The notes beneath the pieces were generated by a model. That model was not told the origin of the DNA and searched no databases. It saw only the letters and a list, made by a program, of their open reading frames with translations. Shown piece by piece: positions 1 to 64,000 of a DNA stretch of 64,000 nt (position 1 is the stretch's first letter; each line of letters opens with the position of its first letter). The translations under genes and the position numbers were made by a program. This stretch comes from a virus. The DNA lies in the IMG/VR virus record IMGVR_UViG_3300006751_000008, positions 1-64,000 of that record, one strand, 5' to 3'.

Positions 1-3000
1 TATCTTCCGGTAGCTACTCATGGGATCAAATATGTCGATCTTGGTCCAGCCCCCGGACGAACCAGCGGTGGCGGTACGATGGTGGATAATGGAGAGGTAT
101 CAGTAAAGGTAGGTGCGTTTTCTGTACGAACAACGGGCGGTATCTACTTCCAACCGAGCGCGTCAGTGCAAATCAAACTGATTCAGTCTTTCGATATTGA
201 AGACGTAGAAGAAGGTGCTACAGAACAAGAGTTCGACACTACCGCAGGCGGTGGTACGGACACAGCAGAAGAAGCCGTTGAGAAGACCACGGAAGAGGCT
301 ACACAGCACGAAGAAGAGCACCACCAAGGGGTCAAGACCACGGGACCGACAGACGCCCGTGTAGAGGTGCATTTTGAGGCTGGTGAGGGTATCCGAATCC
401 TGAACACAGAATACGGGGATCTCAATTACCTACGAAAGGTCGGAAAAAAGTTCGGCCTACGATGGTCGAAAAAACAAGGGTTCTGGTTCTGGCCTAAGTC
501 TAGGCGGTGGGACTCTGAGGACCACAGGGCAGAGAAAGTCCACGAGATAGCCTCTGAACTCACAGGACATGGTTTACCTGCCAAAGGTGTTCAGGTTCTT
601 GCTCACTCTAATGAGGACAAAGCAGAAGAGACCACCTTTACAGATGTCGTCGAAGAGGCTTTGGAAGAAGCTGTAGAAGAAGCTGTAGAAGAAGCTGTAG
701 AAGAAGCTGTAGAAGAACAAGAGTTCGACACTACAGCAGGCGGCGGCACGCTTACCGAAGTGGTCGAAGAGGCTACAGAGGAAACGCAAGAGAACATTGA
801 CGCTGGTTGGGAGCGTATGCCCAAAGCCCACCACGAACTTGTAAATGCCGTGATGGTCTTGATGGAGCAGGCGGCAGAGGTAGGCGTAGAACATGATGTG
901 TTGGAGACACTGATTGACAAGATCAACGCAGTCGTAAGCGCATACGCAGGAGAGAAAGACCCGGCTGCTGCTGTAAGTGCGTTACAGGCAGACCTTGTGT
1001 CTCTGTACCAAGCCATTGAGCAACATCATGCTGTAGAAGAACCCACAGAAGAGCTAGACACAGCAGAGGAAGAAGCTACCGATACAGGTGGCTCGACTCT
1101 TACAGAGGTTGTCGAAGAAGCTGTTGAGGAGAATCGTCCAGACATTACCGAATGGGATTGGTCTTCCGCTCCTCAAAAAGCACAAGAAGGAACCATCCGA
1201 GAAGCGTCCGAGATAGCCACAGCGGCAGGTGCTCCTATTATATCCATAAACGAAGACACCGACATGGACACTGTGAAGAAGATTCTATCTTCTGCTTTGG
1301 GATATAAAGAAGGGGACGACATAGGCCACTACGCCAGGGTGGTGCTGGAAAACAACCCCACAGGGGTTGTCATCCATATTGGAGACATCGGTTCTTTCTC
1401 AGGAGAGGCGCACACCAAGGTCGCGGCGAAGATCAATACCTTGAGGAACTGGTTGTTCCGCTACGCCAACAATGTTGGGCGCAAAGAAGAAAACAAGGAA
1501 GGAATCAAACCTATCCGGGTTCTGTATTCCACACCTAAAGCGATAGAGAACAGCCCTCTTCAATCTATGGCGGAGGCTATTAGGGCCAAAGAACTGGCTT
1601 CTGAGTTGAACAGACCTCTGAAAGATACGCTGACTTATCTAGGCCTCTATGTAGACGAATCCCAGGAAGAAGAGATTGATACCGAGGGTATGTCCGAAGA
1701 AGAGCTAGTGGCTCTTCGAGAAAAGATGGAGGAGGATCGAGCGAATGTCCGGGCGGCTATGGCAGAAGAGAAGACACGTATTGAAGAAGAGAAACGTCTT
1801 CGGAAGATAGAATCAGACGCTGCCGGTGAGGCGGCTCTTGAGCGTATAGCAAAGTCGAAAAAGCGAGAGACTCGTTTCGTGAAAGCATCCAGGGCTCTTG
1901 TTTCTGTGCGAGGCGAAGACGCTATCGACAATATGAGACGCGCTAACGGTGCCTGGACGGAGTGCATTGATCACGACAAATATATCACGGCGGCGACTCA
2001 ATCAGACGACGCAGAAGACGCTCCTGCAATCGCTATCTTTACGGCGCGGGAACTCAAGAAGAAGTATGGAGACAAGTACCAGTTCATTACAGAAAAGAAC
2101 GAAAACGGTCTTACGACTGTAATGGGCAGGTGGGTAGACGGGGACGACTTCGACAAGGAAGACTCGGAGCCTGAAGAGATCACAGAAAAAGAGAAGAAGA
2201 GCCGTAGGAGACACAAAGAAGTAGGAAAGCACGTCTACGGATCACGCTTAGATCAAGCGCGGAATATCACGGCGGAATCTCTCTTGGATATGTCTGAGGT
2301 AGAGCAGAAGAAGATAGTAACAAAGAAGAGCCTTGCTCCAAAGATGGACGCTACGGAGGCCCGTTTACAGGGGGAACGTCCCGATACATTCCTTATGAAA
2401 AAGTGGGTGTGGGGACTTGTAGGAAGCAAAGCACCCAATAGTTTAGAAGGGCGACAGAACTACATAGAGGGCATTGATCTTGTCACTAGGACGTTGGATA
2501 TCTGCCACACTCCAGAGGATGTCCTTGCGGCTGTCCAAGACCTTGCGTTCCTTCGCTCTGGTTACGAATACACCGACTCCGTTCAAGCAACGCACGGGTA
2601 CACGCCTGGAATACGTTCGCAGACTCCTGCCGGAATAAGCAGGTATCGCAGCGAGTCCTATAGTCACCACCAAGAAGAGCGTACCTATAAGACGGTCAGT
2701 AGTGAATACAGTACGCTGAAGACGGCTGCTGGAGAGATGAGCCGAAGCGATGTAAAGAGTAAGCTAGATAGTTTAGGGGATCGTTTCTATCGTGCCGTAG
2801 TACAGAGAAAGCGTTCCAAGAAGGATCTAAAAGACTTCGAGCAGATACGGTTGTGGGGCATCAGCGTAGTTGAAGCGGGCGTCCATGGCGGTCCTGGTGG
2901 GTTCATTGATACGACAACAGACCTTGACTGGGCTGACGCCAGAGCAGCTACAGGGTCAAACCTTCCAGAAGAAGAGATGTGGCGAGATCTTGGTGTTCGA

Positions 3001-4377
3001 GAAGAGGCTAGTCAGAAGGCCAAAGAGAAAGCCAAAGAGAACAAAACAGAGAAGCTCGCAAACCGATGGAGCAGAGAGGTTCCAGACGATGTTATGCGTA
3101 GCGGTAACGTCAAGAAGGTAGAGAAAGCCGACGCCAAAAAGATGGCGGAAGACTTCAACCTGACAAATGTACAGTTCGGTAAATACATTAGCGACTCTGA
3201 CGCAGAGCACCACTTGAAGAACTGTCATGGTGCTTTGTATGATTTGGCTGAGATGATGGACGCCAAGGATACGGACATCTCCATGAAGGGTCGTTTGGCT
3301 ATTGGTATCGGTGCTCGTGGGCGCGGACGCGCTGCCGCGCATTACGAACCTAGCCGGAAGATTATCAACCTGACAAAGTTTGCAGGTGGCGGAAGTCTCG
3401 CCCATGAATGGGGCCACTTCATGGACAACATTCTAGCAGAAGGCATGAACCTCAAAGGCGTGGATGCAAAGACTGCACCTAATGTAAGCGACTCAATGGC
3501 CAAGTATTTCGATACAGAGGTCATGATAAACAAATTCATGGCGAACAAGCCCGTGTCTGAGGTGGAGCGTATGCGTCCTGTTCTTGAGGCATTCCGCGAG
3601 GTGTGGGCAGCGATGCGCTACGATAGTGTAGAGACACGCAATAGATATATGTATGGCGAGGGTTATGTAGACGTGGAGGTAGGCGTTGGAGAGACCAAGT
3701 TTGCTACTCACTCTGACGCTATGGGTGACTATTGGTCACGACCTCACGAGATGTTTGCACGCGCTTTCGAGAGCTATATCTCGGACAAGCTGGAGGCCAA
3801 GGATCGAAGCAACTCGTACCTAGTCGCAGGAGTAAATACGGCCTACGCGGTAGCGGGGAAGATGGTCCAGCCCGATCCTGTGGCGATGGCAGCTTGGCGT
3901 ACCCGAGAAAGAGAGCACAACGCGAAGCACAAAGCAGCACAAGCAGAGCATTTCAAAGAAGAGTTCACGAGAGCCGAAGAGGTACTACAAGCTGCTTGGG
4001 ACGATTGGAATCAGGAATGCTCTATTCAAGCGCAGGCTATTCTCGCTACAGGGAAGCGGCGTTCAGAGAGTAAAGCAATGAGCGATGCTCGATACACGCC
4101 CGAGGCCCAGGCTAAGGGGAATGTTTGGCATACCCTCAACGCGCAGAAGAAAGCGATGCAGAAAGCAATGGATGAAGTAATGCCTCCTGTGCCTTTCCCG
4201 GAAGAGAGGCCCCAACCAGAAGCGGCGCAGCCTTATCCGATGGGAGAAGAGCGCAAGAAGATAAATGCCTCGTTCGACAAGTTGGTTGCTGTGTTGAAAG
4301 CAGCGGATGCGCTGTCCAAGGCTCTTCTACGAATACAACGTCTACAGACGTTCTCAGACTTGATCGGGGGTAAATAA
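1..4377 (+). CDS. Large polyvalent (LPD1-type) phage protein with HEWGH metallopeptidase motif, 5' partial
   Basis: The frame is open to the first base of the window, so the gene starts upstream; the first ATG inside is at 79 (1432 residues from there). Numbering from that ATG: a compact N-terminal domain (about 95-170), then Glu/Val/Ala-rich linkers with the phrase EQEFDTTAGGGT occurring twice, long charged helical stretches (about 560-620), and a C-terminal domain. That domain contains GARGRGRAAAHYEP, then AHEWGHFMD with H1109, E1110 and H1113 forming a HExxH zinc-peptidase signature, then YWSRPHEMFARAFESYI. This combination resembles the LPD1 domain of phage and conjugative-element polyvalent proteins. 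Such proteins are thought to be delivered into the host with the DNA and act early; that role here is inferred. It sits directly before the portal gene (1-nt TAATG overlap), consistent with a virion protein. Confidence 0.8.
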   Translation, partial: YLPVATHGIKYVDLGPAPGRTSGGGTMVDNGEVSVKVGAFSVRTTGGIYFQPSASVQIKLIQSFDIEDVEEGATEQEFDTTAGGGTDTAEEAVEKTTEEATQHEEEHHQGVKTTGPTDARVEVHFEAGEGIRILNTEYGDLNYLRKVGKKFGLRWSKKQGFWFWPKSRRWDSEDHRAEKVHEIASELTGHGLPAKGVQVLAHSNEDKAEETTFTDVVEEALEEAVEEAVEEAVEEAVEEQEFDTTAGGGTLTEVVEEATEETQENIDAGWERMPKAHHELVNAVMVLMEQAAEVGVEHDVLETLIDKINAVVSAYAGEKDPAAAVSALQADLVSLYQAIEQHHAVEEPTEELDTAEEEATDTGGSTLTEVVEEAVEENRPDITEWDWSSAPQKAQEGTIREASEIATAAGAPIISINEDTDMDTVKKILSSALGYKEGDDIGHYARVVLENNPTGVVIHIGDIGSFSGEAHTKVAAKINTLRNWLFRYANNVGRKEENKEGIKPIRVLYSTPKAIENSPLQSMAEAIRAKELASELNRPLKDTLTYLGLYVDESQEEEIDTEGMSEEELVALREKMEEDRANVRAAMAEEKTRIEEEKRLRKIESDAAGEAALERIAKSKKRETRFVKASRALVSVRGEDAIDNMRRANGAWTECIDHDKYITAATQSDDAEDAPAIAIFTARELKKKYGDKYQFITEKNENGLTTVMGRWVDGDDFDKEDSEPEEITEKEKKSRRRHKEVGKHVYGSRLDQARNITAESLLDMSEVEQKKIVTKKSLAPKMDATEARLQGERPDTFLMKKWVWGLVGSKAPNSLEGRQNYIEGIDLVTRTLDICHTPEDVLAAVQDLAFLRSGYEYTDSVQATHGYTPGIRSQTPAGISRYRSESYSHHQEERTYKTVSSEYSTLKTAAGEMSRSDVKSKLDSLGDRFYRAVVQRKRSKKDLKDFEQIRLWGISVVEAGVHGGPGGFIDTTTDLDWADARAATGSNLPEEEMWRDLGVREEASQKAKEKAKENKTEKLANRWSREVPDDVMRSGNVKKVEKADAKKMAEDFNLTNVQFGKYISDSDAEHHLKNCHGALYDLAEMMDAKDTDISMKGRLAIGIGARGRGRAAAHYEPSRKIINLTKFAGGGSLAHEWGHFMDNILAEGMNLKGVDAKTAPNVSDSMAKYFDTEVMINKFMANKPVSEVERMRPVLEAFREVWAAMRYDSVETRNRYMYGEGYVDVEVGVGETKFATHSDAMGDYWSRPHEMFARAFESYISDKLEAKDRSNSYLVAGVNTAYAVAGKMVQPDPVAMAAWRTREREHNAKHKAAQAEHFKEEFTRAEEVLQAAWDDWNQECSIQAQAILATGKRRSESKAMSDARYTPEAQAKGNVWHTLNAQKKAMQKAMDEVMPPVPFPEERPQPEAAQPYPMGEERKKINASFDKLVAVLKAADALSKALLRIQRLQTFSDLIGGK
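664..717 (+). repeat. 12-bp tandem repeat, about 4.5 copies
   Basis: The in-frame unit GAAGCTGTAGAA is repeated four times without change, followed by a further GAA. It encodes EAVE repeats in an acidic linker of the polyvalent protein. The copy number is a likely site of slippage variation. Confidence 0.9.
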
Positions 4378-6020
4378 TGGCTTGGTATGATTTCATTCTT
4401 GGAAAGAAAACGGGCGCGTTAGAAGTTATCGAGAAGGGTAACTATAACGGAGCAAAGGCCTCGGAAGGGCCTGCTCCTCTTCCCAAGTCTTGGGAGATAG
4501 ACGCGGGCGACTATGCTTTCTCTGAGATGCAAGCCGCTCTTGGGATTGATACGCAAGAGGGAGCAAACGGGCTCGATTTCAAGACACTCCGAACGATGTC
4601 TCGTATCCCTCTGATTAGCGCGATCATCAACACTCGAATCAATCAGGTCGCGGAGTTTTGCATACCGCAACAGACGCCCTATTCTTTGGGATATCGTATT
4701 GTCTTACGTGATCAGAAGGACGACCCAAGCCCTGCCGATGTCAAACGCATTGAAGAAATGACCCGTTGGGTTTCTACCTGTGGAGACACACGTCTTGGGT
4801 ACGATAACCGCTTTGAGACTTTTATTCGTAAGGTTCTCCGTGACAGTCTTGTTTTTGATCAGGCTTGTTTCGAGGTGGTCAAGACGCGAGGGGGGAAGAT
4901 TGCCGGGTTGCTTGCTGTGGATGCTAGTACCATTCGACGAGCTAAGTTGTCAGAAAAGGAAATAAAGTCCGGTCGGTACGATCCTGCGAAGACCGGGTAT
5001 GTGCAGGTACTAAGCCAGAAGAAGGTCGCTGAGTTCGATAGTGACGAGTTGGTTTTCGGTGTACGGCGTCCACGGACGTGGATCAAAAGCAACGGCTACG
5101 GATATCCAGAGCTTGAAGAGCTTATCCGAGTTGTGACGAACCTGCTCAACGCAGAGAACTTCAACGCGAACAACTTTACTCACGGTATGCACGTCAGTGG
5201 TATCTTGGCTGTCAAGTCTAAGATGAACCCCCAGCTATTCCGTAGCTTCCGGCGTGAGTTCTACGCGATGCTTTCGGGCGCAGCAAATGCACACAGAACA
5301 CCTATCATCCAGCTAGACCCGGAAAACAAGGAAGAGCTACAGCAGGTGAACATGAGCCAATCCAACAAGGATATGGAGTTCACTTCGTGGTTGAGTTTCT
5401 TGTTACGTCAAGCATGTATGGTGTACGGAATGGACGCGGCAGAGCTTGGTTACCAGTACGGTAACGAAAATCAGACCAGTTCCATGAACTCAGGCGGTCC
5501 CGGAGACCAACTGACGTATTCGCGAGAGCGTGGTCTACGCCCGATGCTTCGGTCAGTCCAATCGTGGATAAACAGCGGAGTCATCTGGAAGATTGATCCT
5601 GAACTCATGATCGAGTTCGTAGGTTTCGATTCGATGTCCGAGAGCCAGAAAGTAGACCTGGATATAAAGGCTTGCCAGAACTTCCGAACGATCAACGAGA
5701 CCCGCGCCATGTACGACTTGGAGCCGTTGGAGTCTGCTGTTGGTGATATGATCATGAACGCCAGCTACATGAATACAGCTTCCATGATGGACGCGCAGGA
5801 AGGTGGCGACGAAGAAGGTGCAGGCTTTGAAGGTGGCGAAGGTGGCGACGAAGAAGGTGCAGGCTTTGAAGGTGGCGACGATGAAGGCGCGGACTTTGGA
5901 GGCGACGACGACTTCGACGTAGACAAACTATTGTCTGGGATAGGCGGAGAGACCGAGAAGGTCCAGAAGAGCCTGAAACGCAAGCCGAAGATAACATCGG
6001 TCACTGTGGAGGTAGAATGA
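4377..6020 (+). CDS. Portal protein
   Basis: This 547-residue protein has the layout of a phage portal: a long N-terminal wing, a central region with NFTHGMHVSGIL, and the stretch QTSSMNSGGPGDQLTYSRERGLRPML near residues 365-390 that is characteristic of phage portal proteins. Portals form the dodecameric ring at one capsid vertex through which DNA is packaged and the tail attaches. The C-terminus (about 463-515) holds repeated acidic GGDEEGAGFEGG units, an unusual flexible tail. The start overlaps the preceding stop by 1 nt. Position ahead of MuF, protease and capsid genes fits the usual head-gene order. Confidence 0.85.
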   Translation: MAWYDFILGKKTGALEVIEKGNYNGAKASEGPAPLPKSWEIDAGDYAFSEMQAALGIDTQEGANGLDFKTLRTMSRIPLISAIINTRINQVAEFCIPQQTPYSLGYRIVLRDQKDDPSPADVKRIEEMTRWVSTCGDTRLGYDNRFETFIRKVLRDSLVFDQACFEVVKTRGGKIAGLLAVDASTIRRAKLSEKEIKSGRYDPAKTGYVQVLSQKKVAEFDSDELVFGVRRPRTWIKSNGYGYPELEELIRVVTNLLNAENFNANNFTHGMHVSGILAVKSKMNPQLFRSFRREFYAMLSGAANAHRTPIIQLDPENKEELQQVNMSQSNKDMEFTSWLSFLLRQACMVYGMDAAELGYQYGNENQTSSMNSGGPGDQLTYSRERGLRPMLRSVQSWINSGVIWKIDPELMIEFVGFDSMSESQKVDLDIKACQNFRTINETRAMYDLEPLESAVGDMIMNASYMNTASMMDAQEGGDEEGAGFEGGEGGDEEGAGFEGGDDEGADFGGDDDFDVDKLLSGIGGETEKVQKSLKRKPKITSVTVEVE

Positions 6021-9000
6021 TGAGTAACCTTTTCTCAGATATAGTGAAGGGCGGCAAAGAAGGCGGGACATACACAAGCCGCAAGCGTGTCCTGAAGAAA
6101 GACCCAAAGACAGGTCGGATGTCCTGGGGTTGGGGGGATTACAAGTACACAGAGAAGAAGAAGAAGAAGAAGCAAAGCACCGCAAGTGATGGCGAGAAGT
6201 CTACGAAGAAGAAGACGAAGACCGTATCTGAAGGAGCTTCGGTAGATGAAGGCAAGACCTCTTTAGAGCTTGTACGTGAAGCGATGAAGGCTGCGGGACT
6301 GCATGAGCATGTCATACGCGCAAAGGTAAAGCACGAAGGCCAAACATTGGCAGATGTCGCTGCGGAAGCCAAAGAAGCGCGAAAGAAGATAGAAGACGAA
6401 AAAGCAGACAGAAGAGCAAAGCGGGAAGAGGCGCAGAAGAAGAAGCGAGAAGAACGGGCGAAAGAGTCTGTAGTAGATGCAGTAGAGGAAGATACAGCGG
6501 TAGAGGCTCTAAAGGATCAGGAAGAGGTTGTAGAGACCGTAGATACAACCGTGGACCCCGTAGAGATGGCGCAGAGAGGACTGGTCCGGTTGGTTCGTAA
6601 GAACAAAGACGGGATCGAAGTGGCTAAGTGGGTGACGGGACAGACATACCAATTCCACAAAGAGAACAAAACGGAGTTTTGGGACACGACCGATGCTCCT
6701 GTTTCTGAAGCCGGAAGTAAGGCGCGTCGAGAGGCAGGAGAGAAGCTAAGAAAAGAACAGACAGAAGAAGAGAGTAAGGTTCTCGCTGCCGAAGAGTTCG
6801 ATATGGGTAACCTTGTTGAGCTAGAGGCTTTCAAGGTTTCGGAGAACAGACCTCCGAACTTCCTCGGACTTATTGCACAGGCGGGTGTAGAGGGAGATCC
6901 TCTCAGTCTTGAGCAGTACCGAAAAGGCCCGTTTACCAACTACCGAATAGACGCGACGGCTCTGCGTAATACAACCCTTCCTTCTGGAGAGTACAACATA
7001 AAAGACCTGACGCCTCTACAGCTACTCCTACACACAGGAATGCTGAACAGGCCCCCTGAAGGTCCACTAAATAACTTCCAGGAAGAGTTTTTCTTCACAC
7101 TTGTAGGCAGGAAACAGAGGTACTCTCAGCTTTCTCCAGCGATGAAGAACATCTACGCGCCTATTGCTAGGAACCTAGCCGGTTGGTGGACGAACCTCAC
7201 AGATACCGAGAGACAGGCGTTTTGGGACACCTTTGTGGACGAGGATTGGCAGACTACTGTCGGTAAGGTCGCAGACAAACGGCACGAGAACGCTGATATG
7301 CCTCTTCCAGAGGGTATGAACAAGTTCAAGGAGAAGGGATATAACTTCCATGAATACCAACGAAAAGCTGTAAACTTTGGCGACACAGCCGGACGTGCGA
7401 TTTGGGCTATGGAGATGGGACTAGGAAAGACTCTCGCCGCTATCGGGCTCTTCCACCAACTCCGCCAACGTGGGGAGGCAGACCGTATGTTTGTTACCGC
7501 ACCTCTTTCGGCACATGGTTCGTGGGAGGAGCACTTTCGAGACTTTTCCGACTTGGGGGACGACGCCGATAAAAAGACAGGCAGGTTGAAGAAGGGGAAA
7601 ACAATCATCCTAACAGGAGCTTCCAAGAAGCAACGCCTAGCTGCTTACGAGGCTTGGGATAAAGGGGAGACCAAGGCCCTGGTTGTCTCTCCAGATACAG
7701 TCGCAAAAAGGTGGGTAGAGACTCCTGGGGGTCTAGCCCTCAATCCTGAAAAAGACCAGCACGATATACCGGGTAGGTGGGAAGAAGAAGAAGGGAAGAA
7801 AAGACCGAAGAGTCCTGAGGCCCAAACCGTAGAAGCGGAACGGAAACAGGCCCTGAAGGATTATCCCGATGGTACGTCTATCCGTATCACAGACTCCAGC
7901 GGCAAGCCGCGTCGGTACTTCAAGAAGCAGGGCGGGCAGTGGTACGCAGGGGACGCTTTCAAATACAAAGAAAACTCCTACAGGACAGTAACAATACAGG
8001 AAACTGAAGCTACCTATGCTCTTATAGAAGGACACGAGACAGACACAGAACAAGGTGTCATGGACGAGATGGAGAATCAGGTTCTTGCTTATCTCCGGGA
8101 CTACAAAAACTCTCGTAATACTCGTGGCTTGAAAGAGCCTTCCATGGAAGTCATTCCTCCCGATTCTGATTATCAGATCATCAAGAACATGATGGAGAAG
8201 CACGGGGAGACTACTCTCCGAAACGCGGACGAGCTACACAAGTTCAAAGACCCGAAGAGTGCTCGTGGTTCTGGTTTCGTAGATGCCATATGCAGACCTC
8301 CCGGACGAGTGGTCGGTATGACAGGGACGCCCAAACCTAACGGGGCAGAAGACTTCTACCATATCGTAAATGCAATCGCTCCAGGCACACTTGGGGACAC
8401 AGTAAACGATTTTGCTGACCGATACTGCTACACAGACGGCAAAGACAAGAAGATCCTCGGTTTCCGCCCGGAAGAGTTGGGCACTATGTACCGAGATTCT
8501 GGTTCTGCTTTCTTCGCACGAACTACGGCTGACCCGGATGTAGAGATCAATCTTCCAGAGCGTGTCGATCTATCTCCCCGTATCCCAATGGATGATGTGC
8601 AGGAGCAGATCTCCACACGCCTTGTCGAGTGGATGAAGATCCGAAACAAGATAGCTAAACTGAACGCCATGGCTCGGGGGAGCGGGGAGCGCGCAGAAGC
8701 GGCAGGAATGGAGGCAGAAGCCCTCCAAGATATGCTTGATAAAGCCCGTTCTGACGACAACGAAGATGCAATCGACAGGACAGCAGCGAGGGCTGCTCCA
8801 TGGGATCACCAAGTGGCTATGATGAGGTGGCAACAGCTTGCTGTAGATCCTAGCCTCCTGGATACACAAGAAGGGTATTCCCGAAGGTTTTCCGACGACT
8901 ATCCTGGGTACTTGAGCCCGAAACTCGATAACGTGACAGACGCCTGTATGACGCACCTTACGCAGAACCCGGATAAAGGGGCTGTGATTTTCTGCGAATA

Positions 9001-9616
9001 CAACGGTGGGGTACGAGGAGCAAAGCAGGCACTCATTCAGAAGGGCCTGAAAGAGTCCGATATCGGTGTCTACACAGGAGCTACTTCGGCAACGAAAAGA
9101 AGACAGCTACAAGCGGACCTAAACGAAGGAAGAATCAAGGTTCTTGTTGGTAACACAGCAGCACTTGAGACCGGGGCAAACCTTCAGAAAAGAGCGAACT
9201 GGGTGGGTATGCTAAACACTCCTTGGGATCCTGCGCGTCTTACGCAGTCCATTGCGCGTGTTATGCGACAAGGACAGACAAGCAAGGTTATCGTCTACCG
9301 TCCTACTGGGTCGCACGTCGAAGAGCAGATCGAGAGGACAGTATCCAGGAAGATTCTGCAAGCGGCACAGGCCACAGGCAGGACAATGGAGGCGGACGAC
9401 GCTATTGCGGGCTCTATGCGTAAACCAGGGAAAACCGGAACCTCTGCCGCCATTATCGCGGAGATTCTCGGAGTAGACCCTAGCGTATTCATGAAAGCCG
9501 ACGAGAAGCCTCTCACTCTTGAAGAGATGGAAGAGAAGCAGCGTGAAGATGCCGATAGAGCACGCGAACGAGCAGCTAAGAAAGCGGCCAAAGAAAACGC
9601 AGAAGGAGAAAAGTAA
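6017..9616 (+). CDS. SNF2-like SF2 helicase/ATPase located in the head module
   Basis: 1199 residues. The N-terminal 270 residues are Lys/Glu-rich and start with a GG-T-x-x-RK...W type motif. The helicase core follows: Walker A MEMGLGKT (K471), motif II DELH (D738, in place of DEAH), motif III GMTGTPKPN, and a C-terminal helicase domain (about 985-1120) ending with RLTQSIARVMRQGQ. K471 to D738 is 267 residues, much longer than usual, because of an insert of about 150 residues containing PDGTSIRITDSSGK and GGQWYAGDAF. It overlaps the portal stop; an alternative ATG lies one codon downstream. SNF2-type proteins use ATP to translocate on dsDNA. Location between portal and MuF suggests the protein may be packaged and injected, which is an inference. 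Confidence 0.8.
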   Translation: MMSNLFSDIVKGGKEGGTYTSRKRVLKKDPKTGRMSWGWGDYKYTEKKKKKKQSTASDGEKSTKKKTKTVSEGASVDEGKTSLELVREAMKAAGLHEHVIRAKVKHEGQTLADVAAEAKEARKKIEDEKADRRAKREEAQKKKREERAKESVVDAVEEDTAVEALKDQEEVVETVDTTVDPVEMAQRGLVRLVRKNKDGIEVAKWVTGQTYQFHKENKTEFWDTTDAPVSEAGSKARREAGEKLRKEQTEEESKVLAAEEFDMGNLVELEAFKVSENRPPNFLGLIAQAGVEGDPLSLEQYRKGPFTNYRIDATALRNTTLPSGEYNIKDLTPLQLLLHTGMLNRPPEGPLNNFQEEFFFTLVGRKQRYSQLSPAMKNIYAPIARNLAGWWTNLTDTERQAFWDTFVDEDWQTTVGKVADKRHENADMPLPEGMNKFKEKGYNFHEYQRKAVNFGDTAGRAIWAMEMGLGKTLAAIGLFHQLRQRGEADRMFVTAPLSAHGSWEEHFRDFSDLGDDADKKTGRLKKGKTIILTGASKKQRLAAYEAWDKGETKALVVSPDTVAKRWVETPGGLALNPEKDQHDIPGRWEEEEGKKRPKSPEAQTVEAERKQALKDYPDGTSIRITDSSGKPRRYFKKQGGQWYAGDAFKYKENSYRTVTIQETEATYALIEGHETDTEQGVMDEMENQVLAYLRDYKNSRNTRGLKEPSMEVIPPDSDYQIIKNMMEKHGETTLRNADELHKFKDPKSARGSGFVDAICRPPGRVVGMTGTPKPNGAEDFYHIVNAIAPGTLGDTVNDFADRYCYTDGKDKKILGFRPEELGTMYRDSGSAFFARTTADPDVEINLPERVDLSPRIPMDDVQEQISTRLVEWMKIRNKIAKLNAMARGSGERAEAAGMEAEALQDMLDKARSDDNEDAIDRTAARAAPWDHQVAMMRWQQLAVDPSLLDTQEGYSRRFSDDYPGYLSPKLDNVTDACMTHLTQNPDKGAVIFCEYNGGVRGAKQALIQKGLKESDIGVYTGATSATKRRQLQADLNEGRIKVLVGNTAALETGANLQKRANWVGMLNTPWDPARLTQSIARVMRQGQTSKVIVYRPTGSHVEEQIERTVSRKILQAAQATGRTMEADDAIAGSMRKPGKTGTSAAIIAEILGVDPSVFMKADEKPLTLEEMEEKQREDADRARERAAKKAAKENAEGEK

Positions 9617-10791
9617 TGGACGCCTGGACTGCACGAGAACGTATTTTAGCGTTGACGCCTGTAAACGGTGTGAAGCCTGTGGACATAGGGGCCGATACAC
9701 GTATCCGGCTATGCCGGGAGCTTCGCGACTACCTCGACAAGGAGCCTGATGCTTTTATTCCGACGTGGTTGTTGGAAGAGACAGAGCACAAGATGAACCG
9801 AAAGAAGAACCACGTTGTTCTTTCTGATGCTCAAATGGAGGCTGTCCAAGACCTAGATAAGGCTCTTCTGTACGAGGATATCATCGACTTGGTAAAGGAC
9901 GCAGGCGGATGGGAAGCAGGTCCACGGGGAGGTACGCGAAGGAAACTACCTTCTGGAAAGTGGCAGTACAAACGTGGAAGTTCCGGTGGATCGGGTAAAG
10001 CAGAAAAGAAAGAAGATGGCGGTGAGGAACAGTCCTCCCACGGACAGCGATCCATGGAAGCTGTTGCGGAAGCCATGGATAAGCTACCGGACGGGTGGTC
10101 TGTCACTACAGAAGACGGAGTAAAGTTCACCAAGAAGGACGGCAAATGGTACCCCGAGGGTTCAGACGAGCCTATAGGAAGCGAGGAGTTCGTAGACAAG
10201 GAGACAGACAAGAACGGCGGGGACAAGGACAAAGCCAAGAAAGAGTTCAACGGAAGCAAGTTGAAACTAGCCCTGTGGGCATTCCTGGAAAACTTTATTC
10301 CGGGCAAGGACAAAGACTGGAAGATCCAGGTACAGGAGAGAGCAGGGCATACGGACGAGGACGAGAAGAAGGACGAGAAGAAGGACAAGAAGGGTACAGA
10401 AGAAGCGGAGAAAGCGGAAGAAGACAAAGCTGATGACTCCAAGGAAGAAGACAAAGCCGACGCCAAGGACGAGGACTCTAAGGAAAAAGACTACTACCGT
10501 TACCCTCTTGGTCGTCCAACCAAGGGATCCAAGGACAAGGACAAGAAGAAGACTGAACGGTATAAGCCGATGCGGGACAAGCTAGAGAGGCACCCCGACG
10601 CACCTAAAGGCTACGAGCCCGATCCGAAGAGTAGCAACAACGCCCATGTAGATAAGACAGGCAGAAAGTGGTATCCGCCTCCTCAGAAAAAGGAGACTGC
10701 CAAGAAGGAAAAGACGAAGAAAAGTCTTTCTTTTTCTGATGCTCTTCACGAGGCTTTTGTGCAGATGGAGGAGGCGAAGAAAAGACGATGA
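9616..10791 (+). CDS. Highly charged protein sharing motifs with the upstream SNF2 protein
   Basis: 391 residues, function not recognised. Residues 95-120 (AGGWEAGPRGGTRRKLPSGKWQYKRG) resemble the N-terminus of the upstream helicase protein, and residues about 155-180 (PDGWSVTTEDG...KKDGKWYPEG) resemble the insert inside its ATPase core. The rest is Lys/Glu/Asp-rich low-complexity sequence (about 245-300) and a C-terminal part with a second KWYPPP phrase. The start overlaps the preceding stop by 1 nt (TAATG), implying translational coupling. A virion-associated or injected protein is plausible from context only. Confidence 0.7.
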   Translation: MDAWTARERILALTPVNGVKPVDIGADTRIRLCRELRDYLDKEPDAFIPTWLLEETEHKMNRKKNHVVLSDAQMEAVQDLDKALLYEDIIDLVKDAGGWEAGPRGGTRRKLPSGKWQYKRGSSGGSGKAEKKEDGGEEQSSHGQRSMEAVAEAMDKLPDGWSVTTEDGVKFTKKDGKWYPEGSDEPIGSEEFVDKETDKNGGDKDKAKKEFNGSKLKLALWAFLENFIPGKDKDWKIQVQERAGHTDEDEKKDEKKDKKGTEEAEKAEEDKADDSKEEDKADAKDEDSKEKDYYRYPLGRPTKGSKDKDKKKTERYKPMRDKLERHPDAPKGYEPDPKSSNNAHVDKTGRKWYPPPQKKETAKKEKTKKSLSFSDALHEAFVQMEEAKKRR

Positions 10792-11066
10792 AAGTACGCA
10801 TAGAAGAAAGCAGAGAAGGCGAGTTTGCAGAGTCAACCGCGCCAGAACTTCGAGAGAAAGCGTCTATGGCGGTAGGTCAGGTTCTGACCGAGCTAGGATA
10901 CTGTGGCGACCTTTTATCTAAGGCCCTGCCTCGTGGCGGAGAGATCCAAGTGCTAGAGGAACTAACACAGATGACTGTACGCGCATACGAAAGCCGTATG
11001 GACCACCTTCGGAAAGCTATTGAGAGCAAGGTCAAAGAGGCCATAGAAGAAGGTATCGAAGACTAA
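10788..11066 (+). CDS. Small helical protein of unknown function in head module
   Basis: 92 residues, overlapping the previous gene by ATGA and the next by TAATG. The sequence is predicted mostly helical and amphipathic (ESRMDHLRKAIESKVKEAIEEGIED at the C-terminus). I recognise no family. Tight coupling to the MuF gene suggests a role in head assembly. Confidence 0.65.
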   Translation: MKVRIEESREGEFAESTAPELREKASMAVGQVLTELGYCGDLLSKALPRGGEIQVLEELTQMTVRAYESRMDHLRKAIESKVKEAIEEGIED

Positions 11067-12169
11067 TGAAAAGGCGTGTCCTACAGGCTGCGATCAAAGA
11101 GATGATTCGGGCACACCACGAGGCGTTCGTCGTGGAGCTTTTCGGACATGACAGATTGGGTATGTCTGCCGAAGAAGTACAGCGTATGTGGGACAAGGAT
11201 CTGTTTCCAGACACTAATATGCTGACTGGTGTAAAGATCTCTATTCCAGGGTTCCCCGATGAAATAAACCCTTTCGAGTACACAGCACTCGTCGCAGCAG
11301 CCACGAATAAAGCCACACAAGAGCAAAGAGAAGCGATGCGTAGCTGGGGTATCAATGAGTGGAACAAAGAGCTAGGCAAGGAGCTTGCCATAAGAGAGGG
11401 GGAGGAAGCGGCATACGCAGAAGAGAGGGCACGAAATATACCTAGACCCGAGAGCCAAGCTGTCGGAACTATCGATATGTCTCGCCCGTCTTCCGCAAGC
11501 ACAGAGCCTCCCACAACACGGTTGCCGATAGCTCCAGAAGTACAGGTTCCAGAATGGATGAGTTCTCAGGAGGAGTATTCCTATAAACAGGCTATCACCT
11601 TCGCGGGGGACTTCTGCCGAGGGCTTGGTAACAAGGTATCCGATAAAGCAGACGAATGGCTTGTAGAGTCGTGGGATGGCGAACAGATAGTAGACGAGGT
11701 GGACCCCGAAAAACGAGCAGCCATTCTCGCGATAATAAGAGAGAAAGTAGCCGACGCGATAAAGTACCACTGGGACAGCGGCCAACTGTCACGGGAGTTG
11801 GCGAATGCTACCGGGAACTGGTCTCATAACTGGGAGATGATCGCTAGAACAGAACTACAGGCTGTCTATAACGAGGGCATGGTTCTAGGAGCAATCGAGG
11901 ACTACGGCAAGGACGCCCGAATAGCAAGACTCCCAGAGACAGACGCTTGCAGACACTGCGAACGGTTGTTTTTGGATGGGGGAGGATTACGGATCTTCCC
12001 TGTACAGGAACTGATTGGTAACGGAACAAACGTAGGAAGACGCGCAGCATCTTGGGTTGCGACAATCTTTCCGGTTCACCCAAACTGTCGTTGTGATACT
12101 ATCGCTGTGCCTCCGGGATTCACAGTGACCCGAGATGGCAGACTTAGGAGAGATTCCGAGCAGTCATGA
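11066..12169 (+). CDS. MuF-like minor head protein
   Basis: 367 residues. The C-terminal third has the hallmark of the phage Mu gpF/SPP1 gp7 family: ARTELQAVYNEG at about 262-273, then DACRHCERLF and HPNCRCDTI, with paired Cys and His residues likely binding zinc. Members of this family are minor capsid components near the portal and are sometimes ejected with DNA. The N-terminal two thirds are helical and less conserved. It overlaps both neighbours by 1-4 nt, in the standard portal-MuF-protease order. Confidence 0.8.
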   Translation: MKRRVLQAAIKEMIRAHHEAFVVELFGHDRLGMSAEEVQRMWDKDLFPDTNMLTGVKISIPGFPDEINPFEYTALVAAATNKATQEQREAMRSWGINEWNKELGKELAIREGEEAAYAEERARNIPRPESQAVGTIDMSRPSSASTEPPTTRLPIAPEVQVPEWMSSQEEYSYKQAITFAGDFCRGLGNKVSDKADEWLVESWDGEQIVDEVDPEKRAAILAIIREKVADAIKYHWDSGQLSRELANATGNWSHNWEMIARTELQAVYNEGMVLGAIEDYGKDARIARLPETDACRHCERLFLDGGGLRIFPVQELIGNGTNVGRRAASWVATIFPVHPNCRCDTIAVPPGFTVTRDGRLRRDSEQS

Positions 12170-12888
12170 AAACCTTCGACTCATTTAGCGTCTGGACGCC
12201 CTTTGTGGCCTTAGAGAAGTCCACAAGTAAGCCAGAGCCTATGACCGGGCGGATTGGCGGGATTATATCCACTGAGTCCAAGGATTTCCAAGGTGAGACC
12301 ATCACGCAAGATGGCGTTGATTGGTCCTACTTCATGAAACACGGCTGGTTCAACTACGAACACCAGTCCGGTCCAGAGAATGTTCTAGGGCACCCCGAAA
12401 GAGTCACAACGCAAGGGGGACAAACCCGTGTCGAAGGAGTCCTTTATTTGGCAAAGTCCAAAGCAAAGGAAGTGTTCGAGACTGCTGTTGCTATGTCGAA
12501 GGCGGGCAATATGCGGACGTTGGGCTTTTCTGTCGAGGGACAGGTACTAGCCCGTGAGAAAAAAAGAATCTTAAAGGCGCGGGTTTTAAATGTTGCTGTG
12601 ACAGCACATCCAGTCAACCCGGACGCCCGTTTAGAGGTGCTCTCCAAGGCGTTTGGTGCGTCTGTTGGGTACCAGACCCCTGCCGGAATGGGCGGCAATA
12701 TCACGCCACTCATTCCGCAATCCCTTGAGTCGGTTCCAGCTATCGCTTCTTATGGAGTATATGCTATGAACCGCAAGAAGTTGACAACACAAGACCTAGC
12801 CCTGCTTTTGCACACTACGTTTCCGAAGTTGGGTCATGGAAAGGCGTTGTCTATAGCTGTAGAGATAGCCCGAGTCGTTGGAAGATGA
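12166..12888 (+). CDS. Prohead maturation protease
   Basis: 240 residues. The pattern of the phage prohead serine proteases (HK97/S78-type fold) is visible: TGRIGGIISTES at the start of the domain, WFNYEH with candidate catalytic H66, and LGFSVEG with candidate nucleophile S122. These enzymes cleave scaffold and capsid N-termini during head maturation, and themselves. Residues 167-188 (VGYQTPAGM followed by PLIPQSLE) match a segment near the N-terminus of the major capsid protein, suggesting a common processing or binding site. ATGA overlap with the MuF gene. Confidence 0.8.
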   Translation: MKTFDSFSVWTPFVALEKSTSKPEPMTGRIGGIISTESKDFQGETITQDGVDWSYFMKHGWFNYEHQSGPENVLGHPERVTTQGGQTRVEGVLYLAKSKAKEVFETAVAMSKAGNMRTLGFSVEGQVLAREKKRILKARVLNVAVTAHPVNPDARLEVLSKAFGASVGYQTPAGMGGNITPLIPQSLESVPAIASYGVYAMNRKKLTTQDLALLLHTTFPKLGHGKALSIAVEIARVVGR

Positions 12889-12924
12889 AGGGCCTAACCC
12901 CAAAGTTACAGAGGAGATCTTCTG

Positions 12925-13587
12925 ATGAATCAAGAGCTTTATGACCAACTGGTCAATGAAGGTATCTCTGAGGCCAAAGCCGAGCAGATCGCCAAGTCAC
13001 ACTTTTCGGGCACTCCCGAAGAGGTTGATGCGGAACGATTGACCAAGGCTCTTGAAGGCCTTCGGGAAACCATGGAAACACCCGTAGACAACAACCCACA
13101 GGTTGACTTCTCAGCACCGCCCGTTGCGGACTCTGATGATGTCATCGGTGCTATCACGAAAGGCGCAGATGCAATCTTGTTCCAAAACCGTGAGCACATC
13201 GAGCAACGTGCTTCCGCACAGGGCACCATTCTTGACCGACAAGACGCGCTTCTCAAAGGCGTTCTTGCACTAGGTGAGTCTGTTGCACGTATCGAAGAGC
13301 GTTTGGATGGTAAAATCGCCAAGGGTCTTAGCAATGTCGCTAACCAACTGGCGCAGCCTGCTGCACATCGTTCAGTACAGTCGGAACTTATCCCCACACC
13401 GGGCGATGTTTCGCGTACCCAGGACATGAGTCGTGCAGAGGTTATCTCCAAGGCTCTACACGAAATGGGCGGTACACAAGACTGGAGCCGTCGCGCTAGT
13501 CTTGGACAGGCCGTTTCTCTTCTCGAAAGTGGCGAAAATGTCGCTACTGTCGTGTCTAACTATAATATCACCACAACGGCCAGCTAA
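12925..13587 (+). CDS. Probable capsid scaffold or assembly protein
   Basis: 220 residues, largely helical and acidic at the N-terminus, with a probable coiled coil at about 85-145 (QNREHIEQRAS...ARIEERLDGKIAKGL). No family recognised. A position between maturation protease and major capsid protein, plus the coiled coil, is typical of scaffolds; this is an inference. The start has a good GAGGAG ribosome site. Confidence 0.6.
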   Translation: MNQELYDQLVNEGISEAKAEQIAKSHFSGTPEEVDAERLTKALEGLRETMETPVDNNPQVDFSAPPVADSDDVIGAITKGADAILFQNREHIEQRASAQGTILDRQDALLKGVLALGESVARIEERLDGKIAKGLSNVANQLAQPAAHRSVQSELIPTPGDVSRTQDMSRAEVISKALHEMGGTQDWSRRASLGQAVSLLESGENVATVVSNYNITTTAS

Positions 13588-13601
13588 GGAGGCTCTAAGC
13601 C

Positions 13602-15047
13602 ATGATCGACATTCCTCAGATCAACAGTATGGTGCCGGTCAGTGACCTGATGCAACTAAATGACGCTTTGCGAAAAGCGGCAAATGTTGGATATCAGACT
13701 CCTGCTGGCATGAGTTCGGGGAGCGTTTCTCCCCTTGTACCCCAATCCATCGAGGGAACGCTTGCAAGCGCGACCTATACGATGAAGGAACTGGTTCTCT
13801 GGCCAGCACTTGCCAAGCGCAATGTCGGACAGACGGTCCACGAGTTCACTCGTATCGAAGATCACGGTCTTGATTTGGACCCGTTTATCGCTGAAGGCGG
13901 TGGCGGAATTACCAATAAAAGCGTGTATTCTCGGGAGTTTGTGAAAGTCAAGTACCTTGCCGAACGTCGGGAAGTCAGCGATGTCGCGGCGATGGTAAAT
14001 CCCATCATCGGGCCATCCCCCAACGTGCTCGCAGAGGAGACCACACGCGGTACTCTCCGTCTTCTTCAGAAGCTGGAGCGTGCTTTGTTCTATGCTGACA
14101 GCAGCCTGAATGACCAACAGTTTGATGGTCTTTTCAAGCAGCTTCAGACAGGTACTCCAGGCAACTTCTTCGACTTGAAGGGTGAAGGCCTTACGGTTGA
14201 CTTCCTACAAGAGAAGTTGGGCGAGACTTACGGTGCTCCGAACTTCGGGCGCGTAGACACCATTTATGTGGAGCCTCGCGTACACCAAGACCTGATTCGT
14301 CAGACTGTTTCTTACGGTCGTCACGATCAGCTTCAGGTGTCGGATGCGTCTAGTCTTACTTTCGGAACTCGTAACCTGTCTATCATGGCTCCTTACGGTC
14401 CTGTTAGCATCAAGGCTGCTCCGTTCCTTCATAAGGCACACGCAGTACCTTCAGCGGGTTCTGGTACCTCTGATGCCCCGGCTGCTCCGACGTTGAACTC
14501 GGCGGCGCATAACGGCGGTAACTCAGATACTTCGGCTTGGGCTGCTTCGGATGTAGGCGACTACATTTGGTCGGTTGTTGCAGTAAACGACAAGGGCTTC
14601 TCTGCCCCTGCTGCTTCTAACCAACTTGGTGTATCTGCTGGACAGAAGATTGAGTTCTCAATCAATGACCATGCTGTTACAACAAAGGCCGATCCCGATC
14701 CAGCAAACGCTGTGAAGTATTACCGTATTTATCGTTCCGATAAGAACGGTGCTGCAAACACCGGAAAGTTGATCAAGGAGATTCCTGTCAACGCAGACGG
14801 TGCGACTTTTGCTGGAAATGCTGGAACGCTTGTCGCAGACTTGAATGGTGATGTTCAGAGCACATCCAATGTGTTGGCTCTGTCTCACGATCCAGGTGTT
14901 TGCGAAGTGGTACGGCTCTTGGATTTCATGCGTCGTCCGCTCGCGGAAGTTGCTACAACCAAGCCTTTCCTCTTGATGTTATTTTTGAGCCCGATTTTGA
15001 AGGTAAGTTCCAAGACTTTCGGGATAAAGAACGTAGGCATCGGTTAG
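13602..15047 (+). CDS. Major capsid protein with inserted Ig/FN3-like domain
   Basis: 481 residues. After a short N-terminal segment with VGYQTPAGM (residues 29-37) comes PLVPQSIEGTLASATYTMKELVLWPAL, typical of capsid proteins in which the downstream part starts the mature chain. The body has features expected of an HK97-like fold (RREVSDVAAM, LQKLERALFYAD). Residues about 285-430 (APAAPTLNSAA...YIWSVVAVNDKGFSAPA...KYYRIYRSDKNG) look like an inserted FN3/Ig domain that would decorate the capsid outside. The C-terminus (ALSHDPGVCEVVRLLDFMRRPLAEV) returns to the capsid core. Strong AAGGAGG ribosome site. Confidence 0.85.
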   Translation: MIDIPQINSMVPVSDLMQLNDALRKAANVGYQTPAGMSSGSVSPLVPQSIEGTLASATYTMKELVLWPALAKRNVGQTVHEFTRIEDHGLDLDPFIAEGGGGITNKSVYSREFVKVKYLAERREVSDVAAMVNPIIGPSPNVLAEETTRGTLRLLQKLERALFYADSSLNDQQFDGLFKQLQTGTPGNFFDLKGEGLTVDFLQEKLGETYGAPNFGRVDTIYVEPRVHQDLIRQTVSYGRHDQLQVSDASSLTFGTRNLSIMAPYGPVSIKAAPFLHKAHAVPSAGSGTSDAPAAPTLNSAAHNGGNSDTSAWAASDVGDYIWSVVAVNDKGFSAPAASNQLGVSAGQKIEFSINDHAVTTKADPDPANAVKYYRIYRSDKNGAANTGKLIKEIPVNADGATFAGNAGTLVADLNGDVQSTSNVLALSHDPGVCEVVRLLDFMRRPLAEVATTKPFLLMLFLSPILKVSSKTFGIKNVGIG

Positions 15048-15060
15048 CAGTCAGGCGTTT

Positions 15061-15097
15061 TTTGAGCGAGGCCGATTTCACCCCGGCCTCGCTCAAA
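15061..15097 (+). terminator. Hairpin after the major capsid gene
   Basis: A perfect 14-bp stem (15061-15074 with 15084-15097) encloses a 9-nt loop. The core is GAGCGAGGCCG and its complement. There is only a weak T-rich stretch after it (GCCTTTCT). It is probably a partial terminator that lowers transcription after the heavily needed capsid gene, or an mRNA-stabilising 3' hairpin. Confidence 0.65.
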
Positions 15098-15161
15098 GCC
15101 TTTCTAAAGTACCCAAAGTACCTATTAACTATGTGGTGATACAAACCTGGGAGAAGCGCAT

Positions 15162-15455
15162 ATGGCTTGGCACCACGATAACCTTAGAAACTGTTCATAT
15201 TGCCTCGGCAATACGATGTTTGAAGTTGATGGAAAAGGACTCATGTCCCCTCAACCTTCTAAGGAAGACGTTGTGTCCCAGTGCCAGCAACATCCCCGGA
15301 TTCTCTGGATTGAACCGGAGGCAAAGCCTGCGAAGAAAGTGCCTGCTGCCAAGGCGGTAGAGCCTGAGAAGAAGGCTGCGAAAAAACCTGCTGCAAAGAA
15401 AGCAGCTTCCAAGAAAACCCCGGCCAAGAAAGCCTCTTCTAAGAAGGCGAAATAA
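15162..15455 (+). CDS. Small protein with histone H1-like Lys/Ala/Pro tail
   Basis: 97 residues. The N-terminal half has a CSYC pair (about residues 11-14) and a further Cys and His (CQQH), perhaps a small zinc site. The C-terminal half is a run of AKK/PAAKKA/SKK units like bacterial and eukaryotic H1-type tails, which bind DNA or polyanions. Placement just after the capsid gene suggests a virion protein that contacts packaged DNA, which is inferred. A GGGAGA ribosome site precedes the ATG. Confidence 0.7.
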   Translation: MAWHHDNLRNCSYCLGNTMFEVDGKGLMSPQPSKEDVVSQCQQHPRILWIEPEAKPAKKVPAAKAVEPEKKAAKKPAAKKAASKKTPAKKASSKKAK

Positions 15456-15466
15456 GGAGCAAAACC

Positions 15467-15931
15467 ATGGCTGATCCTTTCGGAACAAATATGACAAGCA
15501 GGGCAGCGTCTATCGCAGATGTGTCGGACCCAAACTTTGCAAGCACCAAACTAGCGCAACGTGTTCGCCAGCTACGCACAGACGTAGATGCTGTAAATGC
15601 GGACGCTGCTTCGACTACGGCTGTTCTTGCGGCTCTAGCGGCTGCTGACGGCGATATTGCCGTGAACAAGCAGAAGCTGACCAATGTCAATCAGATCATC
15701 GGACGTGCTGATGCCGATCTGATTATCAATACAGGGGCTTCTGCACGGTCTGTCAAGATTCAGGGTGACGGCGTAAATCTAGTCGTAGCCAATGAGGGCA
15801 AGTTGGGTTTCTTCAATGAAACTCCAGTTGCTCAACAAGGGGATTGCGGCGTTGGCGGCAATGCCGCAGCAAACGCGGCTGCTATCGCTTTGGTCCGTAC
15901 CTGTCTCCAAAACCTCGGTCTGATGGCGTAA
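15467..15931 (+). CDS. Head fibre-like trimeric structural protein
   Basis: 154 residues. The N-terminal half is an Ala-rich helix likely to form a coiled coil (KLAQRVRQLRTDVDAVNADAAS). The C-terminal part contains GKLGFFNETPVAQQ, a motif seen near the C-terminus of phage fibre and decoration proteins, followed by a helical end. A capsid decoration or head fibre is the likeliest role. Ribosome site AAGGAG. Confidence 0.6.
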   Translation: MADPFGTNMTSRAASIADVSDPNFASTKLAQRVRQLRTDVDAVNADAASTTAVLAALAAADGDIAVNKQKLTNVNQIIGRADADLIINTGASARSVKIQGDGVNLVVANEGKLGFFNETPVAQQGDCGVGGNAAANAAAIALVRTCLQNLGLMA

Positions 15932-15949
15932 TAACGTAGGGGGTAGTTC

Positions 15950-17410
15950 ATGGCGTCGATATTCGACGAGCTAACCCCCGGCTGGCTGAAGGACCGCTTT
16001 CTTGTAGGCGTTGACCTCACACTAGATGATGGCACGGCTTACCCGGAAGCGGTCTTCACACAGGCCGTCGCTGGGGCTGTTCGATACATTGAGCACGAAC
16101 TAGGTATCGTGCTCGACCCGGTGAAGGTCACGAGCGAGAAACACGACGCCTTTGAACTCAATAGGTCGGGCTTCTGGCCGTTTCGCCTGGATATGCGTCC
16201 TGTGTGGACGGTTACGGGCTTTCGTATCAAATACGGTAGCTACGAACCTCTCTCCATACCTCTCTCTTGGATACACACGGTGTCTCCAATACATGGGCAG
16301 GTAAATCTTATTCCTTCGGAGGAATCGCTAGGAGGCTACCTGTACAGTTCCGGTATGCCGTTAATCCTCGGGGACGCTTTCCAACCCCTTATGTACGTTC
16401 CAGGCTACTTCGAGTTCGATTATACGGCAGGGTTTGCCACATTGAATGGCACAGCGACCTTTGCCGATGGGGTGGTAACAGCAACCGTTCCAGTTTCTCC
16501 GCAAGCACTCATGCCTAACTACGACGTTGAGTTGACTCTTGGGAGTCCTAATAACGGCGCAGCAGGACCAGTCGTAACCGAACGAACACGGGACAACTTC
16601 ACGATCTCGCTAACGACTCCCCCCGAAGGCGGGAGCGCGTCCGTATCTTGGTCTTTGAGCGCAGTACCGGCGGACCTGAAGCAGGTTATCGGGCTGAAAG
16701 CTGCTGCTCTTCCTTTGGATATCGCGGGCGATCTCTTGGTTGGTGCGGGAATCGCTTCCACAAGTGTAGGCGCGGATGGGCTGCATATGTCCGTCAATAC
16801 AACTTCTAGTGCAACCAACTGTCTACATGGTGATACCAAACTGCTTCTTTCTGATGGTACGACAGACACGATAAAGAGCCTAACCGAACAGCACGGAAGA
16901 GACGGGACTGTCTCCGTGAAGTGTCTTGATGCGAACGGGGCAGAGACTACGGGCACAGCTACCAACTTCCATGTGACAGGTAGCAGTGACAAGATGTACG
17001 ACATCCTCTTGTCCAACAATATGCGGGTAGTGTGTACATACAACCATCCTTTCCGAATCGCTGCTTTCAATGCGAAAGACGGCACAGTCGTCCATAACTA
17101 CTACAAGCACGCGGAAGAGCTTCAGGTAGGCGATGAACTCGCTACTGTTATGACTTCCAACGAAGGACTGCATCCCGACGATCCGCGTCGATATACGAAC
17201 ATCTATGTGAAGAAGATAGATCCCGCAATACCAGAAGACAGAGTGTACGATTGCACTGTAGCAACGCACCATAACTTTGCTCTGGATAGCGGTATTGTCG
17301 TTCACAACAGCGGATATGGTGCCCGCGTCTTGCAGTTTGAACGAGAACTAAAGGCACTGCTCCCAGCTTTGCGGGCTAAATACAAGTCTGTGAATATGGG
17401 AGTCATCTAA
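15950..17410 (+). CDS. Head-tail connector protein interrupted by a mini-intein
   Basis: 486 residues before splicing. Residues 1-290 and 454-486 form the extein; the N-terminal part (ELTPGWLKDRFLVGVDL..., AVRYIEHELGIVLDP) resembles head completion/connector adaptor proteins, and the far C-terminus (SGYGARVLQFERELKALLPALRAKYKSVNMGVI) is helical. Residues 291-453 are a Hint-domain intein, described separately. After splicing the connector would be 323 residues. The gene sits between the head-fibre-like gene and neck genes and overlaps the next gene by 1 nt. Confidence 0.8.
   Translation: MASIFDELTPGWLKDRFLVGVDLTLDDGTAYPEAVFTQAVAGAVRYIEHELGIVLDPVKVTSEKHDAFELNRSGFWPFRLDMRPVWTVTGFRIKYGSYEPLSIPLSWIHTVSPIHGQVNLIPSEESLGGYLYSSGMPLILGDAFQPLMYVPGYFEFDYTAGFATLNGTATFADGVVTATVPVSPQALMPNYDVELTLGSPNNGAAGPVVTERTRDNFTISLTTPPEGGSASVSWSLSAVPADLKQVIGLKAAALPLDIAGDLLVGAGIASTSVGADGLHMSVNTTSSATNCLHGDTKLLLSDGTTDTIKSLTEQHGRDGTVSVKCLDANGAETTGTATNFHVTGSSDKMYDILLSNNMRVVCTYNHPFRIAAFNAKDGTVVHNYYKHAEELQVGDELATVMTSNEGLHPDDPRRYTNIYVKKIDPAIPEDRVYDCTVATHHNFALDSGIVVHNSGYGARVLQFERELKALLPALRAKYKSVNMGVI
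16820..17308 (+). other. Mini-intein (Hint domain, no homing endonuclease)
   Basis: A 163-residue in-frame insert running from C291 to N453 of the connector. Splicing motifs visible: block A CLHGDTKLLLSDG starting with the catalytic Cys; block B CTYNHPF giving T363-x-x-H366; block F VYDCTVATHHNFAL; block G GIVVHN, with penultimate His and terminal Asn, followed by Ser as the +1 extein residue. No LAGLIDADG or HNH segment is present between blocks B and F, so it is a mini-intein that cannot home by itself. Confidence 0.9.
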
Positions 17411-18261
17411 TGTCCCTTACCCTCACCTCTCGTGTACCGACAAAACTCAAACCGAGAGTGGACTTCGATCCAGAGCAGTTTCGGAAGATGTTGTTCACTA
17501 AGGGGCTAAGGGTACGCTGGTCGATGGCTAGTGAGTGTCCGTGCAAACGAGAAGGAGAAAGCGACCTTGTGGCGACATCTCCATTGACAGATATCCTACG
17601 AGCTAACGCTTCTGCTAGGTCATCTACCGAAGAACCACGCCCGGACTGCGCTACCTGTAACGGAAACGGGTATTTCTACCATTCTACGCAAGACATATAC
17701 GCCCTTGTGACGAGAGGCTTAGAAAACCCGCAGCAGTTTGCTGCCTACGGCGATTATGCCAAGGGTATGGCGTCCTTCACGTTTCTTCCAGAACACACAC
17801 CTAGCGGGTTCGATAAGCTGGTCCTATTGGACAGCACCATCGTGTTTCGAGAGACCCGGCGTAAGACAGCCGATAGTACGCAGGCTATGCGGTATCCGAT
17901 AGCAACAAAGAGCGTAGACCTTGCCTCAGGAAAGGCTAGTGTGGATGTACTTCACGTAGAGAAGGCTGTGATATCGGGAGATAGCCACACCACAAGTTCT
18001 TTGGTAAAAAACACAGACTACGCGGTGACGGCGGATGGAAAGATTGATTGGGCTCTTGGTGTAGCTGCTGGTACAGCACCTAGTACCGGAACTTTCTTCT
18101 CAGTTAGTTACTTCGCACACCCACATTTTGTGGTCGTAGACATTCCGCACTCATTTCGAGATACAATAGTGGCCACTAAGTTGCCTGCTCCGGTATTTTA
18201 TCAGTTACCGACGCAAGCAACGGCACAACTGGACTTTTTGAACAGCCTGACTGGAGAATAG
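17410..18261 (+). CDS. Neck/connector-region protein with Cys-rich zinc-like site
   Basis: 283 residues, no firm family. ECPC near residue 43 and DCATCNGNGYFY near residue 76 give two Cys pairs in a DnaJ-like CxxCxGxG arrangement, likely a zinc site. The second half is beta-rich (DSTIVFRETRRK, KNTDYAVTADGKIDW). Overlaps the connector gene by 1 nt and precedes tail completion genes, so a neck or head-tail joining role is plausible. Confidence 0.6.
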   Translation: MSLTLTSRVPTKLKPRVDFDPEQFRKMLFTKGLRVRWSMASECPCKREGESDLVATSPLTDILRANASARSSTEEPRPDCATCNGNGYFYHSTQDIYALVTRGLENPQQFAAYGDYAKGMASFTFLPEHTPSGFDKLVLLDSTIVFRETRRKTADSTQAMRYPIATKSVDLASGKASVDVLHVEKAVISGDSHTTSSLVKNTDYAVTADGKIDWALGVAAGTAPSTGTFFSVSYFAHPHFVVVDIPHSFRDTIVATKLPAPVFYQLPTQATAQLDFLNSLTGE

Positions 18262-18262
18262 A

Positions 18263-19105
18263 TTGCCGGGACGGACGCCAACAGATTTGAGTTTAGAGGA
18301 CTTTGGGCTAGATCCAAGACAGGCTCGGTCCAAGATGGCGACGATTGCAGACGTTATCTTGAGCGAGTGGACTGCGGAAGCTACCAAACGGACAAGTCTG
18401 TCTTCTGCATATATCAAGTCCTTGCAGAAACATTCTGACAGCAAGGTTGCTCGTGTTCTTCTTCCGGGCGGTGGTGCTCGTAGCGGGGAAGCTGCGAAGG
18501 CTGCGATGCTGGCTCGAATGGTCGAGTTCGGTATGGGTCCAGGCGGTATCGGTACAGAAGGTGCCTATGATGTCCGTAAGTTCCTTCTCGGAGGTGGCGG
18601 CAAGGGAAAGAAGCACACAGGAAAGAACGGCATCTATGTGAATGTACCGTTCAAGCACTCTGCTGAGTCTATTGAGGCAGGCGGTGGAGAGCAGATCAGG
18701 AAGATTGTCGAGAACAAGAGCTTCGGACACAGCATAAATGTCGCTCCGAATGTCACCCAGTGGGGTAGGCGGGACGACAAGGAAAAGTCCAGAGCCTCCT
18801 TGACAGGAAAAGAAACAGCACACGTCAATCGTATTGTAAAAGGCAACAAGCAAGCGAAGGACGTAGTAGGAAAGACATACACGCGGTACGCGCACAAGAC
18901 TAACCCTTTGCAGGGTCTTGTGAAGATGGGTACAACCCATAGTTCTGCATCGGGGAAAAAGACCAAAACCTCTGGATATATGACTTTCAGACGTGCCAGT
19001 TGGGCTGGAGATCCTTGGATGCACCCCGGCATAAAAGCGCGACACATAGCAAATATCATTAGGAAGAACCTTCCTAAGATCTTGCGGGAGCAGGGTTTGC
19101 TATGA
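18263..19105 (+). CDS. Tail completion/neck protein candidate (TTG start)
   Basis: 280 residues starting with TTG, preceded by CTGGAGAATAGA, which supplies a ribosome site 1 nt after the preceding stop. The protein is basic with many Gly and Lys residues (LGGGGKGKKHTGKNGIYVNVPFKHS) and a C-terminal helix. No family recognised; the position between connector and sheath genes points to a neck/tail-completion role. Overlaps the next gene by ATGA. Confidence 0.6.
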   Translation: MPGRTPTDLSLEDFGLDPRQARSKMATIADVILSEWTAEATKRTSLSSAYIKSLQKHSDSKVARVLLPGGGARSGEAAKAAMLARMVEFGMGPGGIGTEGAYDVRKFLLGGGGKGKKHTGKNGIYVNVPFKHSAESIEAGGGEQIRKIVENKSFGHSINVAPNVTQWGRRDDKEKSRASLTGKETAHVNRIVKGNKQAKDVVGKTYTRYAHKTNPLQGLVKMGTTHSSASGKKTKTSGYMTFRRASWAGDPWMHPGIKARHIANIIRKNLPKILREQGLL

Positions 19106-19890
19106 GTGGTATCTTTGACCTACATACGACGCTTGCTCTACAGAATGGGTGGGAATGGTACAGGACTAACCAAGCGGGCTTTAGAAGCCTGTTTATGGGC
19201 CTTAGGGACGATGTTCTGAACGACTGGCACTCTGAGCTAGTAGCAAAGCCTCCTGTGTTCAGGACGCACGCTGCTGCCGGTGTGGGTGATTTTCCCGCCG
19301 TTATCGTGCAGCTTATGAACGAATCCCGGCTAGAAGAGCCTCTTGGTGGGTTTAGTCGTTCCTCCACAGGGATACCTATTTTCACCTCTGTTATCGAGCA
19401 GCGTATCAAGATCTCTATGTTGTCGAACAACGCTGAGATTACTCGTGCGCTCCACGTAGTCACCAGAGCAATAATGTTCGGGTCGCTTCATCGGTTTGTG
19501 GACCAAGGTTATATGGACCTCCAATACCTTGAAGCAGAAGAACTTGCCCCAGCAGAAGAACTTGTTGCCGAAGAGATGGGTATATTCCTTCGTCGGCAAG
19601 TGTGGAAGTCTACAGCGACGGTGGATTCTCCATCGTTTGAACAAATACCGCAAGAGAAGGCGTGGTTCGTTCAGGCAGAAGATATTGTAACGCAACCCAC
19701 TACGGGAAGCGCATACGACGCGACTACGAAAACAGGGGACTGGCAACCCGCACCAATCGACCCCTCTTTGATCAATCCAGCAACAAACGAACCTTATCCG
19801 CCACAGAGAAAACCTGCGGACGAGGAGTATGGTAATCCTCCGTTTGACGGTGTTACCGGCGATGCCGGTGGCGTAAAGCCCAAGACATGA
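19102..19890 (+). CDS. Probable tail terminator/completion protein
   Basis: 262 residues, ATGA overlap with the previous gene. The N-terminal 170 residues look like a folded alpha/beta domain (VIVQLMNESRLEEPLGGF, IEQRIKISMLSNNAEITRALHVVTRAIMFG), a pattern often seen in tail terminators; the C-terminal 80 residues are Pro-rich and probably disordered. Identification is by position before the sheath gene and general appearance. Confidence 0.5.
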   Translation: MSGIFDLHTTLALQNGWEWYRTNQAGFRSLFMGLRDDVLNDWHSELVAKPPVFRTHAAAGVGDFPAVIVQLMNESRLEEPLGGFSRSSTGIPIFTSVIEQRIKISMLSNNAEITRALHVVTRAIMFGSLHRFVDQGYMDLQYLEAEELAPAEELVAEEMGIFLRRQVWKSTATVDSPSFEQIPQEKAWFVQAEDIVTQPTTGSAYDATTKTGDWQPAPIDPSLINPATNEPYPPQRKPADEEYGNPPFDGVTGDAGGVKPKT

Positions 19891-19920
19891 GGATGAGAAC
19901 GAAAATGAAGGAGTTTTCTA

Positions 19921-22446
19921 ATGCCTAGTTCAGTAAACATCAACGGCCTCCGAATCTACCGCCCAGGTATTTATGCCATTATTGACGCTTCTTCCCTCGG
20001 AGGGAAAGGCATATCCACAGGCAATGTCGCCATTGTCGGTGATTTTCCAGAGCTAGAGCATGGTGGTATGGGCGGAGCAGCGACCGACGTGAAGTCCTTG
20101 ACTTTTAGTTCCGCGCCTGCTGTCAACCAGTTCAATCCAACAAAGAAATGGCTTGACATCTCTAAAATCGCCTTCAGCCCGTCTTCGGACGGACGTGTTC
20201 CAGGAGGAGCGGCGACACTTACTTTTGTAAACCAGATGCCGAACTCTCAGGCAAAGTCTGCTGGATACGGTGGTTTTCAGTCTATTCATTCTACTGAGGC
20301 TTTGGAGCTACAGAGTCGTCTTTGGGGTAAGACAGGAAACCGCGTATTCGTCGAAATGAAAACGAACGCGGATGACGCTAACCTCATTGACGCGACAATC
20401 AAGCTAGACGGCAAGTCGGAAGTCTTCTCTGCTCAAGGAAGTGGTCCTATTATGGACCTTTGGTATTCCGGCAGCGACCTTACGACTTCCTGGACTGAAG
20501 TAGGCCCGAAGCACCTCCATTGGTCCTGGACTAAGGCTCTTCCTCTTCCTTCAGCCTCTGATGCCGACGTTGTGTGGGAGCCTACGCACGTAGTATCTTC
20601 TGGAGCACCCCTAGAGGTCATGTACATGGACGGTGCCTCAGGGGCACAAACTTCCGCTAAGACGCTCAAGGTTGAAGGCCTGAACGCGGCAGGAATCGCT
20701 ACTACAGAAGAGCTTTCGACAAACAGCGGCGCAAACACAAATCAAATCTATGCCTCCTCCGATATCGGTGGGACTCCTTTGTATCAGACGGCAACAAGTT
20801 GGAGCCGTATTGATAAGGTCACGGTTGACGGGTCTGCGGCAGCGAATGGTACTTGGACTCTATCCGGTACAGCCTTCGATATTGATATGACCGACTTCCT
20901 CACGCTTGGGGCAGTTGTCAGTTACATCAATAACAATAGTACCAAGGGGTTCAACGCGGAGTCGCAGCATGTACGGATCAACACGATTCCTGCTAAACCT
21001 TCGGCAGAATGGCCCTACGCGGGCGGACTAGATTCGTCGAATGGAAACACGCTAGGCGCGGGCAACAAGCTAACGGTTCGCGCAGATAACTGGGCTATCG
21101 TTTCTTCTTTGGATTCTTCTCAGTTTGTCAAATGCAAAGCCGCAACGCCTTCTACCACAAAGGCAGAGTGTATGTTCATCCTCAAGGACGTGGCGTCTTT
21201 GAACGGACAGAAGTTCACGTTGACGGACGGTACCAACACGCAAGAGTTCGAGTTCGATAACACGAAAAACGGCGTAGCAAACGGCACTATCGGCGTACAG
21301 GGCGAAGACCTCGAAGAGGTGGCGGATTCTATAGTGGCATCGATCAACGACGCCTCTATTACTCTGAACATTACGGCTACCTCTATGGGTGCAGCCGATG
21401 GCGAAGAGCGGATCCGACTGGTCATGGATGCAGGCGGAGAGGGCGGAAACCAGCTTATCAAGCTGGAAGAGGTATTCATTGTAGATTCTTTGTCTACCAC
21501 CAACTTCTTTATTCCTCGCTTCTCAGGTGGTTCCACTCTCGGGTATCAACTTCCGCCTAAGCAGGCAGATGGCGGTGCTTCTTCCGATACATTCTTGTTC
21601 GGTGGTGGAGTAGGTTCCGTTACTAGCGCGTCAATCGATGAGGCGTATAAGGCAATCGAAGCGGCAGACATTCAGATTGTCGTTCCGATGCCCGGTAGTT
21701 ATGCAGCCTCGGACTCCAATCTTGTGGACCACTACAAGAAGGCGGTCACGCACTGTGTAGACAGCGCAATCGCTGGATACGAGCGGAATGTTTGGGCAGG
21801 TGCGTCTGAGGGTAATACACCCAAAGAACTCTTCGACACCTTCACCAAGAAGCTGAACAGTCGGCATCTTGCTATGGTTGGACAAGAGATTCAAATCACC
21901 AACAGCAAAGGTAACCTTGAGTGGTTTAGTCCTCAGTATCTCGCTCTAATGTGCGCGTGTATGCAGGCGGGAAGCGTTGTAGCTACTCCTTTGACTTGGA
22001 AACGTCCGAGCGTTGTTGACGTTCGTCAAAAGTGGAATAGCTCACTTGACGCGGGGGAAGCGATAGCACGCGGTCTCTGTGTGTTGAGTGAGGACACCCT
22101 TGGATGGAAGATCGAACGCAGCGTGACGACCCATATGGAGGACGATAACCCGATCTATTCGGAAGTGTCTTCCATGGAGAGCGTGAACACTAGCGTTCGG
22201 GCTCTACGGAACCAACTGTTGATTCAGATCGGTAACCCGATCTATTCCAACACTGCCCCCAAGATGGCCAGCAAGGTGGATTCTGTACTGGATAGACAGG
22301 TACAGGATGGTATTATCAAAGCGTACCAGAATGTTGTACTCGAAGATCTCGGAGATACTATCCGAATCACTTACGAAGTGGCAGCAGTTGAGCCCTTGAA
22401 CTTTATCATCATTGTGGCCAACGTGACTCGAATAGCATCGACCTAG
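19921..22446 (+). CDS. Contractile tail sheath protein with inserted beta-module
   Basis: 841 residues, longer than most sheaths. The C-terminal part (SKVDSVLDRQVQDGIIKAYQNVVLEDLGDTIRITYEVAAVEPLNFIIIVANV) is the conserved sheath end, and the N-terminus (VNINGLRIYRPGIYAIIDAS) also fits. Residues about 415-525 hold an extra module (FTLTDGTNTQEFEFDN...NGTIGVQGEDLEEVADSIVASIND) related to repeats in the fibre-like protein at 38103-41438. The sheath contracts around the tube to drive DNA delivery. Followed immediately by the tube gene. Confidence 0.9.
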   Translation: MPSSVNINGLRIYRPGIYAIIDASSLGGKGISTGNVAIVGDFPELEHGGMGGAATDVKSLTFSSAPAVNQFNPTKKWLDISKIAFSPSSDGRVPGGAATLTFVNQMPNSQAKSAGYGGFQSIHSTEALELQSRLWGKTGNRVFVEMKTNADDANLIDATIKLDGKSEVFSAQGSGPIMDLWYSGSDLTTSWTEVGPKHLHWSWTKALPLPSASDADVVWEPTHVVSSGAPLEVMYMDGASGAQTSAKTLKVEGLNAAGIATTEELSTNSGANTNQIYASSDIGGTPLYQTATSWSRIDKVTVDGSAAANGTWTLSGTAFDIDMTDFLTLGAVVSYINNNSTKGFNAESQHVRINTIPAKPSAEWPYAGGLDSSNGNTLGAGNKLTVRADNWAIVSSLDSSQFVKCKAATPSTTKAECMFILKDVASLNGQKFTLTDGTNTQEFEFDNTKNGVANGTIGVQGEDLEEVADSIVASINDASITLNITATSMGAADGEERIRLVMDAGGEGGNQLIKLEEVFIVDSLSTTNFFIPRFSGGSTLGYQLPPKQADGGASSDTFLFGGGVGSVTSASIDEAYKAIEAADIQIVVPMPGSYAASDSNLVDHYKKAVTHCVDSAIAGYERNVWAGASEGNTPKELFDTFTKKLNSRHLAMVGQEIQITNSKGNLEWFSPQYLALMCACMQAGSVVATPLTWKRPSVVDVRQKWNSSLDAGEAIARGLCVLSEDTLGWKIERSVTTHMEDDNPIYSEVSSMESVNTSVRALRNQLLIQIGNPIYSNTAPKMASKVDSVLDRQVQDGIIKAYQNVVLEDLGDTIRITYEVAAVEPLNFIIIVANVTRIAST

Positions 22447-22461
22447 TAGGAGGAACCCTCG

Positions 22462-22887
22462 ATGGCAGAATACAGACCAATATCAGGAGCCCGCGCACGG
22501 CTCTACTTTAACTCTACGACACCAGCAGGGTGGGCTACTGGCGTCAATGCCTCAGAGAGCATCCAGCTTCAACGTGTGGATGTTCTAGGGGACATCGACT
22601 CGCAAGAGATCGAGGCCGTAGGGCGTTCGGTAACCATGACGGCGGATTTCGTTCGTATCTTGGGGGAAAGCCTCCAAAAACTAGGGTTTTGGCCCTCTGG
22701 CGGAACGGCGGACATTATCAACTTCCCCGAGATGACAGCCGAGATTTACGACGAAGTGGGCGAGAATATCATCTATCGACTCGTAGGCGTGAAGTGTGAA
22801 ACACGTAACTGGCGGTTTGATCGCTCCGGTTTGATGACAGTAAACGCTACCTTTCAAGCCCGAAAGATGCTAGATGAACAAGGCTAG
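22462..22887 (+). CDS. Tail tube protein
   Basis: 141 residues, typical tube-protein size, directly after the sheath gene with an AGGAGG ribosome site. Beta-rich sequence with IQLQRVDVLGDIDSQEIEAVGRSVTMTADFVRI and a C-terminal TFQARKMLDE. The tube assembles as stacked hexamers inside the sheath. Confidence 0.8.
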   Translation: MAEYRPISGARARLYFNSTTPAGWATGVNASESIQLQRVDVLGDIDSQEIEAVGRSVTMTADFVRILGESLQKLGFWPSGGTADIINFPEMTAEIYDEVGENIIYRLVGVKCETRNWRFDRSGLMTVNATFQARKMLDEQG

Positions 22888-22907
22888 TATTTTTATGGGA
22901 GGTAGCA

Positions 22908-23387
22908 ATGGATACACTCACAGGGGTAGCGGAACAGCTACAACCTCCGGGTAATAAAGAAGATAATCTTTCTAAGAGAGAAGAGTCCTTCACACTCGTT
23001 TACGATTCGCCAGACGGTCGGTGCGAAGATGTGATCCTATCTCGGATATTGGATTCGGACGAACGGTTTGAGGTGGCTCGAATATCCAGCACACTGGCGC
23101 GTCCAGTTGTGTTTGATCAAATGCCAGCCTCGCAGCAAGCGCGTCTTTGGGCGATTGCTTGGTGCGCGAAACAACTTCGAGATGTTCCGAACTGGTTAGA
23201 CAAGTGGATTCTGCTTGATGACTCTTTGCTTTTCCAGCTTTTCGAGGTGCTACAAGACCACGAACAGCGGTTTTTTCGTTCAGGCGGTGGAGCGGGTACG
23301 GCGGATGCGTCGGCTTCAAGGGTGGACATTAGTCCAGTCAACGCTACCATCGCCTCCTCGAAGCAAACACGAACCCGGCAGAAGTAA
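22908..23387 (+). CDS. Tail assembly chaperone, upstream (G-like) frame
   Basis: 159 residues. The folded part (about 25-125) is followed by a low-complexity tail SGGGAGTADASASRVDIS. Position between tube and tape measure, and a second overlapping open frame, match tail assembly chaperones made as a short product and a frameshifted long product. A run of six T (23271-23276) is read as two in-frame Phe codons and is a candidate slip site into the downstream frame. Confidence 0.7.
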   Translation: MDTLTGVAEQLQPPGNKEDNLSKREESFTLVYDSPDGRCEDVILSRILDSDERFEVARISSTLARPVVFDQMPASQQARLWAIAWCAKQLRDVPNWLDKWILLDDSLLFQLFEVLQDHEQRFFRSGGGAGTADASASRVDISPVNATIASSKQTRTRQK

Positions 23388-23418
23388 CTTATGTCCAGCA
23401 GATATACAGACATATTTC

Positions 23419-23607
23419 ATGATGAAGATGACCGACGAAGAGTGGGCAGAGTTCGACGTACCGCTTATGCGAGACGGGGAGCCTGTAGAGACCGGAGATT
23501 CGTTGGTTGATGAATGGGAGAAGCAGCTTCAGGGCGACCTATCGGACGCGGACGAAGCACCTTGGTTTGAGCAAGTCAGAGAGGTATTAGGAGATGAGCC
23601 AACATAG
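23419..23607 (+). CDS. Tail assembly chaperone, downstream (T-like) frame
   Basis: From the first ATG the product would be 62 residues (MMKMTDEEWAEFDVPLMRDG...), ending 14 nt inside the tape-measure gene. The frame is open further upstream, to about 23200, without a stop, and the ATG lacks a ribosome site. Expression therefore probably comes from a +1 (or -2) frameshift out of the upstream chaperone frame rather than from independent initiation. PADIQTYFMMKMTDEEWAEFD resembles T-domain sequences. Confidence 0.6.
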   Translation: MMKMTDEEWAEFDVPLMRDGEPVETGDSLVDEWEKQLQGDLSDADEAPWFEQVREVLGDEPT

Positions 23608-25192
23608 AACATCAGTAACCGTTACGGTTGATGACGCACAGGCTCAAAAGTCTCTTGATTCTTTACTTGACAAGCTGAAAAAAGCTAAGGAGTTGGCCGA
23701 TGGTATCCGCCTGCCTGGAGGTGGTGGTAGCGGTATCGCTGGAGGCACTGGTAGCACAGCAAGCGGCTCCGGTGGCGGTGGCGGCTCCGGTGGCGGTGCT
23801 GGTGCTGGTGCCCGTGGAGGCCTTCATCCAGGAATAGGTCTCGCAGCACGCGGTGGTTTTGCTGCCGGGACCTATTCTGCGAACATGGTAGGACAAGCGG
23901 CTGGAATGCGTAATGATCCGGCTGCTGCTGTCAAGATGACGGCAAAGATCCTCGGAGATGGTCTAAACGCTATCGCGGATGGTGTTGCAGGTGTTGCGGA
24001 GGCTCTTCCTTCAGGCGGCGGCTATGATACTCCATGGGGTGCTGCTGCAAGCGCAGCGCAAGCGGCTCTAAAACTAACCGCAGCAACGGCTGCTGCGTTC
24101 GGCAAAGTGATTTCAGAAGGAGTACAGGCTCGATACGAGCAGCTTGGGAAGTTCAAGTCCATAGAAGGACCGGGCGCGATGGCTTCCGCTACAGCGGGCT
24201 ATGATAACCCTATGAGTGGGACGGGTTTCTCTGAAACAAGCGCAATGAAAGCAGGCCGGTCGTGGGGTTTTGGTGCTCAAGAGTCCCAAGGAATGCTTTC
24301 TTCTTACGGAAGAACAATCGGTGTCGCGGGCAGTGCTCGTGTCGCTCCTCTTCCTTTCCAGGCAGCACGTTCAGGTATCTCCACGGACCTAATGGCCCGG
24401 TACATTGGCCTTGGCGGTCAAGGTATGGGAGGCATCGGCGGCATTGGAGCACAGTCGCGAAACGTACAGGGAACTATTGCGTTTGCTGAAAGCCAGGGCC
24501 TACGAGGGGATAAGACCTCGGAGATGATGGCGAGGATCGCAGCGGCTACTACACAGATGGCGGAACAGGGCGTTGGCTTAGATGGCGGCGCAGTAAACCG
24601 ATTTATGTCCGGCGTTTCTGGGATAGGAAAGAAACAGGGCGTGGGCGGAACCAACTTGTTTGGAGGCATGCAGGCGGCTCGAACGGCTACAACCCTTTCC
24701 GGCATGGGTATGGGTGCTGTGAACAAGATGCGGCAACCCTTCGGAGACATGGGCAATCAGCTATTGATGGCTCAAGCGTTTTCTGAATCGGACGATATGC
24801 TAGGCGCAGCGGCTCTTGTGGAGGATTGGTCCTCTGACCCGGAGAAAGTCCGTCAGAAGCTACGGCAGGCAGGTGGTGGGGACGCAGCGTCCTTTGCGAT
24901 GTTCGGCGGTGGGATGGGCGCACGGCAGGCCGGTGCCCTCGGTAAGAGGTCTAGGCGTATTCGCGGCGGAGTGGGCAGCAGTACAGGCACAGCGTCGAAA
25001 GCCAACTTTGAGTATTCCCGCGCTTTTGCAAAGCAAGAGACGGAGCTAATGAATCAAGCCGGTGGTATGGCTAACAACAAGAAGTTTATCGAAACTATGA
25101 CTTCTATGAGCACAGCCATAATGAGCACGTCTAAGCACGCTGAAAACATGGTGGACCTTCTCGATAAAATCTTGAAAAAAGATGTCTTTTAG
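23594..25192 (+). CDS. Tape measure protein
   Basis: 532 residues, rich in Gly, Ala and Met. N-terminal coiled coil (QKSLDSLLDKLKKAKELADGI) followed by Gly-rich linker and long helical Ala/Gly segments (PWGAAASAAQAALKLTAATAAAFGKV). Position after the chaperone pair is diagnostic for tape measure proteins, which set tail length. It is short for the family; at roughly 1.5 angstrom per residue it would imply a short tail, about 80 nm. Confidence 0.7.
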   Translation: MSQHRTSVTVTVDDAQAQKSLDSLLDKLKKAKELADGIRLPGGGGSGIAGGTGSTASGSGGGGGSGGGAGAGARGGLHPGIGLAARGGFAAGTYSANMVGQAAGMRNDPAAAVKMTAKILGDGLNAIADGVAGVAEALPSGGGYDTPWGAAASAAQAALKLTAATAAAFGKVISEGVQARYEQLGKFKSIEGPGAMASATAGYDNPMSGTGFSETSAMKAGRSWGFGAQESQGMLSSYGRTIGVAGSARVAPLPFQAARSGISTDLMARYIGLGGQGMGGIGGIGAQSRNVQGTIAFAESQGLRGDKTSEMMARIAAATTQMAEQGVGLDGGAVNRFMSGVSGIGKKQGVGGTNLFGGMQAARTATTLSGMGMGAVNKMRQPFGDMGNQLLMAQAFSESDDMLGAAALVEDWSSDPEKVRQKLRQAGGGDAASFAMFGGGMGARQAGALGKRSRRIRGGVGSSTGTASKANFEYSRAFAKQETELMNQAGGMANNKKFIETMTSMSTAIMSTSKHAENMVDLLDKILKKDVF

Positions 25193-25204
25193 GGGGGGTG
25201 TACT

Positions 25205-28174
25205 ATGGGTGTAAAGGACGGAAAAGTTGAGCGTTTTCTCACGCCGGTAAAGATCCACGAAGATCCTCGAAGCAAAATAATGTCTAATGCGTATGACGGG
25301 TACGCGAAAAAGGGTCTTCCTATCGTCGAGTTCCACGGATACGCCTCCGAAGGACAGGCCTCTAACTCTTACGGAATGGGTAACCTTGAGTGGGCGCGGG
25401 ATGTCACACAGTTTGTTACGAAGGTGTCTTGGACTACCTCCACACAGGCCCCGTGGGAGAACATGCAGATTACCATGAAACTCCCGTTAGATGCGTGGCA
25501 GACGATCATACCGGGAAAGACCTTCAAGTACCCTAAGATGGCGGGAAAAGATGGGTCACACCCAATCGATTCGGGGGTAGTAAAGACTCGTGTAGAACAG
25601 GGCGGGCTAGACGTAGTAAACAAATACAGCCCGACTAAGCTCGGTGCAGACAAGGGCTGGAAGACACACCCGAGGCGCATACCAGAAACAGGGTTTTGGG
25701 TAGTTCTGCGCGGGCCTGTTGAACCTACAAACGGAATACAAGATTGGGGTAACGGCTTCCCAGCGTATGCTTGGGGATATGCCACCATGGTAAACGCCTC
25801 CATTCGTGCCGGGGATGACCCGAAACAGCCTCCGATGGCCTCTGTGGATATCACGGTGAACTCTTGGGTATGGCTGTGCCAGAACTCCCGTATGGTGATG
25901 GCTCCTGCGAAAGCGGCATATGTTAGATCCGGGTTCTCCTTTGGTATCAAAGAGTGGAAGGACCATATGAGTACCTTCTTGAAATGGGCGTCCAAAGGAA
26001 ACTATCCAGGTCAGACCTTCTCTCGAATGTGGGAGGGAAGTATCCCTCTCCATGTCCAGGGCAAGGCACCATTAGAGCGCGGGGACGGAATCTGCCAGAT
26101 CTACCTACCGAACACCATCGCGAGTACCCAAGGCTTTGTTTATAGAGGCGATTTTGACCATAAGGCACTGAATAAGCTGTCTGGTGAAGACCAACTGAAA
26201 GCCGTAGAGAAAATAGGTAAGGCGGGGAAGGGGCCAAACGGGTATCACGAAGGATCTGGGTCGAACCTTAGTCATAAGTTCATGACGCACATGAAACCAT
26301 ATCGAATGGACGAATCTATTCCTGTTGTGTGGAATATGACAACTTGTGGCTACTTTGCTCCTAACAGACTTCCACAGATGCTACGTGTTCCAGGAAGAGC
26401 CCTGAACTCCTTCGGCAACTCTATGCCTCACAGTACGATATGGCAGTGGTTCTGTAGCACATTCGCTGCGGACAATCGCGTAGTAGAGATCTTTCCCTCA
26501 TTGGAAACACCTCTTCCACACAAGAATCCGGGCTATAGGTGGGTAAAAGAAGGCAACATGGCTATGGGGGCTTCAGTTCTCGCTAATAACGATGCTGTTA
26601 GGACTGTACACGGAACTCCCTCTGGTATGATCCGAGGAGACACAAAGGGTACAACGACCACCCTCGATCACAAAACAGCCAATGTCACCGAGGCTCACGG
26701 CAGCGATCCAGGACTAGGTTCTCTCAACCCCGAGTCGCCTCTGGACCCAACAACACAACAGCCTAAGTACACAAAAGCGCAGTGGAAGTCTATCGTACAG
26801 CTTGCCAGACGCAAAGCCAAGCTCATCCAGGACGGGACAAGGTACGGGCTCTACACAGAAGGGTCCAAAGAAGAGTGGAAAAAATACATCGAAGAGAACT
26901 TCGACGATAGCTTTGTCAAGTCGTGGATGGCAGAAAGCGCAGATTGGGATTGGTGGAACCATGACGGGGAATGTCACGAAGACATAATCGCTCCTGGAAG
27001 GAACTACATGACCCCTTTCGCTAAAGGTCTTGGGGCACAGCCTGTAATCATGTACCGGATGCGTCCGAAGTTCTTCATTCCAAACACACAGTACGAGTGG
27101 ACGAAGTACCTCAGGGACAGAGAGAAAACTAACACCAACATTCCAACAAAGACGTTGCTTAGTCTTGTGATCAGCGGAGTTACTCCAGCGGAGTACCTCT
27201 CTAGTATGATGGGCTACTATGCTGCTGATGCAGGGCTGCGTACTTGTAGCCCTTTGTCATACACGGAGTACGCAGCATCCGAGAACAAGAGTCGAGGAGC
27301 ATTATATTCTTGGGCGAAGAGCGAGGTGATGTCTGTGAACCTTGTGTGGGACGAAAACACTCGCGTAAACGCGGTGTATATAAATACCCCGATCAATCCA
27401 GGCTCTCAGATGAAGATGTTTGGGCTCATGGGCAGGCCTGCGGTAGGGAACAGGGACGTAGGCATGCACGGCCTTCGTATGTACGAAGTCGATTGGCCTT
27501 ATTACCCTATCCATGCCGGTCAGGTGGCAGCAAGGTCAGACGGCTTGGTGCTCAACATGCAACTAACGTCGATGATCGACATCGCGTATCAGATGATCGG
27601 GTCCGATAGTCAGTCGTGGTTCCATGCAGGGGCCTCTGTCTTATGTGAGTACAGGCCTCTCGTAAAAGCAGGTCACTGGTGTGAAATAGCTCTTCCTAGT
27701 TCCGGTACCTTTGTAGGCGCAACTATTCCGCAATCGGCTTTGGCCGACACCTATGATCAACACCTTCCAGATTCGTCGGGAGGGCCGAGATCGTTCTCGG
27801 CTGCACACGCATGGGACCGCGAGGCTTTCACAGGGTATATCACCTCTGTCACACACGAAGTTCAAGTCCACCCAGACGGTAAAGTAGTAGCCCGAACGTC
27901 GCTAAATCTACAGGATGTCACTTTGGGGGGTCGTGGGAACTTCCAGGTAGCCGTTCCTATAGACCGTAAGTGGGGACTAGGGTCCAAAGAGTTTATTATA
28001 ACGAAATCGGGCTCGGTTCTCTTTGGAGAGTTCGACGCAGAGAAGCATGTGTTCGTGAGTACCGACGATCAAGGAAACAAAATCATAACGGACGTGGAAG
28101 GAAATCCTGTCGGCAAGGATGCCGTTCCTGGATCTACAGATCTAGGTGGGGAAGAGGTAAAGGTAGGCGACTGA
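25205..28174 (+). CDS. Baseplate hub-like protein
   Basis: 989 residues following the tape measure. The C-terminal third (HAGASVLCEYRPLVKAGHWCEIALPSSGTFVGATI..., GYITSVTHEVQVHPDGKVVARTSLNLQDVTLG) resembles the end of baseplate hub proteins (Mu gp44/T4 gp27-like), which form the trimeric base of the spike. The N-terminal two thirds are specific to this phage group. ATGA overlap with the next, spike-like gene supports a hub-spike pair. Confidence 0.6.
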   Translation: MGVKDGKVERFLTPVKIHEDPRSKIMSNAYDGYAKKGLPIVEFHGYASEGQASNSYGMGNLEWARDVTQFVTKVSWTTSTQAPWENMQITMKLPLDAWQTIIPGKTFKYPKMAGKDGSHPIDSGVVKTRVEQGGLDVVNKYSPTKLGADKGWKTHPRRIPETGFWVVLRGPVEPTNGIQDWGNGFPAYAWGYATMVNASIRAGDDPKQPPMASVDITVNSWVWLCQNSRMVMAPAKAAYVRSGFSFGIKEWKDHMSTFLKWASKGNYPGQTFSRMWEGSIPLHVQGKAPLERGDGICQIYLPNTIASTQGFVYRGDFDHKALNKLSGEDQLKAVEKIGKAGKGPNGYHEGSGSNLSHKFMTHMKPYRMDESIPVVWNMTTCGYFAPNRLPQMLRVPGRALNSFGNSMPHSTIWQWFCSTFAADNRVVEIFPSLETPLPHKNPGYRWVKEGNMAMGASVLANNDAVRTVHGTPSGMIRGDTKGTTTTLDHKTANVTEAHGSDPGLGSLNPESPLDPTTQQPKYTKAQWKSIVQLARRKAKLIQDGTRYGLYTEGSKEEWKKYIEENFDDSFVKSWMAESADWDWWNHDGECHEDIIAPGRNYMTPFAKGLGAQPVIMYRMRPKFFIPNTQYEWTKYLRDREKTNTNIPTKTLLSLVISGVTPAEYLSSMMGYYAADAGLRTCSPLSYTEYAASENKSRGALYSWAKSEVMSVNLVWDENTRVNAVYINTPINPGSQMKMFGLMGRPAVGNRDVGMHGLRMYEVDWPYYPIHAGQVAARSDGLVLNMQLTSMIDIAYQMIGSDSQSWFHAGASVLCEYRPLVKAGHWCEIALPSSGTFVGATIPQSALADTYDQHLPDSSGGPRSFSAAHAWDREAFTGYITSVTHEVQVHPDGKVVARTSLNLQDVTLGGRGNFQVAVPIDRKWGLGSKEFIITKSGSVLFGEFDAEKHVFVSTDDQGNKIITDVEGNPVGKDAVPGSTDLGGEEVKVGD

Positions 28175-29337
28175 TGTTCATTCGAGGCGGAGCACACATA
28201 GACCCGATCAGAGAGACCGTAAAGAACTTCTATGGTGCGAAGAAAGCGGGCGGACAGGTGCGAGTGATGAAGGTAATCACTACCCGTATGGACAAAGGCA
28301 TTCCTGTAGCCGACATCATCGACGCAGACGGGAATATGTTCCTCCAGTGCAGAATGATGGGCATAGGCGGAGGAGGAAAGGACGACTTTAGTTATACACC
28401 ACCTTCTTCCGGTGACTGGAAGGGAGGCAAGGCAGGGCTGGACCATAGCGCGGCAGCGGAAGTCATTGTGGCCTATCCACAAGGACAAAGACCACATCCG
28501 TTTATTCTAGGTACGCTGTTCAACGCCAGAAATACCCGGCACCTCACTACCAAAAAGACAGGTAGTCGTCATTCTCCAGGAGGTTCTGGACCGAAGGGTG
28601 GGCAAAAGACGTGCAAGCCACTAACAGGCGGCGGTCCTATGCACAAGAAGCTGAACGGGAAGAAGTCAAACATGCTGTCGATGAAGCGAACAGATGGCGG
28701 GGGTGTTTCACGCATACTGGTCAACTACGAGGGCTTCATTGGGATAGATACACGCTTGAACCCCAAGGACGGATACATCAAGTTCGGATTAGGAAGAGAG
28801 GCTTGCATACGTGTATCTCACTCTTACCCAGGCGTAGGATCTGACCGTACTCCTGAAAAAGGCGGTAAGTACGGAAAAAAAGAAGTCTACGAGGACAACC
28901 AGTGGATCAAAGATATGTATCCGGTGAACGAGTATCTGTTGATGGCAGGTAAGTTCATGGCGCATTACCAGATGGTTGTTGAAGAACTAGATCGTTGTCG
29001 TGATTGGATCAAAGGTATTGCTTCTAGTCTGGCGTCAGCAGAAACAACGGCGCAAACGGCAAAAACCGCAGCGGAATCAGCAGCACCCGGTACCGGAAGT
29101 GTCGCCTACGGTGCTTCATGGGATACCTCGTTGCAGGGAGCACCTTGGACTGCTCACGGCGCGGGCAGCATGACGACAGGCGCACACGATGGCGGTGGTA
29201 GTCTTGAAGCCTACGACTACAACGTGAAGGCAAATAGCTGGAAAGGCGGAAAACTCGCTTACAAGGCCGAAGAGTTCAAGTCAGCGGCCTTCGTTATTTC
29301 CAACAAGAACGTATGTGACCCACATGATCCAACGTAA
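28174..29337 (+). CDS. Baseplate spike-like OB-fold protein
   Basis: 387 residues with the ATG overlapping the hub stop; the longer upstream open frame has no support. Residues about 90-115 (AAAEVIVAYPQGQRPHPFILGTLFN) resemble the OB-fold of gpV/gp5-type spike proteins, where a V-x-V-x-P-x-G...P-x-I-L-G-x-L pattern recurs. The middle is basic and Gly-rich; the C-terminus (about 275-387) is Ala/Thr/Ser-rich. Confidence 0.55.
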   Translation: MFIRGGAHIDPIRETVKNFYGAKKAGGQVRVMKVITTRMDKGIPVADIIDADGNMFLQCRMMGIGGGGKDDFSYTPPSSGDWKGGKAGLDHSAAAEVIVAYPQGQRPHPFILGTLFNARNTRHLTTKKTGSRHSPGGSGPKGGQKTCKPLTGGGPMHKKLNGKKSNMLSMKRTDGGGVSRILVNYEGFIGIDTRLNPKDGYIKFGLGREACIRVSHSYPGVGSDRTPEKGGKYGKKEVYEDNQWIKDMYPVNEYLLMAGKFMAHYQMVVEELDRCRDWIKGIASSLASAETTAQTAKTAAESAAPGTGSVAYGASWDTSLQGAPWTAHGAGSMTTGAHDGGGSLEAYDYNVKANSWKGGKLAYKAEEFKSAAFVISNKNVCDPHDPT

Positions 29338-29349
29338 GGGAGCGAAGAG

Positions 29350-31116
29350 ATGGCAAAGATAAAAAGTACAGGCTTGATCGATCCGTCGAGTCATCGGACT
29401 AAGGAAAGTTCGTGGATGGATGGTCCCTCTTTGCCGGGGGTAGGAAGCGGAGGATGGGGTGGCTATTTCGCAGATATCTTCAGGATCAAGATCGACTATA
29501 TCCTGGAACTCCATGTACACGGTAGAATCGAGGCCAGTGTTTGTCTGCCCATTACCCCAAGCATGATATCGATAAAGAGACCTGCATCCACACTTGTTAC
29601 GCACACATTCGGGACCACTCCTGTTCGAGAACACGCCTACAACAGACATCTCGAAATAGAGATAAGAGGCGTGTCGGGACATGCTCACAGGCAGGGCAAC
29701 ACGGCGGACGGAAAAACAGAGTTTATGGACGGCTACCATATCGTTCAGGAGTTCGATGCTTTCCTAGATAAGTATCAATCGAAGGCTGTGGAGGAGAACG
29801 GGAAGGCTTGGTTGGGAACAGAGCAGTTCCGAAATCGTAGAAACGCCTGCTATCTTGTTTTCCGTGCTTTGAACGAGAAACTTCACGTCCTGGTTGAGCC
29901 TACGATGTGGGAAGTGACTAGAGATGCTAAGAAGACGCGAGTTGGTTGTGATTGGATGCTTTCTCTACAGGCATACAAGGCGTTTGGCGCGAAAGAACCT
30001 ATGGGGCTCCTGGGACCGTTGGAGGACTATGTAAACTACGCAACAAGGATGATTGACGCCGGGAACAACATGATAGCCTTTGCCAACAACTTCATGGCTT
30101 CTACGAACCAAGCGATAGATGTTTTGAGAGGTCCGGGCCGTGCTTTGACTCGAATGTCTCAACAAATACGCTATGTGATGGAGAGTGCGGGTTCGATTCA
30201 CGCGAACGCCAGAGGTCTTCTCATGGACTACGCGGTAGCTGTTCAGGGCTTCTCTGCTGCTGTGAACGAAGCTAGGGATCTTGGGGATGCCGGACCTATG
30301 GCTGGTGAGGGTTCCGCTCTTTCGGATGCTTGGGATAGAATCTCTTGGGATGGGGAGAGATCGGCTATTCTTGCCCGTGATGCTATGGGTGCGATTGGTG
30401 CAGGGCCTATTCTGTTAGATGCTGCCGTTGAGTCGTATGAGGATGTTACTTCTACATGGAAAAGCGGTGAGAATACCACCTTGTATTCCTTTGTACCGGC
30501 AGAAAAGGGGTACGGTCCTGTTGCTAATCCGTTCATAATGGGCATAGCCATGGACCTATTCCTCATAGCGCAGGCTATCTATGGAAATAGCTCAGAATGG
30601 GAAACCATTGCTCATTTCAACGACATGCCGGACGCTTACACAAAGAGCGACGGTACGCTTCTTATGCCGGGGGATGTTATCTATCTACCGGATGTACCTC
30701 ATGCCTCTCAGCCAATGGTCGCGGGGCCGTCTGGTAATCCTACAGATGTCTTCGGGGAGGATCTCCTGCTCGAAGACGGCGATTTAGTGATCAAAGCAGG
30801 TAAACTAGACGTAAAGACAGTGCGCGGACCTGCTCTTCTTGAACAGGCTCTTAGAAACCGCTTGTCTACGCCTCAGGGCACGTCCAAATCGTTTCCAGGA
30901 TACGGGGTACCTGTCGTGCCCGGAGATACGATACAACCCAGCATGTTGGGGTATCTCGGAAGTCATTTTCGTGGGCAGGTACTTAGAGATTTACGGTTCA
31001 AAGATGTTGTCGATGTAAGCATAGCGGATGAGGGCGATACATTGAGCGTTTTTGTGGAAGCGATTCCTCATATGGCAAAACCCGTTTATACAGTAGTTCC
31101 TTTCAACTCGGAGTAG
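29350..31116 (+). CDS. Baseplate protein with LysM-like and gp25-like regions
   Basis: 588 residues. Region about 400-455 (DLFLIAQAIYGNSSEWETIAHFND...LLMPGDVIYLPD) matches a LysM-like tail protein segment, and the C-terminus (ALLEQALRNRLSTPQGTSKSFPGYGVPV...) resembles T4 gp25-like baseplate wedge proteins. The gene therefore looks like a fusion of functions separate in many myoviruses. The N-terminal 200 residues include THTFGTTPVREH, a common baseplate sequence. Confidence 0.65.
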   Translation: MAKIKSTGLIDPSSHRTKESSWMDGPSLPGVGSGGWGGYFADIFRIKIDYILELHVHGRIEASVCLPITPSMISIKRPASTLVTHTFGTTPVREHAYNRHLEIEIRGVSGHAHRQGNTADGKTEFMDGYHIVQEFDAFLDKYQSKAVEENGKAWLGTEQFRNRRNACYLVFRALNEKLHVLVEPTMWEVTRDAKKTRVGCDWMLSLQAYKAFGAKEPMGLLGPLEDYVNYATRMIDAGNNMIAFANNFMASTNQAIDVLRGPGRALTRMSQQIRYVMESAGSIHANARGLLMDYAVAVQGFSAAVNEARDLGDAGPMAGEGSALSDAWDRISWDGERSAILARDAMGAIGAGPILLDAAVESYEDVTSTWKSGENTTLYSFVPAEKGYGPVANPFIMGIAMDLFLIAQAIYGNSSEWETIAHFNDMPDAYTKSDGTLLMPGDVIYLPDVPHASQPMVAGPSGNPTDVFGEDLLLEDGDLVIKAGKLDVKTVRGPALLEQALRNRLSTPQGTSKSFPGYGVPVVPGDTIQPSMLGYLGSHFRGQVLRDLRFKDVVDVSIADEGDTLSVFVEAIPHMAKPVYTVVPFNSE

Positions 31117-31178
31117 TGTTTACTGTAGCCAATCCGCAACAAATCCGATAAGATTCGGGCCGCAGGGAGTAGATAGAA

Positions 31179-32642
31179 ATGGCATTCTCACCAAGAACTA
31201 GCACAGATGTACTCAAGACTTTAGCAGGTCGTGTGATCCAGCGTAGTTCTCTCTCTGATTTAGTGGAAGGATCTGTCCTTACACATATCTTGGCGTCGAT
31301 TGCCGATGAGATAGTAAGCTACGAGCTACGGTTGTCTTCTCTACGTGACAGTTTTCACTTTACAAATACCACAGGCAACTACCTAGATATTCGGTGCGCG
31401 GAACTTCCTCCTAGAGGCATAGCAAGGAACGCTGCGTCTGTTGCTTCCGGTAGTGTTATGCAGATTACCAGGGAAGATCTCGACGAGACAGGAGATAACC
31501 CCTACCCGGCAGATCTCGCGATTCCAGCAGGAACAGAGTTCGAGAATCCCGATACTGGTGTAGCCTACATTACCGTAGGAGATAACACCATTCCAGCAGG
31601 TGCGCCTAGTCTGGATGGTGTCTATATTGTGTCCGTAACACCGGGCACAGCAGCCAATGCCGGTCTCGGAGAGATTACCGAAAAGACTGTTGGTCCAGAA
31701 GAGATTATAGCGGTCACCAACACGCTGCCTTTGGCGAACGCAACCAACCTAGAGTCTGACGGACACTTGCGGATGAGGGTAGCAAAATACCTCAGTTCGT
31801 TGGCGAGGTGTCAGCCAAAGGCTTTAGAATATGCCGCTTTGACTTTTCGATCTAGTTCCGGGCAGGTGGCTAAATGGGCCACTGTCTACGAAGATCCGAT
31901 TCGTCCCGGTTATTCCGAGATCATTATCGACGACGGTTCCGCTCTTGTTGACCTACAACGCGACGGTGGAAAGTCTACAGGTGTTGTATCCTCTACAGGC
32001 GTATTCGCCATGTACTTCGAGAGGCCTGCGACAAAGAACATAGATAAAGTGGTCATCGTAACTCCTCCCGGACAGCCTGCCAAGGCTTCTCTCACCGAGG
32101 CGGGAAAAGATTATGTAAGCATTCCCGAACGCGGAGTCCTGTACCTCACAAAGCAAGGTCAGGAAAAACTGTCTCCTGGAGATACGTGGGTTATTGAGAA
32201 CCAGAACGACGGAACTCCGTACCGTGTCTACACAGACCTTGTTGCTGAACTTCAGGGCTACCTGGAAGGTAGTGTGTCGGACCCAACAGGAAGGCCCGGT
32301 TTACGTGCTTCAGGTACACGAGTTCGTGTGAAGACACCTACGTTGGATAAGTTTGCTGTAGATATCTGGTTCGCTCCTGTTACGGGCGTAGCGCACGAAG
32401 ACCTGAAGGGCCTTGTGGTAACATCGGTTGTCCAGTTCTGCCAGCAGTTGGCTCCTGGACAGTCCTTGATCGTGGCGCAGCTTATCGACTACCTAATGAA
32501 TGAAGGTAGGTTGCAGAACATACGGCTCTATAAACCAGGCACTTTTACTCCTTTAGAGGACGTGGAGGTCCAAAACTACTGGTTCGCCTTGCGGGCAACC
32601 AGTGGCGACATCAACATTGTTGCTTCACCTGAGGGAGACTAA
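31179..32642 (+). CDS. Baseplate J-like wedge protein
   Basis: 487 residues. N-terminal DVLKTLAGRVIQRSSLSDLVEGSVLTHILASIADEI and YLDIRCAELPPRGIARNAASVASGSV, then ESDGHLRMRVAKYLSSLARCQPKALEYAA, are typical of the baseplate J/Mu gp47 family, which forms the wedge around the hub. The preceding 62 nt lack a gene; the ribosome site GCAGGGAG lies in it. Confidence 0.85.
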   Translation: MAFSPRTSTDVLKTLAGRVIQRSSLSDLVEGSVLTHILASIADEIVSYELRLSSLRDSFHFTNTTGNYLDIRCAELPPRGIARNAASVASGSVMQITREDLDETGDNPYPADLAIPAGTEFENPDTGVAYITVGDNTIPAGAPSLDGVYIVSVTPGTAANAGLGEITEKTVGPEEIIAVTNTLPLANATNLESDGHLRMRVAKYLSSLARCQPKALEYAALTFRSSSGQVAKWATVYEDPIRPGYSEIIIDDGSALVDLQRDGGKSTGVVSSTGVFAMYFERPATKNIDKVVIVTPPGQPAKASLTEAGKDYVSIPERGVLYLTKQGQEKLSPGDTWVIENQNDGTPYRVYTDLVAELQGYLEGSVSDPTGRPGLRASGTRVRVKTPTLDKFAVDIWFAPVTGVAHEDLKGLVVTSVVQFCQQLAPGQSLIVAQLIDYLMNEGRLQNIRLYKPGTFTPLEDVEVQNYWFALRATSGDINIVASPEGD

Positions 32643-32645
32643 GCG

Positions 32646-34892
32646 ATGCCTACAACTTACTGGTGGGACAACGTACTACAAGACGCTGTTCGTTTCGAGG
32701 CTCTTGAGCGTTTGGATCTTGTCGATGCGAACGCACTACAGAGACTCGTTCTCAAATATAATGAAGAACTTCTTGGCGGTTTGATGGGCCATGGTGCCGG
32801 GTGTCTCACTCGACCATGGGTCACATACGAGTACCCCTCTTCCTTGAAAGGAGGAATGAACGGGCCGTACTACGTGAACATCGGACCTTTCCAGATGTAC
32901 TACAGCTACGAAGGTCGCAGGTCTGATGGTACGCCTATTGTAACAACCCCTCCCGCTAACGCCGTATTTGAAAACGGTTACTGGTCTTCTGGCGGCGATC
33001 CTACGAAGACCAATTCTATGGACGACGACGGTAAGGAATATACTACCATCTTCAACGGCACGCACTACATGCCTGCAACACCGGATAACTCAGGACAGTA
33101 TCGCGGAATGGTGTTGAGCCATGACCCAGAGGACGCGGTACAACAAGCGCACAGCCGGGTAGACATCACAGCCGTCTTACAGAGCAACTACAATGATTTC
33201 AAAGATCCTGTATTCGGTAAGGCCTTCAAACACTTCTATATCTATGCACGCCCTGCCATTGTAGACTCGGAAGAAGACGCTAGACGAAAATGGTCGGTAA
33301 CAGAGAACACAGAGGTTCCGACAACTATCAAGACCCGTAAGCGGACTAGGATACAGTTCACTGTAGCGCAGGACACGCCTTCTGTGCCTATCGACGGGGA
33401 CGGATTCCCGACAGAACCTCCATGGGTCAAGGTTGCTACTTTCGGCACTGGTCAACTTGATATGACCTTTACGGGTGGTACCTCCCTAGCTCCTATCGAT
33501 CCAAGCGTGTACTGGATATCCGCCTTTGACACAGAGAACAACTTCGAGTGGACGGGGGAGTTCCAGAATGGACAAGTGCCTTTCGGGGCACCTCGGGACA
33601 ATGCTGGAGCCAGTAACCTGCTGTTCTTTGGTGGTTTAGATGCCGGGTACATTCAATCGGGTGTGTTCGGAGAGAAGAAAGATCTAGGCATAATCCGGTT
33701 GACCCATTTGATTCGTAGGCAGATACGAGCAATCTGCTTCGGGAATAGTCCCGGCGTAGAGCCTTGGTACGGAACTCCGAGTATTAGTCTCGCTTACATA
33801 AAGAAATGGATGAACCTCGTCTGGTTCGATTTTGACGGGCAAGAGGGTTCAGAGAATGGACTAGGGCCTTCGGTTAACTTCGACGAAGACGCAGGGCTTC
33901 TACCTTCTGCTCTTTCTTGGGGCAGGTATCTTATGCCCTTCGATGACCAATGGACTACGGGAGACACCAATGCTTTCTATCCTGAAACGTACCTACATGC
34001 TTGCGGTACCGTATTTCTGCACGGTTATGACGCGGACGAGTTCGGTACTGGACAAGGAATCTACAAAATAGGCTTCCGGGGTTTTGGGTTAGAGCATGTG
34101 GAAGGGTCTACGCTGTACACTTGGCACCAGGGTGGTGTTTGGTCCCCGTACTCCTTCATGTTTCGTCTAGCTACGAACAACCAGTACGAGCCGACTGAGG
34201 GTGTGAAATACGAGGGATATACGAACCACCACGAACATATCTTCGACGGACATTATCCTTTCGAGGTCATCGCGATTCACGCCACTCCTACGGGCAATCC
34301 GCACTATTGGCAGGGAGGAAATGCTCTTGGTTTCAAAGACCTTCTTCCTCCAAATGGAACAATGAACGAAGAAAGTGCTGCTAACCCGAACGGGGAGATG
34401 GACGGAACAACCAAGGGTAGAGACTGGTATAAAGGAAGCGCGAAACACGGGGTACATGGTGAAATTGACGGGATTCCTGCCGTAGGAACTCCTCATGTTA
34501 TCTTTCCCCTCTACAACTCCGATGGTTCTTATGACCACAGAGATTTCCAGATTAGGACCATTTCTCACGTTATTGGGCCTGCTCTTTCGTCGGAGTTCCT
34601 CGCAATGGGTGAACACCTTGCTTCCGACTATTTCGCGGCAGGTGATGATTTTGGCGAGACACACACCCCCAATGGTCCGGCGCACAGCCATCCTGGGGAT
34701 ACGAAGAAAGACGTGTGGTCAGCCCTAAAGACATTCTTCAAGGGGTTCGGAACACAGGGGCAGCCAACTGCGGCAGGTGCTTGGCCGCACGATACTGGAA
34801 TGACTACAGGTAGGCAGAAGTACCCATTTCATATGTATCCGCTCTGTTCGGTAAGCGTTTGGTGTCGTCGCAAATCTAAGGCGAAAAACTAA
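32646..34892 (+). CDS. Large baseplate/tail structural protein of unknown fold
   Basis: 748 residues starting 3 nt after the J-like gene. N-terminus (TTYWWDNVLQDAVRFEALERLDLVDANALQRLVLKYNEELLGGLMG) is helical and likely docks on the baseplate; the rest is beta-rich with Trp/Tyr/Gly-rich loops and HSHPGD near the end. No family recognised. By position it may be a wedge-to-fibre adaptor or receptor-binding component. Confidence 0.55.
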   Translation: MPTTYWWDNVLQDAVRFEALERLDLVDANALQRLVLKYNEELLGGLMGHGAGCLTRPWVTYEYPSSLKGGMNGPYYVNIGPFQMYYSYEGRRSDGTPIVTTPPANAVFENGYWSSGGDPTKTNSMDDDGKEYTTIFNGTHYMPATPDNSGQYRGMVLSHDPEDAVQQAHSRVDITAVLQSNYNDFKDPVFGKAFKHFYIYARPAIVDSEEDARRKWSVTENTEVPTTIKTRKRTRIQFTVAQDTPSVPIDGDGFPTEPPWVKVATFGTGQLDMTFTGGTSLAPIDPSVYWISAFDTENNFEWTGEFQNGQVPFGAPRDNAGASNLLFFGGLDAGYIQSGVFGEKKDLGIIRLTHLIRRQIRAICFGNSPGVEPWYGTPSISLAYIKKWMNLVWFDFDGQEGSENGLGPSVNFDEDAGLLPSALSWGRYLMPFDDQWTTGDTNAFYPETYLHACGTVFLHGYDADEFGTGQGIYKIGFRGFGLEHVEGSTLYTWHQGGVWSPYSFMFRLATNNQYEPTEGVKYEGYTNHHEHIFDGHYPFEVIAIHATPTGNPHYWQGGNALGFKDLLPPNGTMNEESAANPNGEMDGTTKGRDWYKGSAKHGVHGEIDGIPAVGTPHVIFPLYNSDGSYDHRDFQIRTISHVIGPALSSEFLAMGEHLASDYFAAGDDFGETHTPNGPAHSHPGDTKKDVWSALKTFFKGFGTQGQPTAAGAWPHDTGMTTGRQKYPFHMYPLCSVSVWCRRKSKAKN

Positions 34893-34909
34893 TGAGGGGG
34901 TACTAGACC

Positions 34910-36094
34910 ATGGCAATCACGACTATTGCGTCAGCAAACGCAGATCCTCAAAATAACCCAGCAGACGACTTGATCCTGTCGCTGTCGAACGACGCTCCTA
35001 TGGTAACGCCTCAGGACATTGCAACACAGCAGTTGTATGGGTTCGCTACAGACAGCGGGGACGCGGGGGCTTCATGGGTTTACTCATGGAGTATCCTGTC
35101 TTCTCCTCCTTCGAGCACGGCGGCAATCATATCGGCTACAGCGCAGAACGTGCAGGTACAGAACTTCAATGCTTGGGGAAACATACGCTTGTTTCTTGTC
35201 GCCACGAACTCAAACACAGGACACTCTTCAGAAGCAGATCCTCTGAAAGCTCCATCGAGTTCCTTCGTAACGATACGGATGCGTTCACCTAAACACGGCA
35301 TCCAGAAAATGGCAGGAGGAGAAAGAAACTGGATGGGTGCTGCCTGGGAATGGGCGGACGCCATTGAGAACATGCAGGCAGGCGTAGGCGACCACACAAT
35401 AAACTTTCACTCAGATGTAAACAACGCTACAGGCGCGGACTTGGATGTTCTATCTCAGGGCGGGTATGCGATAGACCCGGACGGGTCTAACCCGATGAAC
35501 CCGCAAGGATTCTCGCCTCTCCACAGACATATGGGTAGTGACGTAGATCCGGCCACAACGAGTTCCCTCGGTACCGTTGTACTGGCAGATACTCCGCTTG
35601 ACGCAGCCAACCCGTTAGCATTGAGCCGGGAGTACATTACCTACACGGCCTCCGTAGATGTAATTTCGGGAGTAAAGGGATTATCTCCCTACGCCACAAT
35701 ACCTATGTCTGCCTTCCTTGGCGGTACTGTAAGTCCTATGATCGCTATCTGGGCGTGTCCGTGGGGGGGTATCGAGTATTACAAGTGGAGCGTGTTTATC
35801 TTGGATGGTGGCGGGACTTCAACACAGCCTTTCGAGTTTACGTTGCACTGGTGCTCTTCTCTTGCGGACGTTCTTGCCTCTAACTGGACGCAGGTACAAA
35901 CAGCGACAGGGACAGACGTAAAAATGCAGTTCAACCAAGCAGGCAACAATCACGCTCCAATCGGTGGAGAGACAATCGAACTACCTCCGTGGGAGACAAC
36001 AAAACGCGGATACATAGGCCTGGGAATGGCAAGGGAGCCTGCCGGGGTAGAGGTTGCTGCGGGCATTAGGGCCACTCTCATCTTGAAGAAGTAG
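34910..36094 (+). CDS. Tail structural protein with Ig/PKD-like N-terminal region
   Basis: 394 residues. Residues about 20-125 (GASWVYSWSILSSPPSSTAAIISATAQNVQVQNFNAWGNIRLFLVATNSNTG) have the look of a PKD/Ig-like beta sandwich. The remainder is beta-rich with no clear family (QGFSPLHRHMGSDVDPATTSS). GGGGG ribosome site. Confidence 0.5.
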   Translation: MAITTIASANADPQNNPADDLILSLSNDAPMVTPQDIATQQLYGFATDSGDAGASWVYSWSILSSPPSSTAAIISATAQNVQVQNFNAWGNIRLFLVATNSNTGHSSEADPLKAPSSSFVTIRMRSPKHGIQKMAGGERNWMGAAWEWADAIENMQAGVGDHTINFHSDVNNATGADLDVLSQGGYAIDPDGSNPMNPQGFSPLHRHMGSDVDPATTSSLGTVVLADTPLDAANPLALSREYITYTASVDVISGVKGLSPYATIPMSAFLGGTVSPMIAIWACPWGGIEYYKWSVFILDGGGTSTQPFEFTLHWCSSLADVLASNWTQVQTATGTDVKMQFNQAGNNHAPIGGETIELPPWETTKRGYIGLGMAREPAGVEVAAGIRATLILKK

Positions 36095-36102
36095 GGGAAG
36101 AT

Positions 36103-38103
36103 ATGGGAAACAAGATAAACAACAGTCCTCCGTCGTACCGAGAAGGTTCAAGACCCTCCAACGTCAACTCTGGTACGCCTTACAGCGATGTACTTCTTCA
36201 CGAAGACATCGTAGATGTAAAGGGCACAGGGGCAGCGGATGGTGCGGTAAAGTTGAACTACGTCGGTACGTTCTATAAGAACACCGGGGATATACACGCT
36301 TCGGGTTATACGAACCCTAGCCGGTTAGTTCTCCATGGTTCCTATCCTATGACCAAAACCATTGTCGTAGATGCGGTAAACGCCGCTGTAGGCTCTGGGA
36401 ACACCTTTACTCTTACTATTGGGTGGCACGGTAGCAGTAACACCGATGTTCTTACTGTTACGGCGGGCGCGAATGCAAACGCTACAGCGGAAGCCATAAG
36501 GACAGCGATTGAAGCCGATGCCGTATGGCATGCCTACATTCATTGTTGGGTAGCTCCTGCTTCCTTATCTACTGTCCACTTTATTATTCGAGAAGATCGC
36601 TTTCGGAATATGACTATCGCGTCGAATGACGTGAAAGTCGTTTCTAATCTATCGGGCTACTACGAGACTGGGGGTGTTCAGCTTCTCGGAAACTACCTGT
36701 TTGATACAGAGTTCCAGTTTAGCCAACCTCCGCAAGGTCGGCAGGATGTCGTTATTCAAGGGGCTGCGTTTCGTCCTCCTCAATGGAGGGGTTACGGGGT
36801 CACATATGCAAATAGAGACACACGTAGACACTGGCCTGAAATAATAAGCGACGGGGTACCGCGCCTGAAAGTCCTTTGTCTGGATCACGATATGATCGAC
36901 ACAGAGTCAGCAGGTGTGAAGTACAAAGCACAAACAGTACAGGAATGGGTTGCTGCTAAAGGTACCTCTTTCGGAGAAGACTTCGACAACACGAAAGTAC
37001 AGTTTATCCGGGATATCTGGATGCAGTCGAAAACCCCATGGACTAACGGGGCCTCTAACATAAGCTGGCACATTTCTGTTGGCAGAAAAGGGTCTAACCC
37101 GACAGCAGGCGGTACATACGCGCAACACAGCGCACATTACGACTTGATGGAGCCTGCTTGTGTGGGTGCTATCGACAGTGGCGGTAACCAACTTGTTGCA
37201 GCGAAACAGATACACGGTTCCGATGCAGACGGACAATTTGGGGACTTCCTCCATCCATTCGTCGGTGGTACCGCTTTGACTCAATCCACCAACTCCGGCC
37301 CTTCGGCTTCCGGGTCGCAGGTCTTCCAGGGTGTTGTTAGTGGGTCTTTTGCGGCAACAAATACCTATGCTACGTGGGGAGTGGCTCTTGCTACAGCCTC
37401 CGGGACACCATGTCCCGGTATTATGGTGCCAAGAACTAGCCGGTTGGTTGGTTTCACAGTGAAGTATATGGGCGCGGATGAGTTTGCCGCTGCTTCTGGA
37501 AGCAACAGTATCTCTTTCGAGGTCGGGTATATCCCGCTTGCGTCGGCTCCTACTACGGCCAACTTCACCTCTATAGATTATTTCGGTGCTGCTCCGTACA
37601 GCACCAACCAAGGAATCAAGGCAACCTTCTCAAACACACACGACAACACTTACCCACAAGTGTCGCTAGATTATACGAGCGAACTCAGTGCGGGAGGTGT
37701 CGGTATGATGGGACGGCCTCCGATTGTTCAAGGCGGTACGCTACTGGCTGTTCGATCTACAAAAGTAGGTTCTCCACAAGACAAGTCGGGGAACACGGAC
37801 GCAGACTTTGTTGTGTCGCTTATTCTTGAGCCTGTGTGCGCGAAGGGCTCTTCTCTCAGAGAAGGGGCAACACCGTGGCTGAACCTTACCGATGGCGGTA
37901 CAGGTCTCGCCTACCATAACGCAGAGATGGAAATCACTTTTGAGGGATATGATGCCGCTACTGGTCGGGTTGGGTCACCTCCCGATATCAATACCGTGAC
38001 GGCTGGAGAGACCTGGATCTACGTCTTGTATGACGAACTCACTCCTGCGACGGCTTACTCTACAGCTTTCCTTACAGCGGACGCAGACACCGGGGGTAGA
38101 TAA
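36103..38103 (+). CDS. Fibre-like structural protein with a divergent beta-module
   Basis: 666 residues. Residues about 83-165 (NTFTLTIGWHGSSNTDVLTVTAGANANATAEAIRTAIEADAVW...) show the same pattern as modules in the sheath and in the next protein: two strands, a short helix with A-x-x-I-x-x-A-I, and further strands. The rest is beta-rich and Gly/Ser/Thr-rich, consistent with a tail fibre or baseplate appendage. The last base of its TAA stop is the first base of the next ATG. Confidence 0.5.
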   Translation: MGNKINNSPPSYREGSRPSNVNSGTPYSDVLLHEDIVDVKGTGAADGAVKLNYVGTFYKNTGDIHASGYTNPSRLVLHGSYPMTKTIVVDAVNAAVGSGNTFTLTIGWHGSSNTDVLTVTAGANANATAEAIRTAIEADAVWHAYIHCWVAPASLSTVHFIIREDRFRNMTIASNDVKVVSNLSGYYETGGVQLLGNYLFDTEFQFSQPPQGRQDVVIQGAAFRPPQWRGYGVTYANRDTRRHWPEIISDGVPRLKVLCLDHDMIDTESAGVKYKAQTVQEWVAAKGTSFGEDFDNTKVQFIRDIWMQSKTPWTNGASNISWHISVGRKGSNPTAGGTYAQHSAHYDLMEPACVGAIDSGGNQLVAAKQIHGSDADGQFGDFLHPFVGGTALTQSTNSGPSASGSQVFQGVVSGSFAATNTYATWGVALATASGTPCPGIMVPRTSRLVGFTVKYMGADEFAAASGSNSISFEVGYIPLASAPTTANFTSIDYFGAAPYSTNQGIKATFSNTHDNTYPQVSLDYTSELSAGGVGMMGRPPIVQGGTLLAVRSTKVGSPQDKSGNTDADFVVSLILEPVCAKGSSLREGATPWLNLTDGGTGLAYHNAEMEITFEGYDAATGRVGSPPDINTVTAGETWIYVLYDELTPATAYSTAFLTADADTGGR

Positions 38104-41100
38104 TGGCTGTTGCTGTCTTCTTCTCTGAACGGTCCTATCTAGGCGACTCTAAGTCGGAAACGCTTCTTTCAGTAGAGAGAAGACGCAGCGACTACGGTTA
38201 CAAGGAGGACGATGTTGTCTCTCTTGTTTATACTGCGCCTGCTAATAGAGGAACTGTCGTAGAAGGTGACAAGAGGGTTGTTTATCCAAGCCAGACCTCC
38301 CGTGCAACAGATAGCCGTCGAAGTTCCGAACTGCTTCACGCTCCTACCATCCGGGGAGATATCTTCCAAAGCGAGAGGCTTGAACGGGCAGCAGATGGCC
38401 GTGCCTTCCCTCACGAAGTGGTATCAGACAGGACGTTTGTCTCTGGGACCATGCACCTCTGTCCTAGTGGAAGGGCTACCGTCCATGTAACTGGACGTGT
38501 GCGTCCTTCGATGCACGGAGAGCGTTACTCGGAAAGAGCGGTACATCCGAGAGTGTCTGGTTCTACTGGTGAGAAAGTCCGTCTCACAAACCTCACAGCA
38601 ACGGTAAGCGGGTCAAACAGGGTAGTCTTCGGCGTAGAGTGGACAAAAGGTACTGCTGTGTTCTCAAGCGGCGGTTGGTGCGTTTCTCCTACGTCATTCA
38701 GAGGACAAAACAACCTTGTCTACGGGGAAACTAGAGGTGGCGGAAATCCTACCTCGTTTCCCTTGGCTCTAGCTATGTTCTTTGAGGCTGACGAGGAAGA
38801 TAAATACGATCTGGGATACTACGAGAGGCCTTTGCACAACACGTTGTATAAAGGTGTCCGGGGCAATGTCACAAGACGTTCTTGGGGGGCTCTACATCAT
38901 GTATGGCCTGCCGATAGTGAAACATTCGAGATACGCGGCAGCAGAGATGCCGTTTCTCTGTCTCTAAGGAGCGTTCCTGTACCAAGTCCTACAACCTGTG
39001 TTCTCACACTAAGGGGTATGGAATCCCTTGCTGGAGATACAACGGCAGACACGCTTTATCTACATAGCGCGGACGGTTCTGCTACGCCATTTAGCACAGA
39101 CGCCTCTGTGTCATATAGTGCAGGAAGGGCTTCCATTATAGGAACATCGGTAGCAGCGGCAGCGGCTACGGCTAAAATCATACTGCCAGCAGGGTCTACG
39201 AATACGAGGCTTGGAAAAGAGAAGGCAGCAGCTACCATTACGCTTAGAAAAGAGGCTACAGCGGCTCTTCTAGCGACAAAAACAATAACAGTCACGGACT
39301 CTTCTGGTACGTCGCAGAAGCTGACATTCAACAACACTACGACATCGAACGCTTCTGGTACTATCGGCATTCAAGGAGAGACACTAGCGCAGATGGCTAA
39401 GTCAGTCGTCGATTCGATCAACGCTCTTGGGAGTCTTGCGATAACGGCATCCCCTGCTACTCCGTCTGCGGACTCGAATGGTGACTATGTGGTCACACTT
39501 CTACAGGATGCGACAGGTGCGGAAGGAAATACACCTATCCAACACTCCTTTTATCAACAGCGTGCGGATACCTACCTTATCTCTGTTTCCTCCTCTTTCT
39601 CTGGTGGTGCTGTGAAGACTTTCTCTCTTGTCGATGGCAACAGCGAGAACCAGATATTCACGTTCGACAACACTACGACATCGAATGCTTCTGGTACTAT
39701 CGGCATTCAAGGAGAGACACTGGCGCAGATGGCTAAGTCAGTCGTTGATTCGATCAACGCCTTGAGTAGTCTCGCAATAACGGCCTCTCCTGCTACTCCG
39801 TCTGCGGACTCGAATGGTGACTATGTGGTCACACTTACGCAGAACGCTGCGGGGCTTTCTGGAAATACTGTCATAACGAACAACTATTTCAACCGTGATA
39901 TCGTCCAGTATTCGAGCGCATTTTCTGGAGGAACAGGGTCTTCTGGAAGTCTAATGACAGAGGCTCTGTACAAGACGCTGGAGTCGGCTATCTTTGCGGG
40001 CAGATTGAAAGGTACTCTATCGTCTTATACGGCGGGCCAAGACTCCTTTACTTTGACTCAAGATTCTCCGGGTACGCTGGGCAACGGAAAACCTTACGGG
40101 GCTTCTGTGACAAACGGGCACATTCGGTACACTCAGGTGGCTGGTGTGGATTCAAATGGGCAGGCTTCCATTACTCTTTCTTCGGCTGACCGGGTGGGGC
40201 ACACAAGCATCGTTCCTGGATTACGGCCTGCCACAGCTACGTTCACTTTCTCGGACAAACCAAACGAGACTTCTACCATCTCTATCGTGGATTCTGACGG
40301 TACTGTCATAGTCTTTGAGGTAGACAACGAAAATAACGGTGCTGCTGGTAGCAATGTAGCTCTAAACGGCATTTCTGCGGCTGGAGGCGGCGCAACGGGG
40401 ACTGCTGCGGACCTAACCGCCAAGATCAACGCACAAAGTGCTTTGGACATCGTAGCAACTAATCCTGCTGCCGGTCAGGTGGTGTTGACACAAGGCACTG
40501 CCGGTCAGGCAGGGAACACAACGATCACAACGAACAACGCTACCCATTGGGACAGTGTGTGTAGCGTCAATGTGCCTACTCGCTTTAGCGAAGGAACGAA
40601 CCTTTCGGACGGGCAGACCATAGTCGTCGATTCTACTGATGGAGGTAGGCGGACCTTTCGCGGCATGTACACAGGAACTAACGGTAACAGGAACACCGAT
40701 GGTTCTATTCAGTTTGTCGTTGTTAGTTCCAGCTATGTGACAACGAAGGACAACCTACAGGCTGCGATTGTCTCTGCTAACGGGCACAGTGGACGTATTA
40801 CCGCTTCTTCTGTTCCTGGTGTGACTGCTTACGCGACCTTCACTTTCTCCGACAAGCCGAACGAGACTTCTACCATCACCCTCGTAGATTCTGACGGTAC
40901 TACCGTCGTCTTTGAGGTGGACAACGAGAACAACGGCGTAACAGGAAGCAATGTGGCTCTGAATGGCATTGCGGCGGCTGGAGGCGGTGCAACGGGGACT
41001 GCTGCGGACCTAACCGCCAAGATCAACGCACAAAGTGCCCTCGATATCGTCGCTAAAAACCCTTCTCCGGGCAAGGTGGTGCTGCTTCAGGGCACAGACG

Positions 41101-41438
41101 GCACAGACGGGAACACAACGATCACAACGAACAACGCTACCCATTGGAACAGTGTGTGTAGTGTCGATGTGCCTAGTGCGTTTCGGAACGGTATGGACAG
41201 CCTAAAACCCGGCACCATAGCCCTTCGTCAAGTGGTGGGCGGTGCTGGAAGCAACAAAGGTATTACGGAAGGCTTATCTGGTACTACATTCACCTCCTTT
41301 AGCGGTGGAAAGGGTGGCGGGCTTGTTCCGGGAGACCATACTTATTACGCGGTAGCGTTCGCAGATGGACGTGTGTGCAGCAATGAGTTGCAAGTCACCT
41401 TCACTGTTGCAGATGCAACATGGACACGGGGGGATTAG
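38103..41438 (+). CDS. Multi-repeat tail fibre/adhesin-like protein
   Basis: 1111 residues. The N-terminal 290 residues are unique. From about 390 on it consists of beta-modules with a helix: two near-identical copies (about 393-600, containing TIGIQGETLAQMAKSVVDSINAL), then two more (about 712-820 and 912-1020, containing GATGTAADLTAKINAQSALDIV and GNTTITTNNATHW) separated by a divergent module. The C-terminus ends with GLVPGDHTYYAVAFADGRVCSNELQVTF, an Ig-like end. It is likely surface-exposed and host- or polysaccharide-facing; the module duplications suggest recent expansion. Confidence 0.6.
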   Translation: MAVAVFFSERSYLGDSKSETLLSVERRRSDYGYKEDDVVSLVYTAPANRGTVVEGDKRVVYPSQTSRATDSRRSSELLHAPTIRGDIFQSERLERAADGRAFPHEVVSDRTFVSGTMHLCPSGRATVHVTGRVRPSMHGERYSERAVHPRVSGSTGEKVRLTNLTATVSGSNRVVFGVEWTKGTAVFSSGGWCVSPTSFRGQNNLVYGETRGGGNPTSFPLALAMFFEADEEDKYDLGYYERPLHNTLYKGVRGNVTRRSWGALHHVWPADSETFEIRGSRDAVSLSLRSVPVPSPTTCVLTLRGMESLAGDTTADTLYLHSADGSATPFSTDASVSYSAGRASIIGTSVAAAAATAKIILPAGSTNTRLGKEKAAATITLRKEATAALLATKTITVTDSSGTSQKLTFNNTTTSNASGTIGIQGETLAQMAKSVVDSINALGSLAITASPATPSADSNGDYVVTLLQDATGAEGNTPIQHSFYQQRADTYLISVSSSFSGGAVKTFSLVDGNSENQIFTFDNTTTSNASGTIGIQGETLAQMAKSVVDSINALSSLAITASPATPSADSNGDYVVTLTQNAAGLSGNTVITNNYFNRDIVQYSSAFSGGTGSSGSLMTEALYKTLESAIFAGRLKGTLSSYTAGQDSFTLTQDSPGTLGNGKPYGASVTNGHIRYTQVAGVDSNGQASITLSSADRVGHTSIVPGLRPATATFTFSDKPNETSTISIVDSDGTVIVFEVDNENNGAAGSNVALNGISAAGGGATGTAADLTAKINAQSALDIVATNPAAGQVVLTQGTAGQAGNTTITTNNATHWDSVCSVNVPTRFSEGTNLSDGQTIVVDSTDGGRRTFRGMYTGTNGNRNTDGSIQFVVVSSSYVTTKDNLQAAIVSANGHSGRITASSVPGVTAYATFTFSDKPNETSTITLVDSDGTTVVFEVDNENNGVTGSNVALNGIAAAGGGATGTAADLTAKINAQSALDIVAKNPSPGKVVLLQGTDGTDGNTTITTNNATHWNSVCSVDVPSAFRNGMDSLKPGTIALRQVVGGAGSNKGITEGLSGTTFTSFSGGKGGGLVPGDHTYYAVAFADGRVCSNELQVTFTVADATWTRGD
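39327..39500 (+). repeat. 174-bp direct repeat, copy 1
   Basis: Nearly identical to 39663-39836, differing at only a few positions. Encodes the strand-helix part of the module including TIGIQGETLAQMAKSVVDSI and ADSNGDYVVTL. In-frame duplication within the fibre-like gene. Confidence 0.9.
39663..39836 (+). repeat. 174-bp direct repeat, copy 2
   Basis: Second copy of the 174-bp repeat at 39327-39500, in the same frame; the start-to-start distance is 336 bp. Confidence 0.9.
40236..40577 (+). repeat. 342-bp direct repeat, copy 1
   Basis: Equal in length and highly similar to 40833-41174; longest unchanged parts cover the GTAADLTAKINAQSALDIV and GNTTITTNNATHW coding regions. The protein-coding frame is the same in both copies. 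Confidence 0.9.
40833..41174 (+). repeat. 342-bp direct repeat, copy 2
   Basis: Second copy of the 342-bp repeat, starting 597 bp after the first. Differences are concentrated at exposed positions, for example GAAGSN versus GVTGSN. Confidence 0.9.
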
Positions 41439-41441
41439 TTT

Positions 41442-42230
41442 ATGTGGGGATTTGGCTCACCTCATGCATTTGGTCTACCAGACACTCCTACCACTACGGG
41501 AACTCCTGGAGCACAGGGAGTTTTTCCTGTAGATACCCCCGATTACGATTGGGGTTTCGGTGACCCTCTGCCGAACAACTTTAGTTCTAGTCCGTCCGAA
41601 GAATGGGGTTTTGGGGAACCAGATCCTCCCAAGTTTACCGCCTTTATGGCCAGTGGGTCAGTCGTTGCCGACGATGGGGGTGAGATTGTTCGTCTGGTTG
41701 GAGAGTGGCCTATCGTGGGTCCGTACCGTGTTCAGCTTGTACACGCCACTACTGCTGAAGTCTTTCCTGATACAGGCAAGGCTTGGGGAACAACTGCTGT
41801 CATTCGGACAGACTCGTTTATGCGGGTAAAGACACGGACACAGCCTTATTTCAACTACACCAACTATTCTCAGAAAAAGGATGGAGATACTACTCTCCTT
41901 GTTCCTGGTAAATACCTCTCTATGACGCTTCCGCAAGTCCCTCCGGGAATATATGATGTGCGGATTCGATGGGGCCAAGACGCTCTAGCGGACGCTGAGT
42001 TTGCAGAAGATCCTTTAGTCCCGTCCGAGTTAGCTAAGTTCGGACAGCATTGGGCTGCTGCGATGGTCGAAGAGGTCGTTATCCCTAAAGCACTCCATGT
42101 TGTTTACAGGAACAGGGATCTGGCCACTTGGCATGTAAGAAGTTCCTTCCCTCCTGTTTTCGACCCTGGACCACGTACCATCCGGCTAGAGAATCCTTTT
42201 GGTACATTAGAGGACGACTACGATGGCTAG
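41442..42230 (+). CDS. Structural protein with WGFG repeats
   Basis: 262 residues. The first 60 residues contain three spaced copies of WGFG followed by S/D/E and P (residues 2, 37 and 54) in Pro-rich linkers. The remainder is a beta-rich domain (RVQLVHATTAEVFPDTG, YDVRIRWGQDALADAEF) of unknown family. The repeats may bind a partner several times along an extended arm. Overlaps the next gene by 8 nt. Confidence 0.55.
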   Translation: MWGFGSPHAFGLPDTPTTTGTPGAQGVFPVDTPDYDWGFGDPLPNNFSSSPSEEWGFGEPDPPKFTAFMASGSVVADDGGEIVRLVGEWPIVGPYRVQLVHATTAEVFPDTGKAWGTTAVIRTDSFMRVKTRTQPYFNYTNYSQKKDGDTTLLVPGKYLSMTLPQVPPGIYDVRIRWGQDALADAEFAEDPLVPSELAKFGQHWAAAMVEEVVIPKALHVVYRNRDLATWHVRSSFPPVFDPGPRTIRLENPFGTLEDDYDG

Positions 42231-42993
42231 TGTGACAGGCGTTACAGTAATAGATCAAAGAACCCTTCGGGTTGGCTTCAGTGCGGCGATCACGTTGTCT
42301 AAGTTCACTCCGTGGAAATGTCGCCTTCGTCCAACCTCTGCGGGTGGTATCGACTGTATTGTGAACAACGTGAGGGGTGTCGGTACTTCCGGTACGGGCA
42401 ACTTCACGCAGTTTGATCTAAACTGTGAACCTGGACTGACACCAAACGTCGATTACTCTCTTCACATAGGTATAGGGGGGCTCGAAGATGTTGCGGGTGC
42501 TAATACGATTAGCACTCCGGTTGTCGCTATTCCACTGGCTAACGTACCAACCTCAAAGGAATGGGACCATCCGCCGTTGCGGACTCTTACTAGGGCTTTC
42601 GGACAGGGGCTCGCTGAGATAGGCGGCATTCCGACCACTATACTTGTACGTGACTGGAACCCAGGAGATCCTGTTTTATACGTCGAAAGTACCCTGGCCT
42701 TTGATAAAGGCCCTTTGTTCGATGTATCGCGGAAACTAATCGAATACTACCACACAGGCGCGGCTCCAGCGCAGAAGGCTACATGGCCACCGAAGACCGG
42801 CGTTTCTGCCGTAATGGTGGGCTCTCGTCGCTTCTTCTATACGTGGATAGACCCGAGTTTCTGTGCGTTCCAGAGCATTCGTCCAGAGCCTTCGCAAGGA
42901 TCTGCCCAATCTCTGGCTGCTGGTACTGTCGTATATCAGGACTATTTCTGGTCAAGTCGGCCTTTCAATCTGAACTACCCGATGTTTTGGTAG
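42223..42993 (+). CDS. Structural protein, Ig-like N-terminal domain
   Basis: 256 residues. The first 100 residues (ASVTGVTVIDQRTLRVGFSAAITLSKFTPW...VDYSLHIG) read like a Big/FN3-type beta sandwich. The C-terminal part is unique and ends in NLNYPMFW. Lies among tail fibre/baseplate genes. Confidence 0.5.
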   Translation: MASVTGVTVIDQRTLRVGFSAAITLSKFTPWKCRLRPTSAGGIDCIVNNVRGVGTSGTGNFTQFDLNCEPGLTPNVDYSLHIGIGGLEDVAGANTISTPVVAIPLANVPTSKEWDHPPLRTLTRAFGQGLAEIGGIPTTILVRDWNPGDPVLYVESTLAFDKGPLFDVSRKLIEYYHTGAAPAQKATWPPKTGVSAVMVGSRRFFYTWIDPSFCAFQSIRPEPSQGSAQSLAAGTVVYQDYFWSSRPFNLNYPMFW

Positions 42994-43006
42994 GTGGAGG
43001 TACCCT

Positions 43007-44206
43007 GTGCTGGAAGAACTATCTGCCTTTGAGCAAACGCTAAGAGACACCGACGCTACTCGTGCTGCTGGTCCTCATTTTGACCGTCTAAGCTCGCGAC
43101 ACGGTGCGCGTAGACCTCGCAACTGGGACACAGAAGCATGGAGAGGTGTTCTTCATGCAGCACAGTGGTCGCCACGGGGTACGCACGGAACGACACACGA
43201 TATTCTTGAGAATATGTTTCGTCCTTGGAGCAGTACCTGTCGTGTGACACTCGTCAGTTCTGAAGGCGAAGGAAAATCTCAGATACAGTTTCATTCTCAC
43301 ATTGGTAAGGCTGGTATGGGCGACTTCGTTACAGATGTAACAACTACTCCCGACTCTACGTCTTTTCCGGGGGATACGTTTACTTGTAAGCATCTACAGC
43401 GTCTCGTTCGTATTTGGTACATATCCAAAGAAGACATCAAAGACGCCTCTTCTAGTAACCCTTTGCAGCAATCTCTTTCGCCTCTTGGACAAAGTGTTCC
43501 ATACACTCAAGACGTTGCTGGAAATAAGACGTATGACCCACTCCACACTGTGGACATGCTACCTTGGAGAACAGGGCTATTCTATACGGTAGGTCCGGCG
43601 TTTGGTGTCGATGGTCTTACAAGCTCTACAACAGTAGACCTGTGTCCTGTGGATACGAGTTACTGGGAAGGGGCTAACTGGACAAACAAACAGAAGGTGT
43701 ATCAACCGGACTCTGCTGGGGTCGTTGACGGGTTCAACATAGCCTTCGCACAGTTCTTGTCCTTTCGTTACAGAGAACCTAGTCCCGGACCTTTGTCTTT
43801 ACCCGGCAAGGAGGCGGGTCAGACAATATACACCACACAATGCGGCGATGCCTGCGAAATACAGATAGATACAGACGTGGAAGCGTTCAACGTGCCTAAC
43901 GCCTACCTAATGGATCCAGGCGGCAAGGACAAGGCGGAATATCTTCCGCACCCTCCTCCGTATGGTCCTCACATTATGGACCCTCTGAACATAGACAACG
44001 AGAATCCTTCCCCTCCTCCAAATGGAGATCCTTTCGGAACAGGCCCTCACCCTTTGTATTTTGAACCGGAAGCTGGTGCTGCCTCGGAGACCCTTACTGC
44101 CCTCATTGACCCATATCTAGCGGCAGGCGTGCGTTCCCCTGTCAGGTTGGTGATATGGTGCGACGACGAAGCTATCGAAGGTGTCGGGAGTTACGAAGGA
44201 AAATGA
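43007..44206 (+). CDS. Tail/baseplate protein of unknown function (GTG start)
   Basis: 399 residues beginning with GTG, preceded by TAGGTGGAGG as ribosome site. The N-terminal 100 residues are helical with aromatic residues (LEELSAFEQTLRDTDATRAAGPHFDRLSSRHGARRPRNW), and the rest is beta-rich. No family recognised. ATGA overlap with the endolysin gene marks the end of the tail module. Confidence 0.5.
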   Translation: MLEELSAFEQTLRDTDATRAAGPHFDRLSSRHGARRPRNWDTEAWRGVLHAAQWSPRGTHGTTHDILENMFRPWSSTCRVTLVSSEGEGKSQIQFHSHIGKAGMGDFVTDVTTTPDSTSFPGDTFTCKHLQRLVRIWYISKEDIKDASSSNPLQQSLSPLGQSVPYTQDVAGNKTYDPLHTVDMLPWRTGLFYTVGPAFGVDGLTSSTTVDLCPVDTSYWEGANWTNKQKVYQPDSAGVVDGFNIAFAQFLSFRYREPSPGPLSLPGKEAGQTIYTTQCGDACEIQIDTDVEAFNVPNAYLMDPGGKDKAEYLPHPPPYGPHIMDPLNIDNENPSPPPNGDPFGTGPHPLYFEPEAGAASETLTALIDPYLAAGVRSPVRLVIWCDDEAIEGVGSYEGK

Positions 44207-45060
44207 CAAGAGAAGAAACAGCAGAACTACAGCGGTCTTTGTTGGCTTTGGGCTATTCGCTACCTCGCTACGGGGCTGACGGGTGTATGGGCGGTGAGAC
44301 AATCAGCGCAATCCAGGAATGGGCGGGATGTGCTGGTATTATCCTTTCCGGCTTAGACACAGGGGACATTCCTCCTGAGGTAATCACGGCTATTCTGGCA
44401 GAGCATTCAGAGCTAGTAGAGAACAACCCTCTTAGCCCTTCCGCTTTAGTTCACGACGTTCGCGAAGACAGTTTCAAGGGTAATGAACACGGGAGAAACC
44501 CGATAGAGCGTATAGACACTATCTGTCTTCATCAAATGGCCGTAAAGGACAGCGACTCCATAGGCTGGGAGAGGTGGCGTAAGCTGGCTATCCATTGGGT
44601 TGTAACGTGTGGCGACAACGCTGCTGCCTACCTTCTGCACGATATGGACGTAAAGGTCTGGCACGGGCACGGATGGAACAGCCGATCTGTCGGCTTTGAG
44701 TTTGAAGGCTACTTCTCGGGAATAGGTACGGAAGAACGCTATTTCTGGAAGCCTAAGAGCCGTCCTAACCGAAAACCTATGGTTCCTACCAACAAACAGC
44801 TACAAGCAGGCTGTGACGCCGTAAAGGCTACGGTAGAGATGATTGAACGAATGGGCGGTTCTATCAAGTACATAGGAGCGCACAGACAAAGTTACGGAAT
44901 GAAGTCTTCAGATCCTGGAGAACTTATCTGGAAAGGTGTAGCTCTTCCTATGATGGAAGAGCTAGGTCTTGAACAGGCTCCTACTTTGGGACACAAGAAG
45001 TATCCAGGAAAGCCCATTCCTGAGGCCTGGGACGCCCGTAACACGGGAGTCAAATACTAA
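44203..45060 (+). CDS. Endolysin: PG-binding domain plus N-acetylmuramoyl-L-alanine amidase
   Basis: 285 residues from the ATG overlapping the previous stop; the upstream in-frame ATG lies inside the previous gene and is not needed. N-terminal about 70 residues (ELQRSLLALGYSLPRYGADGCMGGETISAIQEW) are a peptidoglycan-binding domain. The rest is an Amidase_2-type zinc amidase with ligands H110, H227 and D237; the 10-residue H-to-D spacing equals that of AmpD (H154/D164). It cleaves the amide bond between muramic acid and the peptide stem. No signal peptide, so export depends on holin-like proteins nearby. Confidence 0.85.
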   Translation: MTREETAELQRSLLALGYSLPRYGADGCMGGETISAIQEWAGCAGIILSGLDTGDIPPEVITAILAEHSELVENNPLSPSALVHDVREDSFKGNEHGRNPIERIDTICLHQMAVKDSDSIGWERWRKLAIHWVVTCGDNAAAYLLHDMDVKVWHGHGWNSRSVGFEFEGYFSGIGTEERYFWKPKSRPNRKPMVPTNKQLQAGCDAVKATVEMIERMGGSIKYIGAHRQSYGMKSSDPGELIWKGVALPMMEELGLEQAPTLGHKKYPGKPIPEAWDARNTGVKY

Positions 45061-45076
45061 TGCAGGGCTGGAGGCA

Positions 45077-45418
45077 ATGACTGACTCTCTTATATCCCAG
45101 CTTTTCGACTTCGGGGCATTGGGTATCTTTGCTGGATTCCTAATATGGCAGCACCTTGGGATGCAGAGAAGGATGGATAGACTAATGGTCGAGTTCCAGT
45201 CTGAGGTTAGGCGTTTCCAGACAGAGCTAAAAACTATCGAGGAGAACTTCGATAAACGGGTAGAGAGTATCAGAGGAAAGTACGAGGTGGTTTTATCCAA
45301 CTACCGAAAAGAACATAACGAAGAAAGAGAGAGACTTGTGGCTAAGGTTTCGGAACTACAGCAGGCGGCTATTGCTCGTGAACGCGAGTCTCTTTTGAAC
45401 TTCAAAGCGAGAGACTAG
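45077..45418 (+). CDS. Membrane-anchored coiled-coil protein, lysis cluster
   Basis: 113 residues; the ATG at 45077 follows GGAGG, whereas the longer open frame upstream overlaps the endolysin. One transmembrane helix near the start (FGALGIFAGFLIW) followed by a long charged coiled coil (RMDRLMVEFQSEVRRFQTELKTIEENFDKRVESI). This topology fits a holin accessory or inner-membrane spanin-like protein. Confidence 0.65.
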   Translation: MTDSLISQLFDFGALGIFAGFLIWQHLGMQRRMDRLMVEFQSEVRRFQTELKTIEENFDKRVESIRGKYEVVLSNYRKEHNEERERLVAKVSELQQAAIARERESLLNFKARD

Positions 45419-45430
45419 GAGTGCCGCTAC

Positions 45431-45727
45431 ATGGAACCCACGATAATGCAGGTGCTAGGCCAGACAGCCGGTACGTTAGTGACGATCTTTACGGCGGTTT
45501 GGTGGTTGTCCACACGGCTAGAAAGAATGCGTCTTCAGCTAGAAAACCATTCCAAGCTAATGGAACAACGGTTTACCGTCTTAGAGAAGGAAATGGGGGA
45601 CTTCCGACGGGCTCTTGATGATGCCCGCGAAGGCCGAACAGAGATATGGAAGGAGGTCAACAGCCTCCGTGAACGACTTGCAGGGGCAGAAGCCCGCGCA
45701 CAAAGAAGAGGAGACCTCAAGAAATGA
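45431..45727 (+). CDS. Small membrane coiled-coil protein (XhlA-like), lysis cluster
   Basis: 98 residues. One N-terminal transmembrane segment (QTAGTLVTIFTAVWWLSTRL) then a coiled coil (ENHSKLMEQRFTVLEKEMGDFRRALDDAREG). Resembles the haemolysin XhlA-type proteins found near holins. Overlaps the next gene by ATGA; ribosome site TAGGAG. Confidence 0.6.
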   Translation: MEPTIMQVLGQTAGTLVTIFTAVWWLSTRLERMRLQLENHSKLMEQRFTVLEKEMGDFRRALDDAREGRTEIWKEVNSLRERLAGAEARAQRRGDLKK

Positions 45728-46185
45728 GTACAGTAATCAGCAAGAGTATTTCAAACAACACCCCAGAAGCGGACCTACCGACTATCGAACAGACGATTGT
45801 CGTGCAGCCTACTAAAGAAGTTCCGGGAGAGGTTGTCGCAGACCTTTCGCAGCCACTACCTACATGGAACACCATCTTGCTGCTCGTTGCAGTAACAGCG
45901 GTGGCAACATGGGCGTTGGTTCAGATCGCTAAATCGCTCTTTCAAGGATGGATGGATTCCAAGAAGGGAGAAGATGGAAAGAAGCCCTGGTGGTGGGCAG
46001 GTGGTCTTCGGGTACTTGCTCTCGTGGCTGGAGCGGGGATTGGTACAGTTCTGTACGGGGCACTTGGGGGGACCGGCGACGGTTGGCCTTGGGGTACTGT
46101 TATTGGAGCAGGTGCGGGTTCTTTGGCTTCTATTGTCGTCATGGTAGTGAAAAAACGAATCAGAGCACTCGGGGAGTCCAAATGA
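45724..46185 (+). CDS. Holin-like protein
   Basis: 153 residues with about three transmembrane helices: NTILLLVAVTAVATWALVQIA, GGLRVLALVAGAGIGTVLYGAL and GTVIGAGAGSLASIVVMVV, with a hydrophilic N-terminal arm and a basic C-terminus KKRIRALGESK. Number of helices, size and place next to the endolysin support a holin. ATGA overlap on both sides. Confidence 0.65.
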   Translation: MSTVISKSISNNTPEADLPTIEQTIVVQPTKEVPGEVVADLSQPLPTWNTILLLVAVTAVATWALVQIAKSLFQGWMDSKKGEDGKKPWWWAGGLRVLALVAGAGIGTVLYGALGGTGDGWPWGTVIGAGAGSLASIVVMVVKKRIRALGESK

Positions 46186-46538
46186 CGTGGCTTGCTGTAA
46201 AGGCAACAGCAACAAAGGCATGGTCTTGGTTACGTGCCGTTCCTTCTTGGGTTTACGCAATGCTTGGCTGGTTCGTTGCATATCTCTTCTGGAACCTCTC
46301 TAGGGCTTGGAAAAACAGAGCCGAAGTGCAGGCCAAGCAAGGCGGTGCGCGTGCCAAGCTAATCGAGGATGTGGTCAAGATAGAGGCTACTCGTAGATCG
46401 CGCATAACGAAAGCAGAAGAGACACACGCGGCCAAGCAGGAAGTAATCAAGAAGAAAGAGGAAGCTATAGACGCCTCCTCAGACGATCTCTCTTCGTTGG
46501 CCGATGTGATCAACGAATCATTCAAAAAGGAGGACTAG
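46182..46538 (+). CDS. Inner-membrane spanin-like protein
   Basis: 118 residues, from the ATG overlapping the previous stop. One transmembrane helix (WVYAMLGWFVAYLFW) followed by a periplasm-directed, strongly charged helical region (AKLIEDVVKIEATRRSRITKAEETHAAKQEVIKKKEEAIDASS). This resembles i-spanins, which link inner and outer membranes during Gram-negative lysis. Confidence 0.6.
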   Translation: MTWLAVKATATKAWSWLRAVPSWVYAMLGWFVAYLFWNLSRAWKNRAEVQAKQGGARAKLIEDVVKIEATRRSRITKAEETHAAKQEVIKKKEEAIDASSDDLSSLADVINESFKKED

Positions 46539-46539
46539 C

Positions 46540-46584
46540 ATGTCGGCATTCTGGAAAGCGTTGCTACTCGGACTATCGCGATGA
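46540..46584 (+). CDS. 14-residue leader-like mini-ORF
   Basis: An ATG preceded by AAGGAGGACTAGC opens MSAFWKALLLGLSR and stops at 46582-46584, with the stop overlapping the ATG of the next gene (ATGA). The excellent ribosome site belongs to this tiny frame and not to the downstream gene, so it may be a translational coupler for that gene. Whether the peptide itself has a role is unknown. Confidence 0.5.
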   Translation: MSAFWKALLLGLSR

Positions 46585-47003
46585 GGAGTCTGGTCGCCAC
46601 ACTCGTGCTTCTTGTGTTCCTACCTACTGCTGTGCTTGCGGAGACCCCTCCCGAATGCACCAAAGCGGTTCCTTTGCGCTTTGATCAAAAAGTATCCTGC
46701 CTTCAAGGGGTTCTTTTCCCACCTCAGTGGGCCGTTCAGTGTGTAAAGTGCAGAGATGTGGCTCTACCAAGCTGTCAAAACGAGATGTCGCTTCTGAGGG
46801 AGAAGTGCGAGATCGACGTGTCTGCTCTATCCGGTAGGCTAAACGCTCTACAGGTATTCAGTGACAAACAATCGGAGTTGCTCAAAGACTCTCTTCGCAG
46901 CGCACCTAGTTGGTACGAGAGTCCTTATTTCTGGGGTGTTGTCGGTTTTGTTGCCGGTACAGGTTTGACCATTGCTGTCATTTATGCGGTAGATACACGG
47001 TAG
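46581..47003 (+). CDS. Exported Cys-rich membrane protein, lysis cluster
   Basis: 140 residues with an N-terminal signal peptide (MRSLVATLVLLVFLPTAVLA, likely cleaved after LA) and a C-terminal transmembrane helix (YFWGVVGFVAGTGLTIAVIYAV). The part between has six Cys residues and a short coiled coil. It has no lipobox. It could be a unimolecular spanin-like protein or a partner of the spanin-like protein before it. Confidence 0.6.
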   Translation: MRSLVATLVLLVFLPTAVLAETPPECTKAVPLRFDQKVSCLQGVLFPPQWAVQCVKCRDVALPSCQNEMSLLREKCEIDVSALSGRLNALQVFSDKQSELLKDSLRSAPSWYESPYFWGVVGFVAGTGLTIAVIYAVDTR

Positions 47004-47021
47004 TTTACAGGGGAGGGGTAC

Positions 47022-47318
47022 ATGCACTGTCCACAATGCGGCGGCGATGCGCGGGTGTTAGATAGTCGTTCAGCAGACAACGACAATCCGCGATATCAAT
47101 GGCTTCTTGAAAGAGGGCACAAAGTATATGGCTGGTGGTCCCCTCATGACTTCCGGCTTCGTAAACGCCGCTGTGGGGCATCTGACTGCTCTCACTGCTT
47201 CATTACCATCGAGGTAGGTCTCCAAGACCTTGACGGGGCCTTTACGGACGTTAGAGAGACTACTGTGAAGGTTCTGTTTGGTAGTGTTTCTACCGTTCAC
47301 GGGGCCATACACAAATAA
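47022..47318 (+). CDS. NrdR-like zinc-ribbon protein without ATP-cone
   Basis: 98 residues. The start MHCPQCGGDARVLDSR and the later RKRRCGASDCSHCFITIE match the zinc-ribbon DNA-binding part of NrdR, the repressor of ribonucleotide reductase genes (four Cys ligands, with RRRC-x-x-C-x-x-x-F-T-T-x-E). The ATP-cone that senses nucleotides in true NrdR is absent. It may compete for NrdR boxes in the host, which is inference. Last rightward gene before the convergent terminator. Confidence 0.7.
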   Translation: MHCPQCGGDARVLDSRSADNDNPRYQWLLERGHKVYGWWSPHDFRLRKRRCGASDCSHCFITIEVGLQDLDGAFTDVRETTVKVLFGSVSTVHGAIHK

Positions 47319-47320
47319 AA

Positions 47321-47371
47321 GCCCTCTTCCACAGACCCAATGAACGCTCGAAAAAAACTGTGAAAGAGGGC
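47321..47371 (-). terminator. Convergent-gene terminator
   Basis: Arms GCCCTCTTCCACAG (47321-47334) and its near complement (47358-47371) pair with one G-T type mismatch, enclosing a 23-nt loop. Read on the minus strand the hairpin is followed by TTTTATTTG. It lies between the converging late and early blocks and probably ends leftward transcripts, possibly both. Confidence 0.7.
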
Positions 47372-47404
47372 AACCACAAAGCAGGTTCGTGTCTTTGCGG
47401 TTAT

Positions 47405-47959
47405 CTATTCTTCGGGGATTAGCCAGACAAAAAGCGTGTTTTTCAGTCGTTTGTCTGCGCCCTTCCTCCAGTAAACCCAACAGTAGTCGGCGGAGTCTAC
47501 CTTTCCTGAGTCAAGGAATGATGGTCGTCGGCTTAGAACGGCGATAGCGGCGGGAGGATTCTTCCTCCAAAACTCGTATCTCTTGATGCTTGCGAGAAAG
47601 CCAAGACGTAACAGCACTACCGCACTCTTTGCCTCCGTGACGGCTTTCTCTACCCACTTCTCTGCGTCCCCGTAGGGGGGATTCATAAGGACGTGCTCTC
47701 CCTTGAAGTCTTGTCGGAGACCATCCGCCTCTTCTATGTTATACCCGGCTTTGACTCCTGCTTTCACAAGGTTTGGCTGGATCTCGTATCCTCGTCCAGC
47801 AGGTCCAGGGAACGCGGCAATAAGGGCTCCATCTCCCGCACATGGGTCTAGTGTCGGTCTAGGCAGGGTTAGTGCCTTGTAGAGGCTATCTACACACCAC
47901 TTCGGTGTTCTGTAGAAGTCCTTCTTGCTTCTCTTTGCTCCTCGGTGCGTGCTGCTCAT
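47405..47959 (-). CDS. DNA adenine N6-methyltransferase
   Basis: 184 residues. Motif I LDPCAGDGAL (residues 38-46) and the catalytic NPPY (93-96) identify an S-adenosylmethionine-dependent adenine methyltransferase of the phage type; it is short, with no clear target-recognition domain. It could protect phage DNA against restriction. Ribosome site TAGGAGAGA is 5' of the ATG, and a 17-bp hairpin lies 31 nt upstream of the start. Confidence 0.8.
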   Translation of the reverse strand: MSSTHRGAKRSKKDFYRTPKWCVDSLYKALTLPRPTLDPCAGDGALIAAFPGPAGRGYEIQPNLVKAGVKAGYNIEEADGLRQDFKGEHVLMNPPYGDAEKWVEKAVTEAKSAVVLLRLGFLASIKRYEFWRKNPPAAIAVLSRRPSFLDSGKVDSADYCWVYWRKGADKRLKNTLFVWLIPEE

Positions 47960-47989
47960 GTCTGGTCTCTCCTAAAATAAAAGTAAAGT

Positions 47990-48038
47990 GGTGAACTGAT
48001 AACCTCCTGAAGATATAGACAGAGGTTACCAGTTCACC
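47990..48038 (-). terminator. Hairpin upstream of the methyltransferase gene
   Basis: Arms GGTGAACTGATAACCTC and its complement (one mismatch) enclose 15 nt. On the minus strand it is followed by ACTTTACTTTTATTTTAG, a T-rich stretch, then by the methyltransferase ribosome site. It may be a terminator for the gene at 48125-48550 or an attenuator in the methyltransferase leader. No other signal was seen in 47960-48124. Confidence 0.6.
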
Positions 48039-48124
48039 TTGCCAAGATTCCGCTTGGCGCGTCCGGTTCGATCCACTTGGGTAATCTTTACGGGGAATAC
48101 CTGGAACAACCGGAAATGTGATTG

Positions 48125-48550
48125 CTATTCGTCCTGCTCTACGTCTGCCAGAATACCCATATTGTCCTGTATTGCGGCATTCAAGCCCATGATCAAACAG
48201 AAAGCGTCGGACGGGCTACCGTCCTCTGTGACTACTTGAAAACTAAGATGTCTCGACCAACCATGTCCAAAGTGCTCCATGTGTTGGACTGCCCAAGGGC
48301 TCGTTGGTTTCTCCTCTCCTGGATCTGCCGATGGTCCAAACTTATCCTCGAACACTTTCTCTATGTGTGCTGCATTGGCGAGTGCTTGAGCCTCGCTGTC
48401 TCTGGTGCAGATCACGGGACCGAGGGACCAAGACTTGAACAGTGGTAGTTTCCCCGAATACGAGAAGTTAGGAGGTGCCAAAAGGGCTTCCGCCTTCAAC
48501 AGGTCCAGTTCCTCCACGTCTACAAGTTCCATGTATTCTTCTGCTGTCAT
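48125..48550 (-). CDS. Hypothetical early protein
   Basis: 141 residues, function unknown. The N-terminus is acidic (TAEEYMELVDVEELDLLKAEALLAPPNFSYSGK) and the rest soluble with two Cys residues. Ribosome site AGGAAG. Part of the leftward early block. Confidence 0.6.
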   Translation of the reverse strand: MTAEEYMELVDVEELDLLKAEALLAPPNFSYSGKLPLFKSWSLGPVICTRDSEAQALANAAHIEKVFEDKFGPSADPGEEKPTSPWAVQHMEHFGHGWSRHLSFQVVTEDGSPSDAFCLIMGLNAAIQDNMGILADVEQDE

Positions 48551-48564
48551 AACTTCTTCCTATG

Positions 48565-48861
48565 CTACTTGGTGACCTTCCGTCTGGCGGCGGCGGCTAG
48601 TTGGGGTTTCTTCTTCCAGTTCTGGCCTCGTCGGCTCTTTCTGTGTCTACGCGATACCTTCTTGTCATCACGAACCTGTCCGATGCGTCGGATAGTAGCC
48701 TTCAGATCGAAAGCTGGAAACGCTCGCTCAAGTTCAAAGAAGTCGTCTACGGTCAAAGCGACGGCTCCTCTTCGGAGTTCCACAAGTTGTCTTTCCGTGA
48801 CTCCCATGACGGAAGCGACATTCTCGCTGCCGTATTCTATGGTTAGGTCGTGCAGATCCAT
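48565..48861 (-). CDS. Small HTH-like regulator with basic tail
   Basis: 98 residues. Residues 1-55 (LTIEYGSENVASVMGVTERQLVELRRGAVALTVDDFFELERAF) fit a Cro/CI-type helix-turn-helix, with VASVMGV-T-ERQLVELRRG as the candidate recognition segment. The C-terminal 30 residues are very basic. An operator-like palindrome overlaps the promoter 40-70 bp upstream, suggesting that it controls its own synthesis. Confidence 0.65.
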   Translation of the reverse strand: MDLHDLTIEYGSENVASVMGVTERQLVELRRGAVALTVDDFFELERAFPAFDLKATIRRIGQVRDDKKVSRRHRKSRRGQNWKKKPQLAAAARRKVTK

Positions 48862-48899
48862 TCTCTTCTCCTATACCTTTGTCCGACATGCTGGAGATT

Positions 48900-48939
48900 C
48901 TGTAGGCGAAAACCTACAGATGTTCTGTAGGGTTGTCAA
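48900..48939 (-). promoter_or_regulatory. sigma70-like promoter overlapped by an operator palindrome
   Basis: On the minus strand: TTGACA (48934-48939), 17-bp spacer, TAGGTT (48911-48916). CTGTAGG (48900-48906) and CCTACAG (48913-48919) form a perfect 7-bp inverted repeat around a 6-nt spacer, covering the -10 box. A third half-site CTGTAGG lies at 48925-48931 within the spacer between the boxes. This arrangement is typical of a self-repressed phage regulator. Confidence 0.65.
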
Positions 48940-49124
48940 TATGTTGTTTCTTCGGGCTCTATGGGCTCGTCTACGTCGGACTGGCTGTATCCCGTTAGTA
49001 TCTCCGGGCGAAAGCCTGACAGTCTCTCTTTCCGGCACTTAGGGCAGACACGCGCCAAGGGTATCCCTTGGGCGTCGTTCTCCCACCAACTGTTTTCTCC
49101 AGAGCCACAAGAACATGGTCTCAT
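48936..49124 (-). CDS. Small zinc-ribbon protein
   Basis: 62 residues. MRPCSCGSGENSWWENDAQGIPLARVCPKC has the arrangement CxC...CxxC of a one-domain zinc ribbon often found in phage early regions, followed by an acidic tail. The ATG overlaps the stop of the preceding gene (ATGA). Confidence 0.7.
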   Translation of the reverse strand: MRPCSCGSGENSWWENDAQGIPLARVCPKCRKERLSGFRPEILTGYSQSDVDEPIEPEETTY

Positions 49125-49315
49125 TTTGACCCCCTGCGAACAGAGGCCTTGGGCCACTCCGACAAATCGCTGGTATCCGCCCATTGCCGAATGGTTCCTC
49201 CATCTCGGGCGTCGTACCACTTGAGCAACGCTCGATCTCCGGTAGCGTTGAACTGAACAAGCCTAACCAGTTTGCTGTAAAACAGCACCGTAGTGTTGAT
49301 CTTGAGGCGGTTCAT
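49121..49315 (-). CDS. Small hypothetical protein MNRLK-a
   Basis: 64 residues beginning MNRLK, with no recognised domain (KLVRLVQFNATGDRALLKWYDARDGGTIRQW). The start lies in one copy of a 26-nt direct repeat that includes GGAGG and the ATG, and overlaps the previous stop by 1 nt. Confidence 0.6.
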   Translation of the reverse strand: MNRLKINTTVLFYSKLVRLVQFNATGDRALLKWYDARDGGTIRQWADTSDLSEWPKASVRRGSK

Positions 49316-49327
49316 TAGTTGACCTCC
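49302..49327 (-). repeat. 26-nt direct repeat at gene junction, copy 1
   Basis: Identical to 49463-49488. It contains the end of the upstream gene (VN and stop), a GGAGG ribosome site and the ATG plus the codons for NRLK of the next gene. Confidence 0.85.
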
Positions 49328-49476
49328 AGTTCAGCTTTACAACGGGTGCAAATGATAGCGGTCCAACCATTTAGAGCGACCGTGTGAACCTGCCCGCACT
49401 GCGGACAGGTCACGGAAGCAATGGTCACACCGGCTACCTCTCGGTGTTCGGTAATCTTTGCTTTGAGGCGGTTCAT
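49315..49476 (-). CDS. Small zinc-ribbon protein MNRLK-b
   Basis: 53 residues beginning MNRLK. CPQC (about residues 24-27) and CTRC (about 44-47) form a rubredoxin-like zinc ribbon around VHTVALNGWTAII. It ends in EVN. Overlaps the genes on both sides by 1 nt (TAATG). Too short for most gene callers. Confidence 0.65.
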   Translation of the reverse strand: MNRLKAKITEHREVAGVTIASVTCPQCGQVHTVALNGWTAIICTRCKAELEVN

Positions 49477-49488
49477 TAGTTGACCTCC
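49463..49488 (-). repeat. 26-nt direct repeat at gene junction, copy 2
   Basis: Second copy of the gene-junction repeat, covering the EVN stop of the upstream gene and the ATG of the 53-residue protein. Confidence 0.85.
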
Positions 49489-49775
49489 CGTGCTGCGATC
49501 TCTCGTTCTTCTTGAACTCTCCCGATGATCGCGTTGACTTGCTCTAGGAGGCGTTCTCGGTTGCCTTTGATTCCCAGCATGTTGCGGGCCATGGTAGTAG
49601 CGGCGGGCAGGTGGCGGCTAAACTTGATGCCGTGTGCCTGTAGCTCAAGGGCCTGCTTCAGGCTGATAAGTTGCATCATGCCGATAGCCTCTCCGGTAAG
49701 TACCGTACACCCTGTGGTACTAACGTGGATGCCTGCTTCTACTTTCGCGCCGTCTAGGTTCTTCAGATTGTTCAT
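49476..49775 (-). CDS. Hypothetical early protein
   Basis: 99 residues from the ATG preceded by AAGGACAACGAC; a longer version from a TTG at 49793 is possible but lacks a ribosome site. It is helical with conserved-looking AIGMMQLISLKQALELQAHGIKFSRHLPAATTMARNMLGIKG, a kind of sequence found in several phages without known function. Driven by the promoter at 49819-49847. Confidence 0.65.
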   Translation of the reverse strand: MNNLKNLDGAKVEAGIHVSTTGCTVLTGEAIGMMQLISLKQALELQAHGIKFSRHLPAATTMARNMLGIKGNRERLLEQVNAIIGRVQEEREIAAREVN

Positions 49776-49818
49776 GTCGTTGTCCTTGTTCAAGTTGTTG
49801 TCGTTGTCTACATTCAGA

Positions 49819-49847
49819 AAGGTAGTCGATTACAGTTTACCTGTCAA
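49819..49847 (-). promoter_or_regulatory. Early sigma70-like promoter, copy A
   Basis: Minus strand TTGACA (49842-49847), 17-bp spacer, TACCTT (49819-49824). It lies in the last codons of the 201-residue gene (its RRLTGKL end), so the gene stop and promoter are superposed. The same boxes and flanks recur at 51377-51405. Confidence 0.7.
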
Positions 49848-50435
49848 CCTCCTTTTTAGAGGGGCCAGTTGTCCGGTGTCCATTGCCTTCTTTAACCACA
49901 TAGTGGCGAGCATCGTAGCGTGCTCGTCTGGTAGGTAAGCGGCTCCGGGCATAACACGGTCCACATAGGGCTTGTCTCCCCAGAGAAAGGACGGCGGGTT
50001 AGGCATATCCCAAGACAAGCCAGAACACTCTAGCGTCTGCTTAGGAAGATACTGTACCGTCATATCTACCACCTCCCCCGTCAAAGGGTTCGCGCTCCAA
50101 CAGTGCATTTCTGGCATGACGTACTCAAAGCCCGATTCCGTCTCTGCCTCTCCAAGAACACCCTCGGTCGCTCGTATAACGTCCGGGTGGGTGCTGTCCC
50201 ACTCATAACCGAAGTGGGTGTTCTCTACGTCCTCCAGTCCGTGCATCGGGCGGCGTTGCCAGAAGGCTGATCCGGCTTGCGGTACCAATCGGATGCCTCG
50301 CATGTGTGCAGCAGCGCACACAAACACCATCCAGTAGAGGCAGGCGGCATGTTCGGGGCCTCCTGGCTGCATGTACTTGGAAAACATCTTCTTAGCGTCA
50401 CGAATGATCTTTCTCTTTGTTGTTCGGTCTCTCAT
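49830..50435 (-). CDS. Hypothetical early protein
   Basis: 201 residues. N-terminus basic (RDRTTKRKIIRDAKKMFSKYM), then PEHAACLYWMVFVCAAAHMRGIRLVPQAGSAFWQRRP and aromatic segments. No transmembrane segment is certain and no family is recognised. The 3' end contains the -35 element of the next promoter. Confidence 0.6.
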   Translation of the reverse strand: MRDRTTKRKIIRDAKKMFSKYMQPGGPEHAACLYWMVFVCAAAHMRGIRLVPQAGSAFWQRRPMHGLEDVENTHFGYEWDSTHPDVIRATEGVLGEAETESGFEYVMPEMHCWSANPLTGEVVDMTVQYLPKQTLECSGLSWDMPNPPSFLWGDKPYVDRVMPGAAYLPDEHATMLATMWLKKAMDTGQLAPLKRRLTGKL

Positions 50436-50445
50436 TACATTTCTC

Positions 50446-51336
50446 CTATTTGTTGCTCATGGCCTTGAGACAGCGCGTACACGTCACAAGCCCAGCATTA
50501 GTGGTGCTGTGGGCTACCTCGTAGGGGAACTTCATCCAGTTGCAGCCGATGCGCTTGCGTTTTGGCGTCTCGTAGACCATGTGGACGCACTTCTTCTTGC
50601 CGTGAGGGATTCCCCAAGAAGGGTTTTCCTTGTGGTGCGCGATAGCGGCCACAACGGCCTTCCGTTGGGTCTTGAGGTTAGCGATTGATGTCGTGATGCT
50701 CTTGACGACTTCAAGACGCCGCGCCTCGTAAGAAGGGAGGGTTACGTGCGGCTCGTATATGTAGCGGTCGGGGAGAGGTTCGCAGGTGACTTGCGGCGGA
50801 TTGGTGTCGTCTGCATCGACATTAACGGCTCGGACAAGCGTGCCCTCAAAACCGCGAGGAATGTCCGTATTGAAGTCGATGCAGGACTGTAGGCGTCCAT
50901 ATTTGCCGAACGTGCGTTGGATGCGCTCGGTAGAGACGCCTTGAGCAGAGAGGAACTCCTCTATTATTTCCTGGCGAATACGCTCCCACCTGTTACGGGA
51001 CAGTTGCAGGGTATGGGTCCAGGCGTACACGTCGGCTCCTTTCTCGTGTGCTACAAGCTCCTCCTCTAGCCGGACCAAGGTCTCGTCCATACGTGCGATG
51101 ATAATGAGGCCAGACAGGTCGGTCTCCTCAAGCGGGCGGGTACCCCAGCCCCAGCACTCCCCCCACTGCCAACCGTTGCCGTAGGAGCCTGCTCGTCGTC
51201 CGGTCTCTTTCCATCCGTGGCGTACAAGAGATCCGTCTTTGCGGACGTTGAAAGTCTTGAGGCAGCAGGCACAGGTTCCACGTCGGGTCGGGTCGAGGGC
51301 CTTGCGGGTGTAGGTAGCAGTCATTTCGGAAGTCAT
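50446..51336 (-). CDS. Hypothetical early protein with Cys pairs
   Basis: 296 residues from the ATG with AAGGACGGCAACG upstream; a start 11 codons earlier would begin at or ahead of the expected transcription start. N-terminal CACC (zinc-like) pairs with C-terminal CTRC, suggesting a zinc site formed between ends. The middle is helical (RMDETLVRLEEELVAHEKGADVYAW). No family recognised. Confidence 0.6.
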   Translation of the reverse strand: MTSEMTATYTRKALDPTRRGTCACCLKTFNVRKDGSLVRHGWKETGRRAGSYGNGWQWGECWGWGTRPLEETDLSGLIIIARMDETLVRLEEELVAHEKGADVYAWTHTLQLSRNRWERIRQEIIEEFLSAQGVSTERIQRTFGKYGRLQSCIDFNTDIPRGFEGTLVRAVNVDADDTNPPQVTCEPLPDRYIYEPHVTLPSYEARRLEVVKSITTSIANLKTQRKAVVAAIAHHKENPSWGIPHGKKKCVHMVYETPKRKRIGCNWMKFPYEVAHSTTNAGLVTCTRCLKAMSNK

Positions 51337-51376
51337 CGTTGCCGTCCTTGTTGGTGTCGCGTTGTCCATATTCAGG

Positions 51377-51405
51377 AAGGTATTCGATTACAGATTACCT
51401 GTCAA
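51377..51405 (-). promoter_or_regulatory. Early sigma70-like promoter, copy B
   Basis: Minus strand TTGACA (51400-51405), 17-bp spacer, TACCTT (51377-51382). The sequence from the -35 through the -10 nearly repeats copy A at 49819-49847, with flanks. It controls the gene at 50446-51336. Confidence 0.7.
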
Positions 51406-51498
51406 CAATAAAAAACACCTCAAAAACTTGATAAACCCTAAAACCGTGCCATTCTCCTATGTAACAACCTCGCCATGTAGCGAATAAGGAGATTACCA

Positions 51499-51693
51499 AT
51501 GACCTCAGAAAAACGACAAAATACTGCTGTAAACAATCCATCTCGTAGAGAATGCGTGCTCTCTTACGTCGGAAAAGCGGCCTTTATGACTCACTGGTTT
51601 GCAGCCTACGCGGCTAAGTTCGGGCCTTCCGCTACTCTTGGCGATGTCCGTCTGTGGCTCCGGGAGAAGCGGGGACCGGCTCGTCTTCGTTAG
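51499..51693 (+). CDS. Small rightward ORF within the leftward block
   Basis: 64 residues with a strong ribosome site (AAGGAGATTACCA then ATG). Contains AFMTHWFAAYAAKFGPSATLGDVRLWLREKRG. Its 3' end overlaps the 3' end of the leftward gene at 51632-52015 by 62 bp. I recognise no family. No clear promoter of its own was seen in 51406-51498. Confidence 0.45.
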   Translation: MTSEKRQNTAVNNPSRRECVLSYVGKAAFMTHWFAAYAAKFGPSATLGDVRLWLREKRGPARLR

Positions 51694-52015
51694 TAGGGTC
51701 GGGCGTGGGGTCGATGTTGTCCGGTAGGTTCAATGTCATTCCCCACTGTCCCCACCTTCTTACCTCCGACAACCTCAGTTGTGCAGGCTGTCCCATGTGT
51801 TCCGTCAAGTAGACTAAAGTCTCCTCGAATGTGTCGAAGACTGGTATCTGTTGGTTGTCGGTTGCTTCTACCAGTCTTTCTGGTATCTCGTCGCACTCGA
51901 ACACAGCGCATACGTTGGAAGCATGTTCCGTGACAAACTTCATCGTAAGAACGGGCGGGTTTGTCCGGGTCATAGAGTTGCGGCAATACAGTACGACTAA
52001 CACTGGATCTTTCAT
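51632..52015 (-). CDS. Hypothetical early protein
   Basis: 127 residues from the ATG overlapping the stop of the upstream gene (ATGA); an upstream extension is possible but unlikely. KDPVLVVLYCRNSMTRTNPPVLTMKFVTEHASNVCAVFECDE suggests a small alpha/beta fold; C-terminus is Pro/Asp-rich. Confidence 0.6.
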   Translation of the reverse strand: MKDPVLVVLYCRNSMTRTNPPVLTMKFVTEHASNVCAVFECDEIPERLVEATDNQQIPVFDTFEETLVYLTEHMGQPAQLRLSEVRRWGQWGMTLNLPDNIDPTPDPTNEDEPVPASPGATDGHRQE

Positions 52016-52422
52016 TGGACCCCTGTCGGTGAGTTGCACCATCCAAGCATTAGGGTCTCTGTCGATACAAGTGTGGCCTCTGCTCTGTCTAGGTGGGCTA
52101 TCAAGTTGTCGTGGTGTTCGGCTCTTTGTGTTGCACTCGCTCCATTCAGTAACACCAGAAGACGGATAGCCCCTCCCATACACAGAGAAGCGTCCATAGA
52201 AAGCGTATCAACCATCGTCACCAGTTGTTCTGTCGAGTCCATGTCCGTTGTTCGGCTCAAGACTGTGTTCATTCCAGCCATCGTTGTGCAATGGATGTCT
52301 CGTAGGGCTGCTGCTAGATAGCAAGCTGCGTCTGCTGCGTGAACCGGCGATTCCTCAGTCTCTTCTTTCATCCGGTTGGCTGCTTGTTTCGCTTTCCTTA
52401 CCGCTTCCTTTAGTTCTTGCAT
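52012..52422 (-). CDS. Hypothetical helical early protein
   Basis: 136 residues, helical throughout (ELKEAVRKAKQAANRMKEETEESPVHAADAACYLAAALRDIH) with many Met and Ala. No family recognised. It overlaps the gene before it by 68 nt and the one after by ATGA. Confidence 0.55.
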   Translation of the reverse strand: MQELKEAVRKAKQAANRMKEETEESPVHAADAACYLAAALRDIHCTTMAGMNTVLSRTTDMDSTEQLVTMVDTLSMDASLCMGGAIRLLVLLNGASATQRAEHHDNLIAHLDRAEATLVSTETLMLGWCNSPTGVQ

Positions 52423-52549
52423 CTAGCTCCTCTTTGGCTCCTCTTAGTTCGGATATCAACCAATCCAGGTACCCTTCGCTCTTAGCGTCCGGTTTGCCCT
52501 TGGCTTCCTGTAGTTCCGCTATCGCCTTGTCGATGTCTTCAGGCCTCAC
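52355..52549 (-). CDS. Small acidic-helical early protein (GTG start)
   Basis: 64 residues starting with GTG that overlaps the last 11 nt of the DNA polymerase gene. PEDIDKAIAELQEAKGKPDAKSEGYLDWLISELRGAKEELDART forms amphipathic helices. Function unknown; the large overlap with the next gene is unusual. Confidence 0.5.
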   Translation of the reverse strand: MRPEDIDKAIAELQEAKGKPDAKSEGYLDWLISELRGAKEELDARTKGSGKESETSSQPDERRD

Positions 52550-60915: not shown

Positions 60916-61134
60916 ATGACACTCAAGAAGTGGATGGAGAAGACTGGCACAAGCGCGGCAACTATTGCTGCTTGCGTCGGTGTTTCCCGTCAAGTGATCT
61001 ACGCTTGGACAGAAGGCGAGTACCTGCCTACCGTCCGCCACCTTACAAAACTACACGATCTCACTGACGGTTTAGTTAGCCTCAGTGACTTTCGTCACGT
61101 CATACGGCGGGAAAAGGAGGCGGCTAATGGGTAG
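60916..61134 (+). CDS. Cro-like HTH regulator
   Basis: 72 residues from the ATG after TAGGAGGCATCGG; an earlier in-frame ATG is ignored. TLKKWMEKTGTSAATIAACVGVSRQVIYAWTEGEYLPTVRHLTKLHDLT is a typical helix-turn-helix of the Cro/CI family, with ATIAACVGVSRQVIYAWTEG as turn and recognition helix. It ends with a basic tail. Probable ligand of the palindrome upstream. The last 8 nt overlap the primase-helicase gene. Confidence 0.75.
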   Translation: MTLKKWMEKTGTSAATIAACVGVSRQVIYAWTEGEYLPTVRHLTKLHDLTDGLVSLSDFRHVIRREKEAANG

Positions 61135-63403
61135 TGTTACGGTTCTTCGGAACCACTATATAAAAGGATACGGCGGGGGTTCTCTTGAGAAGACAGAGAT
61201 GAGTCCTACGGTTCCTCTGCTGGACGCTCTTAGTGCGACCTATGATGATGATGCTGCTCTGTGTTGTTACCACCTTGAAGACAAGGAAGGTAACACGCTG
61301 GAGCACTGTCCACGGCTCAACAAAGGGCCTTGGTTAGATGAGGGCGGGTGGTCTGAGGATCTCGGTGCTTTCGTCCGATTCGATGCGGTGGTGTTGGATG
61401 TTGATGGTCCAGATCATGCCGCTCCTGACGATTGGCGAGAAGAGCAGAAAGAACGATTCGACAACCTACCTTCTTCGGATGTCTTGGGTTGGTACGACAC
61501 ACGCGGTGGGTATCGGCTTGTTTGGTCCCTGGCTGAGTCTGTGTCTCCTTCTGACTTCAACGCGCTCGTGCGCGGGCTGAGAGTAGAGGCCAACAAGGTT
61601 GGTATCTATACAGATGCAGAGGCGGAAGGGTGGAACCATTGCTACCGTCTGCCCTTCGTTGTGCGAGATGGTGAAAGGCTACAGTTCGACTCGGACCTTA
61701 GTTGGTTGGAAGATGGACACCTTGAGGATGTGTCATCTATCGTTGCGGCGGCTCCTTCTTCCATGTTCTCGGGTATCGACCGGGTACAGGCTCCTCTTAG
61801 TATAGAAGAGAAGATTACAGAAGCTCGTAACGTCACACTCACTCGATTGGCTGGTAAACTCAGACGTTCGGGTATGAACGAGAACGAGATATCTTCCGCT
61901 CTTGTGACCGTGAACCAAGGACGGTGTGATCCTCCTCTTCCAGATGAGGAAGTAGTACAGATTGCCCGCTCTGTTTGTCGGTACGATCCTGCGCCAAAGG
62001 CAGAGAAGGAGGGTACAGACGACACAGACGAAGAGACCCCGGCGTTCGACGGGCCACGCTTTACGCTGGGGTCTGAAGTCGAGATAGCTCAACACGTCGG
62101 TGATGAGATGGAGAGGCTAGGAACCTCTATGATCTATGACCGTTCCACGTTGTGGGCCTACAAAGACAAGCGGGGCCTGTGGGAGATAGTCCACGAGGAA
62201 GCACTACACCAGATCACGGTCTCCTACGATGGGGAGATGGTCATGGGGGGACGGGACCGCAACGGTAACCCTAAACTAATGCCTCTGAAGGTCTCCAATG
62301 TATTGACTGAGAGTGTGGCCAAACTAATCTACAAACAGAGGGTTCATCGTGGGTGGTTGGACGGCTCGGTTGACGGTATCCTCTTCCGTAATCACTTCAT
62401 ACGGGTAGACGGGGAAGGCATCCACAAAGAAGAGTTCGACCCGGAACACAGACAGACAACAGGGCTACCGTTCGAGTTCATAGAGAATGCAAAGCCTGTG
62501 AAGTTCTTGCAGATGTTGCGGGACTGCTGGCGAGATGAGCCCGATGTAGAGGACCGGATACAACTACTCCGAGAGTGGGTAGGGGCTGCTCTGTGCAACC
62601 GTGCTCCTCTTTATGCCAAGGGCTTGATCCTTGTCGGTGGTGGTGCCAACGGTAAGAGCACTATTCAGTCTATTGTCACGGCGTTGTTCCCGGTTGACTC
62701 GGTGACTGCTGTGGCTCCTCAAGACTTCGACAACGAGTATAGAAGGGCCATGCTGTCTAATACCCGGCTCAACGTCGTGGCAGAGTTGCCAGAGGCTGAC
62801 ATTCTCGCGAGTGAAGCCGTGAAGGCCATGATCTCCGGTGACCAAGTAGTCGCTCGTGAGATCCGGCAGTCTCCTTTTGCCTACTACCCGAAAGCTGCTC
62901 ACCTATTCAGCGCGAACAGTCTCCCCGGTGTGCGCGATATGAGTAAAGGCTTCTGGCGGCGGTGGTGTGTCCTGGACTTCAAACGAGAGTTCGCAGAACA
63001 CGAACAGGACAGACACCTAGCCAAGCGTATCGTCTGTGAGGAACTATCGCGAATAGCTTCTTGGGCTATCCAAGGCTGCTATGAGTTGGCGGTACGAGGT
63101 CACTACACTACACCACTGAGTTCAGACAAAGCGGTGAAAGAATGGAGGCGTGCTGCTGACCAGATCGCCGGGTTCGTCGATGCGCGGTGTGGTGAGTATG
63201 ACGATGTAGGAGTAACGGCAACACAGCTTTACAACACCTACATTCAATGGGCCACAAGTACAGGACACAGACAGATGTCACAGGTCAACTTCGGTAAGAG
63301 GTTGGCAGGGCTTGGAGTGGAGAAGAAGAGGGGGAAGAACGGGTTCATCTACAAAACCTCCCTAAAGCCTCATCTATCCGCTGTAGCGGCTGGGGGTGAA
63401 TAG
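61127..63403 (+). CDS. Primase-helicase (AEP-like, PriCT, D5/SF3)
   Basis: 758 residues from the ATG after AAGGAGGCGGCTA. N-terminal AEP-like primase region with D91 and D93 (VVLDVDG) and RGGYRLVW; a PriCT-1 region about 225-285 (LSIEEKITEARNVTLTRLAGKLRRSGMNENEI...PDEEVVQIARSVCRYDP); D5-type N-terminal region; SF3 helicase with Walker A GGGANGKST (K510), SANSLPGVRDMSKGFWRRW. It opens the replication fork and makes primers. Confidence 0.85.
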   Translation: MGSVTVLRNHYIKGYGGGSLEKTEMSPTVPLLDALSATYDDDAALCCYHLEDKEGNTLEHCPRLNKGPWLDEGGWSEDLGAFVRFDAVVLDVDGPDHAAPDDWREEQKERFDNLPSSDVLGWYDTRGGYRLVWSLAESVSPSDFNALVRGLRVEANKVGIYTDAEAEGWNHCYRLPFVVRDGERLQFDSDLSWLEDGHLEDVSSIVAAAPSSMFSGIDRVQAPLSIEEKITEARNVTLTRLAGKLRRSGMNENEISSALVTVNQGRCDPPLPDEEVVQIARSVCRYDPAPKAEKEGTDDTDEETPAFDGPRFTLGSEVEIAQHVGDEMERLGTSMIYDRSTLWAYKDKRGLWEIVHEEALHQITVSYDGEMVMGGRDRNGNPKLMPLKVSNVLTESVAKLIYKQRVHRGWLDGSVDGILFRNHFIRVDGEGIHKEEFDPEHRQTTGLPFEFIENAKPVKFLQMLRDCWRDEPDVEDRIQLLREWVGAALCNRAPLYAKGLILVGGGANGKSTIQSIVTALFPVDSVTAVAPQDFDNEYRRAMLSNTRLNVVAELPEADILASEAVKAMISGDQVVAREIRQSPFAYYPKAAHLFSANSLPGVRDMSKGFWRRWCVLDFKREFAEHEQDRHLAKRIVCEELSRIASWAIQGCYELAVRGHYTTPLSSDKAVKEWRRAADQIAGFVDARCGEYDDVGVTATQLYNTYIQWATSTGHRQMSQVNFGKRLAGLGVEKKRGKNGFIYKTSLKPHLSAVAAGGE

Positions 63404-63715
63404 TATGCGCTCCTATCCCGCTACAGCGGAAGTACAGGAAACTTGTAAGAAGGTGTATGAGAGGTGTACCGTAGTGTACCCTACTATACACCCTCTAAAC
63501 GCCCAAAAACATTGGAGAAAAATAGAGGAGTGTATAGTTCGTACCTTTATGCTCGTTGTTCTATACGCGCCTGCCCGTGTGCCGGTAGTCTTTGGGGGAG
63601 AAGGTACGAACCATACACCTAGCAATGTAAGGTATCGGTTTTCTTGCGCTTTCGCGGTGTACGGTATATTTATAGGTGTAGTGTAATCATACTACAGGTT
63701 ACAGGAGATGCGTAA
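63404..63715. other. Repeat-rich region, candidate replication origin or control region
   Basis: Contains at least seven GTGTA/TACAC-type elements (63453-63492, 63530, 63611-63618, 63657, 63677), a GGTGTA/TACACC hairpin (63463-63492), and an 18-bp inverted repeat with one mismatch (63530-63547 and 63601-63618) around 53 nt. A weak open frame (63396 or 63405 to 63686) has a poor translation context and composition unlike the genes; I treat it as doubtful. AT-rich end near 63660-63690. Confidence 0.5.
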
Positions 63716-64000
63716 ATGCGACCGACAGAACTACAAGAGCAGATAGCTATTACCAGATCTCTGAAGCGTTCGGGTATCTGTTTTGCTGCTGTTCCCAACG
63801 GTGGGAAGCGTGATCGTCGAGAGGCTATTTCTCTTAGGAGTAGCGGTGTTCAGAGAGGCGTCCCGGACCTTCTAATCTTTGATCCTCCTCCTGCCCTTCC
63901 TGGGAAGGTTGGTACGGCGTTGGAGATGAAGCGAGAAGGTGGGCGGATGTCTAACGTCACAAAGGAACAGGTTGTGTGGTTGGACCGGCTAGAGGCTCGT
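63716..64000 (+). CDS. VRR-NUC type nuclease, 3' partial
   Basis: 95 residues to the end of the window, from the ATG after ACAGGAG. FAAVPNGGKRDRREAI...GVQRGVPDLLIFDPP...GTALEMKREGG gives the VRR-NUC pattern with PDLLI and E-x-K catalytic residues. Such nucleases act on branched DNA. The gene continues beyond the window. Confidence 0.75.
   Translation, partial: MRPTELQEQIAITRSLKRSGICFAAVPNGGKRDRREAISLRSSGVQRGVPDLLIFDPPPALPGKVGTALEMKREGGRMSNVTKEQVVWLDRLEAR

Follow-up and report, generated by a model that had tools for sequence, protein, structure and literature searches.

The head maturation protease encoded in the window carries, in a predicted flexible linker behind its catalytic domain, a segment resembling the N-terminal arm of the major capsid protein of the same virus. 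The two segments co-vary across phage families, and this substrate-like segment probably serves the protease as a tag for docking or recognition. The window, i.e. the whole stretch of DNA analysed, comprises 64,000 nucleotides (positions 1 to 64,000 of the IMG/VR virus record IMGVR_UViG_3300006751_000008). Targeting of a protease via a shared segment is an already known kind of mechanism; to our knowledge, the present segment is new to the literature in deriving from the mature arm of the capsid protein itself and in co-varying over many phage groups, and no earlier description of a capsid-arm copy in a protease was found in the open-licence literature.

Judging by their phrog_1028 and phrog_752 matches, the protease and capsid genes of the window are the head module of SPO1-type phages (Table 1). 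By profile and fold, the first gene product is an SPO1-type head maturation protease with a gp21/assemblin-like fold and predicted activity on the capsid protein and itself: the top Foldseek match was T4 gp21 (PDB 5jbl, E 5.4e-5), which has the same protease fold, followed by weak matches to herpesvirus proteases. In the AF2 model (32 sequences), residues 1-158 and 201-240 were confidently folded, with pLDDT mostly >84 in the catalytic domain, while residues 159-199, spanning the shared segment, had pLDDT <50 and probably form a disordered linker. The C-terminal mini-domain is predicted to consist of helices 208-218 and 224-239; a comparable helical tail is also present in proteases without the N-arm copy. 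The capsid protein, in turn, is an SPO1-type (HK97-fold) major capsid protein as judged from its match to the SPO1 capsid (PDB 9vel), with E 4.7e-22 by sequence and 2.5e-31 by fold. The virus also has a tail-sheath-like gene, and no prophages bearing the protease profile were found in a profile search of genome contigs.

Table 1. Features of the protease-capsid region (window coordinates)
Feature	Position	Strand	Basis
Protease ORF, 240 aa	12166-12888	+	phrog_1028 head maturation protease, E 1.1e-44
Protease catalytic domain, residues 1-158	12166..12639	+	phrog_1028 match, conserved residues, fold
Conserved His66 of protease	12361-12363	+	nearly invariant in 32 relatives
Conserved Ser122 of protease	12529-12531	+	invariant in 32 relatives
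Capsid-N-arm-like segment of protease, residues 157-196	12634..12753	+	alignment; AF2 disorder; core 12664-12729
Putative self-cleavage site K161/A162 of protease	12646..12651	+	aligned with capsid K25/A26
C-terminal helical mini-domain of protease, residues 201-240	12766..12885	+	AF2 pLDDT 80-96
Scaffold-like protein between protease and capsid genes	12925..13587	+	position as SPO1 gp3.3; without shared segment
Major capsid protein, SPO1 type, 481 aa	13602-15047	+	phrog_752, E 1.8e-55
Putative propeptide of capsid protein, residues 1-25	13602..13676	+	AF2 helix, K25, 9row_B boundary
Shared segment of capsid protein, residues 21-59, mostly mature N-arm	13662..13778	+	core 13686-13754
Putative cleavage site K25/A26 of capsid protein	13674..13679	+	homology with 9row_B; K25 invariance; 9vel_B length

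The head module of the Herelleviridae (SPO1 gp3.2/gp3.3/gp6.1, GH15/812 and P100) resembles that of the window in gene order, protease and capsid families, the K-S/A boundary and the paired segment. It differs in that the Herelleviridae segment is lineage-specific (PDTQxDAGALRRE, EGGxxFRxESL), and the window capsid protein is 23-27% identical to its Herelleviridae counterparts. The window record, which may be a fragment, has 66,362 bases versus 106-164 kb for the Herelleviridae records, i.e. less than the roughly 100-170 kb of a Herelleviridae genome. A 24-kb contig (L003, IMGVR_UViG_3300025096_000130) encodes a protease and a capsid protein 100% identical to those of the window and is possibly the same virus.

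Several features of neighbouring genes were also observed. A head/tail gene (ORF 15950-17410) is interrupted at 16820-17308 by a 163-residue mini-intein (Pfam Intein_splicing, E 1.2e-10) lying between ...SSATN and SGYG..., an interruption that the L004 and L007 homologues lack at that point. A 1199-aa SNF2-like helicase gene (6017-9616) follows the portal gene inside the cluster of head genes. In Thermus phage Lalka8 (L012:5577-7747), the capsid gene is directly followed by an annotated CRISPR repeat region and a gene of the TnpB family.

The paired segments are present at exactly the residues named in the first-pass annotation, i.e. VGYQTPAGM-GGNIT-PLIPQSLE at residues 167-188 of the protease and VGYQTPAGM-SSGSVS-PLVPQSIE at residues 29-51 of the capsid protein. 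The full match is longer than first noted, with 23 identities over 38 aligned positions, and takes in an upstream K-A dipeptide. A degenerate DNA pattern for VGYQTPAGM matched the 66,362-base record only twice, in the protease and capsid copies, and the reversed control pattern gave no match in that record. When the protease tail was aligned locally with the N-terminal region of the capsid protein, the score was 110, against a maximum of 54 among 200 tail shuffles (z 14.3). While the segment is short, as a reading by chance or low-complexity similarity would have it, this z in the window and the median z of 10.2 across 53 phages leave that reading a negligible probability, and shuffles and cross-pair tests rule it out.

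From a resemblance of the DNA it had been suggested that one copy may derive from the other. The VGYQTPAGM stretches of the window are identical at 22 of 27 nt, with all five differences synonymous. However, at the 22 identical residues the two copies use the same codon 8 times, where codon usage would give 7.1, and they share no identical DNA stretch longer than 6 nt (p=0.80). The DNA similarity in the window thus does not exceed what the shared amino acids impose, and recent DNA copying there is ruled out. Since codon matches at identical residues are no more frequent than codon usage predicts, the similarity is held at the protein level, i.e. the resemblance is, on codon evidence, maintained by selection on the proteins. 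In one relative, L083, the protease (676-1422) and capsid (2153-3535) genes share an identical run of 28 nt, which was reached in 0 of 2000 simulations, survives a 54-test correction and suggests recent gene conversion between the two copies. The copies of Thermus phage phiMa share a run of 26 nt (p=0.0015; not significant after the 54-test correction), and the same-codon total over all pairs (509 versus 469.5 expected, sd 15.9) shows a small excess. Copying between the two genes thus seems to happen occasionally.

Gathering related loci by capsid and protease profiles and from annotated phages gave 54 non-redundant pairs, which cover the clade of the window virus, the Herelleviridae (SPO1, GH15, P100), and Thermus and enterobacterial phages. 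All 54 capsid proteins have an N-arm of the corresponding type, and the protease copy is full in 46, half in two (L113 and L118) and missing in six (DAC16, SJC03, L041, L107, L110 and L111). The protease and capsid segments read TGHGTSPDTQVDAGALRKE and TGYGITPDTQIDAGALRRE in GH15, KSLEAGYEVDPEKMEGGDVFRKESL and KALEAGHTVNPLDLEGGGAFRVESL in SPO1, and TAGDPHALDPKSGLTGVPAIRRES and TAGDPHALDFKAGLTGVPAIRLES in phiMa (L125), respectively. The clearest case of pairing is phiMa, in which both proteins read TAGDPHALD-K-GLTGVPAIR-ES, unlike other phages. In L042, L104, L028 and L030 the segment lies 30-60 residues further downstream in the protease with K-[A/G] still ahead, and in Lactobacillus phage LfeInf (L127) the capsid gene precedes the protease gene, the segment nonetheless being common to both.

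Relatives in which one copy is conserved and the other absent had been named beforehand as evidence against a paired role. Such pairs do exist (the six above), and in every one of them it is the protease that lacks the segment. With loss confined to the protease, the segment probably originated in the capsid protein, and the protease version would be a mimic that the phage can do without. The proteases of L041, L107 and L110 end instead in long, highly acidic tails, perhaps another loading route.

It had also been proposed that both segments be compared for co-variation in related phages, and across families this holds. Protease tails scored a mean of 85.9 with their own capsid arm and 51.3 with foreign arms (p<=5e-5, 0 of 20,000 permutations), although the permutations leave some phylogeny in, and independent events are fewer than phages. 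The own-pair excess is also seen within 15 Herelleviridae (p<=5e-5) and among representatives picked for distant protease cores (n=23, p<=5e-5; n=14, p=5e-5; n=6, p=0.0011). Within the 27 members of the window clade it is modest (own 90.6 versus cross 80.3, p<=5e-5), and there an off-diagonal Mantel test was not significant (r 0.02) and the partial correlations of the protease segment are near zero. In Herelleviridae, the segment shows partial correlations of 0.40 +/- 0.20 with the capsid body and 0.35 +/- 0.13 with the protease core. Under a single old duplication followed by independent evolution, own and foreign pairs would score alike, whereas own pairs score higher.

The similarity is confined to the protease tail. 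Against the capsid arm, 45 of 53 protease tails gave z above 5, whereas scaffold proteins (median z 0.2, 0 of 53 above 5) and protease catalytic domains (median z 0.02, none above 5) did not. K-S dipeptides are in fact enriched in scaffolds (175 observed versus 61 expected in 21 named phages), and Herelleviridae scaffolds (L010, L011, L119-L132) are dense in these likely cut sites. As these K-S-rich scaffolds lack the segment, many likely cut sites do without it; the idea that it serves as the protease's general recognition sequence is therefore not borne out, and the scaffold controls rule it out as a general cleavage motif.

As for the position of the cut, the capsid copy had been placed just before the mature N-terminus, with both copies forming a shared recognition or cleavage site. 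However, the capsid chain of 812/GH15 (Kayvirus) begins at S25, right after K24, in PDB entries 9row, 9rox and 9roz, and this homologous K24/S25 boundary, read from the deposited chain 9row_B, puts the segment inside the mature protein. In addition, 445 residues are resolved in the longest SPO1 chain (9vel_B), i.e. 468 minus 23, which fits a start after K23; 30 relatives of the window capsid protein all share its K25, and the AF2 capsid monomer shows a helix at residues 13-26 in the propeptide and then an arm with pLDDT <50 at residues 22-47. Given the Kayvirus chain start, the window capsid protein would be cut between K25 and A26, just upstream of the shared segment, which would make the segment the mature N-terminal arm. 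The upstream start of the homologous mature chain speaks against cleavage inside or after the segment (residues 38-51), which was therefore rejected. By alignment, the protease would be cut at K161/A162. K-[S/A/G/T] precedes the segment by a few residues in nearly all capsid proteins and proteases, with K/R-[S/A/G/T] also noted in protease relatives. What stands of the shared site is that the segments are functionally paired and adjoin the putative cut in both proteins; the segment itself is not the cut site. The N-terminal sequencing published for phiEF24C concerns the tail fibre, not the capsid protein (PMC3201976).

Two flexible copies of one peptide suggest, on the structural models, that both bind at one site on a third surface, i.e. 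either the capsid lattice or the protease itself. We tentatively favour the former, a reading that we would place just short of probable, in which the linker, as a mimic of the capsid N-arm, anchors the protease inside the prohead and the cut lies beside it. The flexible linker between the catalytic and C-terminal helical domains would imitate the mature capsid N-arm of its own phage, with a lysine cut site at the upstream edge of the imitation. During assembly, the protease tail would dock on the capsid lattice at, or at sites like, those receiving the capsid N-arm, which would admit protease molecules to the prohead in limited numbers and place them near the K-S/A sites of capsid protein and scaffold. 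The active protease would then cut both and, immediately ahead of the docking segment, its own chain, so that the catalytic domain could work elsewhere or exit. Residual protease is contained in virions of Listeria phage CKA15 (PMC12282133). Docking is favoured by the length of the match, the absence of the segment from the scaffold, the apparently ordered N-arm of mature SPO1, with the 445 residues resolved in 9vel_B implying that a lattice site for the arm sequence exists, and the targeting signal reported for the C-terminus of the HK97 protease. It is somewhat more doubtful, but still tempting to speculate, that proheads of SPO1-like and several unrelated tailed phages load their maturation protease via such mimicry of the mature capsid N-arm, i.e. 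through a co-evolving, substrate-derived address tag that is self-cleaved and occasionally refreshed by DNA copying.

A close rival, which we regard as a reasonable though less than probable explanation, is extended substrate recognition, in which an exosite of the protease reads the N-arm segment downstream of the lysine. The capsid segment would then ensure efficient cutting at one place, and the protease segment would be a built-in substrate or pseudo-substrate occupying the enzyme until self-cleavage. In its favour, K-[S/A/G/T] directly precedes the segment in both proteins, and the first residues past the cut also match. The K site moves with the segment (in L042, L104, L028, L030, SPO1, EalM132, Goe26 and Yen801), which fits recognition as well as it fits docking, and the HK97 Prohead I N-arm around K103/S104 is unstructured and so accessible to a protease (PMC10275583). 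On the other hand, scaffolds have many K-S sites without the segment, AF2 does not confidently pack the tail against the catalytic domain (pLDDT <50), and six phages retain the capsid copy without the protease copy. Moreover, the resemblance continues for as many as about 35 residues beyond the cut (about P35'), more than the active site of a protease normally reads. That the segments reflect common descent or recombination only, i.e. an old duplication with DNA conversion between nearby genes and no binding role for the protease copy, is unlikely. The identical runs in L083 and phiMa and the small same-codon excess speak for it, but codon matches are at usage level in the window and nearly all relatives, the similarity is restricted to the shared segment, and the motif is retained when displaced (L042) or when gene order differs (LfeInf). 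Still less likely, the self-cleaved tail fragment may remain inside the head and occupy N-arm positions as a minor structural peptide, e.g. in lattice vacancies near the portal vertex: after a cut at K161, the C-terminal fragment would begin like the mature capsid N-arm, but the CKA15 proteome lists the protease as residual, without positions (PMC12282133).

Docking by an N-arm copy is not general, as the proteases of HK97, D3 and T4 lack the segment, and in the six phages without the protease copy the protease must be loaded otherwise. HK97 gp5 is likewise cut after a lysine (K103/S104), with the N-arm as mature N-terminus, and the gp4 protease has K-S and then a predicted-helical tail. However, gp4 has no N-arm-like segment (score 26, z -0.3), hhalign gave no homology of the window protease tail to gp4 (probability 0.4%, alignment in the catalytic part only), and in HK97 a domain of the capsid protein serves as the scaffold, unlike the separate scaffold-like gene of the window. 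Duda and co-workers (2013), a study cited in PMC12749128, reportedly found a capsid targeting signal in the C-terminal part of the HK97 protease. The HK97 N-arm is disordered in Prohead I and lies roughly in the scaffold's place in Prohead II (PMC10275583). No N-arm-like segment was found in the D3 protease, and the T4 gp21 tail shows no similarity to the gp23 N-arm (z 0.03). T4 gp21 also cuts targeting sequences off internal proteins. Short targeting sequences are used by the T4 internal proteins (PMC9024508).

How a prohead protease is admitted into the forming head and restrained until completion is poorly understood. Known loading routes are fusion or DNA sharing with the scaffold (herpesviruses, lambda) and, in HK97, a C-terminal signal that is still unexplained. 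In herpesvirus UL26/UL26.5 and lambda C/Nu3, the protease enters the procapsid by a segment common to another head protein and then frees itself; in those systems one stretch of DNA encodes the common part, which is scaffold, whereas that of the window resembles the capsid protein itself, is separately encoded and co-varies with it. A substrate-derived tag found from Herelleviridae to Thermus phages would offer a concrete region of SPO1 to delete or swap. The segment would also mark the mature capsid N-terminus in uncharacterised phages, and, used as a tag, could direct foreign proteins into heads of the SPO1 type.
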